A stretch of 64,000 bases of DNA from Latilactobacillus sakei subsp. sakei DSM 20017 = JCM 1157 (GTDB lineage: Bacteria > Bacillota > Bacilli > Lactobacillales > Lactobacillaceae), in contig NZ_AP017929.1 in the NCBI RefSeq assembly GCF_002370355.1, positions 1,302,001 through 1,366,000 of the forward strand, written 5' to 3'. The stretch's first letter is position 1; the number at the start of each line of letters is the position of its first letter. This document shows, one piece after another, positions 1 through 64,000 of the stretch. The translations under genes were made by a program, and so were the position numbers. The notes beneath the pieces were generated by a model. That model was not told the DNA's origin. It did not search any database and was given only the letters and a program-made list of their open reading frames with translations.

Positions 1-2
1 AT

Positions 3-2236
<2,234 letters not shown>

Positions 2237-2248
2237 AAAGGGGCGTTA

Positions 2249-2686
2249 ATGATGGCAGAAGAGCAAAAGGTATTAACCGTTAATATCGTAACTCCTGATG
2301 GTGTCGTTTATGATCACCATGCTTCAATGTTGGTTGTACCAGCAATGGCAGGACAACTCGGTATTATGGCTAATCATGAGCCAATTATTACCCCTCTAGA
2401 AATTGGTGAAATTCGTGTTAAGCGGACGGATAACCCAGGGCATGAAGACGCCATTGCAATTACTGGCGGCTTTATGGAAGTTAGTCATAACATCGCTTCA
2501 ATCGTTGCTGATGGTGCCGAACGTGCGCGCGATATTAACTTATCACGTGCCCAACGTGCTAAACAACGTGCTGAAGACGCTATTAAGACGGCTTCAGAAA
2601 AACATGATTCAGACGAATTACGTCGGGCTCAAATCGCACTTCAACGCGCGATGAACCGGATTGACGTCAAAAATCATTTACAATAG
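2249..2686 (+). CDS. atpC: ATP synthase F1 epsilon subunit
   Basis: Epsilon subunit of F1, which regulates ATPase activity and links the rotor to the c-ring. The N-terminal beta-sandwich motif is seen as TVNIVTPDGVVYD and the GQLGIMANHEPIITPL segment; the C-terminal helical hairpin is rich in R, A and Q. It is 145 aa from ATG 2249; an ATG at 2252 is equally possible after the AAAGGGGCG binding site. It is the last gene of the atp operon and is followed at once by a terminator. Confidence 0.97.
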   Translation: MMAEEQKVLTVNIVTPDGVVYDHHASMLVVPAMAGQLGIMANHEPIITPLEIGEIRVKRTDNPGHEDAIAITGGFMEVSHNIASIVADGAERARDINLSRAQRAKQRAEDAIKTASEKHDSDELRRAQIALQRAMNRIDVKNHLQ

Positions 2687-2697
2687 TTATTGCAAGA

Positions 2698-2731
2698 AGC
2701 CCTCACGGCAAAAGTCGTGGGGGCTTTTTTT
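2698..2731 (+). terminator. Rho-independent terminator of the atp operon
   Basis: A 10-bp stem AGCCCTCACG / CGTGGGGGCT with an 8-base loop is followed by a T run. It begins 11 bases after the atpC stop. Confidence 0.93.
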
Positions 2732-2847
2732 GTTGTGTTATAATACAATCCAATCTTCTTTTATTAAGAAAACAGCTAAATACAGACAAGGGACTTTTCT
2801 GTGTGTTACAATGTCCCTATATCCATTCATAGAGGGGCGTTATTGAA

Positions 2848-3081
2848 GTGCAATCAATTGGATCACAAGCAGTTGTTACCATTATTAGTCATATCGGCTT
2901 TATCGTTCTTAGTTTTTACGGTCTACAGTCTTTACGACTTGAACAGCTTTTTAAACCGAATCATATTCGACAGATTCAGATTGTTCTCATGTTTACAGCC
3001 ATCGTAATGGGTTATTTAGTGAGTCAATTCTTTTTAGAAATTATCGCGCAAGCGCGCAATATCATTTTTTTAGTCCAATAA
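2848..3081 (+). CDS. DUF1146 family small membrane protein (YwzB-like)
   Basis: A 77-aa membrane protein with two predicted transmembrane segments, roughly residues 7-27 and 45-66, separated by a short charged loop (RLEQLFKPNH). The pattern matches the DUF1146/YwzB family found next to the atp operon and murA in Bacillus and lactobacilli (family knowledge). The start is GTG 2848 behind a GAGGGG ribosome binding site at 2832-2837. Its function is not known. It lies between the atp terminator and murA and is probably co-transcribed with murA. Confidence 0.8.
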   Translation: MQSIGSQAVVTIISHIGFIVLSFYGLQSLRLEQLFKPNHIRQIQIVLMFTAIVMGYLVSQFFLEIIAQARNIIFLVQ

Positions 3082-3108
3082 ATTAGCAGTCATATCGGAG
3101 GGAAACTC

Positions 3109-4411
3109 TTGGAAAAATTGATCATACAAGGCGGACAACCATTAGTTGGTGATGTCCACATCGAAGGTGCTAAAAATGCAGTCTTACCAATCATGGCAGC
3201 GGCACTTTTAGCCTCTAAAGGACCAGTTGAATTAACGAACGTGCCAATCTTATCAGATGTTTTTATGATGCAAGATGTTTTGAAGAGTCTGGATGCACGT
3301 GTTAAATTTGATGAACAACGTAACTATCTAATGATTGATGCCAATCAACCACTAAACTTTGAAGCGGCATTCGAATATGTTTCAAAGATGCGGGCCTCAA
3401 TTGTTGTCATGGGACCATTATTAGCAAGATTGGGTCATGCCCGAGTTGCCATGCCAGGTGGCTGTGCAATTGGTTCAAGACCAGTTGACTTACACCTCAA
3501 GGGTTTTGAAGCACTCGGCGCAACGATTACACAAAGTCATGGTTACATAGAAGCCAAGGCCGACCAATTAGTTGGTGCAAACATCTATTTAGACTTTCCA
3601 AGTGTTGGTGCAACGCAAAATATCATGATGGCAGCAACCTTAGCTAAGGGCACAACAGTCATCGAAAACGTTGCCCGCGAACCAGAAATCGTTGATTTAG
3701 CTAACGTCTTGAATAAGATGGGCGCCAAAGTTTTCGGTGCTGGGACTGAAGAAATTCGGATTGAAGGGGTTACTGAATTAAAGGGGACCGAACACAGTAT
3801 TGTGCAAGATCGAATTGAAGCAGGGACCTTCATGATTGCCGCAGCAGCTACTAAGGGTAATGTTTTAGTTGAAGAAGCTATTTCTGAACATAATAAACCT
3901 TTATTGTCTAAACTAGCTGAAATGGGCGCACAAGTCATCGAGGAAAGAAAATGGCATCCGGATTATCGGCCCTGATGAATTGAAACCAAGTAATATCAAA
4001 ACCTTGCCATATCCTGGTTTCCCAACGGATATGCAAGCACAAATGACCGCTTTACAATTGATGGCTCATGGGACGAGTGTCATGACTGAAACAGTCTTCG
4101 AGAATCGTTTCATGCACTTAGAAGAATTACGACGTATGAATGCCGATTACCAAATCGAAGGCCAATCTGTCATCTTATACGGTCCTACTGAATTAACGGG
4201 TGCTGAAGTGGCCGCTTCTGATTTACGAGCAGCAGCAGCATTAGTGATTGCTGGTTTAGTGGCCAATGGTGAGACACTTGTCACAAACCTACAATACATG
4301 GATCGTGGTTATTATCACTTCCATCAAAAATTACGTGCCTTAGGCGCACATATCAGTCGTGCTGATTTTGATGAAGCCGGTCATCGTAAAACAACTCAAA
4401 AATTAGCTTAA
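3109..4411 (+). pseudogene. murA: UDP-GlcNAc 1-carboxyvinyltransferase MurA, with a frameshift
   Basis: MurA carries out the first committed step of peptidoglycan precursor synthesis, transfer of enolpyruvate from PEP to UDP-GlcNAc. The N-terminal part (TTG 3109, AGGGAAACTC upstream) has the substrate-binding [12 protein letters not shown] and the catalytic Cys at about residue 119 in [12 protein letters not shown]. The frame runs into a TGA at 3973-3975. The C-terminal part continues in another frame, [17 protein letters not shown] to the stop at 4411. The break lies in the A-rich GAGGAAAGAAAATGG near 3949-3963. Removing one A (or adding two) restores a protein of about 430 aa, the normal length. 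As written the last third is lost. A sequencing error, a real mutation tolerated because of a second murA, or recoding are all possible. Confidence 0.85.
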
Positions 4412-4423
4412 TTAGCAGTTATT

Positions 4424-4465
4424 AAAGAATGATATTCGTTTTTAGACGGACGTCATTCTTTTTTA
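4424..4465 (+). terminator. Terminator after murA
   Basis: Inverted repeat AAAGAATGA / TCATTCTTT with about 20 bases between the arms, followed by a T run. It begins 12 bases after the murA stop. Confidence 0.75.
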
Positions 4466-4512
4466 GTGTTAATTTCGTAAACGAAACTTATATTTTATTG
4501 ATATTAGGCTTG

Positions 4513-4521
4513 TGGTATAAT
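4513..4521 (+). promoter_or_regulatory. Extended -10 promoter upstream of mbl
   Basis: TGGTATAAT is a full extended -10 (TATAAT at 4516-4521), about 38 bases before the mbl start. No good -35 is seen at the right spacing, as is usual for extended -10 promoters. Confidence 0.6.
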
Positions 4522-4559
4522 TGACTATTGAATATGGTTTCTGGAAGGAGCAACACTAA

Positions 4560-5549
4560 ATGGCTAAAGATATCGGAATTGATTTAGGGACAGCCAACGT
4601 CTTAATTAACGTTATGGACAAAGGCATTGTTCTTAATGAACCTTCAGTCGTTGCGATCGATACTAAAACAAAAAAAGTATTAGCAGTTGGTTCTGAAGCA
4701 TACAGCATGGTCGGTCGGACACCCGGCAATATTTTGGCAGTGCGCCCACTTAAAGATGGTGTGATTGCTGATTTTGATATGACCGAAGCAATGCTTGCTT
4801 ATTTCATTAATAAATTAAACGTCAAAGGTTTTCTATCAAAACCAAACATCTTAATTTGTTGTCCAACAAATATTACATCGATTGAACAAAAAGCAATTGT
4901 AGAAGCTGCAGAAAAATCTGGCGGCGGTAAAGTTTTCTTAGAATTTGAACCTAAGGTTGCGGCCGTGGGTGCTGGGATGGATATTTTCCAACCACGCGGT
5001 AACATGGTGATCGATATTGGTGGTGGGACGAGTGATATCGCCGTACTATCAATGGGTGAAGTTGTGACAAGTCGTTCATTACGGCTTGCTGGTGATCGCA
5101 TGAATGCTGAAATCGCAGCATACGTTAAACGTAAACATAACTTATTAATCGGTGAACATACTGCCGAAACAATCAAGTTGAAGATTGGTAGTGTTTGGCA
5201 TGCTGATGCAAGTGAACAACTAGAAGTCCGTGGCCGTGATATTGTCGGTGGTTTACCAGTGTCAATCACGATTGGTGCGGATGAAGTTGAGCTTGCCTTG
5301 CACGAAACAATGATGGCCATTGTTGCCGCTGCTAAAGAAGTGCTTGAAGTGACACCACCAGAATTAGCCGGTGATATTATTGATCGCGGGATTATGTTAA
5401 CCGGTGGTGGCGCGCTATTACGCAATATTGCCAACCTCTTTTCTGAACACCTTAAGGTCCCAGTTGTCTTAGCTGAAAAGCCATTGGACGCAGTTGCCTT
5501 AGGTACGGGTGTTTTATTAGAAAATATTGCCCAAAAACGAGCACACTAA
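4560..5549 (+). CDS. mbl: MreB/Mbl family rod-shape actin homologue
   Basis: A bacterial actin that forms membrane-bound filaments guiding the cell-wall elongation machinery. Actin-fold nucleotide motifs are visible: the phosphate-1 loop IGIDLGTANVLI at the N-terminus, VIDIGGGTSDIAVLS (phosphate-2) in the middle and the adenosine motif MLTGGGALLRNI near the C-terminus. Length of 329 aa fits MreB/Mbl/MreBH. I call it Mbl rather than MreB because it follows murA and is not linked to mreCD, as in other Firmicutes. The ATG at 4560 has GGAAGGAG just upstream. It starts a run of envelope genes ending with rodA. Confidence 0.93.
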   Translation: MAKDIGIDLGTANVLINVMDKGIVLNEPSVVAIDTKTKKVLAVGSEAYSMVGRTPGNILAVRPLKDGVIADFDMTEAMLAYFINKLNVKGFLSKPNILICCPTNITSIEQKAIVEAAEKSGGGKVFLEFEPKVAAVGAGMDIFQPRGNMVIDIGGGTSDIAVLSMGEVVTSRSLRLAGDRMNAEIAAYVKRKHNLLIGEHTAETIKLKIGSVWHADASEQLEVRGRDIVGGLPVSITIGADEVELALHETMMAIVAAAKEVLEVTPPELAGDIIDRGIMLTGGGALLRNIANLFSEHLKVPVVLAEKPLDAVALGTGVLLENIAQKRAH

Positions 5550-5566
5550 ATCAGAAGTAAGGGATT

Positions 5567-5758
5567 GTGAATATTGTGTATCGATCAAATTTTGAAGAGC
5601 ACGTCAAACCAGTTCTTAAAAAGATCTTACTAGTCATTGTTTTAATGATTTTCGCTGGGTTAATTGGTCAAATGATTGGTTTTGCAATGGGTGGTCAAAA
5701 CCCATTTGCCGTCTTTTTACCAAGTACCTGGAGTCACATTATTAATTTCTTGCAGTAG
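5567..5758 (+). CDS. EpuA/RNA polymerase beta-associated small membrane protein
   Basis: A 63-aa protein with one transmembrane segment (about residues 19-41, LKKILLVIVLMIFAGLIGQ) and a short C-terminal tail ending WSHIINFLQ. It resembles the family annotated as EpuA or 'DNA-directed RNA polymerase subunit beta' that sits next to murA and mreB-type genes in lactic acid bacteria; I rely on size, layout and the GQNPF segment. It starts with GTG 5567 behind AAGGG. Its function is uncertain. It lies 17 bases after mbl and 21 bases before yidD. Confidence 0.65.
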   Translation: MNIVYRSNFEEHVKPVLKKILLVIVLMIFAGLIGQMIGFAMGGQNPFAVFLPSTWSHIINFLQ

Positions 5759-5779
5759 GTCAGGATAAGTGGTGATTGC

Positions 5780-6028
5780 ATGCAAAAGATATTAATTGCA
5801 CTTGTGCGGTTTTACCAAACTGGTATTTCGCCATTCTTACCACCGAGCTGTCGGTATTATCCGACTTGCTCTAGTTATATGATTCAAGCCATTCAAAAAC
5901 ATGGCGCTATTAAGGGACTGATTATGGGAATCGGCCGTATTTTGCGGTGTCATCCGTTTGTAAAGGGTGGTTATGATCCCGTTCCGGACCACTTCACAGT
6001 GTTTCGGAATAAGTCTGTTAATGACTAA
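5780..6028 (+). CDS. yidD: Membrane protein insertion efficiency factor YidD
   Basis: An 82-aa YidD/DUF37 protein thought to assist YidC-dependent membrane protein insertion (family knowledge). The signature is clear: [29 protein letters not shown], with the conserved cysteines, then [14 protein letters not shown]. It has an amphipathic N-terminal helix rather than a true transmembrane span. The ATG at 5780 follows a GTGGTG site. In this genome it lies away from rnpA-yidC, inside the elongation gene cluster, as in other lactobacilli. Confidence 0.95.
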
Positions 6029-6056
6029 TGTTACAAAATAAGGAGTTTCAAAAAAT

Positions 6057-6287
6057 ATGTCTAAAAAAGAACAACGCGTAGAAGTCACAATTGATGATAT
6101 TAACCGTAACGGCCAGGCAATGACGAGTGTCAAAGTTGGCAAAAACGAAGTCGGTGTTATTATCGAAGATAGTGCTAAAAAACGGTTCGAAGCAACTGTC
6201 GAAGGTACTGGCCAAAGCATCATTACTAAAACACACGACGATGCTGTTAACGAATTACTACGGGAGTATCACTTACACCAAGGTTAA
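6057..6287 (+). CDS. DUF2969 family protein
   Basis: A 76-aa soluble protein, charged and without a signal peptide, starting MSKKEQRVEVTIDDI. It matches the DUF2969 family, which is restricted to Lactobacillales and usually lies beside mreB/rodA genes. No function is known. The AAGGAG site at 6040-6045 supports ATG 6057. A strong terminator follows, so it ends the mbl transcript. Confidence 0.8.
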   Translation: MSKKEQRVEVTIDDINRNGQAMTSVKVGKNEVGVIIEDSAKKRFEATVEGTGQSIITKTHDDAVNELLREYHLHQG

Positions 6288-6313
6288 TTCTTAAGAATTA
6301 ATTAGCTTTAGAG

Positions 6314-6345
6314 TAACCCGGCAGATTTTTGGCCGGGTTATTTTA
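6314..6345 (+). terminator. Terminator between the DUF2969 gene and rodA
   Basis: Nine-bp stem TAACCCGGC / GCCGGGTTA with a 9-base loop, followed by TTTTAT. Confidence 0.92.
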
Positions 6346-6380
6346 TAATTAAGACAGTTTTTAGTTGAAGGAGACTTAAC

Positions 6381-7580
6381 ATGCCAAAGGAATTAGAAAA
6401 AGTCGACGATACTTCGCGTGTAGATTACGGGATTGTTTTTTCCGTCTTCATGTTAGCGTTAGTGGGTTTAATGTCGATTTATGTCGCGGTAACGCATGAT
6501 ACAAGTAGTGCCAGCTCAACGCGAGCTGTGCTGATGCAGGCGGCTTGGTACGTCATTGGTGGGATCGCAATTGTGGCCATCATGCAGTTTGATTCGGAAC
6601 AGCTCTGGCGAGTTGCGCCGATTGCTTATGGCATTGGGATTTTCCTCTTAGTTGCCGTTTTATTCTTTTATAATAAATCGGTTGCGATTCAAACTGGTGC
6701 TAAGAGTTGGTTCGCGCTAGGGCCGATTTCGTTCCAGCCTTCCGAAGTGATGAAGCCGGCTTATATCTTAATGATGAGTCGGGTTGTCACTAAGCACAAT
6801 ACCGAGTATCCAGAACACACGATTAATACGGATTGGTTATTGTTAGGCCGATTATTAATTTGGACATTACCAGTTATGGTACTTTTGAAATTACAAAATG
6901 ATTTTGGGACATTATTGGTGTTCGTCGCAATTTTGGGTGGCATTATCTTAGTATCTGGGATTACTTGGAAGATTTTAGCACCTGCAATGGCTATAATGGC
7001 GGCCATTGGTGGGACGGCTTTGACCTTGGCTGCAACAACCCCAGGGCGGGCGATTTTAACCCACTTAGGCTTTAAAACCTATCAATTTAACCGAATTGAT
7101 GCCTGGTTACATCCGTTTGATAATACGGCCAGCACAAGTTTGCAATTATCTCAAAGTTTAAAGGCCATCGGGTCTGGTCAATTATTTGGTAAAGGCTTCA
7201 ATCAAATTCAGGTTAATGTACCGGTTCGTGAATCTGATATGATTTTCTCCGTAATTGGTGAAAACTTCGGCTTCATCGGTTCTTGTTTAGTCATTTTGTT
7301 GTATTTCTTGTTGATCTACCAAATGATTCGGGTCACATTTGATACCAAAAATGAGTTTTATGCCTATGTTTCAACGGGTGTTATCATGATGATTCTTTTC
7401 CATGTTTTTGAAAATATTGGGATGAGTGTTGGTCTATTACCATTGACCGGTATTCCATTACCATTTATTTCACAAGGTGGTTCATCGCTATTGGGGAACA
7501 TGATGGGGATTGGCTTTATCATGTCGATGCGGTACCATTATAAGAGTTATATGTTCAGCGAATCTGAAGATACTTTCTAG
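6381..7580 (+). CDS. rodA: SEDS peptidoglycan glycosyltransferase RodA
   Basis: A polytopic membrane glycosyltransferase (about 10 transmembrane segments, 399 aa) that polymerises lipid II during side-wall elongation together with a class B PBP. The SEDS signature is present: GAKSWFALGPISFQPSEVMKP in the first half, then the loop VPVRESDMIFSVIGENFGF and the C-terminal GIPLPFISQGGSSLL. The acidic residues in RESD are near the catalytic Asp of the family. Its position behind mbl, rather than with ylaN as ftsW is, supports the RodA assignment. A second SEDS gene (ftsW) is at 50031. Confidence 0.95.
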   Translation: MPKELEKVDDTSRVDYGIVFSVFMLALVGLMSIYVAVTHDTSSASSTRAVLMQAAWYVIGGIAIVAIMQFDSEQLWRVAPIAYGIGIFLLVAVLFFYNKSVAIQTGAKSWFALGPISFQPSEVMKPAYILMMSRVVTKHNTEYPEHTINTDWLLLGRLLIWTLPVMVLLKLQNDFGTLLVFVAILGGIILVSGITWKILAPAMAIMAAIGGTALTLAATTPGRAILTHLGFKTYQFNRIDAWLHPFDNTASTSLQLSQSLKAIGSGQLFGKGFNQIQVNVPVRESDMIFSVIGENFGFIGSCLVILLYFLLIYQMIRVTFDTKNEFYAYVSTGVIMMILFHVFENIGMSVGLLPLTGIPLPFISQGGSSLLGNMMGIGFIMSMRYHYKSYMFSESEDTF

Positions 7581-7592
7581 GAGTGAAAACAA

Positions 7593-7907
7593 TTGACAAT
7601 GAGTAACAATGATTATTTTTGGACAGAAGAAATCGCAGCTTCAATCAGACGAATTGGTTTGACTAAGGGTGCGCAAAATGAATTTGGGTTAATTAAATTT
7701 GTAGATGTCCCAGTTGAAGGGCAAAAGATGGCACTTGATATGCCACTTGTTGCGATTGAAGCTGAAAAAATGGTTCAAGAGTTGGATAGTCCTTTAGCGG
7801 GTGAATTAGTCAATGTCAATACTGATTTAGCCGATAATCCCGAATTATTAAATGCGGATAATGAAAAAGATGCGTGGATTGCCGATATTCGAATTTCTGA
7901 TAATTAG
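7593..7907 (+). CDS. gcvH: GcvH-like lipoyl-carrier protein
   Basis: A 104-aa protein with the H-protein fold of the glycine cleavage system. The lipoyl-attachment region reads VAIEAEKMVQELDSPLAGE, with the Lys in EAEKM the likely lipoylation site, followed by NPELLNADNEKDAWIADI, which matches the H-protein end PYGDGWL. TTG 7593 has a good AGGAGTG site 8 bases away; ATG 7599 is the alternative. No gcvT or gcvP is in the window. In Firmicutes such stand-alone GcvH proteins act as lipoyl relay carriers for lipoate transfer to PDH (family knowledge; the role here is inferred). It follows rodA closely. Confidence 0.85.
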   Translation: MTMSNNDYFWTEEIAASIRRIGLTKGAQNEFGLIKFVDVPVEGQKMALDMPLVAIEAEKMVQELDSPLAGELVNVNTDLADNPELLNADNEKDAWIADIRISDN

Positions 7908-7909
7908 AC

Positions 7910-7938
7910 TTGACATCTGGCGTCTGATTAATTAAGAT
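7910..7938 (+). promoter_or_regulatory. Sigma-A promoter of the metNIQ T-box transcript
   Basis: TTGACA at 7910-7915, 17-bp spacer, TAAGAT at 7933-7938, directly upstream of the T-box leader. Confidence 0.8.
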
Positions 7939-7954
7939 AAGAATTACTTAATAC

Positions 7955-8232
7955 AAGCGATGAAAAGATGAGTAGATGATTTAGTAGCATTTTAAGAGAG
8001 TCCGGTCAGGTGCAAGCGGATAATGCGAACGATTTTCGAATATGGTCTTTGAGCAAATTCATTTGGTAAGGTTTAACTGAGCCGAATGCGGGGGTTGCCC
8101 GATATAGCGAACGAGTATCGATCCTGGTACTTTGTAAGGCGATTATTGTGAAGTAGTCGTGAAATTAAGGTGGTAACACGCAAATTGGCGTCCTTTCTCT
8201 CATTTATTTATTTGAGAGGGAGGACTTTTTTT
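7955..8232 (+). ncRNA. T-box riboswitch, probably methionine tRNA-specific
   Basis: The leader shows the conserved T-box parts in order. An AGTA-type Stem I start GATGAGTAGATGA is near 7966, the distal GAGAGTCCGG follows, and the 3' side of Stem I reads GAATATGGTC, offering ATG (Met) as specifier codon followed by a purine. The T-box sequence AAGGTGGTAACACG is at 8167-8180 and overlaps the antiterminator. A terminator with arms 8190-8202 and 8213-8225 (GTCCTTTCTCTCA pairing with two G-U) ends in a T run. Uncharged tRNA should stabilise the antiterminator and turn on metNIQ. The Met specificity is inferred from the specifier and from the downstream methionine ABC genes. Confidence 0.92.
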
Positions 8233-8262
8233 GTACATTTTTAGTCAAAGGGAGAGAATGCA

Positions 8263-9297
8263 ATGTTAGAACTAAAGCAAGTTGGTAAGGTTTACCAACG
8301 AGAACAACAGACATTTACAGCACTCAGCGATATTTCATTGAAAATTGAAGCGGGTGAAATTTATGGCATTATCGGTTATTCAGGCGCTGGTAAGAGTACG
8401 TTAATTCGATTATTAAACGGTTTGGAAAAACCAACTAGCGGGGATGTCTTGGTCAACGGTCAATCAATCGTTGGTTTGAGCGAACAAGCAATGCGACCAA
8501 TTCGGCAAAAGATTGGCATGATTTTTCAACACTTCAATCTACTCTGGTCAAAAACAATTCTTGAAAATATCGCCTTACCGCTTAAATTAGCGGGGGTTGG
8601 CAAGAAGGAACGCTTAGCTAAGGCCAAAGAGATGTTGGCATTAGTTGAGCTAACAGACTTGGGCGCCGCTTATCCTAGCGAACTTTCAGGGGGCCAAAAG
8701 CAACGGGTCGCGATTGCCCGTGCATTAATCAGCGAACCGGCCATCTTGTTATGTGATGAAGCAACCAGTGCTTTGGATCCTAAAACAACGAATTCAATTT
8801 TAAGTCTTTTAGCTAAGATTAATCAGGAAATGGGCATCACGATTGTGCTGGTAACCCACGAAATGGATGCGGTACGCCGGATCTGCCAACGAATCGCAGT
8901 GATGGCAGCCGGTCGGGTGATTGAAGAAGGGACGACACAAGCGATTTTCGAAACGCCACAGGCAGAAGTGACGAAAGCCTTTGTTTCAGAATCATTGGTG
9001 ATTACGCCTAGCGAAACAGCCGCTTCAATCGAACAGTTGTTGACGCGGGTACCAGAGGGCACGATCGTCAAGCTCCGGTTTAACGAAGAACAATCGAGTC
9101 AGCCAGTTATTGGCCAATTAATGCGCCGCTACCCAAGTGTTGAAGTCAGCGTGATTAGTGGGAGTTTACAACAAACGATTAATGGCGCCCTGGGGTATTT
9201 ATACATTCAGATTCAAGCTAGTCCAGACGATTTAAAACAAGCATTATCCGACTTAAGTCAACAAACTATCGAAGTAGAGGTGTTAAGACATGGCTAA
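8263..9297 (+). CDS. metN: Methionine ABC transporter ATP-binding protein MetN
   Basis: ATPase of the methionine importer MetNIQ. Walker A is GYSGAGKST near residue 39, the signature is LSGGQKQR, Walker B is ILLCDEATSALD, and the H-loop is VTHEMD. After the ATPase domain comes a C-terminal NIL domain (about residues 265-340), which binds methionine and gives trans-inhibition in this family. The length of 344 aa is usual. ATG 8263 has AGGGAGAG upstream. It is the first gene behind the T-box, and its last 8 bases overlap metI. Confidence 0.95.
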   Translation: MLELKQVGKVYQREQQTFTALSDISLKIEAGEIYGIIGYSGAGKSTLIRLLNGLEKPTSGDVLVNGQSIVGLSEQAMRPIRQKIGMIFQHFNLLWSKTILENIALPLKLAGVGKKERLAKAKEMLALVELTDLGAAYPSELSGGQKQRVAIARALISEPAILLCDEATSALDPKTTNSILSLLAKINQEMGITIVLVTHEMDAVRRICQRIAVMAAGRVIEEGTTQAIFETPQAEVTKAFVSESLVITPSETAASIEQLLTRVPEGTIVKLRFNEEQSSQPVIGQLMRRYPSVEVSVISGSLQQTINGALGYLYIQIQASPDDLKQALSDLSQQTIEVEVLRHG

Positions 9298-9979
9298 TAT
9301 CAACGGGTTTCAATCTTATTTTCAATTTAAACAAATCGACTGGCCAACGATGTGGGAAGCGACAGGCGAAACGGTTTGGCTAACGGCGGTTAGTGTCTTG
9401 CTAGTGGCGATTCTCGGTTTCTTATTGGGATTAGTCTTATATCAAACGAATGGTAAAACGGATTTTATGAGTCGGTTGTTAAATGGGATTGTCGCTTTAT
9501 TCGTCAACGTTTTCCGTTCAGTGCCGTTCATCATCTTAATCGTGCTTTTGATTCCCATGACTAAGGAATTGATGGGTACCATGATTGGTCCCAAAGCTGC
9601 AATTCCAGCATTAATCGTTTCGGCAGCACCATTTTATGCGCGGTTAGTAGAATTAGCCTTTCGTGAAGTTGATAGCGGGGTGATTGAAGCGACCCGCGCA
9701 CTAGGCGCTTCAAAATGGCAAATTATCTGGCAAGTTCTTTTACCAGAAAGCATGCCCGCACTGGTTTCCGGATTAACCGTCACTGCGATTTCATTACTTG
9801 GTTACACGGCAATGGCTGGTGTGATTGGGGCCGGTGGCTTGGGGAACTTAGCCTACACTGAAGGCTTTCAAGCAAACCAAAATACAATTACGTTAGTGGC
9901 GACAATCATTATTTTAATCATCGTGTTCATTTGTCAAAAAGCCGGTGACATTATCATCGCTAAAATTGATCATCGTTAA
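9290..9979 (+). CDS. metI: Methionine ABC transporter permease MetI
   Basis: Membrane permease of the methionine importer, 229 aa with about five transmembrane segments. The EAA coupling loop that contacts MetN is seen as EATRALGASKWQIIWQVLLP. The sequence GVIGAGGLGNLAY is typical of MetI. ATG 9290 overlaps the end of metN, which suggests translational coupling. metQ follows after 19 bases. Confidence 0.95.
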   Translation: MANINGFQSYFQFKQIDWPTMWEATGETVWLTAVSVLLVAILGFLLGLVLYQTNGKTDFMSRLLNGIVALFVNVFRSVPFIILIVLLIPMTKELMGTMIGPKAAIPALIVSAAPFYARLVELAFREVDSGVIEATRALGASKWQIIWQVLLPESMPALVSGLTVTAISLLGYTAMAGVIGAGGLGNLAYTEGFQANQNTITLVATIIILIIVFICQKAGDIIIAKIDHR

Positions 9980-9998
9980 AACAGAGGGAGAAAAGTAG

Positions 9999-10814
9999 AT
10001 GCAAAAAAGATATTTAAGCGTACTCGCTGGGCTTTTAATTGTTGGCTTACTGTTAACTGGCTGTCGCGCTAAAAAAGCAGATCCCAATACGATTGTGATT
10101 GGCGCATCAACCATTCCGCATGCCGCCATTTTAAGACACATTAAACCCGAATTAAAAAAAGAAGGCATCACATTGGATGTCAAAGCGTTCAGTGATTATG
10201 TATTACCTAATAAGGCTTTAGCAAGCGGTGAATTGACCGCCAACTATTACCAACACATTCCGTTTATGAAAAAGGCTAACCACGATAATGGTTATCACTT
10301 AGTGAGTGCCGGTGGGATTCATCTGGAACCACTAGGTCTTTATAGTAAGCGAGTTAAAAAATTGAGTGCCGTCAAAACCGGCGCTACCGTTCTAGTTTCA
10401 AATAGTCAAACTGACTGGGGCCGGGTCCTCTCGATTCTAAAAGCAGGCGGCTTGATCACCTTGAAACCAGGGGTCAAAGTTGAAAATGCAACCTTTAATG
10501 ATATCGCCAAAAATCCGAAGAAGCTCAAATTTAAGTACACATTTGAACCGAAATTGATGCCTGAATTGTTGAAAAATGATGAAGGTACACTGGTTGCCAT
10601 CAATTCAAACTATGCGGTTCAAGCCGGCTTCACACCGGAAAAAGATGCAGTGGCAATCGAAAGCCTCTCATCACCATACGTGAACGTCGTCGCTGTTAAT
10701 AAAGGCGACGAAAACAAACCCGCAATCAAGAAGTTAATCAAAGCACTCAAATCAAAATCAACCCAAGCCTGGATTAAAAAGCAATGGCACGGGGCGGTAT
10801 TACCCGTTAAATAA
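9999..10814 (+). CDS. metQ: Methionine-binding lipoprotein MetQ (NlpA family)
   Basis: Substrate-binding lipoprotein of the importer. The N-terminus has a lipoprotein signal peptide: KR, a hydrophobic core, then the lipobox LLTGC with the modified Cys at residue 22. The mature part has the NlpA features IVIGASTIPHAAILRHIKPEL and ANYYQHIPFM. It is 271 aa. It is the last gene of the T-box-controlled metNIQ operon and is followed by a terminator. Confidence 0.95.
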   Translation: MQKRYLSVLAGLLIVGLLLTGCRAKKADPNTIVIGASTIPHAAILRHIKPELKKEGITLDVKAFSDYVLPNKALASGELTANYYQHIPFMKKANHDNGYHLVSAGGIHLEPLGLYSKRVKKLSAVKTGATVLVSNSQTDWGRVLSILKAGGLITLKPGVKVENATFNDIAKNPKKLKFKYTFEPKLMPELLKNDEGTLVAINSNYAVQAGFTPEKDAVAIESLSSPYVNVVAVNKGDENKPAIKKLIKALKSKSTQAWIKKQWHGAVLPVK

Positions 10815-10822
10815 TGAAGGAA

Positions 10823-10851
10823 AAGTCTTATCGAAGGATAGGGCTTTTTTA
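10823..10851 (+). terminator. Terminator after metQ
   Basis: Stem AAGTCTTATC / GGATAGGGCTT with a 3-4 base loop, then a T run. Confidence 0.88.
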
Positions 10852-10953
10852 TTAACATATTTTTGGGAGATAGATAAGAATTGATTCTTTTTTACAATCA
10901 TTCTTCTATTGAAAAGCGTTCTCATTTAGCTTAGAATTAAGTCAGCAACAACG

Positions 10954-10962
10954 TGCTATAAT
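10954..10962 (+). promoter_or_regulatory. Extended -10 promoter of the suf operon
   Basis: TGCTATAAT (TATAAT at 10957-10962) lies 22 bases before the sufC start codon. No clear -35 is seen at 17-bp spacing. A GGAGGG ribosome binding site follows at 10973-10978. Confidence 0.65.
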
Positions 10963-10983
10963 GCGATTTTTGGAGGGTCAGTA

Positions 10984-11766
10984 ATGTCTAAATTAGAAAT
11001 TATCGATTTACACGTCGGAATTGACGGTAAAGAAATTTTAAAAGGTGTTAACTTAGAAATGAATACGGGTGAGATTCACGCCATCATGGGACCAAATGGG
11101 ACCGGGAAATCAACCCTTTCAGAAACCATCATGGGTAATCCTAAATATGAAGTGCTTCAAGGTGAAATTAAATTAGACGGTCAAAATATTCTTGAAATGC
11201 CAGTTGATGAACGAGCACGCGCTGGCTTATTCTTAGCGATGCAATATCCATCTGAAATTCAAGGTGTTACGAACGCTGAATTTATGCGAGCTGCTATCAA
11301 TGCGCGCCGGGCTGAAGATGATCAAATCTCGATCATGGCCTTCTTGAAAAAATTAGATCAACGCATGGCTGTCTTAGATATGACAGAAGAAATGTCTGAA
11401 CGTTACTTAAACGAAGGCTTTTCTGGTGGTGAAAAGAAACGGAATGAAATTCTACAATTAATGATGATTGAACCTAAATTTGCTATTTTAGATGAAATTG
11501 ATTCTGGTTTAGATATCGATGCCCTTCAAGTTGTTTCTAAAGGGGTCAATGAAATGCGCGGCGATAACTTCGGTTCATTGATTATCACGCATTATCAACG
11601 TTTATTGAACTACATTGTGCCTGATTTCGTGCACATCATGATGGGCGGTAAAATCGTGACGACTGGTGATGCATCATTGGCCAAACGTCTAGAAGACGAA
11701 GGTTACGCCGGTATTCGTGATGAATTAGGGTTAGACATTAAATTAACTGACGATGAAAGTAAATAG
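10984..11766 (+). CDS. sufC: Fe-S assembly ATPase SufC
   Basis: ABC-type ATPase that works with SufB and SufD in the Fe-S cluster scaffold complex in the cytoplasm. Walker A is GPNGTGKST near residue 36, the signature is FSGGEKKRNEI and Walker B is FAILDEIDSGLD, both typical of SufC rather than of transport ATPases. It has no membrane partner nearby. Length 260 aa is normal. It is the first gene of sufC-sufD-sufS-sufU-sufB, all closely spaced. Confidence 0.97.
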   Translation: MSKLEIIDLHVGIDGKEILKGVNLEMNTGEIHAIMGPNGTGKSTLSETIMGNPKYEVLQGEIKLDGQNILEMPVDERARAGLFLAMQYPSEIQGVTNAEFMRAAINARRAEDDQISIMAFLKKLDQRMAVLDMTEEMSERYLNEGFSGGEKKRNEILQLMMIEPKFAILDEIDSGLDIDALQVVSKGVNEMRGDNFGSLIITHYQRLLNYIVPDFVHIMMGGKIVTTGDASLAKRLEDEGYAGIRDELGLDIKLTDDESK

Positions 11767-11775
11767 GGGGCGGCT

Positions 11776-14773
<2,998 letters not shown>

Positions 14774-14774
<1 letters not shown>

Positions 14775-16177
14775 TGACAGAAGAGACGACGATGCCCCAA
14801 TTTGAGAACTATGATTACGGCTTTAGCGATGATGTTGAACCCGTCTTTTCAACCGGCCGGGGCTTAACTGAAGATGTTGTGCGCGCAATTTCGCACGAGA
14901 AAAAAGAACCCCAATGGATGTTAGACTTCCGTTTAAAATCATTCCATGCTTACGAAAAAATGCCAATGCCCGATTTTGGCCCAGATTTATCCGGTCTTGA
15001 TTTAGAGCATATGTTGTATTACCAAAAGGCAACTGATAAACAATACCGCGATTGGGAAGATGTCCCTGATAAAATCAAGGATACTTTTGACCGCTTAGGG
15101 GTTCCAGAGGCTGAACGGAAATACTTAGCTGGTTCAAGTGCGCAATATGAATCAGAAGTGGTTTACCACAATATGCGCGATGAATTTGAAAAGCTGGGGA
15201 TTATCTTTACCGATATGGATACTGCCTTGCGCGAATATCCCGATATTGTGAAGGAATACTTCAGTACTTTGGTTAAACCAACCGACAATAAATTCTCAGC
15301 GCTCAACTCGGCTGTCTGGTCTGGTGGGACTTTCATCTACGTACCAAAAGGCGTGCGGACGGATATTCCAATCCAATCATACTTCCGGATTAATGCTGAA
15401 AATTCAGGCCAATTCGAACGGACATTGATCGTTGTTGATGAAGGCGCCAGTGTTAACTATGTCGAAGGCTGTACCGCACCAAGTTATTCAAGTGATAGCT
15501 TGCACGCTGCGGTCGTTGAAGTCTTCGTTAAACGGGATGCTTACTGTCGATACACAACGATTCAAAACTGGTCGAAGAATGTTTATAGTTTGGAAACCAA
15601 ACGGGCCCAAGCCATGGAAAACGCGACAATGGAATGGGTTGATGGGAATCTCGGTTCTAAAATGACCATGAAATACCCAAGTGTCTACCTCGATGGTGAA
15701 GGCGCACGGGGGACAATGCTGTCAATCGCTGTTGCCGGCGAAGGCGTTGACCAAGACAGTGGTGCCCGGATGATTCACGCCGCACCAAATACGTCTTCAT
15801 CAATCGTTTCAAAATCGATTGCCAAAGACGGGGGCGCAGTTGATTACCGAGGGACTGTTCGTTTTGAACGAGACAGTGACGGTTCTTTTGCCCACGTCGA
15901 ATGTGATACGATTATTATGGATGATAAATCCAGTTCCGACACGATTCCGTATAATACAATCTTAAACGGGAACGTCTCAATGGAACATGAAGCCAAAGTC
16001 TCCAAAATTTCAGAAGAACAACTCTATTACTTGATGAGCCGTGGCATCTCGGAAGCCAAAGCAACCGAAATGATCATCATGGGCTTCGTCGAACCATTCA
16101 CCAAGGAACTCCCAATGGAATACGCGGTGGAATTGAATAGATTGATTAGCTATGAAATGGAAGGGTCCGTGGGCTAG
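14774..16177 (+). CDS. sufB: Fe-S assembly scaffold protein SufB
   Basis: Core scaffold on which the Fe-S cluster is built with SufC and SufD. Conserved family parts are [42 protein letters not shown] and the C-terminal [20 protein letters not shown]. The Cys in VEGCTAP is a conserved position of the family. It is 467 aa, usual for SufB. It is the last gene of the operon, with a terminator right behind it. The start at 14774 shares one base with the sufU stop; an in-frame ATG further in ([10 protein letters not shown]) is a weaker alternative. Confidence 0.96.
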
Positions 16178-16180
16178 AAA

Positions 16181-16222
16181 AAAGGCTGTAACTCCTTATC
16201 TATCAGGGGTACAGTCTTTTTA
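16181..16222 (+). terminator. Terminator of the suf operon
   Basis: Stem AAAGGCTGTAACTCC paired with GGGGTACAGTCTTTT (one mismatch and one G-U), then TTATT. It begins four bases after the sufB stop. Confidence 0.85.
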
Positions 16223-16384
16223 TTATAGATTTATTTTTATTTTTGCCAGATGGAGATATAGTATAAAATTATTTGTATTTGAAAATAGAAGTGAAATATC
16301 TATAATGAGTAGCCGCCAAACTCAAAAAATTGATATGATATGTATAAAGGCAATTTTCATATAATGAATTATTGGGGTGATTAA

Positions 16385-17002
16385 ATGAATTTTAGAACGG
16401 TAATAGTGGCAATGATAGCTTTTTTTGTCGGCATATCTTTAACTTTAATGGGACTTTCGTTTAATAAAGGGGATTTTGGGAGTGTTGCTGATTGGGTAAG
16501 CGGTGTAGGATCTATTTTTGCGATTGTGGCTGTATATCAACAGATAAAACAATCTGATAAGCAGTATCGCTTGGATAAACAATCGAATTTACTTATTGCT
16601 TCAGGTATAAGGAAAATAAAGAACACTGATGAAAATGGAATAGAGATAACTACTAGTAAAGAAGAATTGTTGTTCTGGGGAACAAACGATGGAAATACAG
16701 CAGGATCATTTAAATTTATCGGGATATGCACTAAGAAACAATATTTAGAAATAATCAATTCCGAACATGATAACTTAAAAAGTAAAAATATAGATAACTA
16801 TATTATTGATCCCGTTCTTGAAGTGGTTATAGGATTAGAAGAAAGAAAATTTGAGTTAATAGAACCGCATTGCGTTTCTAGTGAAATTTCTATACCTTTA
16901 GAATATATTAATAATAATTGGTCTAAAGATAGAGAGATTTGTTTAGTTTATATGGATGCAGTTGGGAATCTATACAAAAAAGATATTATAAAGGCTGTCT
17001 AA
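16385..17002 (+). CDS. Hypothetical membrane protein of the accessory island
   Basis: Not recognised as a named family. The 205-aa protein has two predicted N-terminal transmembrane segments (about residues 5-25 and 36-52) and then a soluble, charged region beginning QQIKQSDKQYRLDKQ, followed by a mixed alpha/beta part. This layout (two helices, then a short coiled stretch) is common in small proteins of phage and defence islands. The gene is much richer in A and T than the suf genes before it and uses more AAA and ATA codons, which fits recent acquisition. ATG 16385 has a GGGGTGA site. It lies upstream of the broken NTPase gene in the same direction; a functional link is only a guess. Confidence 0.7.
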   Translation: MNFRTVIVAMIAFFVGISLTLMGLSFNKGDFGSVADWVSGVGSIFAIVAVYQQIKQSDKQYRLDKQSNLLIASGIRKIKNTDENGIEITTSKEELLFWGTNDGNTAGSFKFIGICTKKQYLEIINSEHDNLKSKNIDNYIIDPVLEVVIGLEERKFELIEPHCVSSEISIPLEYINNNWSKDREICLVYMDAVGNLYKKDIIKAV

Positions 17003-17233
17003 CTAATAGAAACTTGTTACTACTTAATCGGTACTGTGTCAGTATCGATTAAAGATGTATGGTACATCGACTAGGTGATAATTTAAAGAAAATTTAATGC
17101 ATATAATATACTATGCATTAACTAATGTATATTGGTAAGTTAATCATTATTAAAAATAATTAAGTGTAGGGAATGTTAGGTTTTATCGAGTAAGGTAAAT
17201 GTATATTAAAATTAATTGTGGGGGGAGTATTTT

Positions 17234-18017
17234 TTGGAGAAGAATTTTGAATCGTTAACACCGAAAAATGATATTGATATATCAACATATGAGGAGGCTT
17301 TAAGTTTTGCCCTAGCCGAAAAGACAATTACGAATATTGCGTTGACAGGTCCATATGGTGCAGGTAAAAGCTCTGTTATTGAATCTTACAAAATGAAACA
17401 TCCGGAAAAGGGCTTTATGAATATTTCCTTAACGCATTTTGAAGGGAATGAAGTAACTGGGACAAATATTTTAGAAGGTAAGATAATAAATCAGTTGTTA
17501 CATCAAATTGATTATAACAAAATTCCTCAAACCATATTTAAAATAAAGAATAATACTAAAAAATCGACATTATGGAAATATACGATACTAATATTAGTAT
17601 TTATATGCAGTGCACTGTTGGTTGTCAAATTTAAAAACTGGACAAGATATCTAAATGGTTCGTTTACTAATAAAAATTCTGGTAAGTTAGTTATGAACCT
17701 AGTGAAATTTTTATCTAGTGAGCAGTTTAATTTAATAGTATTGTGTATATTTACTGGGAGTATCGTATTTTTTATGTATAGTATTATTAAATTCCAAATA
17801 AACAAGCAATTTTTAAAAAAATAACGATAAAAGGAAATGAAATTGAAATATTTCAAGATCAAAATGAATCATATTTTGATAAATTTATGAATGATGTAAT
17901 ATACCTTTTTACGAGTTCTGGAAAGAACGTAGTCATTTTTGAAGATTTAGATAGATTTAATAATCCAACGATTTATGAACGCCTTTATGAAATTAATTTA
18001 TTAGTTAATAAGAGATT
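17234..18017 (+). pseudogene. YobI-type P-loop NTPase, N-terminal fragment (frameshifted, cut by IS)
   Basis: N-terminal part of a large membrane-associated P-loop NTPase resembling B. subtilis YobI. From TTG 17234 (GGGGAG seven bases upstream) it reads MEKNFESLTPKNDID and then Walker A GPYGAGKSS. Two hydrophobic segments follow at about 17565-17640 and 17735-17805. The frame stops at 17824 because the A run at 17815-17821 has seven A; eight would keep it open. In the next frame the protein goes on (ITIKGNEIEIFQDQN) to Walker B VVIFEDLDRFNNPTIYERL and to INLLVNKR, where the IS element at 18018 cuts it. The remainder is at 20242-23185 on the other strand. The region is AT-rich compared with neighbours. 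Confidence 0.85.
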
Positions 18018-18049
18018 TGCTCCTATGTCAATAAATGGCACATCTTTTT

Positions 18050-18817
18050 CTAAACACTCGTTCTAATTCTGTCGGAATTAAACCAACTGATGTAATTTGA
18101 GGTTCGGATTACCAAGTCCTCAAAATTGGAAAAAGTTGTTTGAAAGGCAAACTCTCTCTTCAACAATGAGTGAAAAGCTTCAATTGGCCCATTATCATAA
18201 GGATAACCTTGTTTTGAGTATGAGTGGCTAATCTGATGCCGTTCAAGTAAAGTTTCAACTTCGTTGCTGGTGTACTGTGAACCCATGTCAGAGTGAAAAT
18301 ATTGTGGCTTTTGATGATATTCAAGCGCCTGATTAATCGTTTCTACAACTAACGTCGCCTCCATCTGACGACCAATCTTGAAAGCAAGAACTTGATGAAC
18401 CTTTGGTTCGTAAATAGAACTGAGATAAACCCAGGTTCCTGGACGTAATTCCAAATAAGTAATGTCAGCACGCCATATCCTTGCATTGGGCTGGTGCTTG
18501 ATTAAATTGGGGCGTTGTGAATGATCCACATGAGTGCCAGGTTTTTTAAATCGCCGATTCATTAAAGAGTGAATCTCCATTTCCCTCATTAATCGTAAAA
18601 TTCGTTTTGACCCAACACAGATGCCTGACTTGCGAAGCACCATCGTTATTCGTGGATAACCATAGGCACGATAATTATTTTCCCAAATCAATTTAATTTT
18701 TTCTTTGAGTTGATTATCAACACGTTCGTGTTGACTAGGTTGATATCTTTTCCAATGGTAATAGGTGCTGCGCGGTAATTTCAGTGCCGAAAGAATAATT
18801 GATAAGCGGTGTCGCAA
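18050..18817 (-). CDS. IS3-family transposase OrfB (copy 1)
   Basis: Catalytic half of the transposase with the rve/DDE integrase core. The triad is visible: D in WRADITYLEL, D in FHSDMGSQYTS and E in NGPIEAFHSLLKREF. An HTH_21-like region precedes it (YRAYGYPRITMVLRKSGI). In the cell it is normally made as an OrfAB fusion by -1 frameshifting, so the start at the TTG (18817) is only the first start-like codon in the open frame, which continues upstream towards the slip site. Confidence 0.93.
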   Translation of the reverse strand: MRHRLSIILSALKLPRSTYYHWKRYQPSQHERVDNQLKEKIKLIWENNYRAYGYPRITMVLRKSGICVGSKRILRLMREMEIHSLMNRRFKKPGTHVDHSQRPNLIKHQPNARIWRADITYLELRPGTWVYLSSIYEPKVHQVLAFKIGRQMEATLVVETINQALEYHQKPQYFHSDMGSQYTSNEVETLLERHQISHSYSKQGYPYDNGPIEAFHSLLKREFAFQTTFSNFEDLVIRTSNYISWFNSDRIRTSV

Positions 18818-18855
18818 TAACTGATCTTCTATGAAGACAAGGCAATTAATTCGTC

Positions 18856-19119
18856 CTAATGCTTTCCCAGTAACACCGCCGCAGCTTTTAAAATTTCGAG
18901 TTCCTCCTTTAATCGCTGATTTTCCTTTTGAAGTTGTTTGAATTCTTTGGACGTTACTTCAGTACCGTCTTCTAGCTCAACTGATTTAGCGCCTTTAACC
19001 CAGTTATGAATTGCGGCTGGAGAAACACCGTATTCCTCGGAAAGCGAGCGAATAGATCTTTTCTCTTCACGATGCATCTTCACAATGCTGGCTTTAAAAT
19101 CATCTTGATATCGTTTCAT
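18856..19119 (-). CDS. IS3-family transposase OrfA (copy 1)
   Basis: Small DNA-binding protein of the IS, 87 aa. It has a helix-turn-helix (RSIRSLSEEYGVSPAAIHNWV) and then a leucine-zipper-like coiled coil (LQKENQRLKEELEILKAA) as in IS3 OrfA proteins. The slippery heptamer TTTAAAA near its 3' end lets ribosomes shift by -1 into orfB. ATG 19119 has GGAGCATTCC upstream. Confidence 0.93.
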   Translation of the reverse strand: MKRYQDDFKASIVKMHREEKRSIRSLSEEYGVSPAAIHNWVKGAKSVELEDGTEVTSKEFKQLQKENQRLKEELEILKAAAVLLGKH

Positions 19120-19365
19120 TGGAATGCTCCTATCTTGTTTTATTAATTATGGCACAACTGTTCAGAAATTTATGTACCAAATACTAGGGTAGGAGCAATT
19201 TTATTACTGCTAATATCTTACAACAGAAAAAAATTAAATAACATTCTTGACATGCATCTTAATCACACTAGATTTCTAAAATCGCTCCAATAAACATTGT
19301 GAGCAATTACATTGTCCCGACTTCTTGAAGATGTTATTTTTAAGTTAAAGAAGGAGGTGTTGAAT

Positions 19366-19572
19366 ATGAAGACTTTAGACAATATCGCTCTTGCCTTATT
19401 AATCGTAGGCGGTTTAAACTGGCTACTTGTTGGTTTATTTAAATTCGACCTTGTGGCTATGCTATTTGGCGGCCAAGCAGCTATTATTTCACGAATTGTT
19501 TATGTCCTAGTTGGACTAAGTGCGCTCTACTGTATTAAATTATTTGCTAATATCAATAACATGGCACGTTAA
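19366..19572 (+). CDS. DUF378 family small membrane protein
   Basis: A 68-aa protein with two transmembrane segments (about residues 5-25 and 36-58). The family signature is clear in LLIVGGLNWLLVGLFKFDLVAMLFGG. I chose ATG 19366 because AAGGAGGTG lies 8 bases upstream; longer in-frame extensions lack a ribosome binding site. The function of DUF378 is unknown. In the rebuilt arrangement it would face away from the gene at 24385, on the other side of IS copy 2. Confidence 0.88.
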   Translation: MKTLDNIALALLIVGGLNWLLVGLFKFDLVAMLFGGQAAIISRIVYVLVGLSALYCIKLFANINNMAR

Positions 19573-19581
19573 TAACATGAA

Positions 19582-19607
19582 AAAAGCCCTCATTTGAGGG
19601 CTTTTTT
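19582..19607 (+). terminator. Terminator after the DUF378 gene
   Basis: GCCCTCA / TGAGGGC stem with a short loop, flanked by an A run and a T run. Confidence 0.9.
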
Positions 19608-19737
19608 TGATGGCTATATTTTAAAAGTTTTAGGTCACTAGCCTTAGGTAAAGTAAATAAGAAAAAAACTAACGCGTGAGGTTCATTCTATTATATTTAG
19701 GCTTTTTAAATTACTTAAATTAAGATCGTACTTGCAG

Positions 19738-19943
19738 ATGAGTAGCCGTAAATCATTCTGCGAATTCTGCACAGAACAAAAGATGGTCTTAAAATGTTAT
19801 CGCATTGACGGCCAATACAGTTACCCGTTGAGGTCGTCGCCAAAAATATGACTGTTCTAGAAGACCTCATTAACGAAACAATGCAATTTGAAACCTCATC
19901 GACACATATTGCATTCTCGGTAGCCAATGATGTGCTGGTGTAA
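19738..19943 (+). pseudogene. Remnant of an Lrp/AsnC-family regulator (C-terminal domain)
   Basis: Two short open stretches in different frames give the C-terminal ligand-sensing (RAM) domain of an Lrp/AsnC regulator. The first reads RKSFCEFCTEQKMVLKCYRIDGQ and the second VEVVAKNMTVLEDLINE followed by TSSTHIAFSV. This fits the family pattern of 'ecyritG', 'vvakdm..le.fine' and 'tsTsivls'. A frameshift lies near 19825. The N-terminal helix-turn-helix is missing. The rest of the 19,608-20,241 stretch (about 630 bases) shows no other gene; it is AT-rich with scattered stops. Confidence 0.7.
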
Positions 19944-20241
19944 TACAAGAAAATCGATTTCTATTCTTTGCATTCAACTTATTTTGAAAGTCATTTAATT
20001 AAATCTAAGAATAAATAGACGATAGATTAACAAAATTGACTAAACGAACAAAAAAATGCGTCAAAGTGTTCACTTAACTTATAATTTTAGCTTTACACTT
20101 GTATCATAAAATGAAAAGGATATTTTAAGAAAATTTTATATTCAGAAGAAAAATAAAACTATATAGAAATATCCATTCACTATTGTAATAGTTAAAAAGA
20201 ATCTTCACATATTATTTATATAAATTTACTTTACTAAGCAA

Positions 20242-23185
20242 CTATAAAATTCTCTTCCCATAAACTCTATATTCTCCATCTTCTTCATGGATTCTATTAA
20301 TATAATTTCTATCTAAATACGTATCTAAAATTAGTTTGTTTATTTTATTAACTTCAAATTTAGGTCTTTTCCCCTTGAGTACATTAATAAACTCAATAGG
20401 AAAGTCTAACTTTTTAATGAAAACTAACAGTTCATTAAAAGTCATCATTTCAACATTGACAGCAAATAACAACTTCTTATTTTCAGTTTGCTCATCTAAT
20501 AATAGTCGTACCAATAATGCCTTATCTACTACATACTCATTTTCAATGATTATATTTATATTCTCTAAAGCTCTATCATATATAGCCTGTTGTAATTTCG
20601 TATTTACGTTAGCGTATGAACTTATTAACTCAGGTAAATCACTTTCTTTGAACTTATGCTGAACTATATAAGCCTTAATATCCTTAGGATAGCTACTATT
20701 TAAAATTGATATATTTTCCTTTGAAGTATCAATTAACCCTTTCTTTTCTTTTTCAGTTAGGTTTTCATTTGCTATTAATTTAATTAATACCGATTGATTG
20801 TAACAATCCTCTTGACCAAAAACATCTATAAAAGTATTCATATCACGTTTTACAAACGCGTATACGACCTCCTCATATTTTTTCATAATAGCTACAATAT
20901 TTGGCATAGTAACTTCTATTATTCCGGCTAGAATTAGTTCTTTTATTTTCTCTATCTGGATACCTTCTTTATTAAATCCATCCTTATATACTAATTCAAA
21001 AGATTTCAAAATCGATATATATTTATGCGTATCTATACTATTCTTAATAACCAGGTTATCGTAGAGACTTGATAATATTTCTTCGGCATATCTACCTTTA
21101 ATCGTTTGAAAATTTAATTCAATATTATTCGTATTTATTTTATCAACAAGACTATCATTCACTTGATTTTCACTAAGAAGAAAATATTCAATAATATTCT
21201 CTTCGCTAACTAAGATATTTCCTGAGTCAAATAGCATTTTTCTCTGTGACAAATCTTTTACAGAGTTAATCTCATTTATTTTTTTAGGTAATTCTAATCG
21301 ATCAATAACACCACTGCTATTTTCACTAGATAAACTAGGATTATTCATTAATTCCACTATTATTTCTGGAGTTTCACGTAATAATTCGTTAGATAAACTT
21401 AAATATAGATTAATGTATTCATTTAATTGATTTTCATATATGTTTACCTTAAGAATTTCTTCTGATAATAATAGAGATATATTATCAGAATAAAATCTTT
21501 TGTTAATATCCAGTTCATAAACCATAAAAGCATTTTTCAGATTATTTTCTGAAAGGTGAAACATATTTAGTTCTACTATTTTTTTCGTTTGAATTTTTGT
21601 TGCATTTATTTCCATGAATTTTATATTTAATTTACTTAACCTTTTTAAATAGTCCTCTGAAGGTATATCACTTACTTTTAAATATTCTTCAAAATCACTA
21701 GATTGCTCAATAAAATCTTTAATCTTAATTGTTGAATCATTATCCTTAACACTCGAATCAGAAAAATAGAATATAGCAATATAAATAAATTCCTCTATTT
21801 TTAATCTTTTTTCTAAATTTAATGAAATTAAATCTTTAAGAACTAAATTCCACTTAGACTCCAATATTCCGAAGAAGTTCAAAAGTTTCTTTTCCTCTTT
21901 AAATCGTTCATAGATATCTAGTATATATACACTAGATTCACTATTTCTAATAACATTAAATATCGCTGTAACCTCGGAGTCATATTTATCCATATTTTCA
22001 ATATAAAATATAGATAAGTCTAAATTCAATACTTTAAATCTAATTAATTCTTCAACTGATAATTCAGTCGTTATTCTGTCAAAATTAGTTAGACTATAAG
22101 TCCATTCCTTCGGTCTTCTATCATAGATTCCTCTTAAAAATTCTTTGTCCTCAATATTTAAGTTATTTTCATAAAAATACGTTAAATAATCTGTATAATT
22201 TTCATCAATTAACCCTTCTCTAACGATAAATATAATCAAATCAAAATATGGACTTTTAATAAGATTTTCATCGCATTCAAGTTTATTGATAAAGTCGTTA
22301 AGATCAATCTCTGAAGAAAGCAATACATCAGACATGGATTCACTATATACTTTCTCCATTCTTAATTTTAGTTCTTCTTTTTTATTAATTAGATTTGTTC
22401 TTTTGGTGCTTTCCTTATTATTCAGATTATTTAACTTAACAAGATATTCCTTTTTATCTTTTAATTCTTCAAATATCCCTGAAATATTCTTAGCCGATAG
22501 TGTAGTTTTGAGCTCTGACGAGTAGTATCCGGATGTATATGTTGCTTGTTTAACGTCAAAACTATTATTCTTAATTGCTGCAATGAAATCTGACCGATTT
22601 TCAAAGTCTGATTCTTTTTTTTCATTAACTGTATAGAATCCGTCTGTAGGATTCTTTAAAAATAAAGCATCTAACTCATTGACCGAATTTAATGTCTCAA
22701 TCTCAGAATCTTCTAATTGCTTTTCTAGGTTACTAATTTGCTTTTCTATCTTTTCTATTATATCTTGAATTAAACTACTCTTTTTTGAAAATATTTCATT
22801 AATAAACCCAATCCCTAATTGAAATTTAGAAAAGTCTTTTGGAAATAAATTTTTATAAATAATTGTAGCGAGTAATTTATTATTATCCAAAGTAATTTCT
22901 GAAAGCCTATCCTTATAAATTAAATATTCATTACTGATATTTTTTAGTAGTCTCATATCATCGATATAAAGAGACAGTTTTCTTAAAACCTTAATATCAA
23001 AATCGTTAGATATTCCAGCATCTTTAAAAGTCTGTATGAATTGTTCAAAAGAGTTTGACGAATCTATAACTGGAATTATTGGAATTATAAAATCAAATAA
23101 CTTAGTTCTATCTTTTGAAGTAAATGCATCATCCTTAATTAGATAAATAAACTTAATCTGATTCTTTTTCTTATTAACAGCTAAT
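20242..23185 (-). pseudogene. YobI-type P-loop NTPase, C-terminal fragment
   Basis: The open frame runs on the minus strand from the IS junction at 23185 to the stop at 20242, about 980 aa. The first ATG is at 22956, but coding continues upstream as LAVNKKKNQIKFIYLIKDDAF and KLFDFIIPIIPVIDSSNSF, which continues the NTPase domain of the fragment at 17234. The rest is helical, rich in Lys, Glu, Asn and Leu, with a coiled coil near residues 65-90 of the ATG form (IEKIEKQISNLEKQLE). No domain is recognised in the long C-terminal part. YobI-like proteins are large NTPases of unknown role, suspected of defence or conflict functions. Without the Walker A part it is unlikely to work. Confidence 0.82.
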
Positions 23186-23263
23186 TGCTCCTACCCTAGT
23201 ATTTGGTACATAAATTTCTGAACAGTTGTGCCATAATTAATAAAACAAGATAGGAGCATTCCA

Positions 23264-23527
23264 ATGAAACGATATCAAGATGATTTTAAAGCCAGCATTG
23301 TGAAGATGCATCGTGAAGAGAAAAGATCTATTCGCTCGCTTTCCGAGGAATACGGTGTTTCTCCAGCCGCAATTCATAACTGGGTTAAAGGCGCTAAATC
23401 AGTTGAGCTAGAAGACGGTACTGAAGTAACGTCCAAAGAATTCAAACAACTTCAAAAGGAAAATCAGCGATTAAAGGAGGAACTCGAAATTTTAAAAGCT
23501 GCGGCGGTGTTACTGGGAAAGCATTAG
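23264..23527 (+). CDS. IS3-family transposase OrfA (copy 2)
   Basis: Identical in sequence to OrfA of copy 1: 87 aa, helix-turn-helix followed by a coiled coil. The slippery heptamer T TTA AAA is at 23491-23497, so -1 shifting at this site leads into the orfB frame. Removal of the stop at 23525-23527 by the shift would give an OrfAB transposase of about 350 aa. Confidence 0.93.
   Translation: MKRYQDDFKASIVKMHREEKRSIRSLSEEYGVSPAAIHNWVKGAKSVELEDGTEVTSKEFKQLQKENQRLKEELEILKAAAVLLGKH
23491..23497 (+). promoter_or_regulatory. Predicted -1 frameshift slip site (T TTA AAA)
   Basis: Heptamer of the X XXY YYZ type in the orfA frame. orfB is open in the -1 frame from here to 24333 without a stop. The same site exists in copy 1 on the minus strand. 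Confidence 0.7.
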
Positions 23528-23565
23528 GACGAATTAATTGCCTTGTCTTCATAGAAGATCAGTTA

Positions 23566-24333
23566 TTGCGACACCGCTTATCAATTATTCTTTCGGCACT
23601 GAAATTACCGCGCAGCACCTATTACCATTGGAAAAGATATCAACCTAGTCAACACGAACGTGTTGATAATCAACTCAAAGAAAAAATTAAATTGATTTGG
23701 GAAAATAATTATCGTGCCTATGGTTATCCACGAATAACGATGGTGCTTCGCAAGTCAGGCATCTGTGTTGGGTCAAAACGAATTTTACGATTAATGAGGG
23801 AAATGGAGATTCACTCTTTAATGAATCGGCGATTTAAAAAACCTGGCACTCATGTGGATCATTCACAACGCCCCAATTTAATCAAGCACCAGCCCAATGC
23901 AAGGATATGGCGTGCTGACATTACTTATTTGGAATTACGTCCAGGAACCTGGGTTTATCTCAGTTCTATTTACGAACCAAAGGTTCATCAAGTTCTTGCT
24001 TTCAAGATTGGTCGTCAGATGGAGGCGACGTTAGTTGTAGAAACGATTAATCAGGCGCTTGAATATCATCAAAAGCCACAATATTTTCACTCTGACATGG
24101 GTTCACAGTACACCAGCAACGAAGTTGAAACTTTACTTGAACGGCATCAGATTAGCCACTCATACTCAAAACAAGGTTATCCTTATGATAATGGGCCAAT
24201 TGAAGCTTTTCACTCATTGTTGAAGAGAGAGTTTGCCTTTCAAACAACTTTTTCCAATTTTGAGGACTTGGTAATCCGAACCTCAAATTACATCAGTTGG
24301 TTTAATTCCGACAGAATTAGAACGAGTGTTTAG
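23566..24333 (+). CDS. IS3-family transposase OrfB (copy 2)
   Basis: Identical to OrfB of copy 1, with the DDE motifs ADITYLEL, HSDMGSQY and NGPIEAFHSLL. The listed start is TTG 23566; in the fusion form translation enters the frame at the slip site near 23491. The C-terminus ends FNSDRIRTSV. An intact triad suggests an active transposase. Confidence 0.93.
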   Translation: MRHRLSIILSALKLPRSTYYHWKRYQPSQHERVDNQLKEKIKLIWENNYRAYGYPRITMVLRKSGICVGSKRILRLMREMEIHSLMNRRFKKPGTHVDHSQRPNLIKHQPNARIWRADITYLELRPGTWVYLSSIYEPKVHQVLAFKIGRQMEATLVVETINQALEYHQKPQYFHSDMGSQYTSNEVETLLERHQISHSYSKQGYPYDNGPIEAFHSLLKREFAFQTTFSNFEDLVIRTSNYISWFNSDRIRTSV

Positions 24334-24384
24334 AAAAAGATGTGCCATTTATTGACATAGGAGCAAATGTCAGGAGCGAGTTGA

Positions 24385-24672
24385 ATGAAACAATTTGAAC
24401 CAGCACGGATTAATGATCAGTATTCTTTAACGTTAAATGAGACTGGGAACGTCATGTTGTCTAAAGTAGGCGTTGGTATTGTGGGACAGATGAGTTATTA
24501 TTACACGCGTAACGATTTACCGTTGTTTATTTGTCGTCACGAACCACGTGCGGATCTAAGAACAATTCATGATGTGATGGTTCAATTGGACGCCCAGCTG
24601 GCAGAAATGGTCGGTTGCGGCTGTTTAATGGTTGGTGGTCAGAACGTGGCACTGCAATGTAGAACGGTCTAA
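24385..24672 (+). CDS. Conserved hypothetical protein
   Basis: I do not recognise this 95-aa protein. It is soluble, with no signal peptide or membrane span. The middle has an MSYYYTRNDLPLFICRHEPRAD stretch and the end a GCGCLMVGGQNV motif with two cysteines. Base composition is like the core genome, unlike the NTPase fragments to the left. ATG 24385 has CAGGAGCG upstream. IS copy 2 ends 19 bases before the start, so its own promoter has most likely been displaced. A strong terminator follows. Confidence 0.7.
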   Translation: MKQFEPARINDQYSLTLNETGNVMLSKVGVGIVGQMSYYYTRNDLPLFICRHEPRADLRTIHDVMVQLDAQLAEMVGCGCLMVGGQNVALQCRTV

Positions 24673-24675
24673 TTA

Positions 24676-24715
24676 AAAGAAGCCACGCTATCTAATGGAT
24701 AGTGTGGCTTCTTTT
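24676..24715. terminator. Bidirectional terminator between convergent genes
   Basis: Long stem AAAAGAAGCCACGCTATC / GGATAGTGTGGCTTCTTTT with a 4-base loop. A and T runs on both sides allow termination in both directions; the genes on either side converge on it. Confidence 0.93.
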
Positions 24716-24727
24716 GTAGAAAGCTAT

Positions 24728-25156
24728 TTATCTTGTCAAATGTAAAATCGGATATGGTTTATCAAAGCCATCTCGCTGACTCCGTGATACAACTGTAAAA
24801 CCGTGCTTTAAGTAGAACGCTTTGGCACGTTGATTTTGTTCGTTTACATCAATTTTATTAATCCGTTGATTATTGATTAGCCAGTCTAAGATTTGATGGC
24901 CATACCCGCCACCAATGTAATGAGGGTCGAGAAATAGCATCTCTAATTCTTGACCGTTGGTACCACTAAAACCAATAGGTTGGTTATCTAGTGACCAGAT
25001 TCTGAGAACCGTTTGATCCAGGAATTGGGGGATTTGTGTTTTATAAAAGGTTACGTCTTCAGGTTGTAAGAAATTATGCGTCGCTAAAACGGACTGTTCC
25101 CAAATATCGAGGACTAGCGCATAGTCTGAGGTGGTTGCTAATTGATTCGATAACAT
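24728..25156 (-). CDS. GNAT-family N-acetyltransferase
   Basis: A 142-aa single-domain acetyltransferase. The acetyl-CoA pyrophosphate-binding loop is seen as GGGYGHQILDWL, after the beta strand LEMLFLDPHYIG; the later part VNEQNQRAKAFYLKHGFTV is typical of motif B of the fold. The substrate is unknown. It is a monocistronic gene convergent with the hypothetical gene at 24385. The ATG at 25156 is the only good start. Confidence 0.88.
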   Translation of the reverse strand: MLSNQLATTSDYALVLDIWEQSVLATHNFLQPEDVTFYKTQIPQFLDQTVLRIWSLDNQPIGFSGTNGQELEMLFLDPHYIGGGYGHQILDWLINNQRINKIDVNEQNQRAKAFYLKHGFTVVSRSQRDGFDKPYPILHLTR

Positions 25157-25504
25157 TTTATGACCTACTTTCAGTTTATTAATAGATTAAATTAAATGGT
25201 TCTCGAAGTCAATTAAGTGATTAATAATGTCCTTTTTAGTCATTTTTAAAGATATGAATGCTGTTTAACCCTTTCGGTTAGGCAGTATTTTTTTATTGGG
25301 GAAATGCGCTGATATATAATGATGAGAGATCGACATCATTTTATGCGGTTTTATTTAATAATATCAACTTTACGAATTGTGATAAAATGATGAAAATTGT
25401 GAACTGAATTTAGATAATTTAAATATTTAGCGTCGATATCCGAACGAATTACGTATATTTGTGATAAAATATTAGCAAATGAACGGTTATTAGGAGGCGG
25501 TCTG
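25157..25504. other. Intergenic region upstream of folB
   Basis: No gene is seen in these 348 bases. It holds a terminator-like hairpin at 25258-25295 (ATGCTGTTTAACC / GGTTAGGCAGTAT, two G-U pairs, then a T run) and two copies of the extended -10 motif TTGTGATAAAAT near 25377 and 25460. The second is about 35 bases before folB and is the likelier promoter. Confidence 0.6.
25258..25295 (+). terminator. Orphan terminator-like hairpin
   Basis: Thirteen-bp stem with a 5-base loop and a T run on the plus strand. No plus-strand gene ends just before it, so it may be an attenuator or a relic. Confidence 0.6.
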
Positions 25505-25855
25505 ATGTATCATATTAAAATTAATAATATGCAGTTTCATTCGCATATTGGTGTTTTTCAAGCTGAGAAGGATCTAGGTCAGCGTATTGAAATTGATTTA
25601 AAGGTGGCAATTATGACGCCTTATCAAGGAGACGAATTAACGGATACGGTCAGTTATGCTGATTTTTATGAAGTGATTGCCCAATTAATCGCCAAATCAC
25701 GCGCTAATTTGGTCGAAACAATCGCTCATGAGATTATCCAGGCAATTCACGCCCTTGATCCTGATCGGATTGGCTTAGTTGCGGTTAAGGTGCGCAAGAT
25801 TGCGGTGCCAATTGAAGGTATTTTTGACCATGTCGAAATCGAGATGGAGGGTTGA
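25505..25855 (+). CDS. folB: Dihydroneopterin aldolase FolB
   Basis: Cleaves 7,8-dihydroneopterin to 6-hydroxymethyl-dihydropterin and glycolaldehyde in folate synthesis. It is 116 aa and has the family pattern: MQFHSHIGVFQAEKDLGQRIEIDL at the start, TVSYADFYEVI in the middle, LVETIAHEI and the terminal VKVRKIAVPIEG with the catalytic Lys. The AGGAGG site before ATG 25505 is strong. It starts an operon of six folate-related genes with overlaps or short gaps. Confidence 0.95.
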   Translation: MYHIKINNMQFHSHIGVFQAEKDLGQRIEIDLKVAIMTPYQGDELTDTVSYADFYEVIAQLIAKSRANLVETIAHEIIQAIHALDPDRIGLVAVKVRKIAVPIEGIFDHVEIEMEG

Positions 25856-25857
25856 GT

Positions 25858-26382
25858 TTGAGCAATCAAGTTTATATTAGTTACGGCAGTAATATGGGTG
25901 ATTTAAAGGCGAATATTAACCAGGCGCTAGCCCTTTTGACAGTCGATTCGAAAATTCAAATTGAACGCCGGTCAGCCTTTTACCAAACCGCGCCGGTGGG
26001 TCCAGTTGAACAGGCCGATTTTATCAACGGCGCTTTAAAAATCAGTACCGATTATACGCCGGATCAGTTGTTGGTTGTCTTACATCAAATTGAGCGGGCG
26101 TGTCGGCGTGAACGAACAATTCACTGGGGACCGCGGACGTTGGACCTAGATATTATTTTCTTTAATGAGCTGGTCTTACAAAGTGATACGTTAGTGATTC
26201 CCCATCCAGAAGCTTTCAAGCGACTATTTGTGCTAGTGCCAATCCTAGAAATCTGTGGGGCCGACTTTTATCAAAAAGCTGCGATTGAAATCCAGATTGA
26301 TGTCTTGAAGCAGGATCAAACCCAGACGATTAAACGATTAGAAGAGGTAAACGATGATAGAACAAGCAAATCAGCAAATTGA
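25858..26382 (+). CDS. folK: 2-amino-4-hydroxy-6-hydroxymethyldihydropteridine pyrophosphokinase FolK
   Basis: Transfers pyrophosphate from ATP to hydroxymethyl-dihydropterin, making the substrate of FolP. Key motifs are SYGSNMGDLKANI at the N-terminus and the signature ERTIHWGPRTLDLDIIFFN. The start is most likely TTG 25858, because GGAGG at 25846-25850 is then seven bases away; TTG 25852 would be too close. It lies two bases behind the folB stop and overlaps folE by 29 bases. Confidence 0.94.
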   Translation: MSNQVYISYGSNMGDLKANINQALALLTVDSKIQIERRSAFYQTAPVGPVEQADFINGALKISTDYTPDQLLVVLHQIERACRRERTIHWGPRTLDLDIIFFNELVLQSDTLVIPHPEAFKRLFVLVPILEICGADFYQKAAIEIQIDVLKQDQTQTIKRLEEVNDDRTSKSAN

Positions 26383-26923
26383 AAAAGATGTGCGTGATAT
26401 TTTAAAGCAAGTTGGCGATGATCCTGAGCGTGCTGGCGTGTTAGAAACCCCACAACGAGTCGCTAAAATGTACGGAGAAGTTTTGGCGTATCAAGGAGAA
26501 ACCATCTTTAAAGACTATAAGTTGTTCGAAACTGAAGAGACCGACGATGATCAGATGGTGATGATGCAGGACATTCCGTTTTATTCAATGTGTGAGCACC
26601 ACATGTTGCCCTTTTTTGGTCAGGTCAGTGTGGCCTATTTGCCAGCCAATGGGCAGATTATCGGCTTGAGTAAAATTCCCCGGTTAGTGGATTTCGTTTC
26701 AAAAAGATTGAGTGTTCAGGAGAATTTAACGCGTGATATCGGACAAATTTTAAATCAAATATTAAAGCCACACGGGGTTGCGGTTCAAGTGACGGCGCGC
26801 CATATGTGTGTTGAGATGCGCGGCATTAAGAAGGCCAATAGTCAGACCCATACGACTTTTTACAGCGGCAATTTTAAAACCGACCGCCAATTACGCAGCG
26901 AATTTCTACAACTATTGAAATAG
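26354..26923 (+). CDS. folE: GTP cyclohydrolase I FolE
   Basis: Converts GTP to 7,8-dihydroneopterin triphosphate, the first step of folate synthesis. It is 189 aa and has the zinc-binding FYSMCEHHMLPFFGQV (Cys and His ligands) and the later HMCVEMRGIKK with the third ligand. YEXSRXPRLVDF-type sequence appears as SKIPRLVDFVSKRLSVQE. It begins inside the folK gene; the ATG at 26354 is preceded by AGAGG. Confidence 0.96.
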   Translation: MIEQANQQIEKDVRDILKQVGDDPERAGVLETPQRVAKMYGEVLAYQGETIFKDYKLFETEETDDDQMVMMQDIPFYSMCEHHMLPFFGQVSVAYLPANGQIIGLSKIPRLVDFVSKRLSVQENLTRDIGQILNQILKPHGVAVQVTARHMCVEMRGIKKANSQTHTTFYSGNFKTDRQLRSEFLQLLK

Positions 26924-26934
26924 GGGATTTTAGT

Positions 26935-28242
26935 ATGCAAGATGAGGAAATGGTCACACAATTACCAGGGATGTTATATGGTGAAGACGAGCGGGTGACG
27001 CTCTTGCGCCAGATTTTAAAAGCGATGGGGCAGCCAGATCATGCTTTTTCGATTATTCATGTGTGCGGAACGAATGGCAAGGGCTCAACGAGTGCGATGA
27101 TTGCGGCAATTCTGCAAGCATCCGGCTACTCCGTGGGGTTATTTACGAGTCCGCACATCATGGCAGTCGAGGAAAGTATTCAGATTAACCGGCAGTTGAT
27201 TTCAAAAGCGCAGTTTGAGCGATTATTGGCGACGGTCCAAACCGTTTTAAAAAAACTTGGCTTTGATCCGACGACGGACTTATCGTACTTTGAAACATTA
27301 GTATTGGTGGCGTTGGTCTATTTTAAGCAGCAACAAGTCGATTATGTCCTGTGGGAATGTGGCTTGGGTGGCGAGTTAGATGCAACCAATGCGGTTGATC
27401 GATTGGCCTACACGCTATTTACGAAGATCAGTCTCGATCATATGGCGCTATTGGGCGATACGATTGAAGCAATCGCTACGACTAAATCCAAAATTATCCG
27501 GCCACAGACACCGGTTATTGTGGCTCCCGAACAAACGAAAACGGCTTTGCACGTTTTAGAGGCTGAAGCTAAGCGGCAATCAGCACTGCTTCAGATTGCC
27601 CCTCGTGATTGGTTCGTGACAAGTCATCCAACCAGTGCTGGCCAAGAAGTGACGGTTAAATTACCAGAGCGTGAACCATTAACGGTTTCTTTGGCATTGG
27701 CGGGGACCTATCAATTAGAGAACCTGCTAACGGTATTGACGTGGTATCGGCAGTTTTGTCGTGATCAAGGGCACGCGGTAGACGAAATCGTCTTACAACG
27801 TGCTTTGGGGCAGGTCCGCTTACCAGGCCGCTTTGAGCGCCTGGCAACGGAACCGCTAGTCGTGATTGATGGTGCCCATAATCCGGATGGCATTCGGCAG
27901 TTTGTCCGGAGTGTCCAAGAACGCTATGGTGGTTACGATTTAACGATTGTAACTGGCTTTTTAAAAGATAAGGCGGTTGCTGAATGCTTGCAGCTTTTAA
28001 CGCAACTACCAGCGCGGTTTATTTTAACGACCCCCATCAATCAAGATGACCGACAATTACCAGTTGCTGAATTAGGGGCGCTATACACGCAGATAACAGG
28101 CCAAACAGCACCTGAATATCCAGCAATTGAAGCGGCTTTAAAGGCGGCTAGTCAACCTGCAACGGGGAATAAACCGCAAGTCATCTTAGTTGTAGGGTCA
28201 TTTTATTTATTAAAGACAGTTCGGCAACACTTTTTGAGCTAG
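26935..28242 (+). CDS. folC: Dihydrofolate/folylpolyglutamate synthase FolC
   Basis: ATP-dependent ligase of the Mur ligase fold. It adds glutamate to dihydropteroate or folate. The P-loop is CGTNGKGSTSAMI near residue 44, followed by GLFTSPHI, ECGLGGELDATN and the C-terminal VIDGAHNPDG. It is 435 aa, as usual. It sits between folE and folP, which suggests it also serves as the dihydrofolate synthase of this pathway. Confidence 0.94.
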   Translation: MQDEEMVTQLPGMLYGEDERVTLLRQILKAMGQPDHAFSIIHVCGTNGKGSTSAMIAAILQASGYSVGLFTSPHIMAVEESIQINRQLISKAQFERLLATVQTVLKKLGFDPTTDLSYFETLVLVALVYFKQQQVDYVLWECGLGGELDATNAVDRLAYTLFTKISLDHMALLGDTIEAIATTKSKIIRPQTPVIVAPEQTKTALHVLEAEAKRQSALLQIAPRDWFVTSHPTSAGQEVTVKLPEREPLTVSLALAGTYQLENLLTVLTWYRQFCRDQGHAVDEIVLQRALGQVRLPGRFERLATEPLVVIDGAHNPDGIRQFVRSVQERYGGYDLTIVTGFLKDKAVAECLQLLTQLPARFILTTPINQDDRQLPVAELGALYTQITGQTAPEYPAIEAALKAASQPATGNKPQVILVVGSFYLLKTVRQHFLS

Positions 28243-28252
28243 GGAGGATCAT

Positions 28253-29338
28253 ATGCAAATTAGCGAAGCACAACCCAGTCAATTGAACGCCATCCTTTTG
28301 AAATTTAGTGGGGATGCAGTTGAAATCGAAAAATTACAGCGACTTTGTTTAGCCAATCATTGTTTAATTCAACAATTGGACCAACAATGGCTTGGTCAGT
28401 TTAGTCTTTTTCAACTAGCGGCGTTACAGCAAAATTGGTCGCAATATTTTGGTCAGCCAAATGCGCAGTTAACACAAATTTGGCACGCCAAGCAAATTTT
28501 ATGGACCGGCCCTGGTTTCAAGTTCGATTTAACGGTTGATCCGATTGTCTACGCGATTATTAACTGTACACCAGATTCTTTTTATGATGGTCAACCGAGT
28601 CAAGCGCTGGGTCAGATTATGACGAAAATCGAAGCTGATTTGGCCAATGGTGCAGTGGTGATTGAAGTCGGTGGCAAATCGACGCGCCCAGGTTATCAAG
28701 AAATTACGCCTGATGAAGAATGGCAACGGATTGCACCCGTGATTGCGGCAGTGCAACAGGAATGGCCCAGCGCGGTGTTGGCAGTTGATACCAATAATGC
28801 GGATGTTATGCAACGGGCAGTCGCAAGCGGCGTGCCAATTCTGAATGATATCGATGGTTTCGATAACGCGGCTAAGCTCGAGGTCGTCGCCAACCATCGA
28901 CCCGCAGTGGTCACGATGTATAATGGCCGCCATTATCAAAATGACGTTTTTGAAACGCTCGATCAATTTTACCAAGAGACGTTAGCAAGTTTGGAAGCGG
29001 CCGGTTTAACGCGCCAACAAATCGCTTTGGATCCTGGGGTTGGTTTTTCACACGCTAAAAATACAGCGTCTCTGGATCTGTTTAAACTCAATAGCGTTCA
29101 ACCAACAATGAAGTATCGTGCGCCAATTATGGCGGGGATTTCTCGGAAAAGCTTTATGGAAAGCAAATTTGATTATCCGATGGCAGAACGCTTAACCTCA
29201 ACGCTGTTATTGGAACAATTGATGGTTGAGCAGGGGGCCCGTATTCTGCGCGTGCACGATGTTTTGGCAACGCATAAAATGATCAATTTATTCAAAGGTT
29301 ATCAGCAAGCAGATCTATTAATGGCGGTCCGCTCATGA
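28253..29338 (+). CDS. folP: Dihydropteroate synthase FolP (with N-terminal extension)
   Basis: Joins hydroxymethyl-dihydropterin pyrophosphate to p-aminobenzoate. At 361 aa it is longer than the usual 270-280; residues 1-95 are an extra N-terminal part. The TIM-barrel part keeps NCTPDSF, STRPG, VDTNN, LNDIDGF, LDPGVGF, SRKSF and RVHDV. In the pterin-binding motif the family's 'DIGGEST' reads EVGGKST, so a conserved Asp is Glu here. The protein still looks functional. Sulfonamides compete at this site (family knowledge). It overlaps the nudix gene by four bases. Confidence 0.92.
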   Translation: MQISEAQPSQLNAILLKFSGDAVEIEKLQRLCLANHCLIQQLDQQWLGQFSLFQLAALQQNWSQYFGQPNAQLTQIWHAKQILWTGPGFKFDLTVDPIVYAIINCTPDSFYDGQPSQALGQIMTKIEADLANGAVVIEVGGKSTRPGYQEITPDEEWQRIAPVIAAVQQEWPSAVLAVDTNNADVMQRAVASGVPILNDIDGFDNAAKLEVVANHRPAVVTMYNGRHYQNDVFETLDQFYQETLASLEAAGLTRQQIALDPGVGFSHAKNTASLDLFKLNSVQPTMKYRAPIMAGISRKSFMESKFDYPMAERLTSTLLLEQLMVEQGARILRVHDVLATHKMINLFKGYQQADLLMAVRS

Positions 29339-29832
29339 ACGATTTGTTAACGCAAATTCAGCGGCTAGCTGAGCAATCAGCAGCGTTTAATGACCGACAA
29401 AAATATCAGATGATTAGTGAATTGATGGCCCAACAAAAACGGCCCCTTTATCGGGCGGTCAACGATCAATATCATTTATCCGCTAGTGCCCTCGTATTTA
29501 AAAATAATCAGCTATTGATGGTTCGGCATCCATACCTGCATCAATGGTTGTTACCGGCGGGCCATGTTGAACCGTCTGAAATGCCAGTTCAAACGGCACT
29601 ACGCGAGTTATTGGAGGAAACTGGGCTAGTCGGGGAGCAAGCACAATTGGTGGATGCCAATTTGATCAAGATCCCGGACAATCCATTGAAAAAGCAAGCA
29701 GCCCATATGCACATTGATTGCCGTTACTTAATCACTGCAAAAGAGCAGGTAAGCGCACCAGCCGAGCTACCCAATCATTGGTTTTCACAAGATAAAGCAC
29801 CGGCGGAATTCCAACCCTATTTTAAACTTTAA
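29335..29832 (+). CDS. Nudix hydrolase, probable dihydroneopterin triphosphate pyrophosphatase
   Basis: A 165-aa nudix protein. The nudix box is complete: GHVEPSE, then seven residues, then RELLEETGL. Start ATGA overlaps folP, so it is in the folate operon. In L. lactis a nudix enzyme in the folate cluster (YlgG/FolQ) removes pyrophosphate from dihydroneopterin triphosphate, the one step between FolE and FolB that has no other candidate here. I infer the same role from position; the sequence alone shows only the fold. Confidence 0.8.
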   Translation: MNDLLTQIQRLAEQSAAFNDRQKYQMISELMAQQKRPLYRAVNDQYHLSASALVFKNNQLLMVRHPYLHQWLLPAGHVEPSEMPVQTALRELLEETGLVGEQAQLVDANLIKIPDNPLKKQAAHMHIDCRYLITAKEQVSAPAELPNHWFSQDKAPAEFQPYFKL

Positions 29833-29907
29833 TAAGGTGAGGGCTTATCTTTACCGATAAGCCAGATATTTTTTAAAAATTAAAGGAATTATTACTAGGA
29901 GAAACAA

Positions 29908-29946
29908 ATGGCGATTACAATTAGACATGAAGAAGAAAAAGATTAA
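29908..29946 (+). pseudogene. Short reading frame, possible remnant of a GNAT gene start
   Basis: Twelve codons, MAITIRHEEEKD, behind TAGGAGAAAC, so it has a proper ribosome binding site. The sequence looks like the first residues of many GNAT proteins ('IRxExExD'). The next gene at 29962 is also a GNAT protein, so this could be the leftover start of a neighbour lost by deletion, or a short leader peptide. Confidence 0.35.
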
Positions 29947-29961
29947 AGAGGGGCTGAATAA

Positions 29962-30411
29962 TTGGAGATTAGACGCTATCAGCAGGCGGATTGTCAAGCA
30001 GTGGCAGAACTGTTTTATAAGACAGTGCATACAGTGAATGCTGGCGATTATACGAAAGCGCAGTTGGCTGTATGGGCCACTGGTGAGCCTGATTTAAAGC
30101 AGTGGGATCAATCGCTGCAATCACATTTCAGTGTTGTCGCACTTGAAAATGATAACCTGATTGGTTTTGGAGATATTGATCAAGCTGGCTATCTCGATCG
30201 GTTATTTGTCCATGCCGATTATCAAAGAAGAGGCGTTGCGACTGCTATCTGTCATCAGCTCGAGCAAGCTGTTGCATGCCGAGTTGTCACACATGCTTCG
30301 ATTACGGCCAGACCGTTCTTTGAAAGTCGGGGCTATCAAGTGATTCGAGAACAACAAGTAGCACGGCAAGGTGTTTTATTGACCAACTTCGTTATGGAGA
30401 AAAATAGGTAA
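29962..30411 (+). CDS. GNAT-family N-acetyltransferase
   Basis: A 149-aa single-domain acetyltransferase. The acetyl-CoA loop is QRRGVATAICHQLE after the strand LDRLFVHADY, and the C-terminal part has ARPFFESRGYQVI. Start is TTG 29962 (MEIRRYQQADCQAV), with an AGAGGGGC site at 29946-29953. The substrate is unknown. It stands between the folate operon and the TPP-controlled genes. Confidence 0.88.
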   Translation: MEIRRYQQADCQAVAELFYKTVHTVNAGDYTKAQLAVWATGEPDLKQWDQSLQSHFSVVALENDNLIGFGDIDQAGYLDRLFVHADYQRRGVATAICHQLEQAVACRVVTHASITARPFFESRGYQVIREQQVARQGVLLTNFVMEKNR

Positions 30412-30444
30412 TCAATAGTTTTTAGTTTTCTATGATAATTCTAA

Positions 30445-30473
30445 TGAACAACCGCTTACATCCATGCTATAAT
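30445..30473 (+). promoter_or_regulatory. Promoter of the TPP-riboswitch transcript
   Basis: TGAACA at 30445-30450, 17-bp spacer, TATAAT at 30468-30473 with an upstream TG (extended -10), directly before the riboswitch. Confidence 0.75.
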
Positions 30474-30490
30474 AAAGCCACAATTGAATA

Positions 30491-30569
30491 ACGCATCTGG
30501 GGTGCCTAAGAGCTGAGATTATACCCATTGAACCTGATATAGTTAGTACTAGCGCAGGGAAATGTCGTG
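30491..30569 (+). ncRNA. TPP riboswitch (THI element)
   Basis: All conserved parts of the TPP aptamer occur in order: GGGGTGCC, AGCTGAGATTATACCC, GAACCTGATATAGTTAGTACTAGCG and AGGGAAATG. P1 pairs ACGCAT with ATGTCGT. A terminator follows 21 bases later, so the switch likely works on transcription: TPP bound means stop. It controls tenA and thiW. Confidence 0.97.
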
Positions 30570-30590
30570 TCGTTTGTTTATTAAACGTGC

Positions 30591-30621
30591 TACCCGTCAA
30601 TTCTTAATTGGCGGGTATTTT
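30591..30621 (+). terminator. Riboswitch expression-platform terminator
   Basis: TACCCGTCAATT / AATTGGCGGGTA stem (one G-U), 3-base loop, then TTTTG. It lies 48 bases upstream of tenA. Confidence 0.85.
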
Positions 30622-30668
30622 GAGTGCTTGTAAAGCGGCCCCAGAGGTGAATTAATAGGAGGGGCAAC

Positions 30669-31355
30669 ATGTCATTTACAAGTATTGTTCAAGAGAAAGT
30701 CGCACCATATTGGGAAGGTAGTTTACGTCATCCGTTTATCGTTCAACTGCAAGCGGGGACGTTGCCAGAAGAAATATTCCGGTATTATTTGATTCAAGAT
30801 CATTATTATCTTCGTTATTTCAGAAAATTACATCAAATCGTCTCCGATCGATGTCAAGATCAAGAATTAAAAGCGTTGATGACACTAAGTGCAACTGGTT
30901 TGAAAGATGGTGAAATGATCGTTCGGGAACAATTTTTTGAAGCCTTAAAAATAACGGCTGATGAGGTTCAAGAAACACCCGTTGCGCCGACAACTGATCA
31001 CTATATTGCTCATATGTATCGACAATTATTTGCGGATAATCCCGCAATCGCGGCGGCTGGCCTATACCCTTGTGCTTGGTTATACAGTGATATCGGAATG
31101 GCTTTAAGTCAACAGCCAGCTTCACCCAATCCATACTATCAACGCTGGATTGAAACCTATACGAAGGCTGAACTGCAGGATGAAATTCAAATGACGGGTA
31201 TTGTTTTAAATCGCTTGTATGCATCGAGTTCAGCTGATGATCAGGTTAAAATGGTGCAGGCGTTTGTTCGTAGCAGCCAATTGGAATACCACTTCTGGGA
31301 GATGGCTTATCGCAAGGAACAATGGTTGCGTGGGGACGAATACGATGAACAATAG
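30669..31355 (+). CDS. tenA: TenA family thiaminase II / aminopyrimidine aminohydrolase
   Basis: Salvages thiamine pyrimidine by hydrolysing amino-HMP from degraded thiamine. It is 228 aa, all helical. Conserved sites are RYYLIQDHYYL (Asp near residue 44), the catalytic Cys in LYPCAWLYSDIG near residue 136 and the late Glu in SSQLEYHFWEMAY. It is under the TPP riboswitch and followed by thiW. No thi biosynthesis genes are near, so the operon looks like import and salvage. The ATG at 30669 follows AGGAGGGGC. Confidence 0.95.
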   Translation: MSFTSIVQEKVAPYWEGSLRHPFIVQLQAGTLPEEIFRYYLIQDHYYLRYFRKLHQIVSDRCQDQELKALMTLSATGLKDGEMIVREQFFEALKITADEVQETPVAPTTDHYIAHMYRQLFADNPAIAAAGLYPCAWLYSDIGMALSQQPASPNPYYQRWIETYTKAELQDEIQMTGIVLNRLYASSSADDQVKMVQAFVRSSQLEYHFWEMAYRKEQWLRGDEYDEQ

Positions 31356-31851
31356 CCGAACGAAGCGATTAACCATCCTTGCGATGATGATTGCACTAGA
31401 TGTCATCTTGTCGCCATTATTTCGTATTGAGGGGATGGCGCCGATGTCGAGTGTTCTGAACGTTACTGCGGCGGTGTTAATGGGCCCGGTTTATGCAATC
31501 GTAATGGCGTTGGTGACTGCTATTTTAAGAATGATGTTACTGGGGATTCCGCCTTTAGCCTTAACGGGGGCTCTTTTTGGTGCTTTATTAGCTGGTCTTG
31601 GTTATCGGTATGGTGGTCATATTGGTTGGGCAATTGCGGGTGAAATTCTAGGAACGGGTTTAATTGGCTCATTACTTTCTTATCCAATCATGATTTGGTT
31701 TACGGGTAGTGCTAACGGTTTATTTTGGTTCGTTTACACACCACGCTTTTTTGGCGGTGCCATTTCGGGCAGCCTAATCGCTTGGTTATTCTTGTTTAAA
31801 TTAAAGGAAACAACGATTTTTAAACGAGTTCAAGCTGATTTTTACAAATAA
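31345..31851 (+). CDS. thiW: Thiamine-related ECF transporter substrate-binding component ThiW
   Basis: A 168-aa membrane protein with about six transmembrane segments, of the S-component type that captures a thiamine precursor for an energy-coupling-factor transporter. The family part SPLFRIEGMAPMSSVLNVTAAV is near the start. ATG 31345 overlaps the end of tenA by 11 bases; a much longer reading frame upstream lies wholly within tenA and is not used. The partner A and T proteins are not in the window. Confidence 0.88.
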   Translation: MNNSRTKRLTILAMMIALDVILSPLFRIEGMAPMSSVLNVTAAVLMGPVYAIVMALVTAILRMMLLGIPPLALTGALFGALLAGLGYRYGGHIGWAIAGEILGTGLIGSLLSYPIMIWFTGSANGLFWFVYTPRFFGGAISGSLIAWLFLFKLKETTIFKRVQADFYK

Positions 31852-31852
31852 T

Positions 31853-31887
31853 AAAAAAGAGCAACGCTAAATGCGTTGCTCTTTTTT
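31853..31887. terminator. Bidirectional terminator between thiW and dagK
   Basis: Stem AAAAAAGAGCAACGC / GCGTTGCTCTTTTTT with a 5-base loop between convergent genes; runs of A and T on both sides. Confidence 0.95.
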
Positions 31888-31900
31888 AGATTGTAGCGGT

Positions 31901-32866
31901 TTATTTGAATTGTTCAGTTTGGTCTGTTGTTAGCCAGAAGGGTTGAGAAGTGACGTTAAAGTGCATGTCAAATGCGCGACTACCCATTTCTTCGCCATCG
32001 ACCTGGCCGAATTCTAACGTTTGGGTTCGAACAACAAGATCGTCGGCTCTAAAATGATGAACAGCTTTGTAGCGAGTGTGCTTACCCATTAACATCATAA
32101 TAAATAGGTAGCAGAAAAAGAAAACGTTCAACTTCTCTATCACCACAAGGTCCAGTTTTTGATCATCGACGCGTGCAGAAGGCATAATGGGAACACCACC
32201 GCCAAAGTAAGGATGATTCGTCGTTGTGACTAGAAAACCTCGGCTGAAATTTTTAACAGTGCCATTAGCCTTGACGGTAACTTGGAAAGCATCTTGTGAC
32301 GTAAAGGCTTGGATTAGTGAGAAGACGTAAGACAGGGAGCCAATATGAAACTTATTTAAAAAACGTTTGCTTTTAGAGTTATTGGTGATGCTGACGACGG
32401 AAGCGTCAAAACCAATACCGACATTGTTGACGAAATAACCGGTCTCGTCCTTAAGGGCATCATGATAAACACCCAAATCGATATTGACGGGGGCGCTAGT
32501 TGCAAGAATCTGTTCAAGGGCTTGTAGTGGATCACTATTTAAGCCAATTCCGCGGGCGAAGTCATTGCCGGAACCACAAGGTAAATAAGCGATGGGAATG
32601 TCGGTTTTGCCGGCGTTCTGAACACCGTTAATTGCTTGGTTTAAAGTACCATCACCACCGATAATTAGTAAAACTTGATTGGTTCGTTTAAAGCGAGCAA
32701 ATTGGTAGGCAATCCGAGTGGTATGGCCGGGATAGCTAGAAATTTGTAGTTCGTATGAAATGCCGCGTTGCTTGAGGACGGTTTCAATCTGCGGCCAAAT
32801 CTTCTGAGCTCGGCCAGTACCAGCAACTTGGTTTAAAATAATATAAAAATGAGGCGTATCAGCCAT
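31901..32866 (-). CDS. dagK: Diacylglycerol kinase family lipid kinase
   Basis: Soluble lipid kinase of the DagK/YegS fold, which phosphorylates diacylglycerol released in lipoteichoic acid synthesis. The nucleotide motif IGGDGTLNQAINGV is near residue 70, followed by YLPCGSGNDFARG. The length of 321 aa is usual. The start ATG has GGGGGAATC upstream on the minus strand. It stands alone, convergent with thiW. Confidence 0.93.
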   Translation of the reverse strand: MADTPHFYIILNQVAGTGRAQKIWPQIETVLKQRGISYELQISSYPGHTTRIAYQFARFKRTNQVLLIIGGDGTLNQAINGVQNAGKTDIPIAYLPCGSGNDFARGIGLNSDPLQALEQILATSAPVNIDLGVYHDALKDETGYFVNNVGIGFDASVVSITNNSKSKRFLNKFHIGSLSYVFSLIQAFTSQDAFQVTVKANGTVKNFSRGFLVTTTNHPYFGGGVPIMPSARVDDQKLDLVVIEKLNVFFFCYLFIMMLMGKHTRYKAVHHFRADDLVVRTQTLEFGQVDGEEMGSRAFDMHFNVTSQPFWLTTDQTEQFK

Positions 32867-32953
32867 TCGGATTCCCCCTTTCAGAAAAGATATTCGGTGT
32901 ATATTATAGCGGGAAATGACAAGTTTTACTACCTAAATTTTTGATAAGAATCT

Positions 32954-32991
32954 AAAAAAGGGCGGGACAAACGTTAGTTTGTCCCGCCCTT
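32954..32991 (-). terminator. Terminator of the rnjA transcript
   Basis: Near-perfect 14-bp stem AAGGGCGGGACAAAC / GTTTGTCCCGCCCTT with a 4-base loop. The U run lies on the minus strand (A run at 32954-32959). Confidence 0.92.
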
Positions 32992-32998
32992 AAAGGTT

Positions 32999-34687
32999 TT
33001 ATTCGTTACTTTGAATGATCATTGGTAAAATCATTGGATGGCGTTCCGTCTTTTCAAATAGGAAATCTTGAAGGCCATCAATAATTGCTTCTCGGACTTG
33101 GCTTTCAGTGACCTTGTCGTTAGCATTGAACGTGTTGACGATCATTCTGAAAACCCGTCGTTGGGCTTCGCTGATCAATTCACCAGATTCACGCATATAG
33201 ACAAAGCCCCGTGAAAGAATATCAGGACCGGCAAGAATATTTTTCTCACCGAAGTTAATGGTTGCGACAACCACGACCAAGCCTTCTTCAGAAAGCATTT
33301 TACGATCGCGAAGGACAACATTACCGATATCACCAATCCCGTTACCATCAACATAAACGTCGTCGGCACTGAAATGGCCAGCAACATGTGCTGAGTCAGC
33401 AGTTAAGGCTAAGACATCACCATTTTCAAGGATGAAACAATTGTCCGGTTCAACGCCACATTGTTGGGCGAGTTCGGTATGAATCTTTTGCATCCGGTAT
33501 TCACCATGACAAGGCATGAAGAACTTAGGTTTCATCAAACGTAACATCAATTTTTGTTCTTCTTGGCCACCATGACCAGAAGTATGAATGTTGTTGACTT
33601 TACCATGGATAACTTCAGCGCCTGCTTCAGAAAGCTTATTGATAACGTGGTTAACACTCGTTGTATTCCCAGGAATTGGATTACTTGAGAAAACAACTGT
33701 ATCGCCAGGTTGGATTGAAATCTGACGGTGAGTACCATTAGCAATCCGGCTTAAAGCAGCCATTGGTTCACCTTGAGAACCGGTACAGATAATCATCACT
33801 TTATCAGCAGGTAATGAGTTAAGTTGACTTGCATCAACAAGTGCTTCATCAGGAATATTTAAATAACCTAATTCACGACCATTAACAACGGCAGCTTCCA
33901 TACTATGACCGAAGACCGCAATCTTACGACCATTAGCAATCGCTGCATCTGTTGCTTGTGAGACCCGTGAAATATTAGAAGCGAAAGTTGCGAAGATAAT
34001 CCGGCCTTCAATCCGTTCTACAATGTGGCGGATTGAATTGCCAACAAAACGTTCTGATTTCGTGAAGTTAGGTACTTCAGCGTTGGTACTATCAGACATT
34101 AGGCAGAGGACGCCTTCTTCGCCGAGACGTGCCATCTTTTGAAGATTAGGAGAAGGTTGATTACCAACAGGTGTTAAGTCAAACTTAAAATCACCAGTTT
34201 CAACAACAACCCCTTGAGGTGTATGAATCGCAACCCCTAATGTATCAGGAATTGAATGGGTTGTTCGGAAGAAATCAACACTTGTTTTGCGGAATTTAAG
34301 GACGGTATCTTCGTTTATTTCATGTAGTTCAGTAGACCGCAAAAGACCGTGTTCTTCCAACTTGCCACGAATTAAAGCAAGGGCTAAAGGACCTGCATAA
34401 ACAGGGACGTTTGGCACTTGTTGTAAGAAGAAAGGCAACCCACCAATATGATCTTCATGACCATGGGTGATGACAAGGGCTTTGATTTTTTGTTGATTCT
34501 TTTGAAGATATTGATAATCGGAAATGACATAGTCAATGCCTAATAATTCATCTTCTGGAAACTTGATGCCGGCGTCAATAACGATAATTTCATCTTGGAA
34601 TTGAACACCGTACATGTTCTTACCAATTTCGCCAAGACCCCCTACGGCAAAAACGGCTGTTTCATTGTTTTTTATATTGAGTTTCAT
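32999..34687 (-). CDS. rnjA: Ribonuclease J1
   Basis: Metallo-beta-lactamase ribonuclease with endo- and 5'-exonuclease activity in mRNA decay. It has the full metal-binding motif [13 protein letters not shown] near residue 75, [10 protein letters not shown] for the last motif and the beta-CASP region between. The length of 562 aa is usual. This copy keeps all metal ligands, unlike the second copy at 60464. It follows rpoY with four bases between, as in other Firmicutes. Its start is ATG 34687. Confidence 0.95.
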
Positions 34688-34691
34688 TTAC

Positions 34692-34904
34692 TTAGAACTC
34701 CGTTAATTTGAAGTCTTCTGATTCTTGTTCGTAAGCTAAATGTTCACCAGTAAGTTCTTGTACAAATTCAATATTGTAGGGTGTATTGTCTTCAACAAGT
34801 TGACGTGCTTCAACGGCACTGTTAGCTTCAAGATAGAGTGATTTAGTTGCCTCGCGTAGAGGACTTTGTGTTTTGTCTGCTTGGAAAAGTACTTTATAAA
34901 TCAA
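34692..34904 (-). CDS. rpoY: RNA polymerase epsilon subunit RpoY
   Basis: A 70-aa small auxiliary subunit of RNA polymerase (formerly DUF1447), always next to rnjA in Firmicutes. The family core is [17 protein letters not shown] and [10 protein letters not shown] chose TTG 34904 because AAAGGAG is eight bases upstream and other RpoY proteins start MIYKV; the extra eight residues of a longer frame overlap that site. Confidence 0.93.
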
Positions 34905-35100
34905 TTGTAAAACTCCTTTGATATTCATCTTATTTTTAAACGAAAGTTTAACCGTCCAGAGGTTGATTACTCAACATTTAAGAATATTTTAGCATATCTT
35001 TTAATTAAAGTATACATTGGGCAACGGCCTCGTAATAGCGAGTTTAGTCTAATTCGGCTATAATTATGACAACCGTTACAATTAGAAAGAGGGGGTTGCC

Positions 35101-35586
35101 ATGTTAATTTGGTTATTACTACTAGTCTTAATTGGATTGGCGGGCGGTCTGGCTTGGTTTATTCACCGGATTCGTCGGCAAAGAGCCATGCGGATTTTAC
35201 AAAGTAGTAGTCAAGAAACGGTAGACGAGATTGTCAATATTGCTTATCAAAGGCTATTGACTGCACAACCGCAATTTTATACACAACAAGCAACGTTAAT
35301 TGCTAATTCACCGACAGAAGTTTGGGGTGGGAATGTGATGTTGTTTGAGTATCGCGTAAACGTTTTACGAACGGATATGTCGTTGAAGCCAATTACGGAA
35401 ACGTTAGAACAGACCTTAAATGAGGTTGCCGACGAACGACGAATTGCCTCCGTTAATCCTAAATACCCAGCGTTAGTCATTACAGACGCTTGGTTATTGG
35501 ATCAGGATTACCATTTTGACGTGGCATTTATTGTCAATCGAGAAACGATTGAATACGTCAAGGATATGGCACGAGTAATGGACTAA
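35101..35586 (+). CDS. Conserved hypothetical membrane-anchored protein
   Basis: I do not recognise the family. The 161-aa protein begins with one transmembrane helix (about residues 2-20) and a basic stop-transfer (RIRRQR), leaving the rest probably in the cytoplasm. The soluble part is alpha/beta and mixed. The ATG follows GAGGGGGTTG. It lies 27 bases before the ABC exporter genes but has no visible link to them. Confidence 0.75.
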   Translation: MLIWLLLLVLIGLAGGLAWFIHRIRRQRAMRILQSSSQETVDEIVNIAYQRLLTAQPQFYTQQATLIANSPTEVWGGNVMLFEYRVNVLRTDMSLKPITETLEQTLNEVADERRIASVNPKYPALVITDAWLLDQDYHFDVAFIVNRETIEYVKDMARVMD

Positions 35587-35613
35587 ATTTGAAACAAGAA
35601 GGAGTTAGCACCT

Positions 35614-37353
35614 ATGAAATTAATGTGGCGCTATACCATTCGCTATAAAAAACTGTTATTTTGGAATTTTATCTGCGTATTTGGGTTTATTTTAATTGAA
35701 CTGGGATTACCAACATTATTAGGACAAATTATCGATAAAGGTATCAACCGCCATACGGTCGGGCCGGTTTGGCAATATGGGACTTTAATGGTCGTCATTT
35801 CCCTGATTGGCCTAGTGGGTTTGATCGGCTTAGCCTACACGGGGAGTCGCTTAACCACTAATTTAACGCGTGATATCCGGAACGATATCTTTAAAAAAAC
35901 GATGCAATTTTCACATCATGAATATGGTGAGTTTGGCGTGTCTTCCTTAATTACTCGGACGACCAACGATGCGTTTCAAGTGACGCAATTCATGGTGCAA
36001 GTGTTACGAACGGGTTTTATGACCCCGATGATGATCGTTGCCAGTGCGTTCATGATTGTGCGGACGAGTCTGTCATTATCATGGATTGTTTTTGCAGCCA
36101 TTCCGATTTTATTAGTTGGGGTGGTTATCATTGGTTGGTTATCCGAACCAATGTCTGCAGAACAACAAAAAAACTTAGATGCAATCAATTTAAACTTACG
36201 TGAAAATTTAACTGGGATTCGGGTTATTCGCGCATTTGTGCGTGAAAAATTCCAGAGTATGCGTTTTAGAAAAGTTAATGAAGCCTACAGTCAGAGTTCA
36301 ATCAAACTCTTTACATTAGTAGCCCTCGCACAACCTGGCTTTTCATTTATCTTCAATATTGTGTTCGTGTTAATCATTTGGCAAGGGGCGGTTCAAATTA
36401 ATACCGGTCACTTAGCAGTGGGGACGTTAATCGCCTTTATTGAATACATTTTCCATGTACTATTTTCATTCATGCTCTTTGCGAGTGTCTTCATGATGTA
36501 CCCTAGAGCGGCTGTTTCAGCTGAACGGATTGAAAAAGTCCTTAATTCACCCGTAGATATTACGGATGATGATCAGGGGATTCAAACTACGACTACCCAA
36601 GGCGAATTGGCTTTTGAAAATGTGTCGTTTGCTTATCCTGGTCCGACAGAAAGTCCGGTCATTCGGGATGTCAGTTTTAAAGCCCATCCTGGTGAAACTG
36701 TCGCCTTCATCGGTAGTACAGGGAGTGGTAAATCAACCTTAATTCAGTTGATTCCACGCTTTTTCGATGTGACGCGGGGGCAAGTGATGATTGATGGTTA
36801 CGATGTTCGTGATTACCAATTGAAAGCATTACGCCAAAAAATTGGTTTTATTCCCCAAAAGGCGGTCCTCTTTACCGGCACGATTGCGGATAACTTGCGC
36901 TATGGTAATCCGGAAGCGACGGATGCTGAGTTATGGGATGCTTTAACGATTGCTCAATCCAAAACATTCGTGGCGGAAAAACCAGACGGTCTCCAAACTT
37001 ATTTGGCTGAAGGTGGTAACAACTTATCAGGTGGTCAAAAGCAACGACTAGCGATTGCCAGAGCAATTGTTCGTCGCCCAGACATCTACGTCTTTGACGA
37101 TAGCTTTTCAGCCTTGGATTACCAAACAGACGCAGCATTACGAGGCGCTTTAAAATCGATTACGAAAGAGGCAACCGTCTTAATTGTCGCCCAACGTGTG
37201 GGGACGATTATGAATGCAGATCGGATTGTCGTCTTAAATGAAGGACAAGTTGTGGGCATCGGTACCCACAAAGAATTACTTAAAACAAATGAGGTTTACC
37301 GGGCCATTGCCGCCTCACAGTTGTCAAAGGAGGAGCTCAATGAAGAATATTAA
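35614..37353 (+). CDS. Heterodimeric ABC exporter subunit (LmrC/BmrC-like)
   Basis: Half-transporter of 579 aa: six transmembrane segments, then the ATPase domain. Walker A is IGSTGSGKST, signature LSGGQKQR and Walker B VFDDSFSALD. In Walker B the usual catalytic Glu is Asp, so one site is degenerate, as in heterodimeric exporters of the BmrCD/LmrCD type, which move drugs and lipids. It overlaps the partner gene by 14 bases. Substrate is unknown. Confidence 0.9.
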   Translation: MKLMWRYTIRYKKLLFWNFICVFGFILIELGLPTLLGQIIDKGINRHTVGPVWQYGTLMVVISLIGLVGLIGLAYTGSRLTTNLTRDIRNDIFKKTMQFSHHEYGEFGVSSLITRTTNDAFQVTQFMVQVLRTGFMTPMMIVASAFMIVRTSLSLSWIVFAAIPILLVGVVIIGWLSEPMSAEQQKNLDAINLNLRENLTGIRVIRAFVREKFQSMRFRKVNEAYSQSSIKLFTLVALAQPGFSFIFNIVFVLIIWQGAVQINTGHLAVGTLIAFIEYIFHVLFSFMLFASVFMMYPRAAVSAERIEKVLNSPVDITDDDQGIQTTTTQGELAFENVSFAYPGPTESPVIRDVSFKAHPGETVAFIGSTGSGKSTLIQLIPRFFDVTRGQVMIDGYDVRDYQLKALRQKIGFIPQKAVLFTGTIADNLRYGNPEATDAELWDALTIAQSKTFVAEKPDGLQTYLAEGGNNLSGGQKQRLAIARAIVRRPDIYVFDDSFSALDYQTDAALRGALKSITKEATVLIVAQRVGTIMNADRIVVLNEGQVVGIGTHKELLKTNEVYRAIAASQLSKEELNEEY

Positions 37354-39103
37354 GGTGCTCAAACGCCTGATGCGCTATATTGGGCCTTATAAAATAACGT
37401 TCTGGTCAGCAATTACCGCAACGGTGATTTCCGTTTTAGCGAATGCGTTGTGGCCATTTATCATGGGACTAGCAGTGACTGAAATTAGTCAAAACTTAGC
37501 GCAACACGTCGCCGTTAACTTTAGTTACATTACTAAAGTCATCGCGATGATTCTCAGCTTTGCGTTACTTTATCAAACAATGATGTTTTTGGGATCGTTT
37601 TTAATGACGCGTGCAGTGCAACACGCAATGCGTGATTTACGGCGGGATATCAATCTACAGATGAACGCTTTGCCAGTCCGTTTCTTTGATTCACAACAAC
37701 AAGGTAATATCTTGTCGCGAGTTACCAATGATGTCGATGCAATCACGAATGCCTTGCAACAGAGTTTAATTCAAGTTGTGACCTCAATTTTGGGAATCAT
37801 TATGGCGGTTATCATGATGTTGACGATTAATTTATGGATGGCTTTACTATCTTTAATTATGATTCCGGCCTCACTTTTGATTTCCAAAGCAATCATCAAA
37901 AAGTCACAGGTTTACTTCCAGGGGCAACAAAATACCTTGGGTGAAATGAATGGTTATGTTCAGGAAAACTACGGTGGCTTCAGTGTCTTGAAGTTGTATG
38001 GTCAAGAAGACAGAGCGGTTGATGAATTTGCAGCGATTACCGATCGATTGACTGAATTTGGCTTCAAAGCGGCCTTTATTTCAGGAATCATGATGCCGTT
38101 AGTGGGTCTAACCACTAATCTAACCTATGCTGGGATGGCAACCTTGGGTGGTTACTATGTCTTGCACGGGGTCATTACGGTTGGTAATTTACAGGCCTTT
38201 ATTCAATATATTTGGCAGATTAATCAACCAATTTCGCAAATTACGCAGTTATCTGGTGTCATGCAAGCGGCTGCCGCTGCGACACAACGGGTTTTTGAAA
38301 TCTTGGATGAACCTATTGAACCCACTGATCAAGAAACAGCTGAATTACCGGCTGACGTTCAGGGAAAAGTTGAATTTAAAGATGTCAGCTTTAGCTATGA
38401 TCCAGCCAAACCATTGATTCGGGATCTAAGTTTCACCGCCAATCCGGGTGATAAAATTGCGATTGTTGGGCCAACCGGTGCTGGGAAGACGACCATGATT
38501 AATTTATTGATGCGTTTTTACGATGTTAGTTCTGGTCAAATCCTAATTGATGGCGTCGATACACGCCAGTTGAGTAAACAAACAGTTCGCTCACTCTTTG
38601 GGATGGTTCTTCAGGATGCTTGGTTGTATCACACAACGATTACGGAAAATATTCGCTTTGGGAAGCTAGATGCTACCGAATATGAAGTCGTGGATGCTGC
38701 CAAAACGGCCAATGTTGATCACTTCATCCATACGTTGCCAAATGGTTATCAGATGGCAATTGATGAAGAAGCGGATAACGTGTCGTTAGGGCAAAAGCAA
38801 CTCCTAACAATTGCCCGGGCGGTCATTGCTAACCCTAAAATTTTGATTTTAGATGAAGCAACCAGTTCGGTCGATACGCGCTTAGAAAGCTTATTGCAAA
38901 AGGCGATGGAAAAAGTGATGCAGGGTCGAACCAGTTTTGTGATTGCCCATCGCTTATCAACAATTCGGGATGCTAACTTAATTTTAGTAATGGATCACGG
39001 TCAAATTGTTGAAAAGGGAACACATGACGACTTATTAGCTGCTAATGGTGTTTACGCTAAGCTTTATAACAGTCAATTTGCAGAAACAAAATTAAATGCA
39101 TAA
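37340..39103 (+). CDS. Heterodimeric ABC exporter subunit (LmrD/BmrD-like)
   Basis: Second half-transporter, 587 aa, six transmembrane segments plus ATPase. Walker A is VGPTGAGKTT and Walker B is ILILDEATSSVD with the catalytic Glu. The signature reads VSLGQKQLLTIARA, changed from LSGGQ. So this subunit supplies the intact Walker B and a weak signature, complementary to its partner. The start ATG 37340 has AAAGGAGGAGC upstream; extension to 37238 would lie inside the previous gene. A terminator follows. Confidence 0.92.
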   Translation: MKNIKVLKRLMRYIGPYKITFWSAITATVISVLANALWPFIMGLAVTEISQNLAQHVAVNFSYITKVIAMILSFALLYQTMMFLGSFLMTRAVQHAMRDLRRDINLQMNALPVRFFDSQQQGNILSRVTNDVDAITNALQQSLIQVVTSILGIIMAVIMMLTINLWMALLSLIMIPASLLISKAIIKKSQVYFQGQQNTLGEMNGYVQENYGGFSVLKLYGQEDRAVDEFAAITDRLTEFGFKAAFISGIMMPLVGLTTNLTYAGMATLGGYYVLHGVITVGNLQAFIQYIWQINQPISQITQLSGVMQAAAAATQRVFEILDEPIEPTDQETAELPADVQGKVEFKDVSFSYDPAKPLIRDLSFTANPGDKIAIVGPTGAGKTTMINLLMRFYDVSSGQILIDGVDTRQLSKQTVRSLFGMVLQDAWLYHTTITENIRFGKLDATEYEVVDAAKTANVDHFIHTLPNGYQMAIDEEADNVSLGQKQLLTIARAVIANPKILILDEATSSVDTRLESLLQKAMEKVMQGRTSFVIAHRLSTIRDANLILVMDHGQIVEKGTHDDLLAANGVYAKLYNSQFAETKLNA

Positions 39104-39104
39104 T

Positions 39105-39142
39105 AAAAAGGGTTAAGCCAAAATTTGGCTTAACCCTTTTTC
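39105..39142. terminator. Bidirectional terminator between the ABC exporter and def
   Basis: Palindrome AAAAAGGGTTAAGCCAAA / TTTGGCTTAACCCTTTTT. The genes converge on it. Confidence 0.93.
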
Positions 39143-39151
39143 GTTCGTTCA

Positions 39152-39709
39152 TTATTCAAGAATAATCATATCGTCTGGTGCGGCAAATGGATTTTCTTTG
39201 TTGATGTGGTCAAAGAAAAGAATACCGTTTAAATGATCGATTTCGTGTTGGCAAACAATTGCGGGGTAGTTTTTAAGACGAATCTTATGACTAACACCTT
39301 CAACGTCTTGATAACGTAATGTAATTCTGTCGTGCCGGGGCACATAACCGGGGACTTCGCGATCGACTGATAGGCAACCTTCGCCTTCAGCTAAAGCAGC
39401 GTCTTGAACAGAGTGGCTAATAATCTTAGGATTAATAATCACGTCTTTTAAGATTGGTGCTTCGCCTTCAGGGCCAGGGACTAAAACAGCTGACATCTGT
39501 TTTGAAACATCTACTTGAGGTGCGGCTAAGCCAACACCAGCGCGTAATTGATATTTCGCAGCAATTTCTGGATCTTGGCTATTTTCCAAGAATGTCATCA
39601 TGTCAGCGGCAAGTTGCCGATCTTCGTCAGATAGTGGGAATGAAACAGGTTGTGCAATTTCTCTAAGTGTAGGATTACCCTCGCGGATAATATCTTTCAT
39701 TAATATCAC
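39152..39709 (-). CDS. def: Peptide deformylase
   Basis: Removes the formyl group from nascent proteins. All three motifs are present: [13 protein letters not shown] and QHEIDHLNG with the catalytic Glu and metal-binding His residues. It is 185 aa, the type-2 Gram-positive form. The start GTG at 39709 fits the GGAGG eight bases upstream; the ATG three codons later is too far from it. It is a single gene, and the M-box promoter lies 69 bases away on the other strand. Confidence 0.95.
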
Positions 39710-39777
39710 AGTTAAGACCTCCGATTAATTCATCATAGATTATTCTAGCACAGAATTAAAAAAACGGAACAAATGGG

Positions 39778-39806
39778 TTGACCCACTTATCGATAACCAG
39801 TAGAAT
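39778..39806 (+). promoter_or_regulatory. Promoter of the M-box transcript
   Basis: TTGACC at 39778-39783, exactly 17 bp, then TAGAAT at 39801-39806. It lies 25 bases before the riboswitch. Confidence 0.8.
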
Positions 39807-39830
39807 GAGTATATAGAGATATCGCTTTTC

Positions 39831-39974
39831 CGTTAGGTGAGGCTCCTATATGAACATACGCTGCTACTCAGAAACATCGAGAGATGCCAATTGAGTCAAC
39901 AGAAACTGCCAATGAAGGCTTTTTCTAACGTAGCTGAACATGGTTTCTACGTCATATAGTGCTAAAACTGAACG
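39831..39974 (+). ncRNA. M-box (ykoK) magnesium riboswitch
   Basis: The conserved M-box sequence can be read through: CGTTAGGTGAGGCTCCTATA at the start, ACGCTGCTACTCAGAAACATCGAGAGATGCC, TGAGTCAACAGAAACTGCC and the closing CTAAAACTGAACG, which pairs with the CGTTAG start as P1. M-boxes sense Mg2+ and reduce expression of Mg2+ transporters. A T-rich stretch that looks like a terminator follows at about 40022. Confidence 0.93.
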
Positions 39975-40028
39975 ATTGGGAACGCCATGATGTTGTGGAT
40001 GACGCTCAATTGTTGTGCGCCTTTTTTT
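39971..40028 (+). terminator. Probable M-box expression-platform terminator
   Basis: AACGATTG at 39971-39978 can pair with CAATTGTT at 40007-40014, overlapping the 3' strand of P1, and a T7 run follows at 40022-40028. The hairpin is not perfectly placed next to the T run, so the exact fold is uncertain. Confidence 0.5.
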
Positions 40029-40078
40029 GTACAACTAAGTGCGACCTCTAAAACTAATTAGAAAGTCTGGTGAGTAAA

Positions 40079-40168
40079 ATGTTGCAAACAGCTGAAGGTC
40101 CGTTAAGTAGTAGCGATAGTGATCATCCGAGGTGGTCTGTCTTTTTACTGCCAGCAGCTTTAGGCTAG
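40079..40168 (+). CDS. Possible 29-aa leader peptide upstream of the ATPase-like gene
   Basis: ATG 40079, with GGTGAG five bases upstream, opens a 29-codon frame ending at TAG 40166-40168. It contains an acidic stretch SSSDSDHP and then a hydrophobic end FLLPAALG. It lies between the M-box and a hairpin (40177-40207, CTTCC / GGAAG) whose 3' arm holds the AAGGAG ribosome binding site of the next gene. Leader peptides with acidic and Pro codons occur before other Mg2+ transporter genes (for example mgtL), so a regulatory role is conceivable. Coding status is uncertain. Confidence 0.35.
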   Translation: MLQTAEGPLSSSDSDHPRWSVFLLPAALG

Positions 40169-40176
40169 CAGTGTTA

Positions 40177-40207
40177 CGACGACTTCCTCAAAAGGGAAGG
40201 AGTGTCG
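40177..40207 (+). promoter_or_regulatory. Hairpin covering the ribosome binding site
   Basis: CTTCC (40183-40187) pairs with GGAAG (40195-40199), and CGAC (40177-40180) with GTCG (40204-40207). AAGGAG (40197-40202), the binding site for the gene at 40214, is within the 3' arm. Confidence 0.5.
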
Positions 40208-40213
40208 AACGCG

Positions 40214-40897
40214 ATGCACAAGAATTTAAAGCAAGAAACAACGTTAAACGCAATCACAAGCAGCGGGATGTTAATGCGTTTGTTGGCAACTCGTCCAAGC
40301 GGGTTAACAACGATTGAAGCTGCAAAGCGGGCATCACTAGTTGCCGATTCAAATCGGATGGCAAGTGTTGTACGCGACGGTTTCCTACGCGAAATTGGTG
40401 TTGATCAAATTGTAGCAGGCGATATTTTAGTATTAGATGCTGCAGAAAAAACACCAGTTGCCGTAGCAACAATCGATAAAGAAATGGCGGTCATCAAAGC
40501 CGGTACAGTTGTTAAAACAGGTACGAGAGGTGTCGTGTTGAACGAAACACTATCACCTAAGGATGATGTCGTTAAGGTTCGCCTAGGGAATGCTTTCCTT
40601 ATGGCAGTGGCAGCACTTGTGTCATTCCTTGCGGTCCTTGCAGTTAATGAATTTGCTTTTGCTGGTGTGACAATCGGCTTAGCAGTTTGTACTGCCGTTA
40701 TGATGATGCGCGTTACAAAATCAGGGCAATTCAAGAACCTACTTGTTTTCGTAAGTATCGGTCAATTACGGATGCGCCTATTAGTTAATCTTCATCGCCT
40801 CATGACTCATCTAAGAGTTGAGCCAGTTTGGACGGATGTTCAACGCTTCCTAGTACATGCTGGGAACGCTGAGATCCCTCAACCGGTCTTGGCATGA
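40214..40897 (+). CDS. Small P-type-ATPase-like membrane protein
   Basis: A 227-aa protein starting at ATG 40214 (AAGGAG upstream; a GTG at 40202 overlaps that site). The N-terminal part resembles a cation-ATPase N-domain (RPSGLTTIEAAKRAS). Then comes a piece like the actuator domain entry, LREIGVDQIVAGDILVLDAAEKTPV, and AGTVVKTGTRGVVL. Two hydrophobic segments follow at about residues 138-158 and 160-178. The phosphorylation motif DKTGT and ATP-binding domain are absent, so it cannot be a full pump. It may be a decayed or condensed relative of MgtA-type ATPases, or a small regulator. Its M-box suggests Mg2+ stress. A terminator follows. Confidence 0.6.
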   Translation: MHKNLKQETTLNAITSSGMLMRLLATRPSGLTTIEAAKRASLVADSNRMASVVRDGFLREIGVDQIVAGDILVLDAAEKTPVAVATIDKEMAVIKAGTVVKTGTRGVVLNETLSPKDDVVKVRLGNAFLMAVAALVSFLAVLAVNEFAFAGVTIGLAVCTAVMMMRVTKSGQFKNLLVFVSIGQLRMRLLVNLHRLMTHLRVEPVWTDVQRFLVHAGNAEIPQPVLA

Positions 40898-40921
40898 GGT
40901 ACCCCAACAAAATACAATTAA

Positions 40922-40964
40922 CAAGCGTTTAGTACAGACAATGGTTTGTACTAGCGCTTTTTTT
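40922..40964 (+). terminator. Terminator of the M-box transcript
   Basis: AAGCG..TTAGTACA / TGTACTAGCGCTT imperfect stem with a T run at its 3' side. Confidence 0.88.
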
Positions 40965-42330
<1,366 letters not shown>

Positions 42331-42331
42331 G

Positions 42332-43309
42332 ATGGCACAAAAAACAATGATTCAAGCAATTACAAATGCGCTGGATTTAGAATTAGCAAGTGATGAAAAT
42401 GTCTTAATTTTCGGGGAAGATGTCGGTAAAAACGGTGGTGTTTTCCGTGCGACTGAAGGCTTACAAGTTAAACATGGTGAAGACCGCGTTTTCGATACAC
42501 CTTTAGCTGAATCTGGGATTGGTGGTTTATCAATCGGGTTAGCGCTAGAAGGATTTAGACCTGTTCCTGAAATTCAATTCTTCGGTTTTATTTTTGAAAC
42601 GCTAGATTCAATCGCCGGTCAAATGTCACGGACACGTTACCGGATGGGTGGCACACGCAATATGCCGATTACAATTCGGGCACCATTTGGTGGTGGTGTG
42701 CATACCCCTGAAATGCATTCAGATAACTTTGAAGGTATGATTACCCAAATTCCTGGGATTCGAGTAGTTGTCCCAAGTAATCCATACGATGCCAAAGGTT
42801 TATTGATTTCTGCGATTCGTTCAAATGATCCTGTTTTATATTTGGAACATATGAAACTTTATCGCTCATTCCGTGAGGAAGTGCCAGATGAATCATACAC
42901 AGTGCCGCTCGATAAAGCCGCAGTAACATTGGAAGGTTCGGACGTTTCAATCATCACTTATGGCGCAATGGTTCGCGAAGCTAAGAAAGCTGCTGAAAAC
43001 TTGGCTAAAGACAATATCTCAGTTGAAATTATCGACTTACGGACAATTGCCCCATTAGATATTAAAACAATTATTGCATCAGTCGAAAAAACAGGTCACG
43101 TTGTGATTGTGCAAGAAGCGCAAAAACAAGCGGGCGTTGGGGCACAAGTGGCTTCTGAAATTTCAGAACGCGCTGTCCTTTCACTAGAAGCACCAATTGG
43201 GCGCGTTTCAGCACCAGATACACCATTCCCATTTGGCCAAGCCGAATCAACATGGTTACCAAACGCAACTGATATTGAAAATAAAGTTAAGGAAGTTATT
43301 AACTTTTAG
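42332..43309 (+). CDS. pdhB: Pyruvate dehydrogenase E1 beta subunit
   Basis: Partner of PdhA in the E1 heterotetramer. Family parts are [15 protein letters not shown], the active-site [17 protein letters not shown] region and the C-terminal transketolase domain ([16 protein letters not shown]). It is 325 aa. ATG 42332 follows one base after the pdhA stop, with AAAGGAG at 42315-42321. Confidence 0.96.
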
Positions 43310-43338
43310 TCGATAACGAAGGAAGGGACGACATAAGC

Positions 43339-44967
43339 ATGGCATATCAATTTAAATTACCAGATATCGGCGAAGGTATCGCAGAAGGCGAAATCCAAAA
43401 ATGGGCAGTCGCAGAAGGCGATACAATTGCTGAAGATGATACATTACTAGAAGTCCAAAATGATAAATCAGTTGAAGAAATCCCATCACCAGTGAGTGGT
43501 AAGATCCTTAAGATTTTAGTGGGCGAAGGCGAAGTCGCAACAGTCGGTCAAGTGCTCGTTGAAATCGATGCGCCAGGGGTTGAAGGTAACGATGCACCAA
43601 CATCAACAACAACTACCCCAGCGACAGAAGAACCCGCAACCTCAGCGCCAACAGCTAGTGAAGGCGTTTATCAATTTAAATTACCAGATATTGGTGAAGG
43701 AATTGCGGAAGGTGAAATCCAAAAATGGGCAGTTGCAGAAGGCGATTCAATTGCAGAAGACGATACCTTATTAGAAGTTCAAAATGATAAATCCGTCGAA
43801 GAAATTCCATCACCTGTTAGCGGTAAGATTGTTAAAATCTTAGTGGGCGAAGGTGAAGTCGCAACAGTCGGTCAAGTGCTCGTTGAAATTGATGCGCCAG
43901 GCCACAATACTGCAACAGCTTCAGCACCCGTAGCAGAAACGCCAGCACCTAAGGCAACAGAAACACCAGTAGCAACTAATAATAGCAGTGACGCAAGTGT
44001 TGTTGCCATTAGTGATCCAAATCGGAAAGTATTGGCAATGCCATCTGTTCGTCAATTTGCACGTGAAAATAACGTGGATATTAGCCAAGTGCCAGCAACT
44101 GGTAAACACGGGCGCACAACAAAAGCGGATATCCAAAACTTCATGCAAAATGGCGCTGCACCAATTGCTTCAACGACAACAACTGATACTAAGAGTGCCC
44201 CTGCAACAACAGCGACACCTGAACCAGCAGTAGCCGTTAAACCTTATGAATCCGCAACACCAGAACTTGAAACACGTGAAAAGATGTCACCAACACGAAA
44301 AGCAATTGCTAAAGCAATGGTGACAAGCAAACATACTGCACCACACGTAACATTATTTGATGAGGTTGAAGTTTCTAAATTAATGACCCATCGTAAGAAA
44401 TTTAAGGATGTTGCTGCTAAGAAAGATATTAAGTTAACCTTCTTACCATACATTGTTAAGGCTTTAGTAACTGTTTTACGTGATTTCCCAACGTTGAACG
44501 CCTCAATTGACGACACAACAAGCGAAATTGTTTATAAACACTACATTAATGTCGGCATCGCAACCGATACTGATCACGGCCTTTATGTACCAAACATTAA
44601 AGATGCCGACAGCAAGAGTATCTTTGCCATCGCTAAGGAAATTGGCGAAAACACTCAAAAAGCTTTAGATAATAAGTTAAAACCTGCTGAAATGAGTGGC
44701 GGTTCAATGACGATTAGTAACATCGGGTCAATCGGTGGTGGTTGGTTTACACCAGTTGTTAACTACCCTGAAGTGGCTATCCTAGGGGTTGGCCGTATCG
44801 GCACAGAACCAATTGTTAACGAAGATGGCGAACTTGCAGTTGGTAAAGTCTTGAAATTATCATTATCATTTGATCACCGTTTAATTGATGGTGGGACTGC
44901 GCAACGTGCAATGAACGAATTAAAAGAATTATTAGCTGATCCAGAGCTACTATTGATGGAAGGATGA
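43339..44967 (+). CDS. pdhC: Dihydrolipoamide acetyltransferase E2 with two lipoyl domains
   Basis: Core of the PDH complex. Two almost identical lipoyl domains (residues about 1-80 and 110-188) each have the lipoyl Lys in [15 protein letters not shown]. An Ala/Pro/Thr-rich linker follows, then the E3-binding domain ([18 protein letters not shown], about 233-270). The catalytic domain ends with the CoA acyltransferase motif [13 protein letters not shown]. It is 542 aa. The repeat makes it larger than one-domain E2 proteins. Confidence 0.96.
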
Positions 44968-44974
44968 TTTAAAA

Positions 44975-46381
44975 ATGGTTGTAGGTGATTTTGCAATTGA
45001 ATTAGAAACTGTCGTTATTGGTTCTGGACCTGGGGGCTACGTTGCTGCCATTCGAGCAGCTGAAATGGGTCAAAAAGTAACGGTTATTGAACGTGAAAAT
45101 ATCGGTGGGATTTGTTTGAACGTCGGCTGTATCCCTTCTAAAGCGTTAATCTCTGCAGGTCATCGTTTGCAAGAAGCTAAGAATTCCGAAGTTTTCGGAG
45201 TTTCAACAACGGGTGCAACGCTTAATTTTGCAAAGACGCAAGACTGGAAACAACACCAAGTTGTCGAAAAATTAACGGGCGGCATTTCAATGTTGTTCAA
45301 AAAACACAAAATTGATGTCTTAGACGGTTCTGCCTTTTTAGTTGATGAACATAGCTTACGGGTCATTAAAGAAGAAAGTGCACAAACTTATAGTTTCAAG
45401 AACTTAATCATCGCAACTGGTAGTCGCCCAATTGAAATTAAGGGCTTCAAGTTCAACAAACGCGTGATTGATTCAACCGGTGGTTTAAACTTAACAGAAG
45501 TGCCTAAGGAATTAGTTGTGATTGGCGGGGGTTACATCGGTTCTGAATTAGCAGGTGCTTACGCTAACTTGGGCGCCCACGTCACCATTCTTGAAGGAAC
45601 GGATTCAATTTTGCCAAACTTCGAAAAAGACATGGTGCAACTTGTAACGAAGAACTTCAAGACTAAGGGTGTCGATGTGATTACCGGTGCTATGGCTAAA
45701 GAATCAATCGAAACAGATCAAAACGTGACTGTTAAATACGAAGTTGGCGGCAAGGAAGAACAATTGGTTGCCGATTATGTCATGGTAACTGTTGGTCGTC
45801 GTCCTAATACTGATGATATGGGCTTGGAACAAGCTGGTATCAAGATGGCTGATCGTGGTTTAATCGAAGTTGATCAACAAGGTCAAACCAATATCAAAGG
45901 CATCTACGCTATTGGTGATATTGTTGCCGGTGCTGCGTTGGCTCATAAAGCGAGCTATGAAGCTAAAATTGCTGCAGAAGCAATCGCTGGTAAAAAAGTG
46001 ATTGTGGACTACAAAGCAATGCCAGCAGTTTGTTATACCGATCCAGAATTGGCAACCACTGGTTTAACGGTTGCTGAAGCAAAAGAAAAAGGCTATAACG
46101 CCAAAGGCTTTAAGTTCCCATTTGCTGCTAACGGTCGTGCTTTATCATTAGCGGATACTGAAGGTTTTGTACGCTTAGTAACGAATGTTGACGATAATAC
46201 GTTGCTTGGTGCACAAGTAGCAGGCGTTGGTGCTAGCGACTTGATCTCAGAATTAACCTTAGCAATTGAATCAGGGATGAATGCGGAAGATTTAGCCTTA
46301 ACAATTCACCCACATCCAACATTGAGTGAAGCAATTATGGATGACGCTGAATTAGCACTAGGCTTACCAATTCACATCTAA
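44975..46381 (+). CDS. pdhD: Dihydrolipoamide dehydrogenase E3
   Basis: FAD-dependent enzyme that reoxidises the lipoyl groups of E2. It has the FAD motif [15 protein letters not shown], the redox disulfide [13 protein letters not shown], the NAD motif [14 protein letters not shown] and the active-site His-Glu in HPHPTLSE. It is 468 aa. It is the last gene of pdhABCD and is followed by a terminator. It may also serve other lipoyl proteins such as the GcvH-like one. Confidence 0.97.
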
Positions 46382-46387
46382 CACTGG

Positions 46388-46420
46388 AGGGTTCGTCATG
46401 AATTGTGACGGCCCTTTTTG
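46388..46420 (+). terminator. Terminator of the pdh operon
   Basis: Stem GGGTTCGTCA / TGACGGCCC with a short loop and a T run. Confidence 0.8.
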
Positions 46421-46525
46421 TATACACTTGCTAAAACGATTCGACAGTTCCTAAAAAAATGCGCTATAATGATTGATATTAAAAACGTCAATTTTGCTTA
46501 AATTGACTTAAATTTAGGAGTACTT

Positions 46526-46810
46526 ATGCAAACTAACTATAGCTATCCTTTAGAATCAGATTGGACACCAGAAGAAGTGGTTCAAGTCATGCATTTATAT
46601 AATCTTGTTGAACAAGCTTATGAATTTGGCGCTAAAGTTGAAGATTTAAACGTGGCCTACCGTGATTTTAAACAAGTCGTTCGAAGCAAGATGATTGAAA
46701 AACAACTTGATAAGGCTTTTACGGAAGCTTCTGGTTATTCAATCTATCGTTGTATGCAAACTGCTCAAAAGAGTGGCCGGGCACAAATTAAGATGACGAC
46801 TAATAATTGA
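46526..46810 (+). CDS. UPF0223 family protein (YktA-like)
   Basis: A 94-aa helical protein of UPF0223, with the family start NYSYPLESDWTPEEVVQV and the SGYSIYR core. Its function is unknown. It precedes an inositol-monophosphatase-like gene, as yktA does before yktC in Bacillus. The ATG follows TAGGAG. Confidence 0.88.
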   Translation: MQTNYSYPLESDWTPEEVVQVMHLYNLVEQAYEFGAKVEDLNVAYRDFKQVVRSKMIEKQLDKAFTEASGYSIYRCMQTAQKSGRAQIKMTTNN

Positions 46811-46826
46811 AAGTAGATGAAAACAG

Positions 46827-47624
46827 ATGGAACAAGAGGCGCTATATCAATTAAGTCGTTCATTACAAAAGTGGGTACTTGAAGCAGCCGCTGAAACACG
46901 CAAAAAGATGACACAGCCTTTAGAAATTATGACTAAATCAAGTCGTAATGATTTAGTGACCAACGTCGACTGCGCTAACCAAGCCTTTTTCGCAGAACAA
47001 ATCAAAGTGGAATACCCAATGGCGCAATTAGTCGGAGAAGAAGGGGCCAATGTCGGTGCTGGTGATTGGCATAATGGTCTAACTTTTTTCGTCGACCCAA
47101 TTGATGGCACAATGAATTTTGTTAAGCAACAGGAAAATTTTGCGATTATGATCGGGGTCTACGAAGATGGACAAGCCTTATTCGGGATTATTTACGATGT
47201 GATGGCTGATCAACTTTTCTGGGGTGGTCCGCAATTAGGAATTTTCCGCAATGAACAAGCCTTAGAACAGGCAGCGGACCAACCGCTATCGGAAGGCTTA
47301 ATCTGCGTTAATACACGCATGTTGGTGACGAATGAACGACAATTACAACAGGTCTTCGTTCAAAGCTCAGGTGTGCGTATCTATGGCAGTGCCGGCATTA
47401 CCTTTGCGCAATTGTTAAGAGGGAATGCGCAAGCTTATATTTCAAAGTTAGCACCATGGGATATTGCTGCGGGACGCGTTTTAGCCGAGACACTTGGTTT
47501 TCAGATTTTAAATTTCGATGGTCAACCAATTTCAATGGTTGCCAAAGAAGGGATGATTATTGCACCAAAGCAAGCGATGCAAGAAATTATCGCCATTATG
47601 GCCCATTCAAAAACGGCCGAATAA
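46827..47624 (+). CDS. Inositol monophosphatase family protein (YktC-like)
   Basis: Mg2+-dependent sugar-phosphate phosphatase of the IMPase family, 265 aa. Metal and phosphate motifs are GEEG (residues about 71-74), FVDPIDGTMNF near residue 90 and WDIAAG near 211. The exact substrate is not given by sequence; YktC-like proteins can act on inositol-1-phosphate and similar compounds. It lies 16 bases after the UPF0223 gene and probably shares its transcript. Confidence 0.92.
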   Translation: MEQEALYQLSRSLQKWVLEAAAETRKKMTQPLEIMTKSSRNDLVTNVDCANQAFFAEQIKVEYPMAQLVGEEGANVGAGDWHNGLTFFVDPIDGTMNFVKQQENFAIMIGVYEDGQALFGIIYDVMADQLFWGGPQLGIFRNEQALEQAADQPLSEGLICVNTRMLVTNERQLQQVFVQSSGVRIYGSAGITFAQLLRGNAQAYISKLAPWDIAAGRVLAETLGFQILNFDGQPISMVAKEGMIIAPKQAMQEIIAIMAHSKTAE

Positions 47625-47769
47625 TTAGATTTTCATGAAAAAGTCTTGCGTATTTTCAAAAAATCGCTAATATAAGAAGCATAGCCCTATTTATTATGGT
47701 AAAATAATAGCTTGTATACATGAGACAAACAACACTAGTTAAGTCACTAGCGAGAGGAAGCTGAAACAC

Positions 47770-49605
47770 TTGAAAAAAAGAGAAGACATTCGCAATATCG
47801 CAATTATCGCCCACGTTGATCATGGTAAAACAACCTTAGTTAACGAAATGTTAAAACAATCAGATACATTGGATGGCCATGCAGAAATTTCTGACCGTGC
47901 AATGGATACAAATGATATCGAAAAAGAACGTGGGATCACAATTCTTTCAAAGAATACTGCTGTTAAATATAATGGCAAACAAATCAACATCTTGGATACA
48001 CCAGGACATGCCGATTTCGGTGGTGAAGTTGAACGTATCATGAAGATGGTTGACGGTGTATTATTAGTCGTTGATGCTTTTGAAGGTACAATGCCACAAA
48101 CACGTTTTGTTTTGAAAAAAGCTTTAGACCAACATTTAACACCAATCGTTGTTATCAACAAAATTGACCGCCCAGGCTCACGTCCTGAAGAAGTGGTTGA
48201 TGAAGTGCTTGAATTATTCATCGAACTTGGTGCTGACGAAGATCAACTTGAATTCCCAGTTGTGTACGCAAGTGCTATCAACGGGACATCAAGTCTTGAA
48301 TCAGACTTAGACACACAAGCTCACACAATGGTTCCTATCTTTGACACAATCTTAGATACAATCCCAGCACCAGTTGATAATAGTGACGAACCACTTCAAT
48401 TCCAAGTGGCTATGTTAGATTATAACGACTATGTTGGTCGTATCGGTATTGGCCGCGTTTCTCGTGGGACAATCAAGATCGGTGATCAAGTTTCTGTTCT
48501 TAAACTTGACGGTTCTGCTAAGAACTTCCGGGTTACTAAGATCTTTGGTTTCATCGGTTTAGACCGTGTTGAAATCCAAGAAGCTAAAGCCGGCGATTTA
48601 ATCGCTGTTTCAGGTATGGAAGATATCTACGTTGGGGAAACTGTCACACCAGTTGACCATCAAGAAGCATTACCAATTCTTCGTATCGACGAACCAACTT
48701 TACAAATGACATTTGCTGCCAATGATTCACCATTTGTTGGCCGTGAAGGTGATTTCGTTACTGGTCGTAAGATTGAAGAACGTTTACGTCACCAATTACA
48801 CACTGACGTTTCACTTCGTGTTGAAGATACAGACAAAGCCGGCGCTTGGATTGTTTCAGGTCGTGGTGAATTGCATCTTTCAATCTTGGTTGAAGAAATG
48901 CGTCGGGAAGGCTTCGAATTACAATTATCACGTCCAGAAGTTATCTACCGCGACGTTGATGGCGTAACTTGCGAACCTTTTGAAATGGTTCAAATCGATA
49001 CACCTGATCAATACACAGGTTCAGTAATCGATTCAATGGCCCAACGTAAGGGTGAAATGCAAAACATGGAAAGTGATGCTAATAACCAAACACGTATGAC
49101 TTTCTTAGCACCTTCACGTGGTTTAATCGGTTATTCAACAGAATTCTTAACGATGACTGGTGGATACGGTATTATGAACCACACCTTCGAAAAATACATG
49201 CCAGTTATCAAAAACTGGGAACCAGGCCGTCGTAACGGTGCATTAGTTTCAATCAATGCCGGTTCATCAACAACTTATAGTTTACAATCAGTTGAAGATC
49301 GTGGCCAATTATTCATCGGCGCTGGCGTTGATGTTTATGAAGGTATGATCGTTGGTCAAAATAGCCGTGATACAGATATCGCCGTAAACGTTACTAAGGG
49401 TAAAAACTTAACGAATACTCGTGCTTCTGGTAAAGATCACTCAGCTGCTATCAAGACACCTAAAGAAATGTCACTTGAAGAATCAATTGAATTCTTAAAT
49501 GATGACGAATACTGTGAAGTAACACCTACTTCTGTTCGTTTACGTAAGAAGATTCTTGACACAAGTATGCGTACTAAAGCTGACAAGAAGCGTAAACGCG
49601 GATAA
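47770..49605 (+). CDS. typA: Ribosome-associated GTPase TypA/BipA
   Basis: Translational GTPase related to EF-G, involved in ribosome assembly and stress. G motifs are [21 protein letters not shown] and NKIDRPG; the C-terminal domain typical of BipA follows (GLIGYSTEF, GRRNGALVS). It is 611 aa. The start is TTG 47770, with GAGAGGAAG upstream; the protein then begins MKKREDIRNIAIIAHVD as in relatives. Terminator follows. Confidence 0.96.
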   Translation: MKKREDIRNIAIIAHVDHGKTTLVNEMLKQSDTLDGHAEISDRAMDTNDIEKERGITILSKNTAVKYNGKQINILDTPGHADFGGEVERIMKMVDGVLLVVDAFEGTMPQTRFVLKKALDQHLTPIVVINKIDRPGSRPEEVVDEVLELFIELGADEDQLEFPVVYASAINGTSSLESDLDTQAHTMVPIFDTILDTIPAPVDNSDEPLQFQVAMLDYNDYVGRIGIGRVSRGTIKIGDQVSVLKLDGSAKNFRVTKIFGFIGLDRVEIQEAKAGDLIAVSGMEDIYVGETVTPVDHQEALPILRIDEPTLQMTFAANDSPFVGREGDFVTGRKIEERLRHQLHTDVSLRVEDTDKAGAWIVSGRGELHLSILVEEMRREGFELQLSRPEVIYRDVDGVTCEPFEMVQIDTPDQYTGSVIDSMAQRKGEMQNMESDANNQTRMTFLAPSRGLIGYSTEFLTMTGGYGIMNHTFEKYMPVIKNWEPGRRNGALVSINAGSSTTYSLQSVEDRGQLFIGAGVDVYEGMIVGQNSRDTDIAVNVTKGKNLTNTRASGKDHSAAIKTPKEMSLEESIEFLNDDEYCEVTPTSVRLRKKILDTSMRTKADKKRKRG

Positions 49606-49623
49606 TAAGCTTAAAACTATATT

Positions 49624-49660
49624 AAAAGGTAGCCTAAGACACTTTAGGCTACCTTTTTTT
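49624..49660 (+). terminator. Terminator after typA
   Basis: AAAAGGTAGCCTAA / TTTAGGCTACCTTTT stem with a short loop and T run. Confidence 0.95.
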
Positions 49661-49725
49661 AGTGTCAGATATGGTATAATAACCTGCAGAGTGTGCATTA
49701 CTATAACAGTTTAAGTGGGCGTTAA

Positions 49726-50022
49726 ATGATGATTAAACAAGAAACAATCGGGTATGTGACTTTGAAATCAGACGCAGCTAAAATTGAAGCGTTATTGACG
49801 AAGCAATTTGATGCGCTTTGTTTAAGTCAATGTCCCATCATTGAAGAAATTATTGATACACAACTGTTTGGTTTTACAAAAGAGGTTGATTTTGCTAAAA
49901 GAATTCGTTTAATTAGTGATCAAGAAGGATCGAAATTAGTGAACGAACTTGAAACGCGTATTAATCAACTTTATTTAGAGATTTATCAAACGCAAGCTCA
50001 GAATGAAGTTCATAGAAATTAG
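49726..50022 (+). CDS. ylaN: YlaN family (DUF1507/UPF0358) protein
   Basis: A 98-aa helical protein with the YlaN pattern (ALLTKQFDALCLSQCPIIEEIIDTQLFGFTKEVDFA). In Bacillus and Staphylococcus YlaN links iron status and Fe-S supply to Fur (family knowledge). Placed directly before ftsW, as in B. subtilis. The start may be ATG 49726 or 49729. Confidence 0.92.
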   Translation: MMIKQETIGYVTLKSDAAKIEALLTKQFDALCLSQCPIIEEIIDTQLFGFTKEVDFAKRIRLISDQEGSKLVNELETRINQLYLEIYQTQAQNEVHRN

Positions 50023-50030
50023 GTGTAAGT

Positions 50031-51218
50031 GTGTGGCATAAGCTTCGAGATAAAGCGCAGTATTTAGATTATTGGTTATTAATCCCGTACGTTATTTTAT
50101 GTGCGATAGGGGCCTTGATGGTCTATTCGGCGAGTTCGGATTTGATGTCGATTCACGGTGCTAAGCCAGATGCTTATTTTACTAAGCAATTAATTTATAT
50201 CGGGCTGGGATTCGTCTTATTATTATTCTCCTTCTTTTTGAAGTTAAATCTATTAAGGAAACCTAAGTTTTTGATTGGTGTCACGGCGGTTATTTTATTA
50301 GCGCTCTTTTACTTGTTGGTATTAAGCCGAATTAGACCGGACGCCGCTATTAATGGGGCGACCGCTTGGATTAATTTGGGACCTTTTAGTATTCAACCAG
50401 CGGAATTTGCTAAGTTATTGATTGTTTTATACTTGGCTAATATGTTATCCAAACGTGAAAAGAATTTGTCAGAGCATTGGCGTGATAATGTGCGGCTATT
50501 TTCCGCACCCGTCATTTTGGTGGCCGTCATTATCGCCTTTGTATTGGTACAACCCGATACTGGTGGGGCGGCTATTCTAGGGATTATTCTATTGGTATTA
50601 TTATTTGCCAGTGGGATTTCCTTCTGGTGGGGAATTTCAATCATCAGCGCAACCTTAGCGGTGATCATTGCGGCCATTGCTGGATTGAGTCGTTTGAATT
50701 TAACAACCGGTGTCAATTATCGGTTTAACCGAATTTTAGCCTTTCTAGAACCGTTTAAACTCGAAAATATGGGTGGGAGCCAACTGGTTAACTCGTATTA
50801 TGCGATCAATAATGGTGGTTGGTTTGGTATGGGCCTCGGTAATAGTATTCAAAAACGAGGCTATTTACCTGAACCTTACACTGATTTCATTTTATCGATT
50901 ACGACTGAAGAACTCGGTGTCGTGGGGGCCCTTTTCATTTTAGGATTACTCTTTTTACTAATTTTTAGAATTTTTACAATCGGAATCAGAGCTCGCCAAA
51001 CCTATAATGCCTTGATTTGTTATGGGATTGGCACGATTATTTTTGTTCAAAGCTTATTTAATATCGGTGGTCTATTAGGCTTGCTGCCAATTACCGGGGT
51101 GACCTTACCCTTCATTAGTTATGGTGGGTCAAGTATGTTGGTGTTAGCAACGGGTCTTGGTTTGGTCTTGAACGTCAGTGCTCAGGAAAAAAAGGCACTC
51201 AAAATGAAGCAATCGTGA
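50031..51218 (+). CDS. ftsW: Cell division SEDS protein FtsW
   Basis: Septal peptidoglycan glycosyltransferase, 395 aa with about 10 transmembrane segments. SEDS features are GATAWINLGPFSIQPAEFAK, the loop GYLPEPYTDFILSITTEELGV and GVTLPFISYGGSSM. It begins at GTG 50031. Position after ylaN and the PEPYTDF loop support FtsW rather than RodA (which is at 6381). Confidence 0.95.
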   Translation: MWHKLRDKAQYLDYWLLIPYVILCAIGALMVYSASSDLMSIHGAKPDAYFTKQLIYIGLGFVLLLFSFFLKLNLLRKPKFLIGVTAVILLALFYLLVLSRIRPDAAINGATAWINLGPFSIQPAEFAKLLIVLYLANMLSKREKNLSEHWRDNVRLFSAPVILVAVIIAFVLVQPDTGGAAILGIILLVLLFASGISFWWGISIISATLAVIIAAIAGLSRLNLTTGVNYRFNRILAFLEPFKLENMGGSQLVNSYYAINNGGWFGMGLGNSIQKRGYLPEPYTDFILSITTEELGVVGALFILGLLFLLIFRIFTIGIRARQTYNALICYGIGTIIFVQSLFNIGGLLGLLPITGVTLPFISYGGSSMLVLATGLGLVLNVSAQEKKALKMKQS

Positions 51219-51228
51219 GGGCTCACAG

Positions 51229-52317
51229 ATGAAAAATTTGATGCGCTTTGTGGTAGCGTTAGGCGCGTGGTTAGTATTGTTGTATGCGTGGCCCATTATG
51301 CATCATGTTCAACCAACTGTGGATTCAACGCAGGGCCAAACTAAACGTCATATGAAATTAACGCATCCGCAAAATCCATTATTAAAAACGCAAGGGCCGG
51401 CGAAGTTTATCAATCAACCTGCCGCAAAATTGATAGCGCAATATGGGCAACCTGTTAAGCAATCGGCAGAAGATGGCCTGCAGAGTCGTTGGTTATTTCA
51501 ATTGAATAGTCGGCATTATATTGAAGCGACAATTGATGATCAGACAGGGACAACACAACAATTAGTGGTGATTGGTCAGGATAATGCGATCAAGCCGTTT
51601 AAATTTGGCCAATCGCTAAAAGCAATCACACAGGAAACAACGATTCCGGCTAATTATGAATTAAGTTTACATGAGCAAAAGTTTCAAATTGAGTTGAACG
51701 AAACGCAACAGCGGCAACGACCACTGATCGCATTTAAGAATAAAACCTATGCGATTTTGGTAATGCAAAAAGGTGAATTGGCAACGGCGGTTTATTTGAA
51801 TGCTAATCGCTTGTTACAATCGAATTTATATCCGGTGACCTCAATGACGCCAGTCCCAGTACCAGAAGTGGTAACGGGACAGTCCCAGCAAATCGATGAT
51901 GAACGGCAATTGGCATTGCTACAGTATTGTCAGACATTGCGACTCAATGCCAAGTTACCTGAGTTGCGTAGCGACGTATTACTTGAAGCGGATCAATTAT
52001 TTTTGGCGACGCTGAAAGGTGCGCCTAAGACGTTGCTAACTGATGCTGGGGAGCAGCGATTGAAGCGTGCCAAGCAACAACGCCAAATGGCTTTACCGCA
52101 AAAATTAACTGAAGCGGATTTTACCACCAAGGCTTTAGAAGATTATCAACTGACTAACCAACAGTTCTTTTATTTTGAGCAGCCAGTCAGTGTGCAGCAG
52201 CTCATTTTTGAACGGCAGACCAATCCAGCATTTTACCAAGCAATCCATAACCAGGTCCATCGACGGATTCAAATTATCTGTACAGAGGGTCACACACTGG
52301 TTGTGATTGGTGAATAA
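51229..52317 (+). CDS. CAP-associated-domain protein (YlbC-like)
   Basis: A 362-aa secreted or membrane-anchored protein. An N-terminal hydrophobic helix (residues about 4-23) is followed by the region FINQPAAKLIAQYGQPVKQS, which fits the CAP-associated N-terminal domain, then a part with a helical SCP/CAP-like layout, though the catalytic His and Glu of CAP are not evident. In B. subtilis ylbC has the same position near ylbG-ylbH-coaD. Its role is unknown. Confidence 0.7.
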   Translation: MKNLMRFVVALGAWLVLLYAWPIMHHVQPTVDSTQGQTKRHMKLTHPQNPLLKTQGPAKFINQPAAKLIAQYGQPVKQSAEDGLQSRWLFQLNSRHYIEATIDDQTGTTQQLVVIGQDNAIKPFKFGQSLKAITQETTIPANYELSLHEQKFQIELNETQQRQRPLIAFKNKTYAILVMQKGELATAVYLNANRLLQSNLYPVTSMTPVPVPEVVTGQSQQIDDERQLALLQYCQTLRLNAKLPELRSDVLLEADQLFLATLKGAPKTLLTDAGEQRLKRAKQQRQMALPQKLTEADFTTKALEDYQLTNQQFFYFEQPVSVQQLIFERQTNPAFYQAIHNQVHRRIQIICTEGHTLVVIGE

Positions 52318-52340
52318 ACTACAAGATAAGGACTGATAAA

Positions 52341-52631
52341 ATGGCATTAGAAATCACGCAACGACAAGGCATTGTTGTCTGGCTGTATTCATTACGGCAA
52401 GTCAAACAATTGCGACGTTACGGACTTGTGTATTACACGTCTAAACGGATGAAATATGTTTATTTATACGTTGATGCGGCCCAAGCACCGGCTGTTATCG
52501 AACGATTAAAGAAATTACATTATGTTAAGCGGGTGACGCGTTCACAGCGGCCAATGCTCGACATGGAATTTGGCGCATTAGCCGAATTAGCGAATCAAGA
52601 GACCGCTACTAAAGCGGCATTAAAGGAGTAA
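52341..52631 (+). CDS. ylbG: YlbG family (UPF0298/DUF2129) protein
   Basis: A 96-aa soluble protein with the family pattern RQGIVVWLYSLRQVKQLRRYGLVYY, then VYLYVDAAQA. Function unknown. It lies five bases before rsmD, as in B. subtilis, and is expressed with it. Confidence 0.92.
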   Translation: MALEITQRQGIVVWLYSLRQVKQLRRYGLVYYTSKRMKYVYLYVDAAQAPAVIERLKKLHYVKRVTRSQRPMLDMEFGALAELANQETATKAALKE

Positions 52632-52635
52632 AGAG

Positions 52636-53190
52636 ATGCGGATTATTGCAGGAGAATTTGGTGGCCGCCGCTTAAAAGCGGTCCCCGGAATGAAGACTAG
52701 ACCTACAACGGATAAAGTGAAAGAAGCCATGTTCAGTATGTTAGGCCAATTTTTTGATGGTGGCCAGGCGCTTGATTTATATGCCGGTAGTGGTGGTCTC
52801 GCGATTGAGGCTGTTTCGCGCGGTATGGATCATGCCTACTTAATTGATCGCCAATACGCGGCGATTCAAACGATTCAAGATAACGTAGCTGTCACGAAAA
52901 TGCCAGAATGTTTTACAATTTGGAAGATGCCAGCTGAAAAAGCATTGTTAAAATTAGCGGATGCCAAAGAACAATTTGACTTAATTTTGTTAGATCCACC
53001 CTATAAGCAACAACAAATGTTATTAGAGTTACAACAATTTGTGAAGATGGACCTCTTAAAACCAGGGGCTATTATTCTTTGTGAAACGGACACGAGTTTA
53101 ACGTATCCAGAAGAAATCCCACATTATACATTGAAACGCCAACAGAACTACGGGATTACTGAAGTGGCAATTTTCGAATTTATCGGTTAA
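52636..53190 (+). CDS. rsmD: 16S rRNA (guanine966-N2)-methyltransferase RsmD
   Basis: SAM-dependent methyltransferase that modifies 16S rRNA. It starts MRIIAGEFGGRRLKA, with the family RPTTDKVKEAMFS, SAM site LDLYAGSGGLAIEA and catalytic ILLDPPY. It is 184 aa. Overlap with ylbG is absent but spacing is four bases. coaD follows after 12. Confidence 0.95.
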   Translation: MRIIAGEFGGRRLKAVPGMKTRPTTDKVKEAMFSMLGQFFDGGQALDLYAGSGGLAIEAVSRGMDHAYLIDRQYAAIQTIQDNVAVTKMPECFTIWKMPAEKALLKLADAKEQFDLILLDPPYKQQQMLLELQQFVKMDLLKPGAIILCETDTSLTYPEEIPHYTLKRQQNYGITEVAIFEFIG

Positions 53191-53202
53191 GGAAGTGGTC
53201 GA

Positions 53203-53700
53203 ATGACTGAAAGAATCGCATTATTTCCAGGGAGTTTTGATCCTTTTACCAAAGGACATCTAGATACAGTTGAACGGGCAAGTCGGTTATTTGATCGGGT
53301 GATTATTGCGGTCATGACTAATGCCGCGAAGAAGCCATTATTTGATGGTCCCACGAAAGTCGCATTGATTGAAACCGTCATTGCTGATTTGGACAATGTG
53401 AGCGTTGTTGCGCAACCTAAAACGTTGACCGCTAATTTCGCGCAAGAAGTTGGGGCCCGCTACCTCATTCGGGGCATTCGGAATGCTAATGATTTCGAAT
53501 ACGAACGGGATATTGCAGCGCTCAATCAAACGCAAGATGCACAATTAGAAACCGTGTTGTTATTAGCAAAACAAGAATTTTCGTTTATTTCATCTAGTAT
53601 GGTTAAGGAAATCGCTGCTTTTGGTGGTCAAGTTGATCAATTAGTGCCACCAGCAGTCGCAGTTGCACTTCAAGAAAAATTAAAACACGGAAGAGATTAG
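53203..53700 (+). CDS. coaD: Phosphopantetheine adenylyltransferase CoaD
   Basis: Makes dephospho-CoA from phosphopantetheine and ATP. The nucleotidyltransferase start ALFPGSFDPFTKGHLD and the later RGIRNANDFEYE and FISSSMVKEIA are complete. It is 165 aa. It ends one base before the ylbL start. Confidence 0.96.
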   Translation: MTERIALFPGSFDPFTKGHLDTVERASRLFDRVIIAVMTNAAKKPLFDGPTKVALIETVIADLDNVSVVAQPKTLTANFAQEVGARYLIRGIRNANDFEYERDIAALNQTQDAQLETVLLLAKQEFSFISSSMVKEIAAFGGQVDQLVPPAVAVALQEKLKHGRD

Positions 53701-53701
53701 T

Positions 53702-54748
53702 ATGCCCAAAAATAAGAAACTGACAAAACGATTAATTGTAATTGTGGTTTTAATCATTGTTGCAGTTGTTTGTTTAATGCCCACTGGCTATTATATTGAA
53801 GGTGCCGGGACCGCAGAAAATACCAGCCAATATGTTAAGGTCGACGGTAAACATGATCATCAAAAAGGCCATTTTATGCTGACAACAGTTGGTGTCAGAG
53901 GCCCAGTAACACCATTGCAATTATTATTGTCCAAGACGCAACCTTTTACGGAAATTGAAAGTCGTGACGAATTGATGGGCAATGAAGATACCGAAGCTTA
54001 CGAACAGATTCAAAAGTACTATATGGATAGTTCAATTAACGCTGCCGTTGAAGCCGCCTATAAAAAAGCTGATAAGGCCTACCATACGAAGTATCTGGGC
54101 GTTTATGTGATGTCGATGTTAGACAACTCCACTTTTAAAGATGATTTAGCAGTCGGTGATACGATTACCGCGATTGATCATCATCAATTTAAAAATGCCA
54201 ATGCTTTTGTAAAGTATGTCCAAGGTTTGAAAGTTGGTCAAAAGGTCACGGTTAGTTACGATCATGGTCAAAAACATCAAACGGCAACGCATCGTTTGAT
54301 TAAGTTACCAGGCACGCATCATCCAGGTCTTGGGATTACGTTAACCGATCACTCTAAGATTGAGACTGATATTCCGGTTAAAATTGATGCCGGTGATATT
54401 GGGGGCCCATCTGCAGGCTTGATGTTTACGTTGCAAGTTTATAATCAATTAACGAAGCAAAATCTCCAAAAGGGTCGTAAAATTGCGGGGACCGGCACAA
54501 TGGCTGCTGATGGCACTGTAGGTGCTATTGGTGGGATTGATAAAAAGGTACTGGTCGCTAGTCAAGAAGGCGCAACCGTCTTTTTTGCACCTAATGATCC
54601 TGTAACAAAGGCAATTTTAAAGGTTGATCCTGATTATCAAAATAATTATACAATCGCTAAAAATGCCGCTAAAAAAATTCATACTAAGATGAAGATCGTA
54701 CCGGTCAAAACCTTAGATGATGCGTTAACTTATTTGAAAAATCATTAA
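53702..54748 (+). CDS. ylbL: PDZ and Lon-like serine protease domain protein (YlbL)
   Basis: A 348-aa membrane-anchored protease. It has an N-terminal transmembrane helix (about residues 10-30), a PDZ domain in the middle (YLGVYVMSMLDNSTFKDD) and a C-terminal Lon-type S16 domain. The catalytic dyad is Ser in IGGPSAGLMF and Lys in GGIDKKVL. It is a usual neighbour of coaD. YlbL degrades a division inhibitor in Bacillus (family knowledge); the target here is unknown. Confidence 0.93.
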   Translation: MPKNKKLTKRLIVIVVLIIVAVVCLMPTGYYIEGAGTAENTSQYVKVDGKHDHQKGHFMLTTVGVRGPVTPLQLLLSKTQPFTEIESRDELMGNEDTEAYEQIQKYYMDSSINAAVEAAYKKADKAYHTKYLGVYVMSMLDNSTFKDDLAVGDTITAIDHHQFKNANAFVKYVQGLKVGQKVTVSYDHGQKHQTATHRLIKLPGTHHPGLGITLTDHSKIETDIPVKIDAGDIGGPSAGLMFTLQVYNQLTKQNLQKGRKIAGTGTMAADGTVGAIGGIDKKVLVASQEGATVFFAPNDPVTKAILKVDPDYQNNYTIAKNAAKKIHTKMKIVPVKTLDDALTYLKNH

Positions 54749-54787
54749 AAAAAGTTTGCCGAAGATAAAAATACGGCAAACTTTTTT
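54748..54787 (+). terminator. Terminator after ylbL
   Basis: AAAAAAGTTTGCCG / CGGCAAACTTTTTT stem, 12-base loop. Confidence 0.9.
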
Positions 54788-54823
54788 GTGCGTTTAGGGG
54801 TATATAAGAGTAAGGAGGTGACG

Positions 54824-55531
54824 ATGATGTGGCAAGATTATTGGCAGCGATATCGGCGTTTTTGGTGGGTGCCTTGCTTAGTGCTATTGGGGATCATCAC
54901 GGGTGGCTTTTATTGGCATCAAACGCAACAAAAACAAAAAGTAACGCATAATGAGCAACTGCTAGCAACCAGTGCGTCTAAAATAAAACCTGCTACTAAG
55001 AAAACACACCAAGCGGCAACCAAGAAAAAAGGCGGTTTTGTCGATATAAAAGGTGCTGTGGCTTATCCGGGAATTTATCCGATCACAGTCTCTGAAACGC
55101 GCTTATTTGAGGTGCTCAAAAATGCAGGTGGTCCGACTGATGCGGCTGATACCAAGCGGCTTAATTTAGCCCAAAAATTAACCGATCAACTGATTATTTA
55201 TATTCCGAAAAAAGGAGAGGTGGTTACTGATCAAGAACTCATTCAAGCGCCACAACAAATTGCAACGACCAGTGAGCGTACGCCAGAACAAGCATCAACT
55301 GGGACAAGTGCGAATGCATCGAGCGCGAGTGACACTGCTAAAATCGATTTGAATCAGGCTGATAGTACGCAGCTTCAGACCCTCAATGGCATTGGCCCCA
55401 AGAAAGCTGAACAAATAATTGCTTATCGTGATGAACAAGGAAAATTTAAACAGATTGAAGATCTACAAAAAGTCGGCGGGATTGGTCCGAAGACGTTTGA
55501 ACAATTGCAATCACAAATTTGTGTGAATTAG
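54824..55531 (+). CDS. comEA: Competence DNA receptor ComEA
   Basis: Membrane-anchored DNA-binding protein of the competence uptake machine. One transmembrane helix (about residues 13-33), an SLBB domain (VDIKGAVAYPGIYPI), a linker of Ser/Thr/Ala and a C-terminal helix-hairpin-helix (LNQADSTQLQTLNGIGPKKA, then VGGIGPKTFEQL). AAGGAGGTG precedes ATG 54824/54827; spacing suits the second slightly better. It is the first gene of comEA-comEB-comEC. Confidence 0.95.
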   Translation: MMWQDYWQRYRRFWWVPCLVLLGIITGGFYWHQTQQKQKVTHNEQLLATSASKIKPATKKTHQAATKKKGGFVDIKGAVAYPGIYPITVSETRLFEVLKNAGGPTDAADTKRLNLAQKLTDQLIIYIPKKGEVVTDQELIQAPQQIATTSERTPEQASTGTSANASSASDTAKIDLNQADSTQLQTLNGIGPKKAEQIIAYRDEQGKFKQIEDLQKVGGIGPKTFEQLQSQICVN

Positions 55532-55582
55532 TTTTATCAAGTAGTATTTTTGCTATACTAGAAAGAAACAATTAAAGGGAGC

Positions 55583-56077
55583 ATGATGATGGCCAATAAG
55601 AGAATGCCTTGGAATCAGTATTTTATGTTACAGTCGGTTTTATTATCGATGCGCAGTACCTGTCCACGTCTATTTGTGGGGGCGCTCGTCATTCGTAATC
55701 GGCGGATTATTGCCGGGGGTTATAACGGCTCGGTGGCTCACGAAGATCATTGTATTGACGTTGGCTGTTTAATGCGGGATGGTCATTGTCTCAGAACCAT
55801 TCACGCTGAGATGAATGCTCTAACGCAATGTGCCAAATTTGGCGTTCAAACTGAAGGCGCCGAAATTTATGTAACGCATTTTCCTTGTTTACAATGTACA
55901 AAACTAATTATTCAAGCGGGTATCAGTAAGATTCATTACCAAAAAGATTATCATAATGATCCTTACGCGCTAAAATTAATTGAAAAATCAGGGATTGAAC
56001 TTGATCAAGTTAATTTATCAGTTGATGATGCGCACACACTCGTTAATTTCTTGGAGAACGAACAAGCAACTGAATGA
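55583..56077 (+). CDS. comEB: ComEB, dCMP deaminase family protein
   Basis: Zinc deaminase of the CMP/dCMP family, 164 aa. The zinc motif is HAEMNAL (His and catalytic Glu) and PCLQCTK (two Cys). In Bacillus ComEB is in the comE operon and assists ComGA positioning; the deaminase role is by family. The start is one of three in-frame ATG codons at 55583, 55586 and 55589. Its end overlaps comEC by four bases. Confidence 0.94.
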   Translation: MMMANKRMPWNQYFMLQSVLLSMRSTCPRLFVGALVIRNRRIIAGGYNGSVAHEDHCIDVGCLMRDGHCLRTIHAEMNALTQCAKFGVQTEGAEIYVTHFPCLQCTKLIIQAGISKIHYQKDYHNDPYALKLIEKSGIELDQVNLSVDDAHTLVNFLENEQATE

Positions 56078-58341
56078 AAAACAACTGGATTTATCCAGTT
56101 ATTTGTTTAATCAGTTTAAATAGCTTAATGCTTGGGGGCCAATCTTGGTTAACCTGGAGCTTATTATTATTGGCTTTTGTCAAATTAATAAGTCTCAGAC
56201 AAACTCAGATAACGATTATGACGATCGGCTTATGCCTTGTTTATGGGGGCCGTTTTTGGATAAGCTATCATAGTATGACACAACCACAACAACCGGTAGC
56301 ACAGTATTTTAAAGTGCAACCCGATGCGATTCAAGTCGCGGGCGACAGTGTTCAATTAACGGCAATCGGCCAACAAGATGGTCAGACTATTAAGGCTTAT
56401 TATCGCTGCCAAACGTTCGCCGAGAAGAGGCAGTGGCAACAAGTACGACACCCCGTTTTGTTCTATGGCGCAAAAGATTTTGAACGTATACAAGGAGCTA
56501 CCAATCAAAATGAGTTTGATTATGCCCGTTTTTTAGCGCAACAGAAGCGCTGCTTTTACCAACTGACGTTAGCCAAAGAAACAACTTTTGCGCTGAGACG
56601 TCCTAGTAGCGGTTTGGATTGGCTACATTATTGGCGCCAAACGTGTGCGCTGTATTTACGTAAGTTACCAACAGCACTACGGTTTCATGCGCAGACGTTA
56701 CTATTAGGTTTGCGGGAAGCGCAAGTTGACCATTACCAGGTTGTTTTGGGCCGCTTAGGGATTATTCATCTATTAAGTCTATCAGGGTTGCACGTGTTTT
56801 ATTTAGTGCAAGTCATTCGGTGGTGTGCGACTTATTGCCGTATACCGCGTGAGTGGTTAAACTGTATGTTATTTGGGCTATTGCCGGTATATGCCTTACT
56901 GGTTGGTGGTACGACAAGCATTAGTCGCGCGATTGCGCTTATTTTATGCCGGTTACTTTGCGAACAGTTGGGCATTCGGCAATCAAGATTAGATAGTTGG
57001 AGTTTAGTATTACTGGTCAATTTATTCTGGCAGCCTTATTTGCTACATAGTATGGGCGGGATTTTAAGTTATTTGATGGCCTTTGCGCTCATTTATATTG
57101 GTGAGGGTAGCACGTTTAAAGTTGCTTACTGGCTAAGTTTATTGAGTTTGCCGGTTTGCTTACGCTTTAATTATCGCTGGCACGTGCTGACGATAATGAT
57201 GAATGCCTTAGTAACGCCTATCTATCTACCAGTTGTGCTAGGTTTGGTGATTGTAGCGAGTGTGATGTTACCTGTTAGCAATCTAGTAGTTAACGGATGT
57301 GAGTGGCTGTTACAGTTGATTTACAAAGGCTTAGGATTAGTCGCTCAAATCCCCCATGCGATGATTACGTTTGGTAAAATCCCCTTGTTACCATTACTAT
57401 TGATTGTGACGGTCAGCCTCTTGTTAATCGATGGCCAGGCCATTAGCAATCAGTGGCGTAAACGGCTGAAACGCACATTGGCAAGTTTGTATTTGGCTAG
57501 TTTTTTGGCGATTCATTTTAATCCGACTGGCCAGGTAGTCATGTTTGATATTGGTCAGGGTGATAGTTTGTTGATTCAAACGCCGTTTAACCGGCATCAG
57601 CTTTTAATCGATACTGGTGGCCGCCTAGCGCTACCGCAAGCAGCTTGGCAACGGCGGGCGCAGGTTTCACGAGCGGAAAAAGTAACGGTTAATTATCTCT
57701 ATAGCCAAGGAGTAGATCACATTGATGCGGTGGCACTTTCTCATCAGGATGCCGATCATATTGGTGATTTGAATCAGATTTTGAAACAAATTCGTGTTGA
57801 TCGAATCATTTGTGCTGCCGGGTTACCGCAAAATCGGCAATTTCAAAGACAAATTCGACCATTTTTAGCAACGGTTCAAATTGAACCCTATTTAGCCGGG
57901 ACCGCTTTTAAAGTGGGGCCGCAAAAGTTTAACGTCTTAGCGCCGACTAAGCCGGGAAAAGGCGAAAATAGTGATTCGTTAGTCTTACAGGCACAAATTG
58001 GTGGGGCTAGCTGGCTGTTTACAGGGGATTTAGAGCAAGAAGGCGAACGAGCGATTATCGAGCGGTATCCACAGTTAACCGTCGATTATTTAAAAGTTGG
58101 CCATCACGGTAGTGAAACGGCTAGTGACCCCACCGTGATTAAAAAATTACACTTAAAAGGGGCATTAATCTCAGCCGGCAGAGAGAATCGTTATGGTCAT
58201 CCGCACCAGGAAACTTTGACGACTTTGCAAGCGGCCAAAGTGCCTTATTGGCTAACGGCCCAGCAGGGGATGTTGACCTGGTCGTATGGCCCCGGTCAAA
58301 GCGAAAAACTGCAAACAACAATAAAGGATAGTGAAAAATGA
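56074..58341 (+). CDS. comEC: DNA uptake channel ComEC
   Basis: Membrane channel that carries single-stranded DNA into the cytoplasm during transformation. It is 755 aa. An N-terminal part with the OB-like region (VQVAGDSVQLTAIGQQ) is followed by the competence domain with many transmembrane segments (LGIIHLLSLSGLHVFYLV), and a C-terminal metallo-beta-lactamase-like nuclease domain. Its metal motif ALSHQDADHIGDL is intact. The gene is whole, so uptake is at least genetically possible. The four-base overlaps at both ends show tight coupling. Confidence 0.95.
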   Translation: MKNNWIYPVICLISLNSLMLGGQSWLTWSLLLLAFVKLISLRQTQITIMTIGLCLVYGGRFWISYHSMTQPQQPVAQYFKVQPDAIQVAGDSVQLTAIGQQDGQTIKAYYRCQTFAEKRQWQQVRHPVLFYGAKDFERIQGATNQNEFDYARFLAQQKRCFYQLTLAKETTFALRRPSSGLDWLHYWRQTCALYLRKLPTALRFHAQTLLLGLREAQVDHYQVVLGRLGIIHLLSLSGLHVFYLVQVIRWCATYCRIPREWLNCMLFGLLPVYALLVGGTTSISRAIALILCRLLCEQLGIRQSRLDSWSLVLLVNLFWQPYLLHSMGGILSYLMAFALIYIGEGSTFKVAYWLSLLSLPVCLRFNYRWHVLTIMMNALVTPIYLPVVLGLVIVASVMLPVSNLVVNGCEWLLQLIYKGLGLVAQIPHAMITFGKIPLLPLLLIVTVSLLLIDGQAISNQWRKRLKRTLASLYLASFLAIHFNPTGQVVMFDIGQGDSLLIQTPFNRHQLLIDTGGRLALPQAAWQRRAQVSRAEKVTVNYLYSQGVDHIDAVALSHQDADHIGDLNQILKQIRVDRIICAAGLPQNRQFQRQIRPFLATVQIEPYLAGTAFKVGPQKFNVLAPTKPGKGENSDSLVLQAQIGGASWLFTGDLEQEGERAIIERYPQLTVDYLKVGHHGSETASDPTVIKKLHLKGALISAGRENRYGHPHQETLTTLQAAKVPYWLTAQQGMLTWSYGPGQSEKLQTTIKDSEK

Positions 58342-59366
58342 CAATTGAACAATTACAAAAAGAGCTTCAACAAAATCAATTAGCAACGATTTACCTGGTT
58401 TTAGGGCAAGAGTCAGCGTTGATTGAAAAAGCGCGTCAACTCTTTAAACACTATCTACCAGAAGAAGAACGAACAATGAATTTTGCCAGCTACGATTTAG
58501 CAACGACCGATGTGGCGAATGCTTTGGATGATGCCGAATCGGCACCTTTTTTTGGTGAGCGGCGAATTGTCTTTATGCAAAATCCCTATTTTTTAACGGG
58601 TGAAAAGGTTAAAAACAAGCTCGATCAGGATTTAGTTCGTTTCCAAGCCTATCTTGAAAAGCCACAACCAACAACTAGTGTGGTGCTATTTGCGCCGTAC
58701 CCTAAGTTAGATGAACGTAAAAAAATCGTGAAGCAATTAAAAAAGGTTGCTTCATTAGTTTCTGTTGAAAAAGTGAATGAGCGCCAAGTGCAACAATTGG
58801 TAACCGCTGAGTTGAAACAACAGGGGATGCAGATTGATAGTGAAGCGTTAGCCTTATTGATTAGTAAAACCAATAGTGACTATAGCCAAATCATGGCAGA
58901 ATTACCGAAATTAATGCTGTACGCACAACAAACTAAACAAATTACGACAGGGGCGGTCGCTGAATTAGTCAGCAGCAGTATTGAAGATAACGTCTTTTCA
59001 TTAGTACCGCTTGTTTTGCAGAAAAAAGTGGGCCCCGTTTTGACGATGTATCACGAATTACTACTCCAAAAAGAAGAACCACTCAAGATTAACGCGATTC
59101 TGATCGGTCAATTTCGCTTACTATTGCAAGTTAAAATTCTATTTGAAAAAGGGTATAGTCAGGGCAATTTAGCCAGTGTTTTAAAAATTCATCCGTACCG
59201 AATTAAATTGGCGATGCAACAGATTAAACATTTTTCAAAGCAAACTTTAGCGCAAGCTTACTTAGGTTTAGAAGAAATCGAAGTTAAAATTAAAACCGGA
59301 CAGGGACAACCTGAATTGTTATTTGAACTGTTCATGCTCCAATTTGCCGCTAAAAAAGTGGCATAG
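58338..59366 (+). CDS. holA: DNA polymerase III delta subunit HolA
   Basis: Clamp-loader subunit that opens the beta clamp. It is 342 aa with the family layout: N-terminal LATIYLVLGQESALIEKA, the SAPFFGERRIVFMQNPYF region, then the helical collar. It overlaps comEC by four bases. It is convergent with rpsT, separated by a terminator. Confidence 0.93.
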   Translation: MTIEQLQKELQQNQLATIYLVLGQESALIEKARQLFKHYLPEEERTMNFASYDLATTDVANALDDAESAPFFGERRIVFMQNPYFLTGEKVKNKLDQDLVRFQAYLEKPQPTTSVVLFAPYPKLDERKKIVKQLKKVASLVSVEKVNERQVQQLVTAELKQQGMQIDSEALALLISKTNSDYSQIMAELPKLMLYAQQTKQITTGAVAELVSSSIEDNVFSLVPLVLQKKVGPVLTMYHELLLQKEEPLKINAILIGQFRLLLQVKILFEKGYSQGNLASVLKIHPYRIKLAMQQIKHFSKQTLAQAYLGLEEIEVKIKTGQGQPELLFELFMLQFAAKKVA

Positions 59367-59377
59367 AACACAAAAAA

Positions 59378-59420
59378 TAGGCCCGACTAAAACGAAAACG
59401 TCTTAGTTGGGCCTATTAAA
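59378..59420. terminator. Bidirectional terminator between holA and rpsT
   Basis: AATAGGCCCGACTAA / TTAGTTGGGCCTATT, one G-U, with about 12 bases between. Confidence 0.9.
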
Positions 59421-59433
59421 ATATTGGTTAGAA

Positions 59434-59688
59434 TTACTTAGCCATCATTTTGTTTAAACGTGACTTGTCACGGCCAGCTTTGTTAGCATGGATTAAGCCT
59501 TTTGTTGAGGCCATATCAATAGCGCGTGTAGCAGCTTTTAATAGGTCTGCAGCTTCTTCGTTACCAGCAGCTTGAGCAGCTTTGAACTTTTTGATTGCTG
59601 AACGCATTGTGCTTAATTGAGAAGCGTTTCTGTTGTTTGCTTTTTCAATTGTTTTCACACGTTTCATAGCAGATTTAATTTGTGGCAT
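59434..59688 (-). CDS. rpsT: Ribosomal protein S20
   Basis: A basic 84-aa helical protein that binds 16S rRNA. It begins [20 protein letters not shown] and ends in KMMAK. It stands alone on the minus strand with GGAGGTGAACAACC before the start. Its order with holA and rpsO is as in other Firmicutes. Confidence 0.97.
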
Positions 59689-59835
59689 GGTTGTTCACCT
59701 CCGATGGGTTTCACTATCTTTATAAAAAAGATTTTTAATTTCAACAGACGTTATTATACCAAAATAGTGTGGGGGATTGCAATAAAAACTTGTAAAGTAT
59801 TTAAACTTGACTGCTTAATGAATTTGAACTTAGCC

Positions 59836-59864
59836 TTGCTTTCAGCATAATTTTTTAGTAAACT
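59836..59864 (+). promoter_or_regulatory. Promoter of rpsO
   Basis: TTGCTT at 59836-59841, 17-bp spacer, TAAACT at 59859-59864. Confidence 0.6.
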
Positions 59865-59874
59865 AAGACAGTGC

Positions 59875-59966
59875 TTTAAAAGCACAAACCCGTTACTCTG
59901 TTTAGCGACGTTCACCCGACGCTATTCGTTGTTTCGGGTAATATAACTGAAGGGTGGAAATTAGCA
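59875..59966 (+). ncRNA. Possible rpsO (S15) leader structure
   Basis: The 5' leader has an inverted repeat ACCCGA / TCGGGT around GCGACG and CGTTGT, ending shortly before the AGGGTGG site of rpsO. Such leaders bind S15 and reduce translation in other Firmicutes. No match to a family model was tested. Confidence 0.4.
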
Positions 59967-60236
59967 ATGGCTATTTCACAAGCAAGAAAAAACGAAATCA
60001 TCAATGAATATGCACGTCACGAAGGCGATACAGGTTCAGCAGAAGTACAAATCGCTGTCTTAACTGCAGAAATCAACTCATTAAACGAACATTTATCTGT
60101 TCATAAGAAAGATCACCATTCATATGTTGGTCAAATGAAGAAAATCGGTCACCGTCGTAACCTTTTACGTTACTTACGTGACAACGATATCCAACGTTAC
60201 CGTGAATTAATCAAGAGCCTTGGCTTACGTCGTTAA
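59967..60236 (+). CDS. rpsO: Ribosomal protein S15
   Basis: An 89-aa primary 16S rRNA-binding protein of the small subunit. Family core: [19 protein letters not shown], then [22 protein letters not shown] and the end [11 protein letters not shown]. The first Met and the AAGGGTGG site are clear. It has its own promoter and terminator. Confidence 0.97.
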
Positions 60237-60245
60237 TTCAACCTT

Positions 60246-60283
60246 TAAAAGCAAACAGTCTTTTTGGCTGTTTGCTTTTTTTG
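60246..60283 (+). terminator. Terminator after rpsO
   Basis: AAAAGCAAACAG / CTGTTTGCTTTT stem with a T run. Confidence 0.95.
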
Positions 60284-60463
60284 TGCGCTTTTTTAATATG
60301 AACTTGAAAATGTAAGGCCTTTAGTAATCAAAAGCTGTTAGTTTGTTTAAATTGTGATAAAATATGTATTAGACTTTAAAGCGGATGAGTTTTAAACGAA
60401 AGTAACACTCAAAAAAACAAATAATAGTTTGAAAGTAACCCTTTCAATTTTAGAGGTGAAAGA

Positions 60464-62182
60464 ATGAGTAATATTAAGATTATGCCACTTGGTGGTGTAC
60501 GCGAGAACGGTAAGAATTTAAACGTTGTGGAAGTTAACGACGAAATTTATATCTTAGATTGTGGGTTAAAATACCCAGAAACTGAATTATTAGGGATTGA
60601 TATTGTAATCCCAGATATGACTTATTTGGAAGAAAATGCAGAACGTGTCGCTGGGATTTTCCTAACGCACGGTCACGCTGATGCAATTGGCGCCTTGCCA
60701 TACTTCTTGAAAGGCCATGATGTGCCTGTCTTTGGTTCTGAATTAACAATTGCGCTCGCTAAGATTACGGTCAGCAGCGAACCTAAATTACGGCATTTCA
60801 ATAATTTCCACGTGATTAATGCCAATACAGCAATTGATTTTGAACAAGCGACAGTTTCATTCTTCAAAACAACGCATACCATTCCAGGTTCGTTAGGGAT
60901 TGTTGTGAAAACAGATGAAGGCCAAATTGTTTACACCGGGGACTTCAAGTTTGATCAATCAGCATTACCAATGTATCAAACGGATTATGCCCGTTTAACT
61001 GAAATCGGTCAACAAGGCGTCTTAGCCCTATTGAGTGACTCTGCTAATGCGGAATCACCTTTTGAAACGGCTAATGAACGCGATATTGCCGAATCAATTT
61101 TAGAAACATTTAAATATCAAAACGGGCGGATTATCGTGGCTTCAGTGGCCTCAAATATCCTCCGTATTCAACAAGTTATCGATGCCGCTTATAAAACAAA
61201 CCGGAAGGTCGTTTTAACAGGCCGTGATTTGGAAAAAATTGTGCGGACAGCAATGCGGTTAGAAATGTTAACCTTGCCGGATGAAGATATCTTAGTACAA
61301 CCTAAAGCGTTAAGTACATTGGCACCTGAAGAAACAGTGATCCTTGAAACAGGTCGCATGGGTGAACCAATCAAAGCCCTCCAAAAGATGGCAACAAGCC
61401 ATCACCGTTTAATCCATATTGAACAAGGTGATCTTGTTTATTTAACAACGTCACCTTCACATGCAATGGAAACTATTTTAGCGAAAACTAAGGATATGAT
61501 TTATCGCGCAGGCGGCGAAGTCAAAGCTGTCGGCGATGATCTACATGCTTCAGGTCACGCTAATAAAAATGACTTGCAGTTAATGTTGAACTTATTACAC
61601 CCACAATTCTTAATGCCTGTTCAAGGCGAATACCGCCAAATGGCTGCTCATGCGGATATTGCGCATGAAACAGGAATGGATTATAAGAACATCTTCATCG
61701 TGGGTAAGGGTGATATTGTCGCTTACGACAACGATAAGATGCATGTTGGTGGTCAAGTTGATGCGACTGATGTCATGATTGATGGCAGTGGGATTGGTGA
61801 TATCGGCAACATCGTCTTGCGCGATCGTAAATTATTGTCTGAAGACGGGATTTTTATCGCGGTCGTGACAATTGACCGGAAGAATAAGAAGATTATTGCT
61901 GAACCGAAAGTAACGGCAAGAGGTTTTGTCTACGTTAAGACAAGTAAGGACCTCATGGCAGAAAGTTCAGAAATCATCAAGCAAGCTGTTCAAAATAACC
62001 TTGATAACAAAGAGTTTGACTGGAGTCACTTGAAACAAGACGTTCGCGAAAACTTAAGTCATTATTTATACGAACAAACAAAACGGCGTCCAGTTATTTT
62101 ACCTGTGATTATGGAAATTAACCAAAATCACCGTCGTCAAAAGAAAGACACCAAACCAGCAGTTGAGAAAAAACAAGATTAA
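60464..62182 (+). CDS. rnjB: Ribonuclease J2
   Basis: Paralogue of RNase J1 (gene at 32999). It is 572 aa with the same layout, and ends with a basic tail (HRRQKKDTKP). The metal motif here reads THGHADAIGALPY, so the second Asp-His of HGHEDH is changed to Asp-Ala. J2 proteins form a complex with J1 and have weak or no own activity (family knowledge). The start is ATG 60464 behind AGAGGTG. Confidence 0.94.
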   Translation: MSNIKIMPLGGVRENGKNLNVVEVNDEIYILDCGLKYPETELLGIDIVIPDMTYLEENAERVAGIFLTHGHADAIGALPYFLKGHDVPVFGSELTIALAKITVSSEPKLRHFNNFHVINANTAIDFEQATVSFFKTTHTIPGSLGIVVKTDEGQIVYTGDFKFDQSALPMYQTDYARLTEIGQQGVLALLSDSANAESPFETANERDIAESILETFKYQNGRIIVASVASNILRIQQVIDAAYKTNRKVVLTGRDLEKIVRTAMRLEMLTLPDEDILVQPKALSTLAPEETVILETGRMGEPIKALQKMATSHHRLIHIEQGDLVYLTTSPSHAMETILAKTKDMIYRAGGEVKAVGDDLHASGHANKNDLQLMLNLLHPQFLMPVQGEYRQMAAHADIAHETGMDYKNIFIVGKGDIVAYDNDKMHVGGQVDATDVMIDGSGIGDIGNIVLRDRKLLSEDGIFIAVVTIDRKNKKIIAEPKVTARGFVYVKTSKDLMAESSEIIKQAVQNNLDNKEFDWSHLKQDVRENLSHYLYEQTKRRPVILPVIMEINQNHRRQKKDTKPAVEKKQD

Positions 62183-62196
62183 TTAAGTGATGACAC

Positions 62197-62246
62197 TTAA
62201 AAAAGGGCCGGATAAAGGATTATTTATCGGGGCCCTTTTAATTTAG
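62197..62246 (+). terminator. Terminator after rnjB
   Basis: AAAAGGGCCGGATAA / TTATCGGGGCCCTTTT stem with a T-rich end. Confidence 0.88.
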
Positions 62247-62270
62247 TGTTTTTGAAGAGGAGTGTTAGTG

Positions 62271-63218
62271 ATGGGAGAATTGACGGCCTTGCCGAATCAA
62301 TTTGAAAATTTGGTCCGTCTGGGCAAAGTAGCGCTCAACCAGCGCCAATGGCCAGAAGCAATAGCCCATTTGGAGGCTGCTTATGACTTGCAACAAACAA
62401 CGGCATTAAACCTTTTATTGGTCAGTGTATTAGTGGCTGCTGGTGACAATCAGCGCGCGCTGCAATTGGCCTTTGAAAAAAAGGACTTCTATACCAATGA
62501 GACCGATTTAAGGTTGCTGTATAATGGGCTACTCATTAAAAATCAGCACTTTATCGCGGCCAATGAGCTGTGGTCTGCTGTGGAGGCGACTGACGCCTTT
62601 GAACAGCGAACTAAGCAAAAGGGACAAGCGCTATTAAAAACGGCTGAAAAAGCCTACCAAGCGACTGAGCAGCAGGCAATCAAGAAACGCCAAGAACAAC
62701 TCTACAATATTACAACGGGTGATTTTCAAGACCAACAACGCCGACTGGATGCAGCAGAATTATTACCACTAGCTGATTATTTACAGGGGGTGTCACCAAT
62801 TTTGGTGAACCCGTATTGCCATCCATTTGTGAAAACAACGATTTTAGAAACGCTCGTTCGTTTGCGATATTCAGAATCAGTGACGATTAATTGGTTTGAT
62901 CAGGTCCAACAAGTGACACCTTCTGAGTTAGAATTGATGACTAATCGGCCTGTTTTAAAATTAATTCAAAAAACAATTCAAAATATCTTGGGGCAACAAG
63001 ATCCAATTATTTTAGAAGCGGCCTTAGCAGAGTGTCAAATGACGTTTGCCTATCTTTATCCATTTGAGGAAACGGTGATTGATAATCCTGAAGAATGGGG
63101 CCAGGCGCTGATTCAACAGTTAGGGGTCTTTATTTTTGAACCAACAGTTCCAATTTCAGAAAAGACGATTCAGTGGCTAAAAAAATTGCAAGAATTAACA
63201 GAAGAACTAGTCTTTTAG
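62271..63218 (+). CDS. TPR-repeat-like conserved protein
   Basis: A 315-aa soluble helical protein. The first 120 residues have TPR-like pairs of helices (LVRLGKVALNQRQWPEAIAHLEAAYDL). The rest is not recognised. A protein of this type lies upstream of tuf in several lactobacilli (from memory). The start is ATG 62271 with AGAGGAG eight bases upstream; the GTG at 62262 overlaps the site. It has no signal peptide. Confidence 0.75.
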   Translation: MGELTALPNQFENLVRLGKVALNQRQWPEAIAHLEAAYDLQQTTALNLLLVSVLVAAGDNQRALQLAFEKKDFYTNETDLRLLYNGLLIKNQHFIAANELWSAVEATDAFEQRTKQKGQALLKTAEKAYQATEQQAIKKRQEQLYNITTGDFQDQQRRLDAAELLPLADYLQGVSPILVNPYCHPFVKTTILETLVRLRYSESVTINWFDQVQQVTPSELELMTNRPVLKLIQKTIQNILGQQDPIILEAALAECQMTFAYLYPFEETVIDNPEEWGQALIQQLGVFIFEPTVPISEKTIQWLKKLQELTEELVF

Positions 63219-63335
63219 GGCTAGAAAACAATGATTTTATGCTCAAAATAATACTTTTTTTAAGGTTTAAGTGTTTACAAACGCGCTCATAGCAGATATA
63301 ATCATTTTTGAATTCTTTAAGCGTAAAAAAACACT

Positions 63336-63363
63336 TTGATTTTAACGCTTGAAGTATTATAAT
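63336..63363 (+). promoter_or_regulatory. Promoter of tuf with an inverted repeat
   Basis: TTGATT at 63336-63341, 16 bp, TATAAT at 63358-63363. An inverted repeat CTTTAAGCGTAAA (63315-63327) and TTTAACGCTTGAAG (63341-63354) encloses the -35 and reaches into the spacer, so a regulator or a stem could bind there. The 77-base leader before the start codon contains no clear structure. Confidence 0.7.
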
Positions 63364-63440
63364 ATTACGTAAAGGATTATCAGTATTAGTGAAATGCTAT
63401 ACGCTGATTTTTTCTTGCGAAAATACAGGAGGTTCGTTTA

Positions 63441-64000
63441 ATGGCAGAAAAAGCACATTACGAAAGAACAAAACCCCATGTTAACATCGGTACTATCGGA
63501 CATGTTGATCATGGTAAAACAACTTTAACAGCAGCAATCACAAAGATGTTGGCAGACAAAGGCTTGGCTGAAGCTCAAGACTATGCAAACATCGATGCTG
63601 CTCCAGAAGAAAGAGAACGTGGTATCACTATCAATACAGCCCACGTTGAATACGAAACAGAAAACCGTCATTATGCACATATTGACGCTCCAGGACATGC
63701 TGATTACGTTAAAAACATGATCACTGGTGCTGCTCAAATGGACGGTGCCATCTTAGTTGTTGCTGCAACTGATGGTCCTATGCCACAAACTCGTGAACAT
63801 ATCTTGCTTGCTCACCAAGTCGGTGTTGATTACATCATCGTCTTCTTGAACAAAACAGATTTAGTTGATGATGATGAATTAACGGACTTGGTTGAAATGG
63901 AAGTTCGTGAATTATTATCAGAATACGATTTCCCTGGTGACGATATTCCAGTTATCCGCGGTTCAGCACTTGGTGCATTGAACGGCAACCCTGACGACGT
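63441..64000 (+). CDS. tuf: Elongation factor Tu (3' end outside window)
   Basis: Delivers aminoacyl-tRNA to the ribosome. The start ATG 63441 has AGGAGG nine bases upstream. Motifs are [10 protein letters not shown], the effector [19 protein letters not shown] and NKTDLVDD. The frame is open at the end of the window, where about 187 residues are visible. Confidence 0.98.

What the first reader, a model, noticed from the sequence alone, without database searches (positions are those of the whole stretch)
17234..24365. YobI-type NTPase gene split by an IS and then inverted between two IS copies
Two identical-length (1,180 bp) IS3 elements lie in opposite orientation. The N-terminal NTPase piece on the plus strand ends at IS copy 1 (18017), and its continuation is on the minus strand ending at IS copy 2 (23185). 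Flipping the segment between them and removing one IS plus one ATT rejoins ...INLLVNKR with LAVNKKKNQIKFIYLIKDD, in frame. The reassembled coding length (784 + 2,941 + 1 A) is a multiple of three. The 3-bp flanks (ATT and AAT) fit both before and after the flip. This is strong evidence for insertion followed by homologous inversion, and the segment may still be able to flip.
Basis: partly seen in the sequence, partly recalled or inferred. Interest (0 to 1): 0.8.

Follow-up and report, generated by a model that had tools for sequence, protein, structure and literature searches.

The report
Defence gene broken by IS-driven inversion
A phage-defence-like ATPase gene in this lactic acid bacterium was cut by a jumping gene, and the four-kilobase stretch between two copies of that jumping gene was then turned around, a well-known kind of genome damage that leaves the gene dead in either orientation.

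Summary
Two identical 1,180-bp IS1163 (IS3-family) copies lie in opposite orientation at 18018-19197 and 23186-24365. They bound a segment that carries the C-terminal four-fifths of a YobI/Tmn-type membrane P-loop NTPase gene (minus strand) and a small DUF378 gene. The N-terminal part lies outside, on the plus strand. Two independent comparisons support the inversion. (1) The pieces hit consecutive stretches of the YobI-ATPase and Tmn profiles, and in 19 of 19 homologous loci examined the parts flanking the break lie in order in one reading frame. (2) A congeneric genome without IS1163 (G005) has the DUF378 gene in the opposite orientation, next to the gene that follows IS copy 2; turning the segment back gives an 87-nt exact match across that junction, the present order gives none. 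The NTPase gene sits on a low-GC island that G005 lacks. A separate frameshift at an A7 run breaks the gene too, and an IS stays inside it in both orientations, so the segment is not an on/off switch for this gene. Most likely history: two IS1163 insertions, then homologous recombination between them. Misassembly of the orientation, or a mixed population, cannot be excluded without reads. Ordinary mechanism; new instance.

The parts
16182..16187 (+). AAGGCT, left edge of the low-GC island after sufB (same hexamer as 19640-19645 on the other strand)
   Evidence: Alignment with G005 breaks here; the two matches end at L058 8911 and 8916 and overlap by 6 nt
16385..17002 (+). island gene, 205-aa protein with an N-terminal membrane segment; no Pfam family over cut-off; no match in the stretches fetched around 19 homologous loci
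17234..17821 (+). N-terminal piece 1 of the YobI/Tmn-type NTPase: Walker A GPYGAGKS and two hydrophobic segments
   Evidence: PF20693 1-175, E 5e-32; Tmn 25-97; hydropathy
17815..17824 (+). A7 run and the stop that follows: frameshift within the NTPase gene
   Evidence: the E. faecium homologue runs through
17821..18017 (+). N-terminal piece 2, other frame, Walker-B-like VVIFEDLDRF; ends at IS copy 1
   Evidence: PF20693 175-236, E 1.1e-20; Tmn 257-303
18015..18017 (+). ATT, left flank of IS copy 1
18018..19197 (-). IS1163 copy 1 (IS3 family), two open frames at 18856-19119 and 18050-18817
19198..23185 (.). inverted segment between the two IS copies (3,988 bp)
   Evidence: orientation opposite to G005
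19198..19645 (.). ancestral chromosomal stretch inside the segment: DUF378 gene, its upstream region and a terminator-like stem; 94% identical to L058 8459-8916
   Evidence: terminator-like 19607-19580 minus strand
19366..19572 (+). DUF378 gene (68 aa), intact
   Evidence: PF04070 E 1e-26; G005 homologue 100% over 65 aa, 68 aa long there too
19640..19645 (-). AAGGCT, other edge of the low-GC island
20242..23185 (-). C-terminal part of the NTPase gene, 980 codons without a stop
   Evidence: PF20693 239-362, E 2.9e-46; Tmn 308-1057, E 7.9e-29
23183..23185 (+). AAT, left flank of IS copy 2
23186..24365 (+). IS1163 copy 2, open frames at 23264-23527 and 23566-24333
24366..24368 (+). AAT, right flank of IS copy 2
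24385..24672 (+). 95-aa gene, no Pfam or NCBIfam match; IS copy 2 ends 19 nt before its ATG and separates it from its ancestral upstream region

Best explanation
A YobI/Tmn-type (KAP-like) membrane NTPase gene on a low-GC island beside the suf operon was interrupted by IS1163. A second IS1163 inserted in the opposite orientation between the DUF378 gene and the next gene. RecA-type homologous recombination between the two identical copies then turned the intervening ~4.0 kb around. Shown: the split, the IS identity, the inverted state relative to an IS-free congeneric genome, the frameshift in this assembly, and, from the anatomy, that an IS stays inside the gene in both orientations. Inferred: the order of events, that homologous recombination did it, and that the intact gene was an anti-phage defence gene. 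The flip should be reversible in principle, but without consequence for the NTPase gene.
For: Identical inverted IS copies. Three pieces consecutive on the PF20693 and Tmn profiles. In 19 of 19 homologous loci examined piece N2 and the start of piece C are in order in one open frame; in 16 of 19 all matched parts of the three pieces share one open frame (the 19 are 11 of the 13 other Lactobacillaceae genomes over the cut-off, one E. faecium plasmid, and 7 of 7 loci). In G005 the DUF378 gene is divergent from and next to the homologue of the 24385 gene, and the turned-back junction at the copy-2 site matches G005 exactly over 87 nt, whereas 12 nt across the present junction (6+6) are not found on the same strand of that G005 stretch. 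G005 gave flank matches but no IS1163 match. Four of the five IS1163 copies found in this genome have matching 3-bp flanks, as simple insertions should.
Against: No reads: the orientation of a 4-kb segment between 1.18-kb identical repeats can be set wrongly by an assembler. The genome collections hold one genome per species, so no second strain of this species was seen in either orientation. The flanking triplets do not distinguish homologous inversion from a replicative one, because both insertions share the triplet AAT. At the gene junction the window has one residue more than the E. faecium homologue, an ordinary length difference but not an exact fit.
Confidence: 0.8

Rival explanations
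1. Assembly artefact: the chromosome really has the ancestral order with two IS1163 insertions, and the assembler placed the segment the wrong way round (or the culture holds both orders).
For: The repeats are identical over 1,189 nt including flanks, so short reads cannot fix the orientation; flanks fit both ways.
Against: The genome is in 2 contigs, one of 1,936,922 bases, as expected of a finished assembly in which 1.2-kb repeats are normally bridged; no read data were available to test it.
Confidence: 0.15
2. One insertion in the NTPase gene followed by intramolecular replicative transposition of the same IS, which makes the second copy and the inversion in one step.
For: Predicts identical IS copies in inverted orientation at the ends of an inverted segment and the same flanking triplets as seen.
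Against: IS3-family elements are held to move through an excised circle (copy-out/paste-in, recalled), which does not itself yield adjacent inversions.
Confidence: 0.06
3. A working invertible switch that turns the NTPase (defence-type) gene on and off.
For: Perfect inverted repeats around a segment that holds most of a defence-type gene.
Against: In either orientation a 1,180-bp IS separates the two parts of the gene, and the A7 frameshift lies outside the segment and is present in both. No recombinase was recognised in the segment: of its open frames the NTPase part and DUF378 were scanned; three short frames of 77-108 aa were not.
Confidence: 0.02

Closest known systems
IS1163 (IS3 family) of lactic acid bacteria
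   Same: 1,180 bp at 99.9% identity to plasmid copies in Latilactobacillus sakei and L. curvatus annotated as IS1163; two open frames with IS3-family transposase hits
   Different: nothing of note
Inversions by recombination between oppositely oriented IS copies (a textbook event, recalled)
   Same: segment bounded by identical inverted copies, opposite to the order in a relative
   Different: both breakpoint insertions share the target triplet, so no flank mismatch betrays the inversion; one breakpoint lies inside a gene, which does
YobI-ATPase (PF20693) / Tmn anti-phage NTPase (PADLOC PDLC02220)
   Same: Walker A, two hydrophobic segments between Walker A and a Walker-B-like motif, long C-terminal region; profile hits over the Pfam cut-off
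   Different: broken here by an IS, an inversion and a frameshift; the Tmn match of the C-terminal piece ends at residue 732 of 980; in the passages I read, the tests of Tmn were in E. coli, not in this subfamily
Homologue on Enterococcus faecium plasmid NZ_CP044319
   Same: best-covering relative among the plasmid records (44%, 74%, 63%, 35% over successive pieces); also interrupted by an IS
   Different: interrupted by IS256, about 55 residues further on, with the rest on the same strand, not inverted

Membership tests
IS3 family (IS1163) | two open frames, second with DDE integrase core | tested here: met
   OrfA HTH_Tnp_1, OrfB rve/HTH_21; NF033516 transpos_IS3 221.2 bits vs cut-off 160 for OrfB, 44.3 for OrfA alone; OrfB frame open from 23425, overlapping OrfA
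IS3 family (IS1163) | imperfect terminal inverted repeats, TG...CA ends, short target duplication | tested here: met
   TGCTCCTA at both ends; 3-bp matching flanks at 4 of 5 copies, not matching at the fifth
YobI-ATPase PF20693 | profile match over the curated cut-off, collinear across the pieces | tested here: met
   112.3, 74.9 and 159.1 bits vs cut-off 27; positions 1-175, 175-236, 239-362
Tmn defence NTPase | match to the PADLOC Tmn profile | tested here: met
   PDLC02220: E 2.1e-13, 2.6e-10, 7.9e-29 at 25-97, 257-303, 308-1057 of 1273; no cut-off is given, so this is a family-level match only
Tmn defence NTPase | KAP-like NTPase with two transmembrane segments | tested here: met
   Walker A at residue 39, hydropathy peaks at about 111-129 and 167-185 of piece N1, Walker-B-like motif in N2; description of Tmn from a passage of PMC11846954
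Tmn defence NTPase | protects cells from phages | not testable with these tools
   gene is broken here; would need an intact relative tested in a laboratory strain
Homologous inversion between IS copies | segment order opposite to an IS-free relative, with restored junctions after turning back | tested here: met
   copy-2 junction: 87-nt exact match to G005; gene junction: homologues continuous in 19 of 19. That the agent was homologous recombination is inferred
Site-specific invertible (phase-variable) switch | gene intact in one orientation and a dedicated recombinase | tested here: not met
   IS stays inside the gene in both orientations, frameshift outside the segment; no recombinase recognised in the frames scanned

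The most novel reading that the evidence does not exclude
Genes of this YobI/Tmn subfamily are repeatedly silenced by IS elements in Lactobacillales (IS1163 plus inversion here, IS256 on an E. faecium plasmid), because an intact copy is costly when phages are absent; and the segment here still flips in culture.
Probability: 0.08. Interest if true: 0.4.

Novelty: new member of a known kind. Interest (0 to 1): 0.2.

Why it matters
It corrects annotation: apparently unrelated gene fragments on opposite strands are one dead defence-type gene, and gene-order comparisons of this locus will mislead unless the inversion is recognised. It is a clean example in which matching target duplications hide an inversion that only the interrupted gene and a relative's gene order reveal. 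It also shows IS1163 as an agent of gene loss in this genome (another copy stands in place of parts of yycH and yycI).

Tried and rejected
The first genome-contig scan with the C-terminal piece found no relative and the viral-contig scan found none; the genome-contig scan with a two-row alignment found 7. In the genus 0 of 5 other genomes held the C-terminal piece, and the YobI profile found none in those 5 either.

A conserved partner gene: the 205-aa upstream protein matched nothing (E <= 1e-3) in the stretches fetched around 19 homologous loci (stretches of 8-19 kb, some with little upstream DNA, so a partner there could be missed). I dropped the two-gene idea.

Target triplets as proof of the inversion: rejected, because both models give the same flanks and the two insertions share the triplet. 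Promoter scan: 37 sites found against 47.3 expected in shuffles, so no promoter claim is made. Solved structures: no sequence match for the C-terminal piece. No structure was predicted, because the question did not turn on the fold. Papers: 'YobI' matched 539 papers, of which the 15 listed were unrelated by title; 'YobI-ATPase' gave none; 'IS1163' gave 4, seen as a listing only; searches on L. sakei inversions gave 4 and 7 papers, seen as listings, none on this locus by title; the five-term search on inverted IS and phase variation gave none; 'Tmn' gave 2, of which passages of one were read. I therefore make no claim that this locus is absent from print.

Two of the 13 other Lactobacillaceae genomes over the YobI cut-off (G241, G340) were not carried into the frame count.

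Full report
What is there. The window lies in a 1.94-Mb genome in two contigs. In 14000-28000, at a minimum length of 30, the only repeat found is a perfect inverted pair of 1,189 nt (18012-19200 and 23183-24371) with 3,982 nt between the arms. Its core is two 1,180-bp IS copies, exact reverse complements, at 18018-19197 (minus) and 23186-24365 (plus), flanked by ATT/ATT and AAT/AAT. Plasmid records carry the same element at up to 99.9% identity, annotated IS1163 (122 records matched), and the open frames match IS3-family transposases. Five copies were found in this genome, all on contig 1 and all 100% identical. Four of five have matching 3-bp flanks; the fifth, at C1:488418-489597, does not.

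The broken gene. On the plus strand 17234-17821 and, in another frame, 17821-18017 match the YobI-ATPase profile at positions 1-175 and 175-236. The minus-strand stretch 23184-20245 matches it at 239-362. The PADLOC Tmn profile gives the same order: 25-97, 257-303, 308-1057. Piece N1 has a Walker A motif and two hydrophobic segments, N2 a Walker-B-like motif, the layout described for Tmn as a KAP-family NTPase with two transmembrane domains (a passage of PMC11846954). In 19 of 19 homologous loci examined, piece N2 and the beginning of piece C lie in order in one open frame. In 16 of 19 all matched parts share one open frame. The three others: the E. faecium plasmid copy (L067), where N1, N2 and the first 53 residues of C share a frame and the rest follows behind an IS256; L076, where N1 is in other frames; and L087, where a stop codon cuts N1 off from N2 in the same frame. 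The 19 are 11 of the 13 other Lactobacillaceae genomes over the cut-off, the E. faecium plasmid and the 7 loci. At the junction itself the window has one residue more than the E. faecium protein. The C-terminal part has no stop in 980 codons, which suggests that the damage is recent. Homologues that run unbroken to the C-terminus exist, for example L082 and L083.

A second lesion. The N-terminal frame ends at 17822-17824 just after an A7 run, and the homology continues in another frame. It lies outside the invertible segment. It could be a sequencing error; it cannot be checked here.

The inversion, by an independent route. In the congeneric genome G005 (91-96% identical DNA around the locus; no IS1163 match) the order is sufB, then the DUF378 gene on the opposite strand with its terminator-like end next to sufB, then the homologue of the 24385 gene, 194 bp away and divergent. 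In the window the DUF378 gene faces the other way and is separated from that gene by the NTPase part and IS copy 2. Turning the segment back and leaving the IS and one triplet out of the comparison gives an 87-nt exact match to G005 across the junction; across the present junction even 6+6 nt are not found on the same strand of that G005 stretch (alignment). This does not depend on the NTPase gene at all.

The island. G005 lacks the 205-aa gene and the NTPase gene at this place; its sequence runs from the end of sufB straight to the DUF378 terminator, and the NTPase search found nothing elsewhere in G005. The extra DNA has 26-28% G+C against 43-44% in the flanks. It is bounded by AAGGCT on both sides in ancestral order, which may be a small duplication or a shared hexamer. 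In the genus, 0 of 5 other genomes had the C-terminal piece.

How it came about. The most likely history is acquisition of the island, insertion of IS1163 into the NTPase gene, insertion of another copy in the opposite orientation upstream of the 24385 gene, and homologous recombination between them. The order of the steps and the mechanism are inferred. The flanking triplets do not help: both insertions have AAT in the orientation of the IS, so flanks match before and after, and a replicative inversion would leave the same flanks. AAT and ATT make up 3.1% and 3.5% of triplets in the window. The four copies with matching flanks all have A/T-only triplets (AAT, AAT, TAA, TTT), so sharing one is a mild coincidence.

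What it does. In either orientation an IS lies inside the NTPase gene, and the frameshift stays. The flip cannot turn this gene on. The DUF378 gene moves with its own upstream region and terminator and should be unaffected (inference). IS copy 2 separates the 24385 gene from its ancestral upstream region in both orientations. A functional switch is therefore unlikely.

What remains open. Without reads, a mis-oriented assembly or a mixed culture cannot be excluded. No other strain of the species could be searched.

Verdict. What is new is the instance and the recognition that the fragments are a dead Tmn/YobI-type gene.

Noticed in passing
G000 C1:488418-489597 (L004, L080); G005 L079: The IS1163 copy with non-matching flanks (AGG/ATC) stands in place of 750 bp that are present in G005 (a similar gap shows against G001): residues 367-475 of YycH and 1-135 of YycI are not found beside it, so both regulators that go with the WalRK two-component system (role recalled) are truncated.
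   Followed up: partly
L067 5688-10784 (NZ_CP044319.1): The best-covering homologue among plasmid records, on an Enterococcus faecium plasmid, is itself interrupted by IS256 about 55 residues after the position of the break in the window.
   Followed up: partly
window 16182-16187 and 19640-19645: AAGGCT at both edges of the low-GC island in ancestral order; no integrase or transposase besides IS1163 was recognised on the island, so how it arrived is unknown.
   Followed up: no
window 19660-20241: About 580 bp of the island without a convincing gene; 19660-20000 has no second copy in the genome.
   Followed up: partly
G001 contig 1: A congeneric genome holds five IS1163 copies at 99-100% identity, although the DNA that flanks copy L004 in the window genome is only 75-77% identical there, pointing to recent horizontal spread of the IS.
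   Followed up: no

Follow-up and report, generated by a model that had tools for sequence, protein, structure and literature searches.

What does a magnesium riboswitch control when the coding gene behind it is not a complete transporter? This question is raised by a locus of Latilactobacillus sakei subsp. sakei DSM 20017 that lies within a stretch of 64,000 nucleotides (contig NZ_AP017929.1, positions 1,302,001 to 1,366,000 of the forward strand), the whole of which is referred to here as the window; its numbering is used for all coordinates. The original prediction placed an M-box upstream of a shrunken P-type-ATPase-like gene and offered two accounts of that gene, namely, that it is decayed or that it is a small regulator that kept the riboswitch. 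The reading that we favor, with a probability of roughly 0.55, is that two stacked Mg2+ switches, the M-box and a leader attenuator, drive the expression of a conserved, non-catalytic membrane protein derived from an ATPase.

The M-box (ykoK) magnesium riboswitch aptamer occupies positions 39822-39987 (+), upstream of the gene, as predicted. With 139.2 bits (gathering score 44, E 2.6e-31), the cmscan match to RF00380 spans model positions 1-169 of 169, that is, the full length of this family, whereas the coding gene downstream is not a complete transporter. The window copy is the single M-box of the 1.94 Mb genome, and an M-box is present in 6/6 genomes of the window genus (g1). On its 5' side lies a promoter-like site, TTGACC-17-TAGAAT (39778-39806, +); promoter-like matches here do not exceed the shuffle expectation, and the plausibility of this site comes from its position. 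Behind the aptamer, the alignment reveals a terminator-like hairpin (GACGC..GCGTC in the relatives) followed by a T run (40001-40028, +), which is the predicted expression platform of the M-box; the window copy of the hairpin has one mismatch, and the terminator scan made no call at 40001-40028.

The short gene is located between def (peptide deformylase, 39152-39709, -) and pdhA (pyruvate dehydrogenase E1 alpha, 41221-42330, +), both recognized by sequence; def is a neighbor common to genera g1, g11, g12, g13 and g22, and pdhA to g1, g12 and g13. The whole ORF extends over 40202-40897 (+), and the start was placed at the ATG at 40214 because this codon is preceded by a usable Shine-Dalgarno sequence, GGGAAGGAG (40194-40202). 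The resulting gene (40214-40897, +) encodes the 227 amino acids that were originally reported, including an SGLT..EAAKR motif, a partial actuator domain (residues 47-84), two predicted membrane helices (within residues 125-169), which match the two membrane spans noted before, and a C-terminal tail. The claim that the protein carries pieces of the actuator and N-domains of P-type ATPases holds for the former only. A search with the single sequence against the Pfam actuator family (PF00122) yields a match below the family cut-off (E 0.0024, residues 48-89), and the profile-profile comparison (hhalign) of the alignment of six genus members with full-length M-box ATPases yields a probability of 92% (E 8e-7) over 36 columns; for the short proteins of g13, the corresponding probability against the ATPase actuator domain is 95%. 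The homology to the actuator domain is thus partial, about 36 residues or columns. No piece of the N (nucleotide-binding) or P domain was found in the 227-aa protein, and what had been called an N-domain may be the N-terminal 'SGLT..EA' motif (Cation_ATPase_N region). Neither the DKTGT phosphorylation motif, whose absence had been noted, nor the TGES of the actuator domain occurs in this protein or in any short form. The protein accordingly shares with MgtA/MgtB-like P-type ATPases the N-terminal motif and the first part of the actuator domain but, at 227 aa, lacks the rest of their hallmarks. Searches of the NCBIfam and PDB sequences returned weak matches only, and no other known family. With a pLDDT of 41, a first AlphaFold model, built from six close sequences, was set aside; a second model, whose alignment included ATPases, reached 61. 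The best Foldseek matches of this second model are P-type ATPases, a similarity that is not independent because of the ATPases in the alignment.

The same locus in other genomes allows the history of the short gene to be traced. In all 6 genomes of the window genus, the short ORF is intact behind the M-box between def and pdhA, with 39-96% identity among the proteins, and 18 genomes from three further genera (g11, g12, g13) carry intact short forms of 262-316 aa at the def-pdhA locus. The lengths are characteristic of the genera: 219-227 aa in g1, 262-273 aa in g12, 282-300 aa in g13 and 312 aa in g11. Behind this def-side M-box, g22 has a complete ATPase of 878 aa and genome G203 one of 875 aa, so that full-length and shortened versions of the ATPase are found at one syntenic locus. 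An HMM of the full-length M-box ATPases detects the g13 short proteins with an E-value of 1e-22 and resolves them into the N-terminal domain, the first membrane pair and the actuator domain without the TGES-holding stretch (HMM positions 190-219, which are skipped), and then nothing; the short proteins of g12, g11 and g1 are more diverged (E 2e-5 to 6e-3), and across genera the short forms can be aligned over about 36 residues only. For close pairs, dN is 0.02 with dS of 0.30 and 0.07 with 0.42, and in Lacticaseibacillus (g12) 0.04 with 0.23. Judging by these substitutions, the short gene is kept by selection and is not rotting; it would represent a pump fragment that was maintained after the loss of catalysis. 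Truncation is not peculiar to the window, given that the short form is common to four genera, and the relatives keep it with dN/dS below 1, as had been proposed for checking. From the suggestion of a small regulator that kept the riboswitch, the small form joined to the riboswitch is borne out, and 'regulator' stays putative.

An unlikely explanation of these patterns is that the functional unit is the RNA, namely, the M-box together with the leader ORF described below, and that the short ATPase-like ORF is carried along as a passenger that erodes slowly. Three genera (g14, g16, g21) keep the M-box and leader ORF without any ATPase, the short proteins diverge quickly and vary from genus to genus in their length and membrane segments, and the helix covering the ribosome-binding site of the short gene (3:4, below) could be a relic of the full gene. 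A passenger, however, is not easily reconciled with ORFs that are intact in all 24 genomes sampled from four genera with dN/dS of about 0.07-0.3, with near-invariant C-terminal tails, or with the conserved Shine-Dalgarno sequence of the short gene and its own intrinsic terminator (40929-40964, +).

Between the M-box and the short gene, the window contains a leader ORF of 29 codons, MLQTAEGPLSSSDSDHPRWSVFLLPAALG (40079-40168, +), for which an alternative in-frame GTG start at 40070 is possible. This ORF, and the hairpins over its start and over the start of the short gene, were missing from the original prediction. Leader ORFs of 26-34 codons with a Shine-Dalgarno sequence are present in 68/68 leader-type M-box regions from nine genera, a count that is partly by construction because the leader ORFs were picked as ORFs; they are absent where 30-120 nt separate the M-box from the start of a full ATPase (g5, g9, g10, g54). 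Order- and class-wide, a leader ORF was found in 94 of 155 M-box regions versus 66 of 1084 control windows (6%). At codons 2-20, leaders have 4.8 acidic and proline residues and control ORFs 3.4 (p<2e-4, one sequence per genus), with leader examples such as EDEVEEPDS, EDDPAEPES, DDHPEPH, MEPVP and PGPADPDDRP; in the window leader, this motif is modest (AEGP, DSDHP). M-boxes of other Lactobacillales families and of a few other Bacilli (loci L171-L190, L141-L170, L205, L207, L215-L217) are also followed by leader ORFs with acidic/proline-rich starts, mostly before full-length genes.

Could the leader be an untranslated, structured RNA expression platform that is open by chance? In the window genus, synonymous divergence (pS) is 0.12 in the leader versus 0.61 in the short gene, and strong helices run across the entire leader ORF, both of which would suit such an RNA; the synonymous sites of the leader are constrained, and therefore part of its conservation is at the RNA level. 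Nevertheless, substitutions bear a frame-specific coding signature (z +4.3 in frame 0, and -3.3 and -4.0 in frames +1 and +2, for codon alignments made in frame 0 from sequences that are related and not independent), a Shine-Dalgarno sequence precedes the leader start in every genus, the indels among leader ORFs are codon-sized, and the acidic/proline composition is common to unrelated leaders. With this evidence, chance openness is improbable.

The leader and the start of the short gene can form three mutually exclusive helices, all on the + strand. Helix 1:2 (H1) pairs region 1, which includes the leader Shine-Dalgarno sequence and start codon (5' arm, 40061-40080), with distal codons of the same ORF (3' arm, 40142-40162, part of region 2). 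The distal leader segment of region 2 (codons 17-24, 40128-40150) can instead pair with region 3, the anti-Shine-Dalgarno arm immediately 3' of the leader stop codon (40169-40190). Helix 3:4 (H2, 40177-40207) hides the Shine-Dalgarno sequence of the short gene and, in g11 and g12, the main-gene start codon as well as the ribosome-binding site. Synonymous-codon versions form a weaker helix 1:2 than the natural sequences of nine genera (mean z -1.7 to -4.0), and several pair types occur at single positions of this helix between genera. Helix 2:3 has a predicted energy of -19.4 kcal/mol in the window, where none of 300 synonymous-codon versions is as strong; the duplex is predicted in 27/27 sequences tested, with p<0.05 in 6/6 sequences of g1, and is weak against the synonymous null in Lacticaseibacillus (4/13 at p<0.05). 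Helix 3:4 has a z of -2.9 against dinucleotide shuffles in the window and mostly -1.3 to -4.8 across genera (outlier -0.1), recurring in five genera; these energy scores and the recurrence constitute its support because RNAalifold detected no double-sided covariation for it in g12. The locus thus displays what characterizes leaders of the mgtQ/mgtL type: an ORF with a Shine-Dalgarno sequence, an acidic/proline start across genera, and exclusive helices in silico.

The opposite end of the short gene calls for separate consideration. The C-terminal tail, HAGNAEIPQPVLA (40856-40894, +), is near-invariant in the genus, synonymous sites included, and the tail is the most conserved part of the protein in g1 and in g12 (FRYNQDPVSW). 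For the last 10-15 codons in two genera, codon identity among identical residues is 0.80 versus 0.49, and 0.63 versus 0.42. As the tail is conserved at synonymous sites, these values hint that it may have a further role, in the RNA or in the nascent chain. One may go further and regard the conserved 3' end as the regulatory signal, a nascent-chain or RNA element, and the rest of the ORF as a spacer; the position of the conserved codons directly upstream of the terminator fits this possibility, which we nonetheless deem quite improbable, given that the actuator-domain segment is likewise conserved under purifying selection and that, barring terminator read-through, no downstream gene shares the transcript.

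Least probable is the decay option, in which the gene is a pseudogene of a magnesium-transporting ATPase still joined to its riboswitch: the resemblance by descent to the N-terminal part of the full-length ATPases that occupy this locus elsewhere and the truly broken second M-box ATPase of sister genome G003 would fit it, but it was rejected, being contradicted by conservation, dN/dS well below 1, and ORFs intact in the 6 genus members and 18 further genomes, that is, in every genome of four genera. The second M-box precedes an MgtA-like ATPase in two genus members, intact in G002 (L051, 917 aa) and interrupted in G003 (L050); this copy is absent from the window genome.

For the Mg2+ response, the ribosome drop-off and the direction of control under the favored reading, two stacked switches before a non-catalytic membrane protein, we infer three steps. 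First, by the established M-box mechanism, RNA polymerase would pass the M-box terminator at low Mg2+. Second, in an architecture recognized by comparison, the leader start would be hidden in helix 1:2 and the main ribosome-binding site in helix 3:4, and a ribosome on the leader ORF would open 1:2. If, in low Mg2+, this ribosome paused or dropped off at the acidic/proline codons, as in the case of MgtL and MgtQ, region 2 would pair with region 3, the resulting helix 2:3 would prevent 3:4, and the main gene would be translated; fast read-through of the leader would allow 3:4 to form and leave the main gene silent. Third, the product, which is conserved, would be what is left of an MgtA-type ATPase, anchored in the membrane and non-catalytic, and its putative function would most likely be that of a small regulatory partner in Mg2+ homeostasis.

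The closest known parallel is mgtQ, the uORF of Salmonella mgtB, for which the topology of 1:2 plus 3:4 versus 2:3 was demonstrated by mutation (PMC8092293). Both systems combine a short ORF with acidic codons, a strong Shine-Dalgarno sequence and the same alternative stems (PMC8092293). Unlike mgtQ, which has 8 codons and controls the translation of an Mg2+ transporter gene, the leaders described here have 26-34 codons, an M-box upstream and Gram-positive hosts, the start codon itself lies inside stem 1:2, the peptides have no recognizable homology, and what the leaders would control is in many cases a shortened remnant of an ATPase. The mgtL leader of mgtA in E. coli and Salmonella, with its EPDP motif and low-Mg2+ ribosome drop-off, likewise places an acidic/proline peptide upstream of an MgtA-type ATPase (PMC11282234); mgtL acts on Rho-dependent transcription termination, whereas the predicted target here is translation initiation, with transcription left to the M-box. 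Asp-Pro stalls are documented in B. subtilis (PMC11381351). In Mycobacterium tuberculosis, an M-box followed by a conserved small uORF, rv1805A, has already been published, with a translational M-box platform involving Rho and a peptide that is the regulated product and is reported to be mycobacteria-specific (PMC12810186). Because this combination is known, we lower the claim of novelty (PMC12810186); the present locus, with an intrinsic terminator and a proposed leader attenuator, is a different arrangement. For leader ORFs behind Firmicutes M-boxes, we found no report in the open-access literature, to which the search was confined.

Enterobacteria are known to sense Mg2+ through destabilization of the ribosome. 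The locus allows a direct test of whether Gram-positive bacteria use this principle, in organisms that are food-grade and amenable to standard genetics, and, if the favored reading is true, two unrelated Mg2+ sensors, an aptamer and a ribosome, are stacked on one mRNA. Tentatively, and with odds somewhat below even, we extend this scheme: many M-box mRNAs of Lactobacillales and some of other Bacilli may contain a second Mg2+ sensor, an acidic/proline leader ORF at which ribosome destabilization gates translation, and Lactobacillaceae may have redeployed the double switch, four genera for ATPase proteins that are shortened and non-catalytic, and three more for a structured RNA of about 550 nt.

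The latter RNA is located in g14 (loci including L060-L064), g16 (L065, L066, L068, L069, L084, L085, L101, L105-L107, L112, L114, L115) and g21 (including L070-L072), where no gene comes after the M-box and leader ORF; the sequence there, about 550 nt long, is conserved, structured and apparently non-coding. This stretch begins about 190 nt and ends about 750 nt past the M-box, at a terminator beside a convergent glutamate-symporter-like gene; it has no Rfam match at E<=5. Compensatory pairs account for 35/105, 46/76 and 39/89 of the predicted pairs. A large non-coding RNA is suggested by these pairs, by conserved blocks and by a folding energy that is lower on the sense strand. In one g54 genome (L088, 1805-2845), the M-box is followed by a truncated ATPase of 346 aa that is full-length in relatives, possibly a recent truncation. 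The window also contains a TPP riboswitch at 30488-30577 (64.5 bits).
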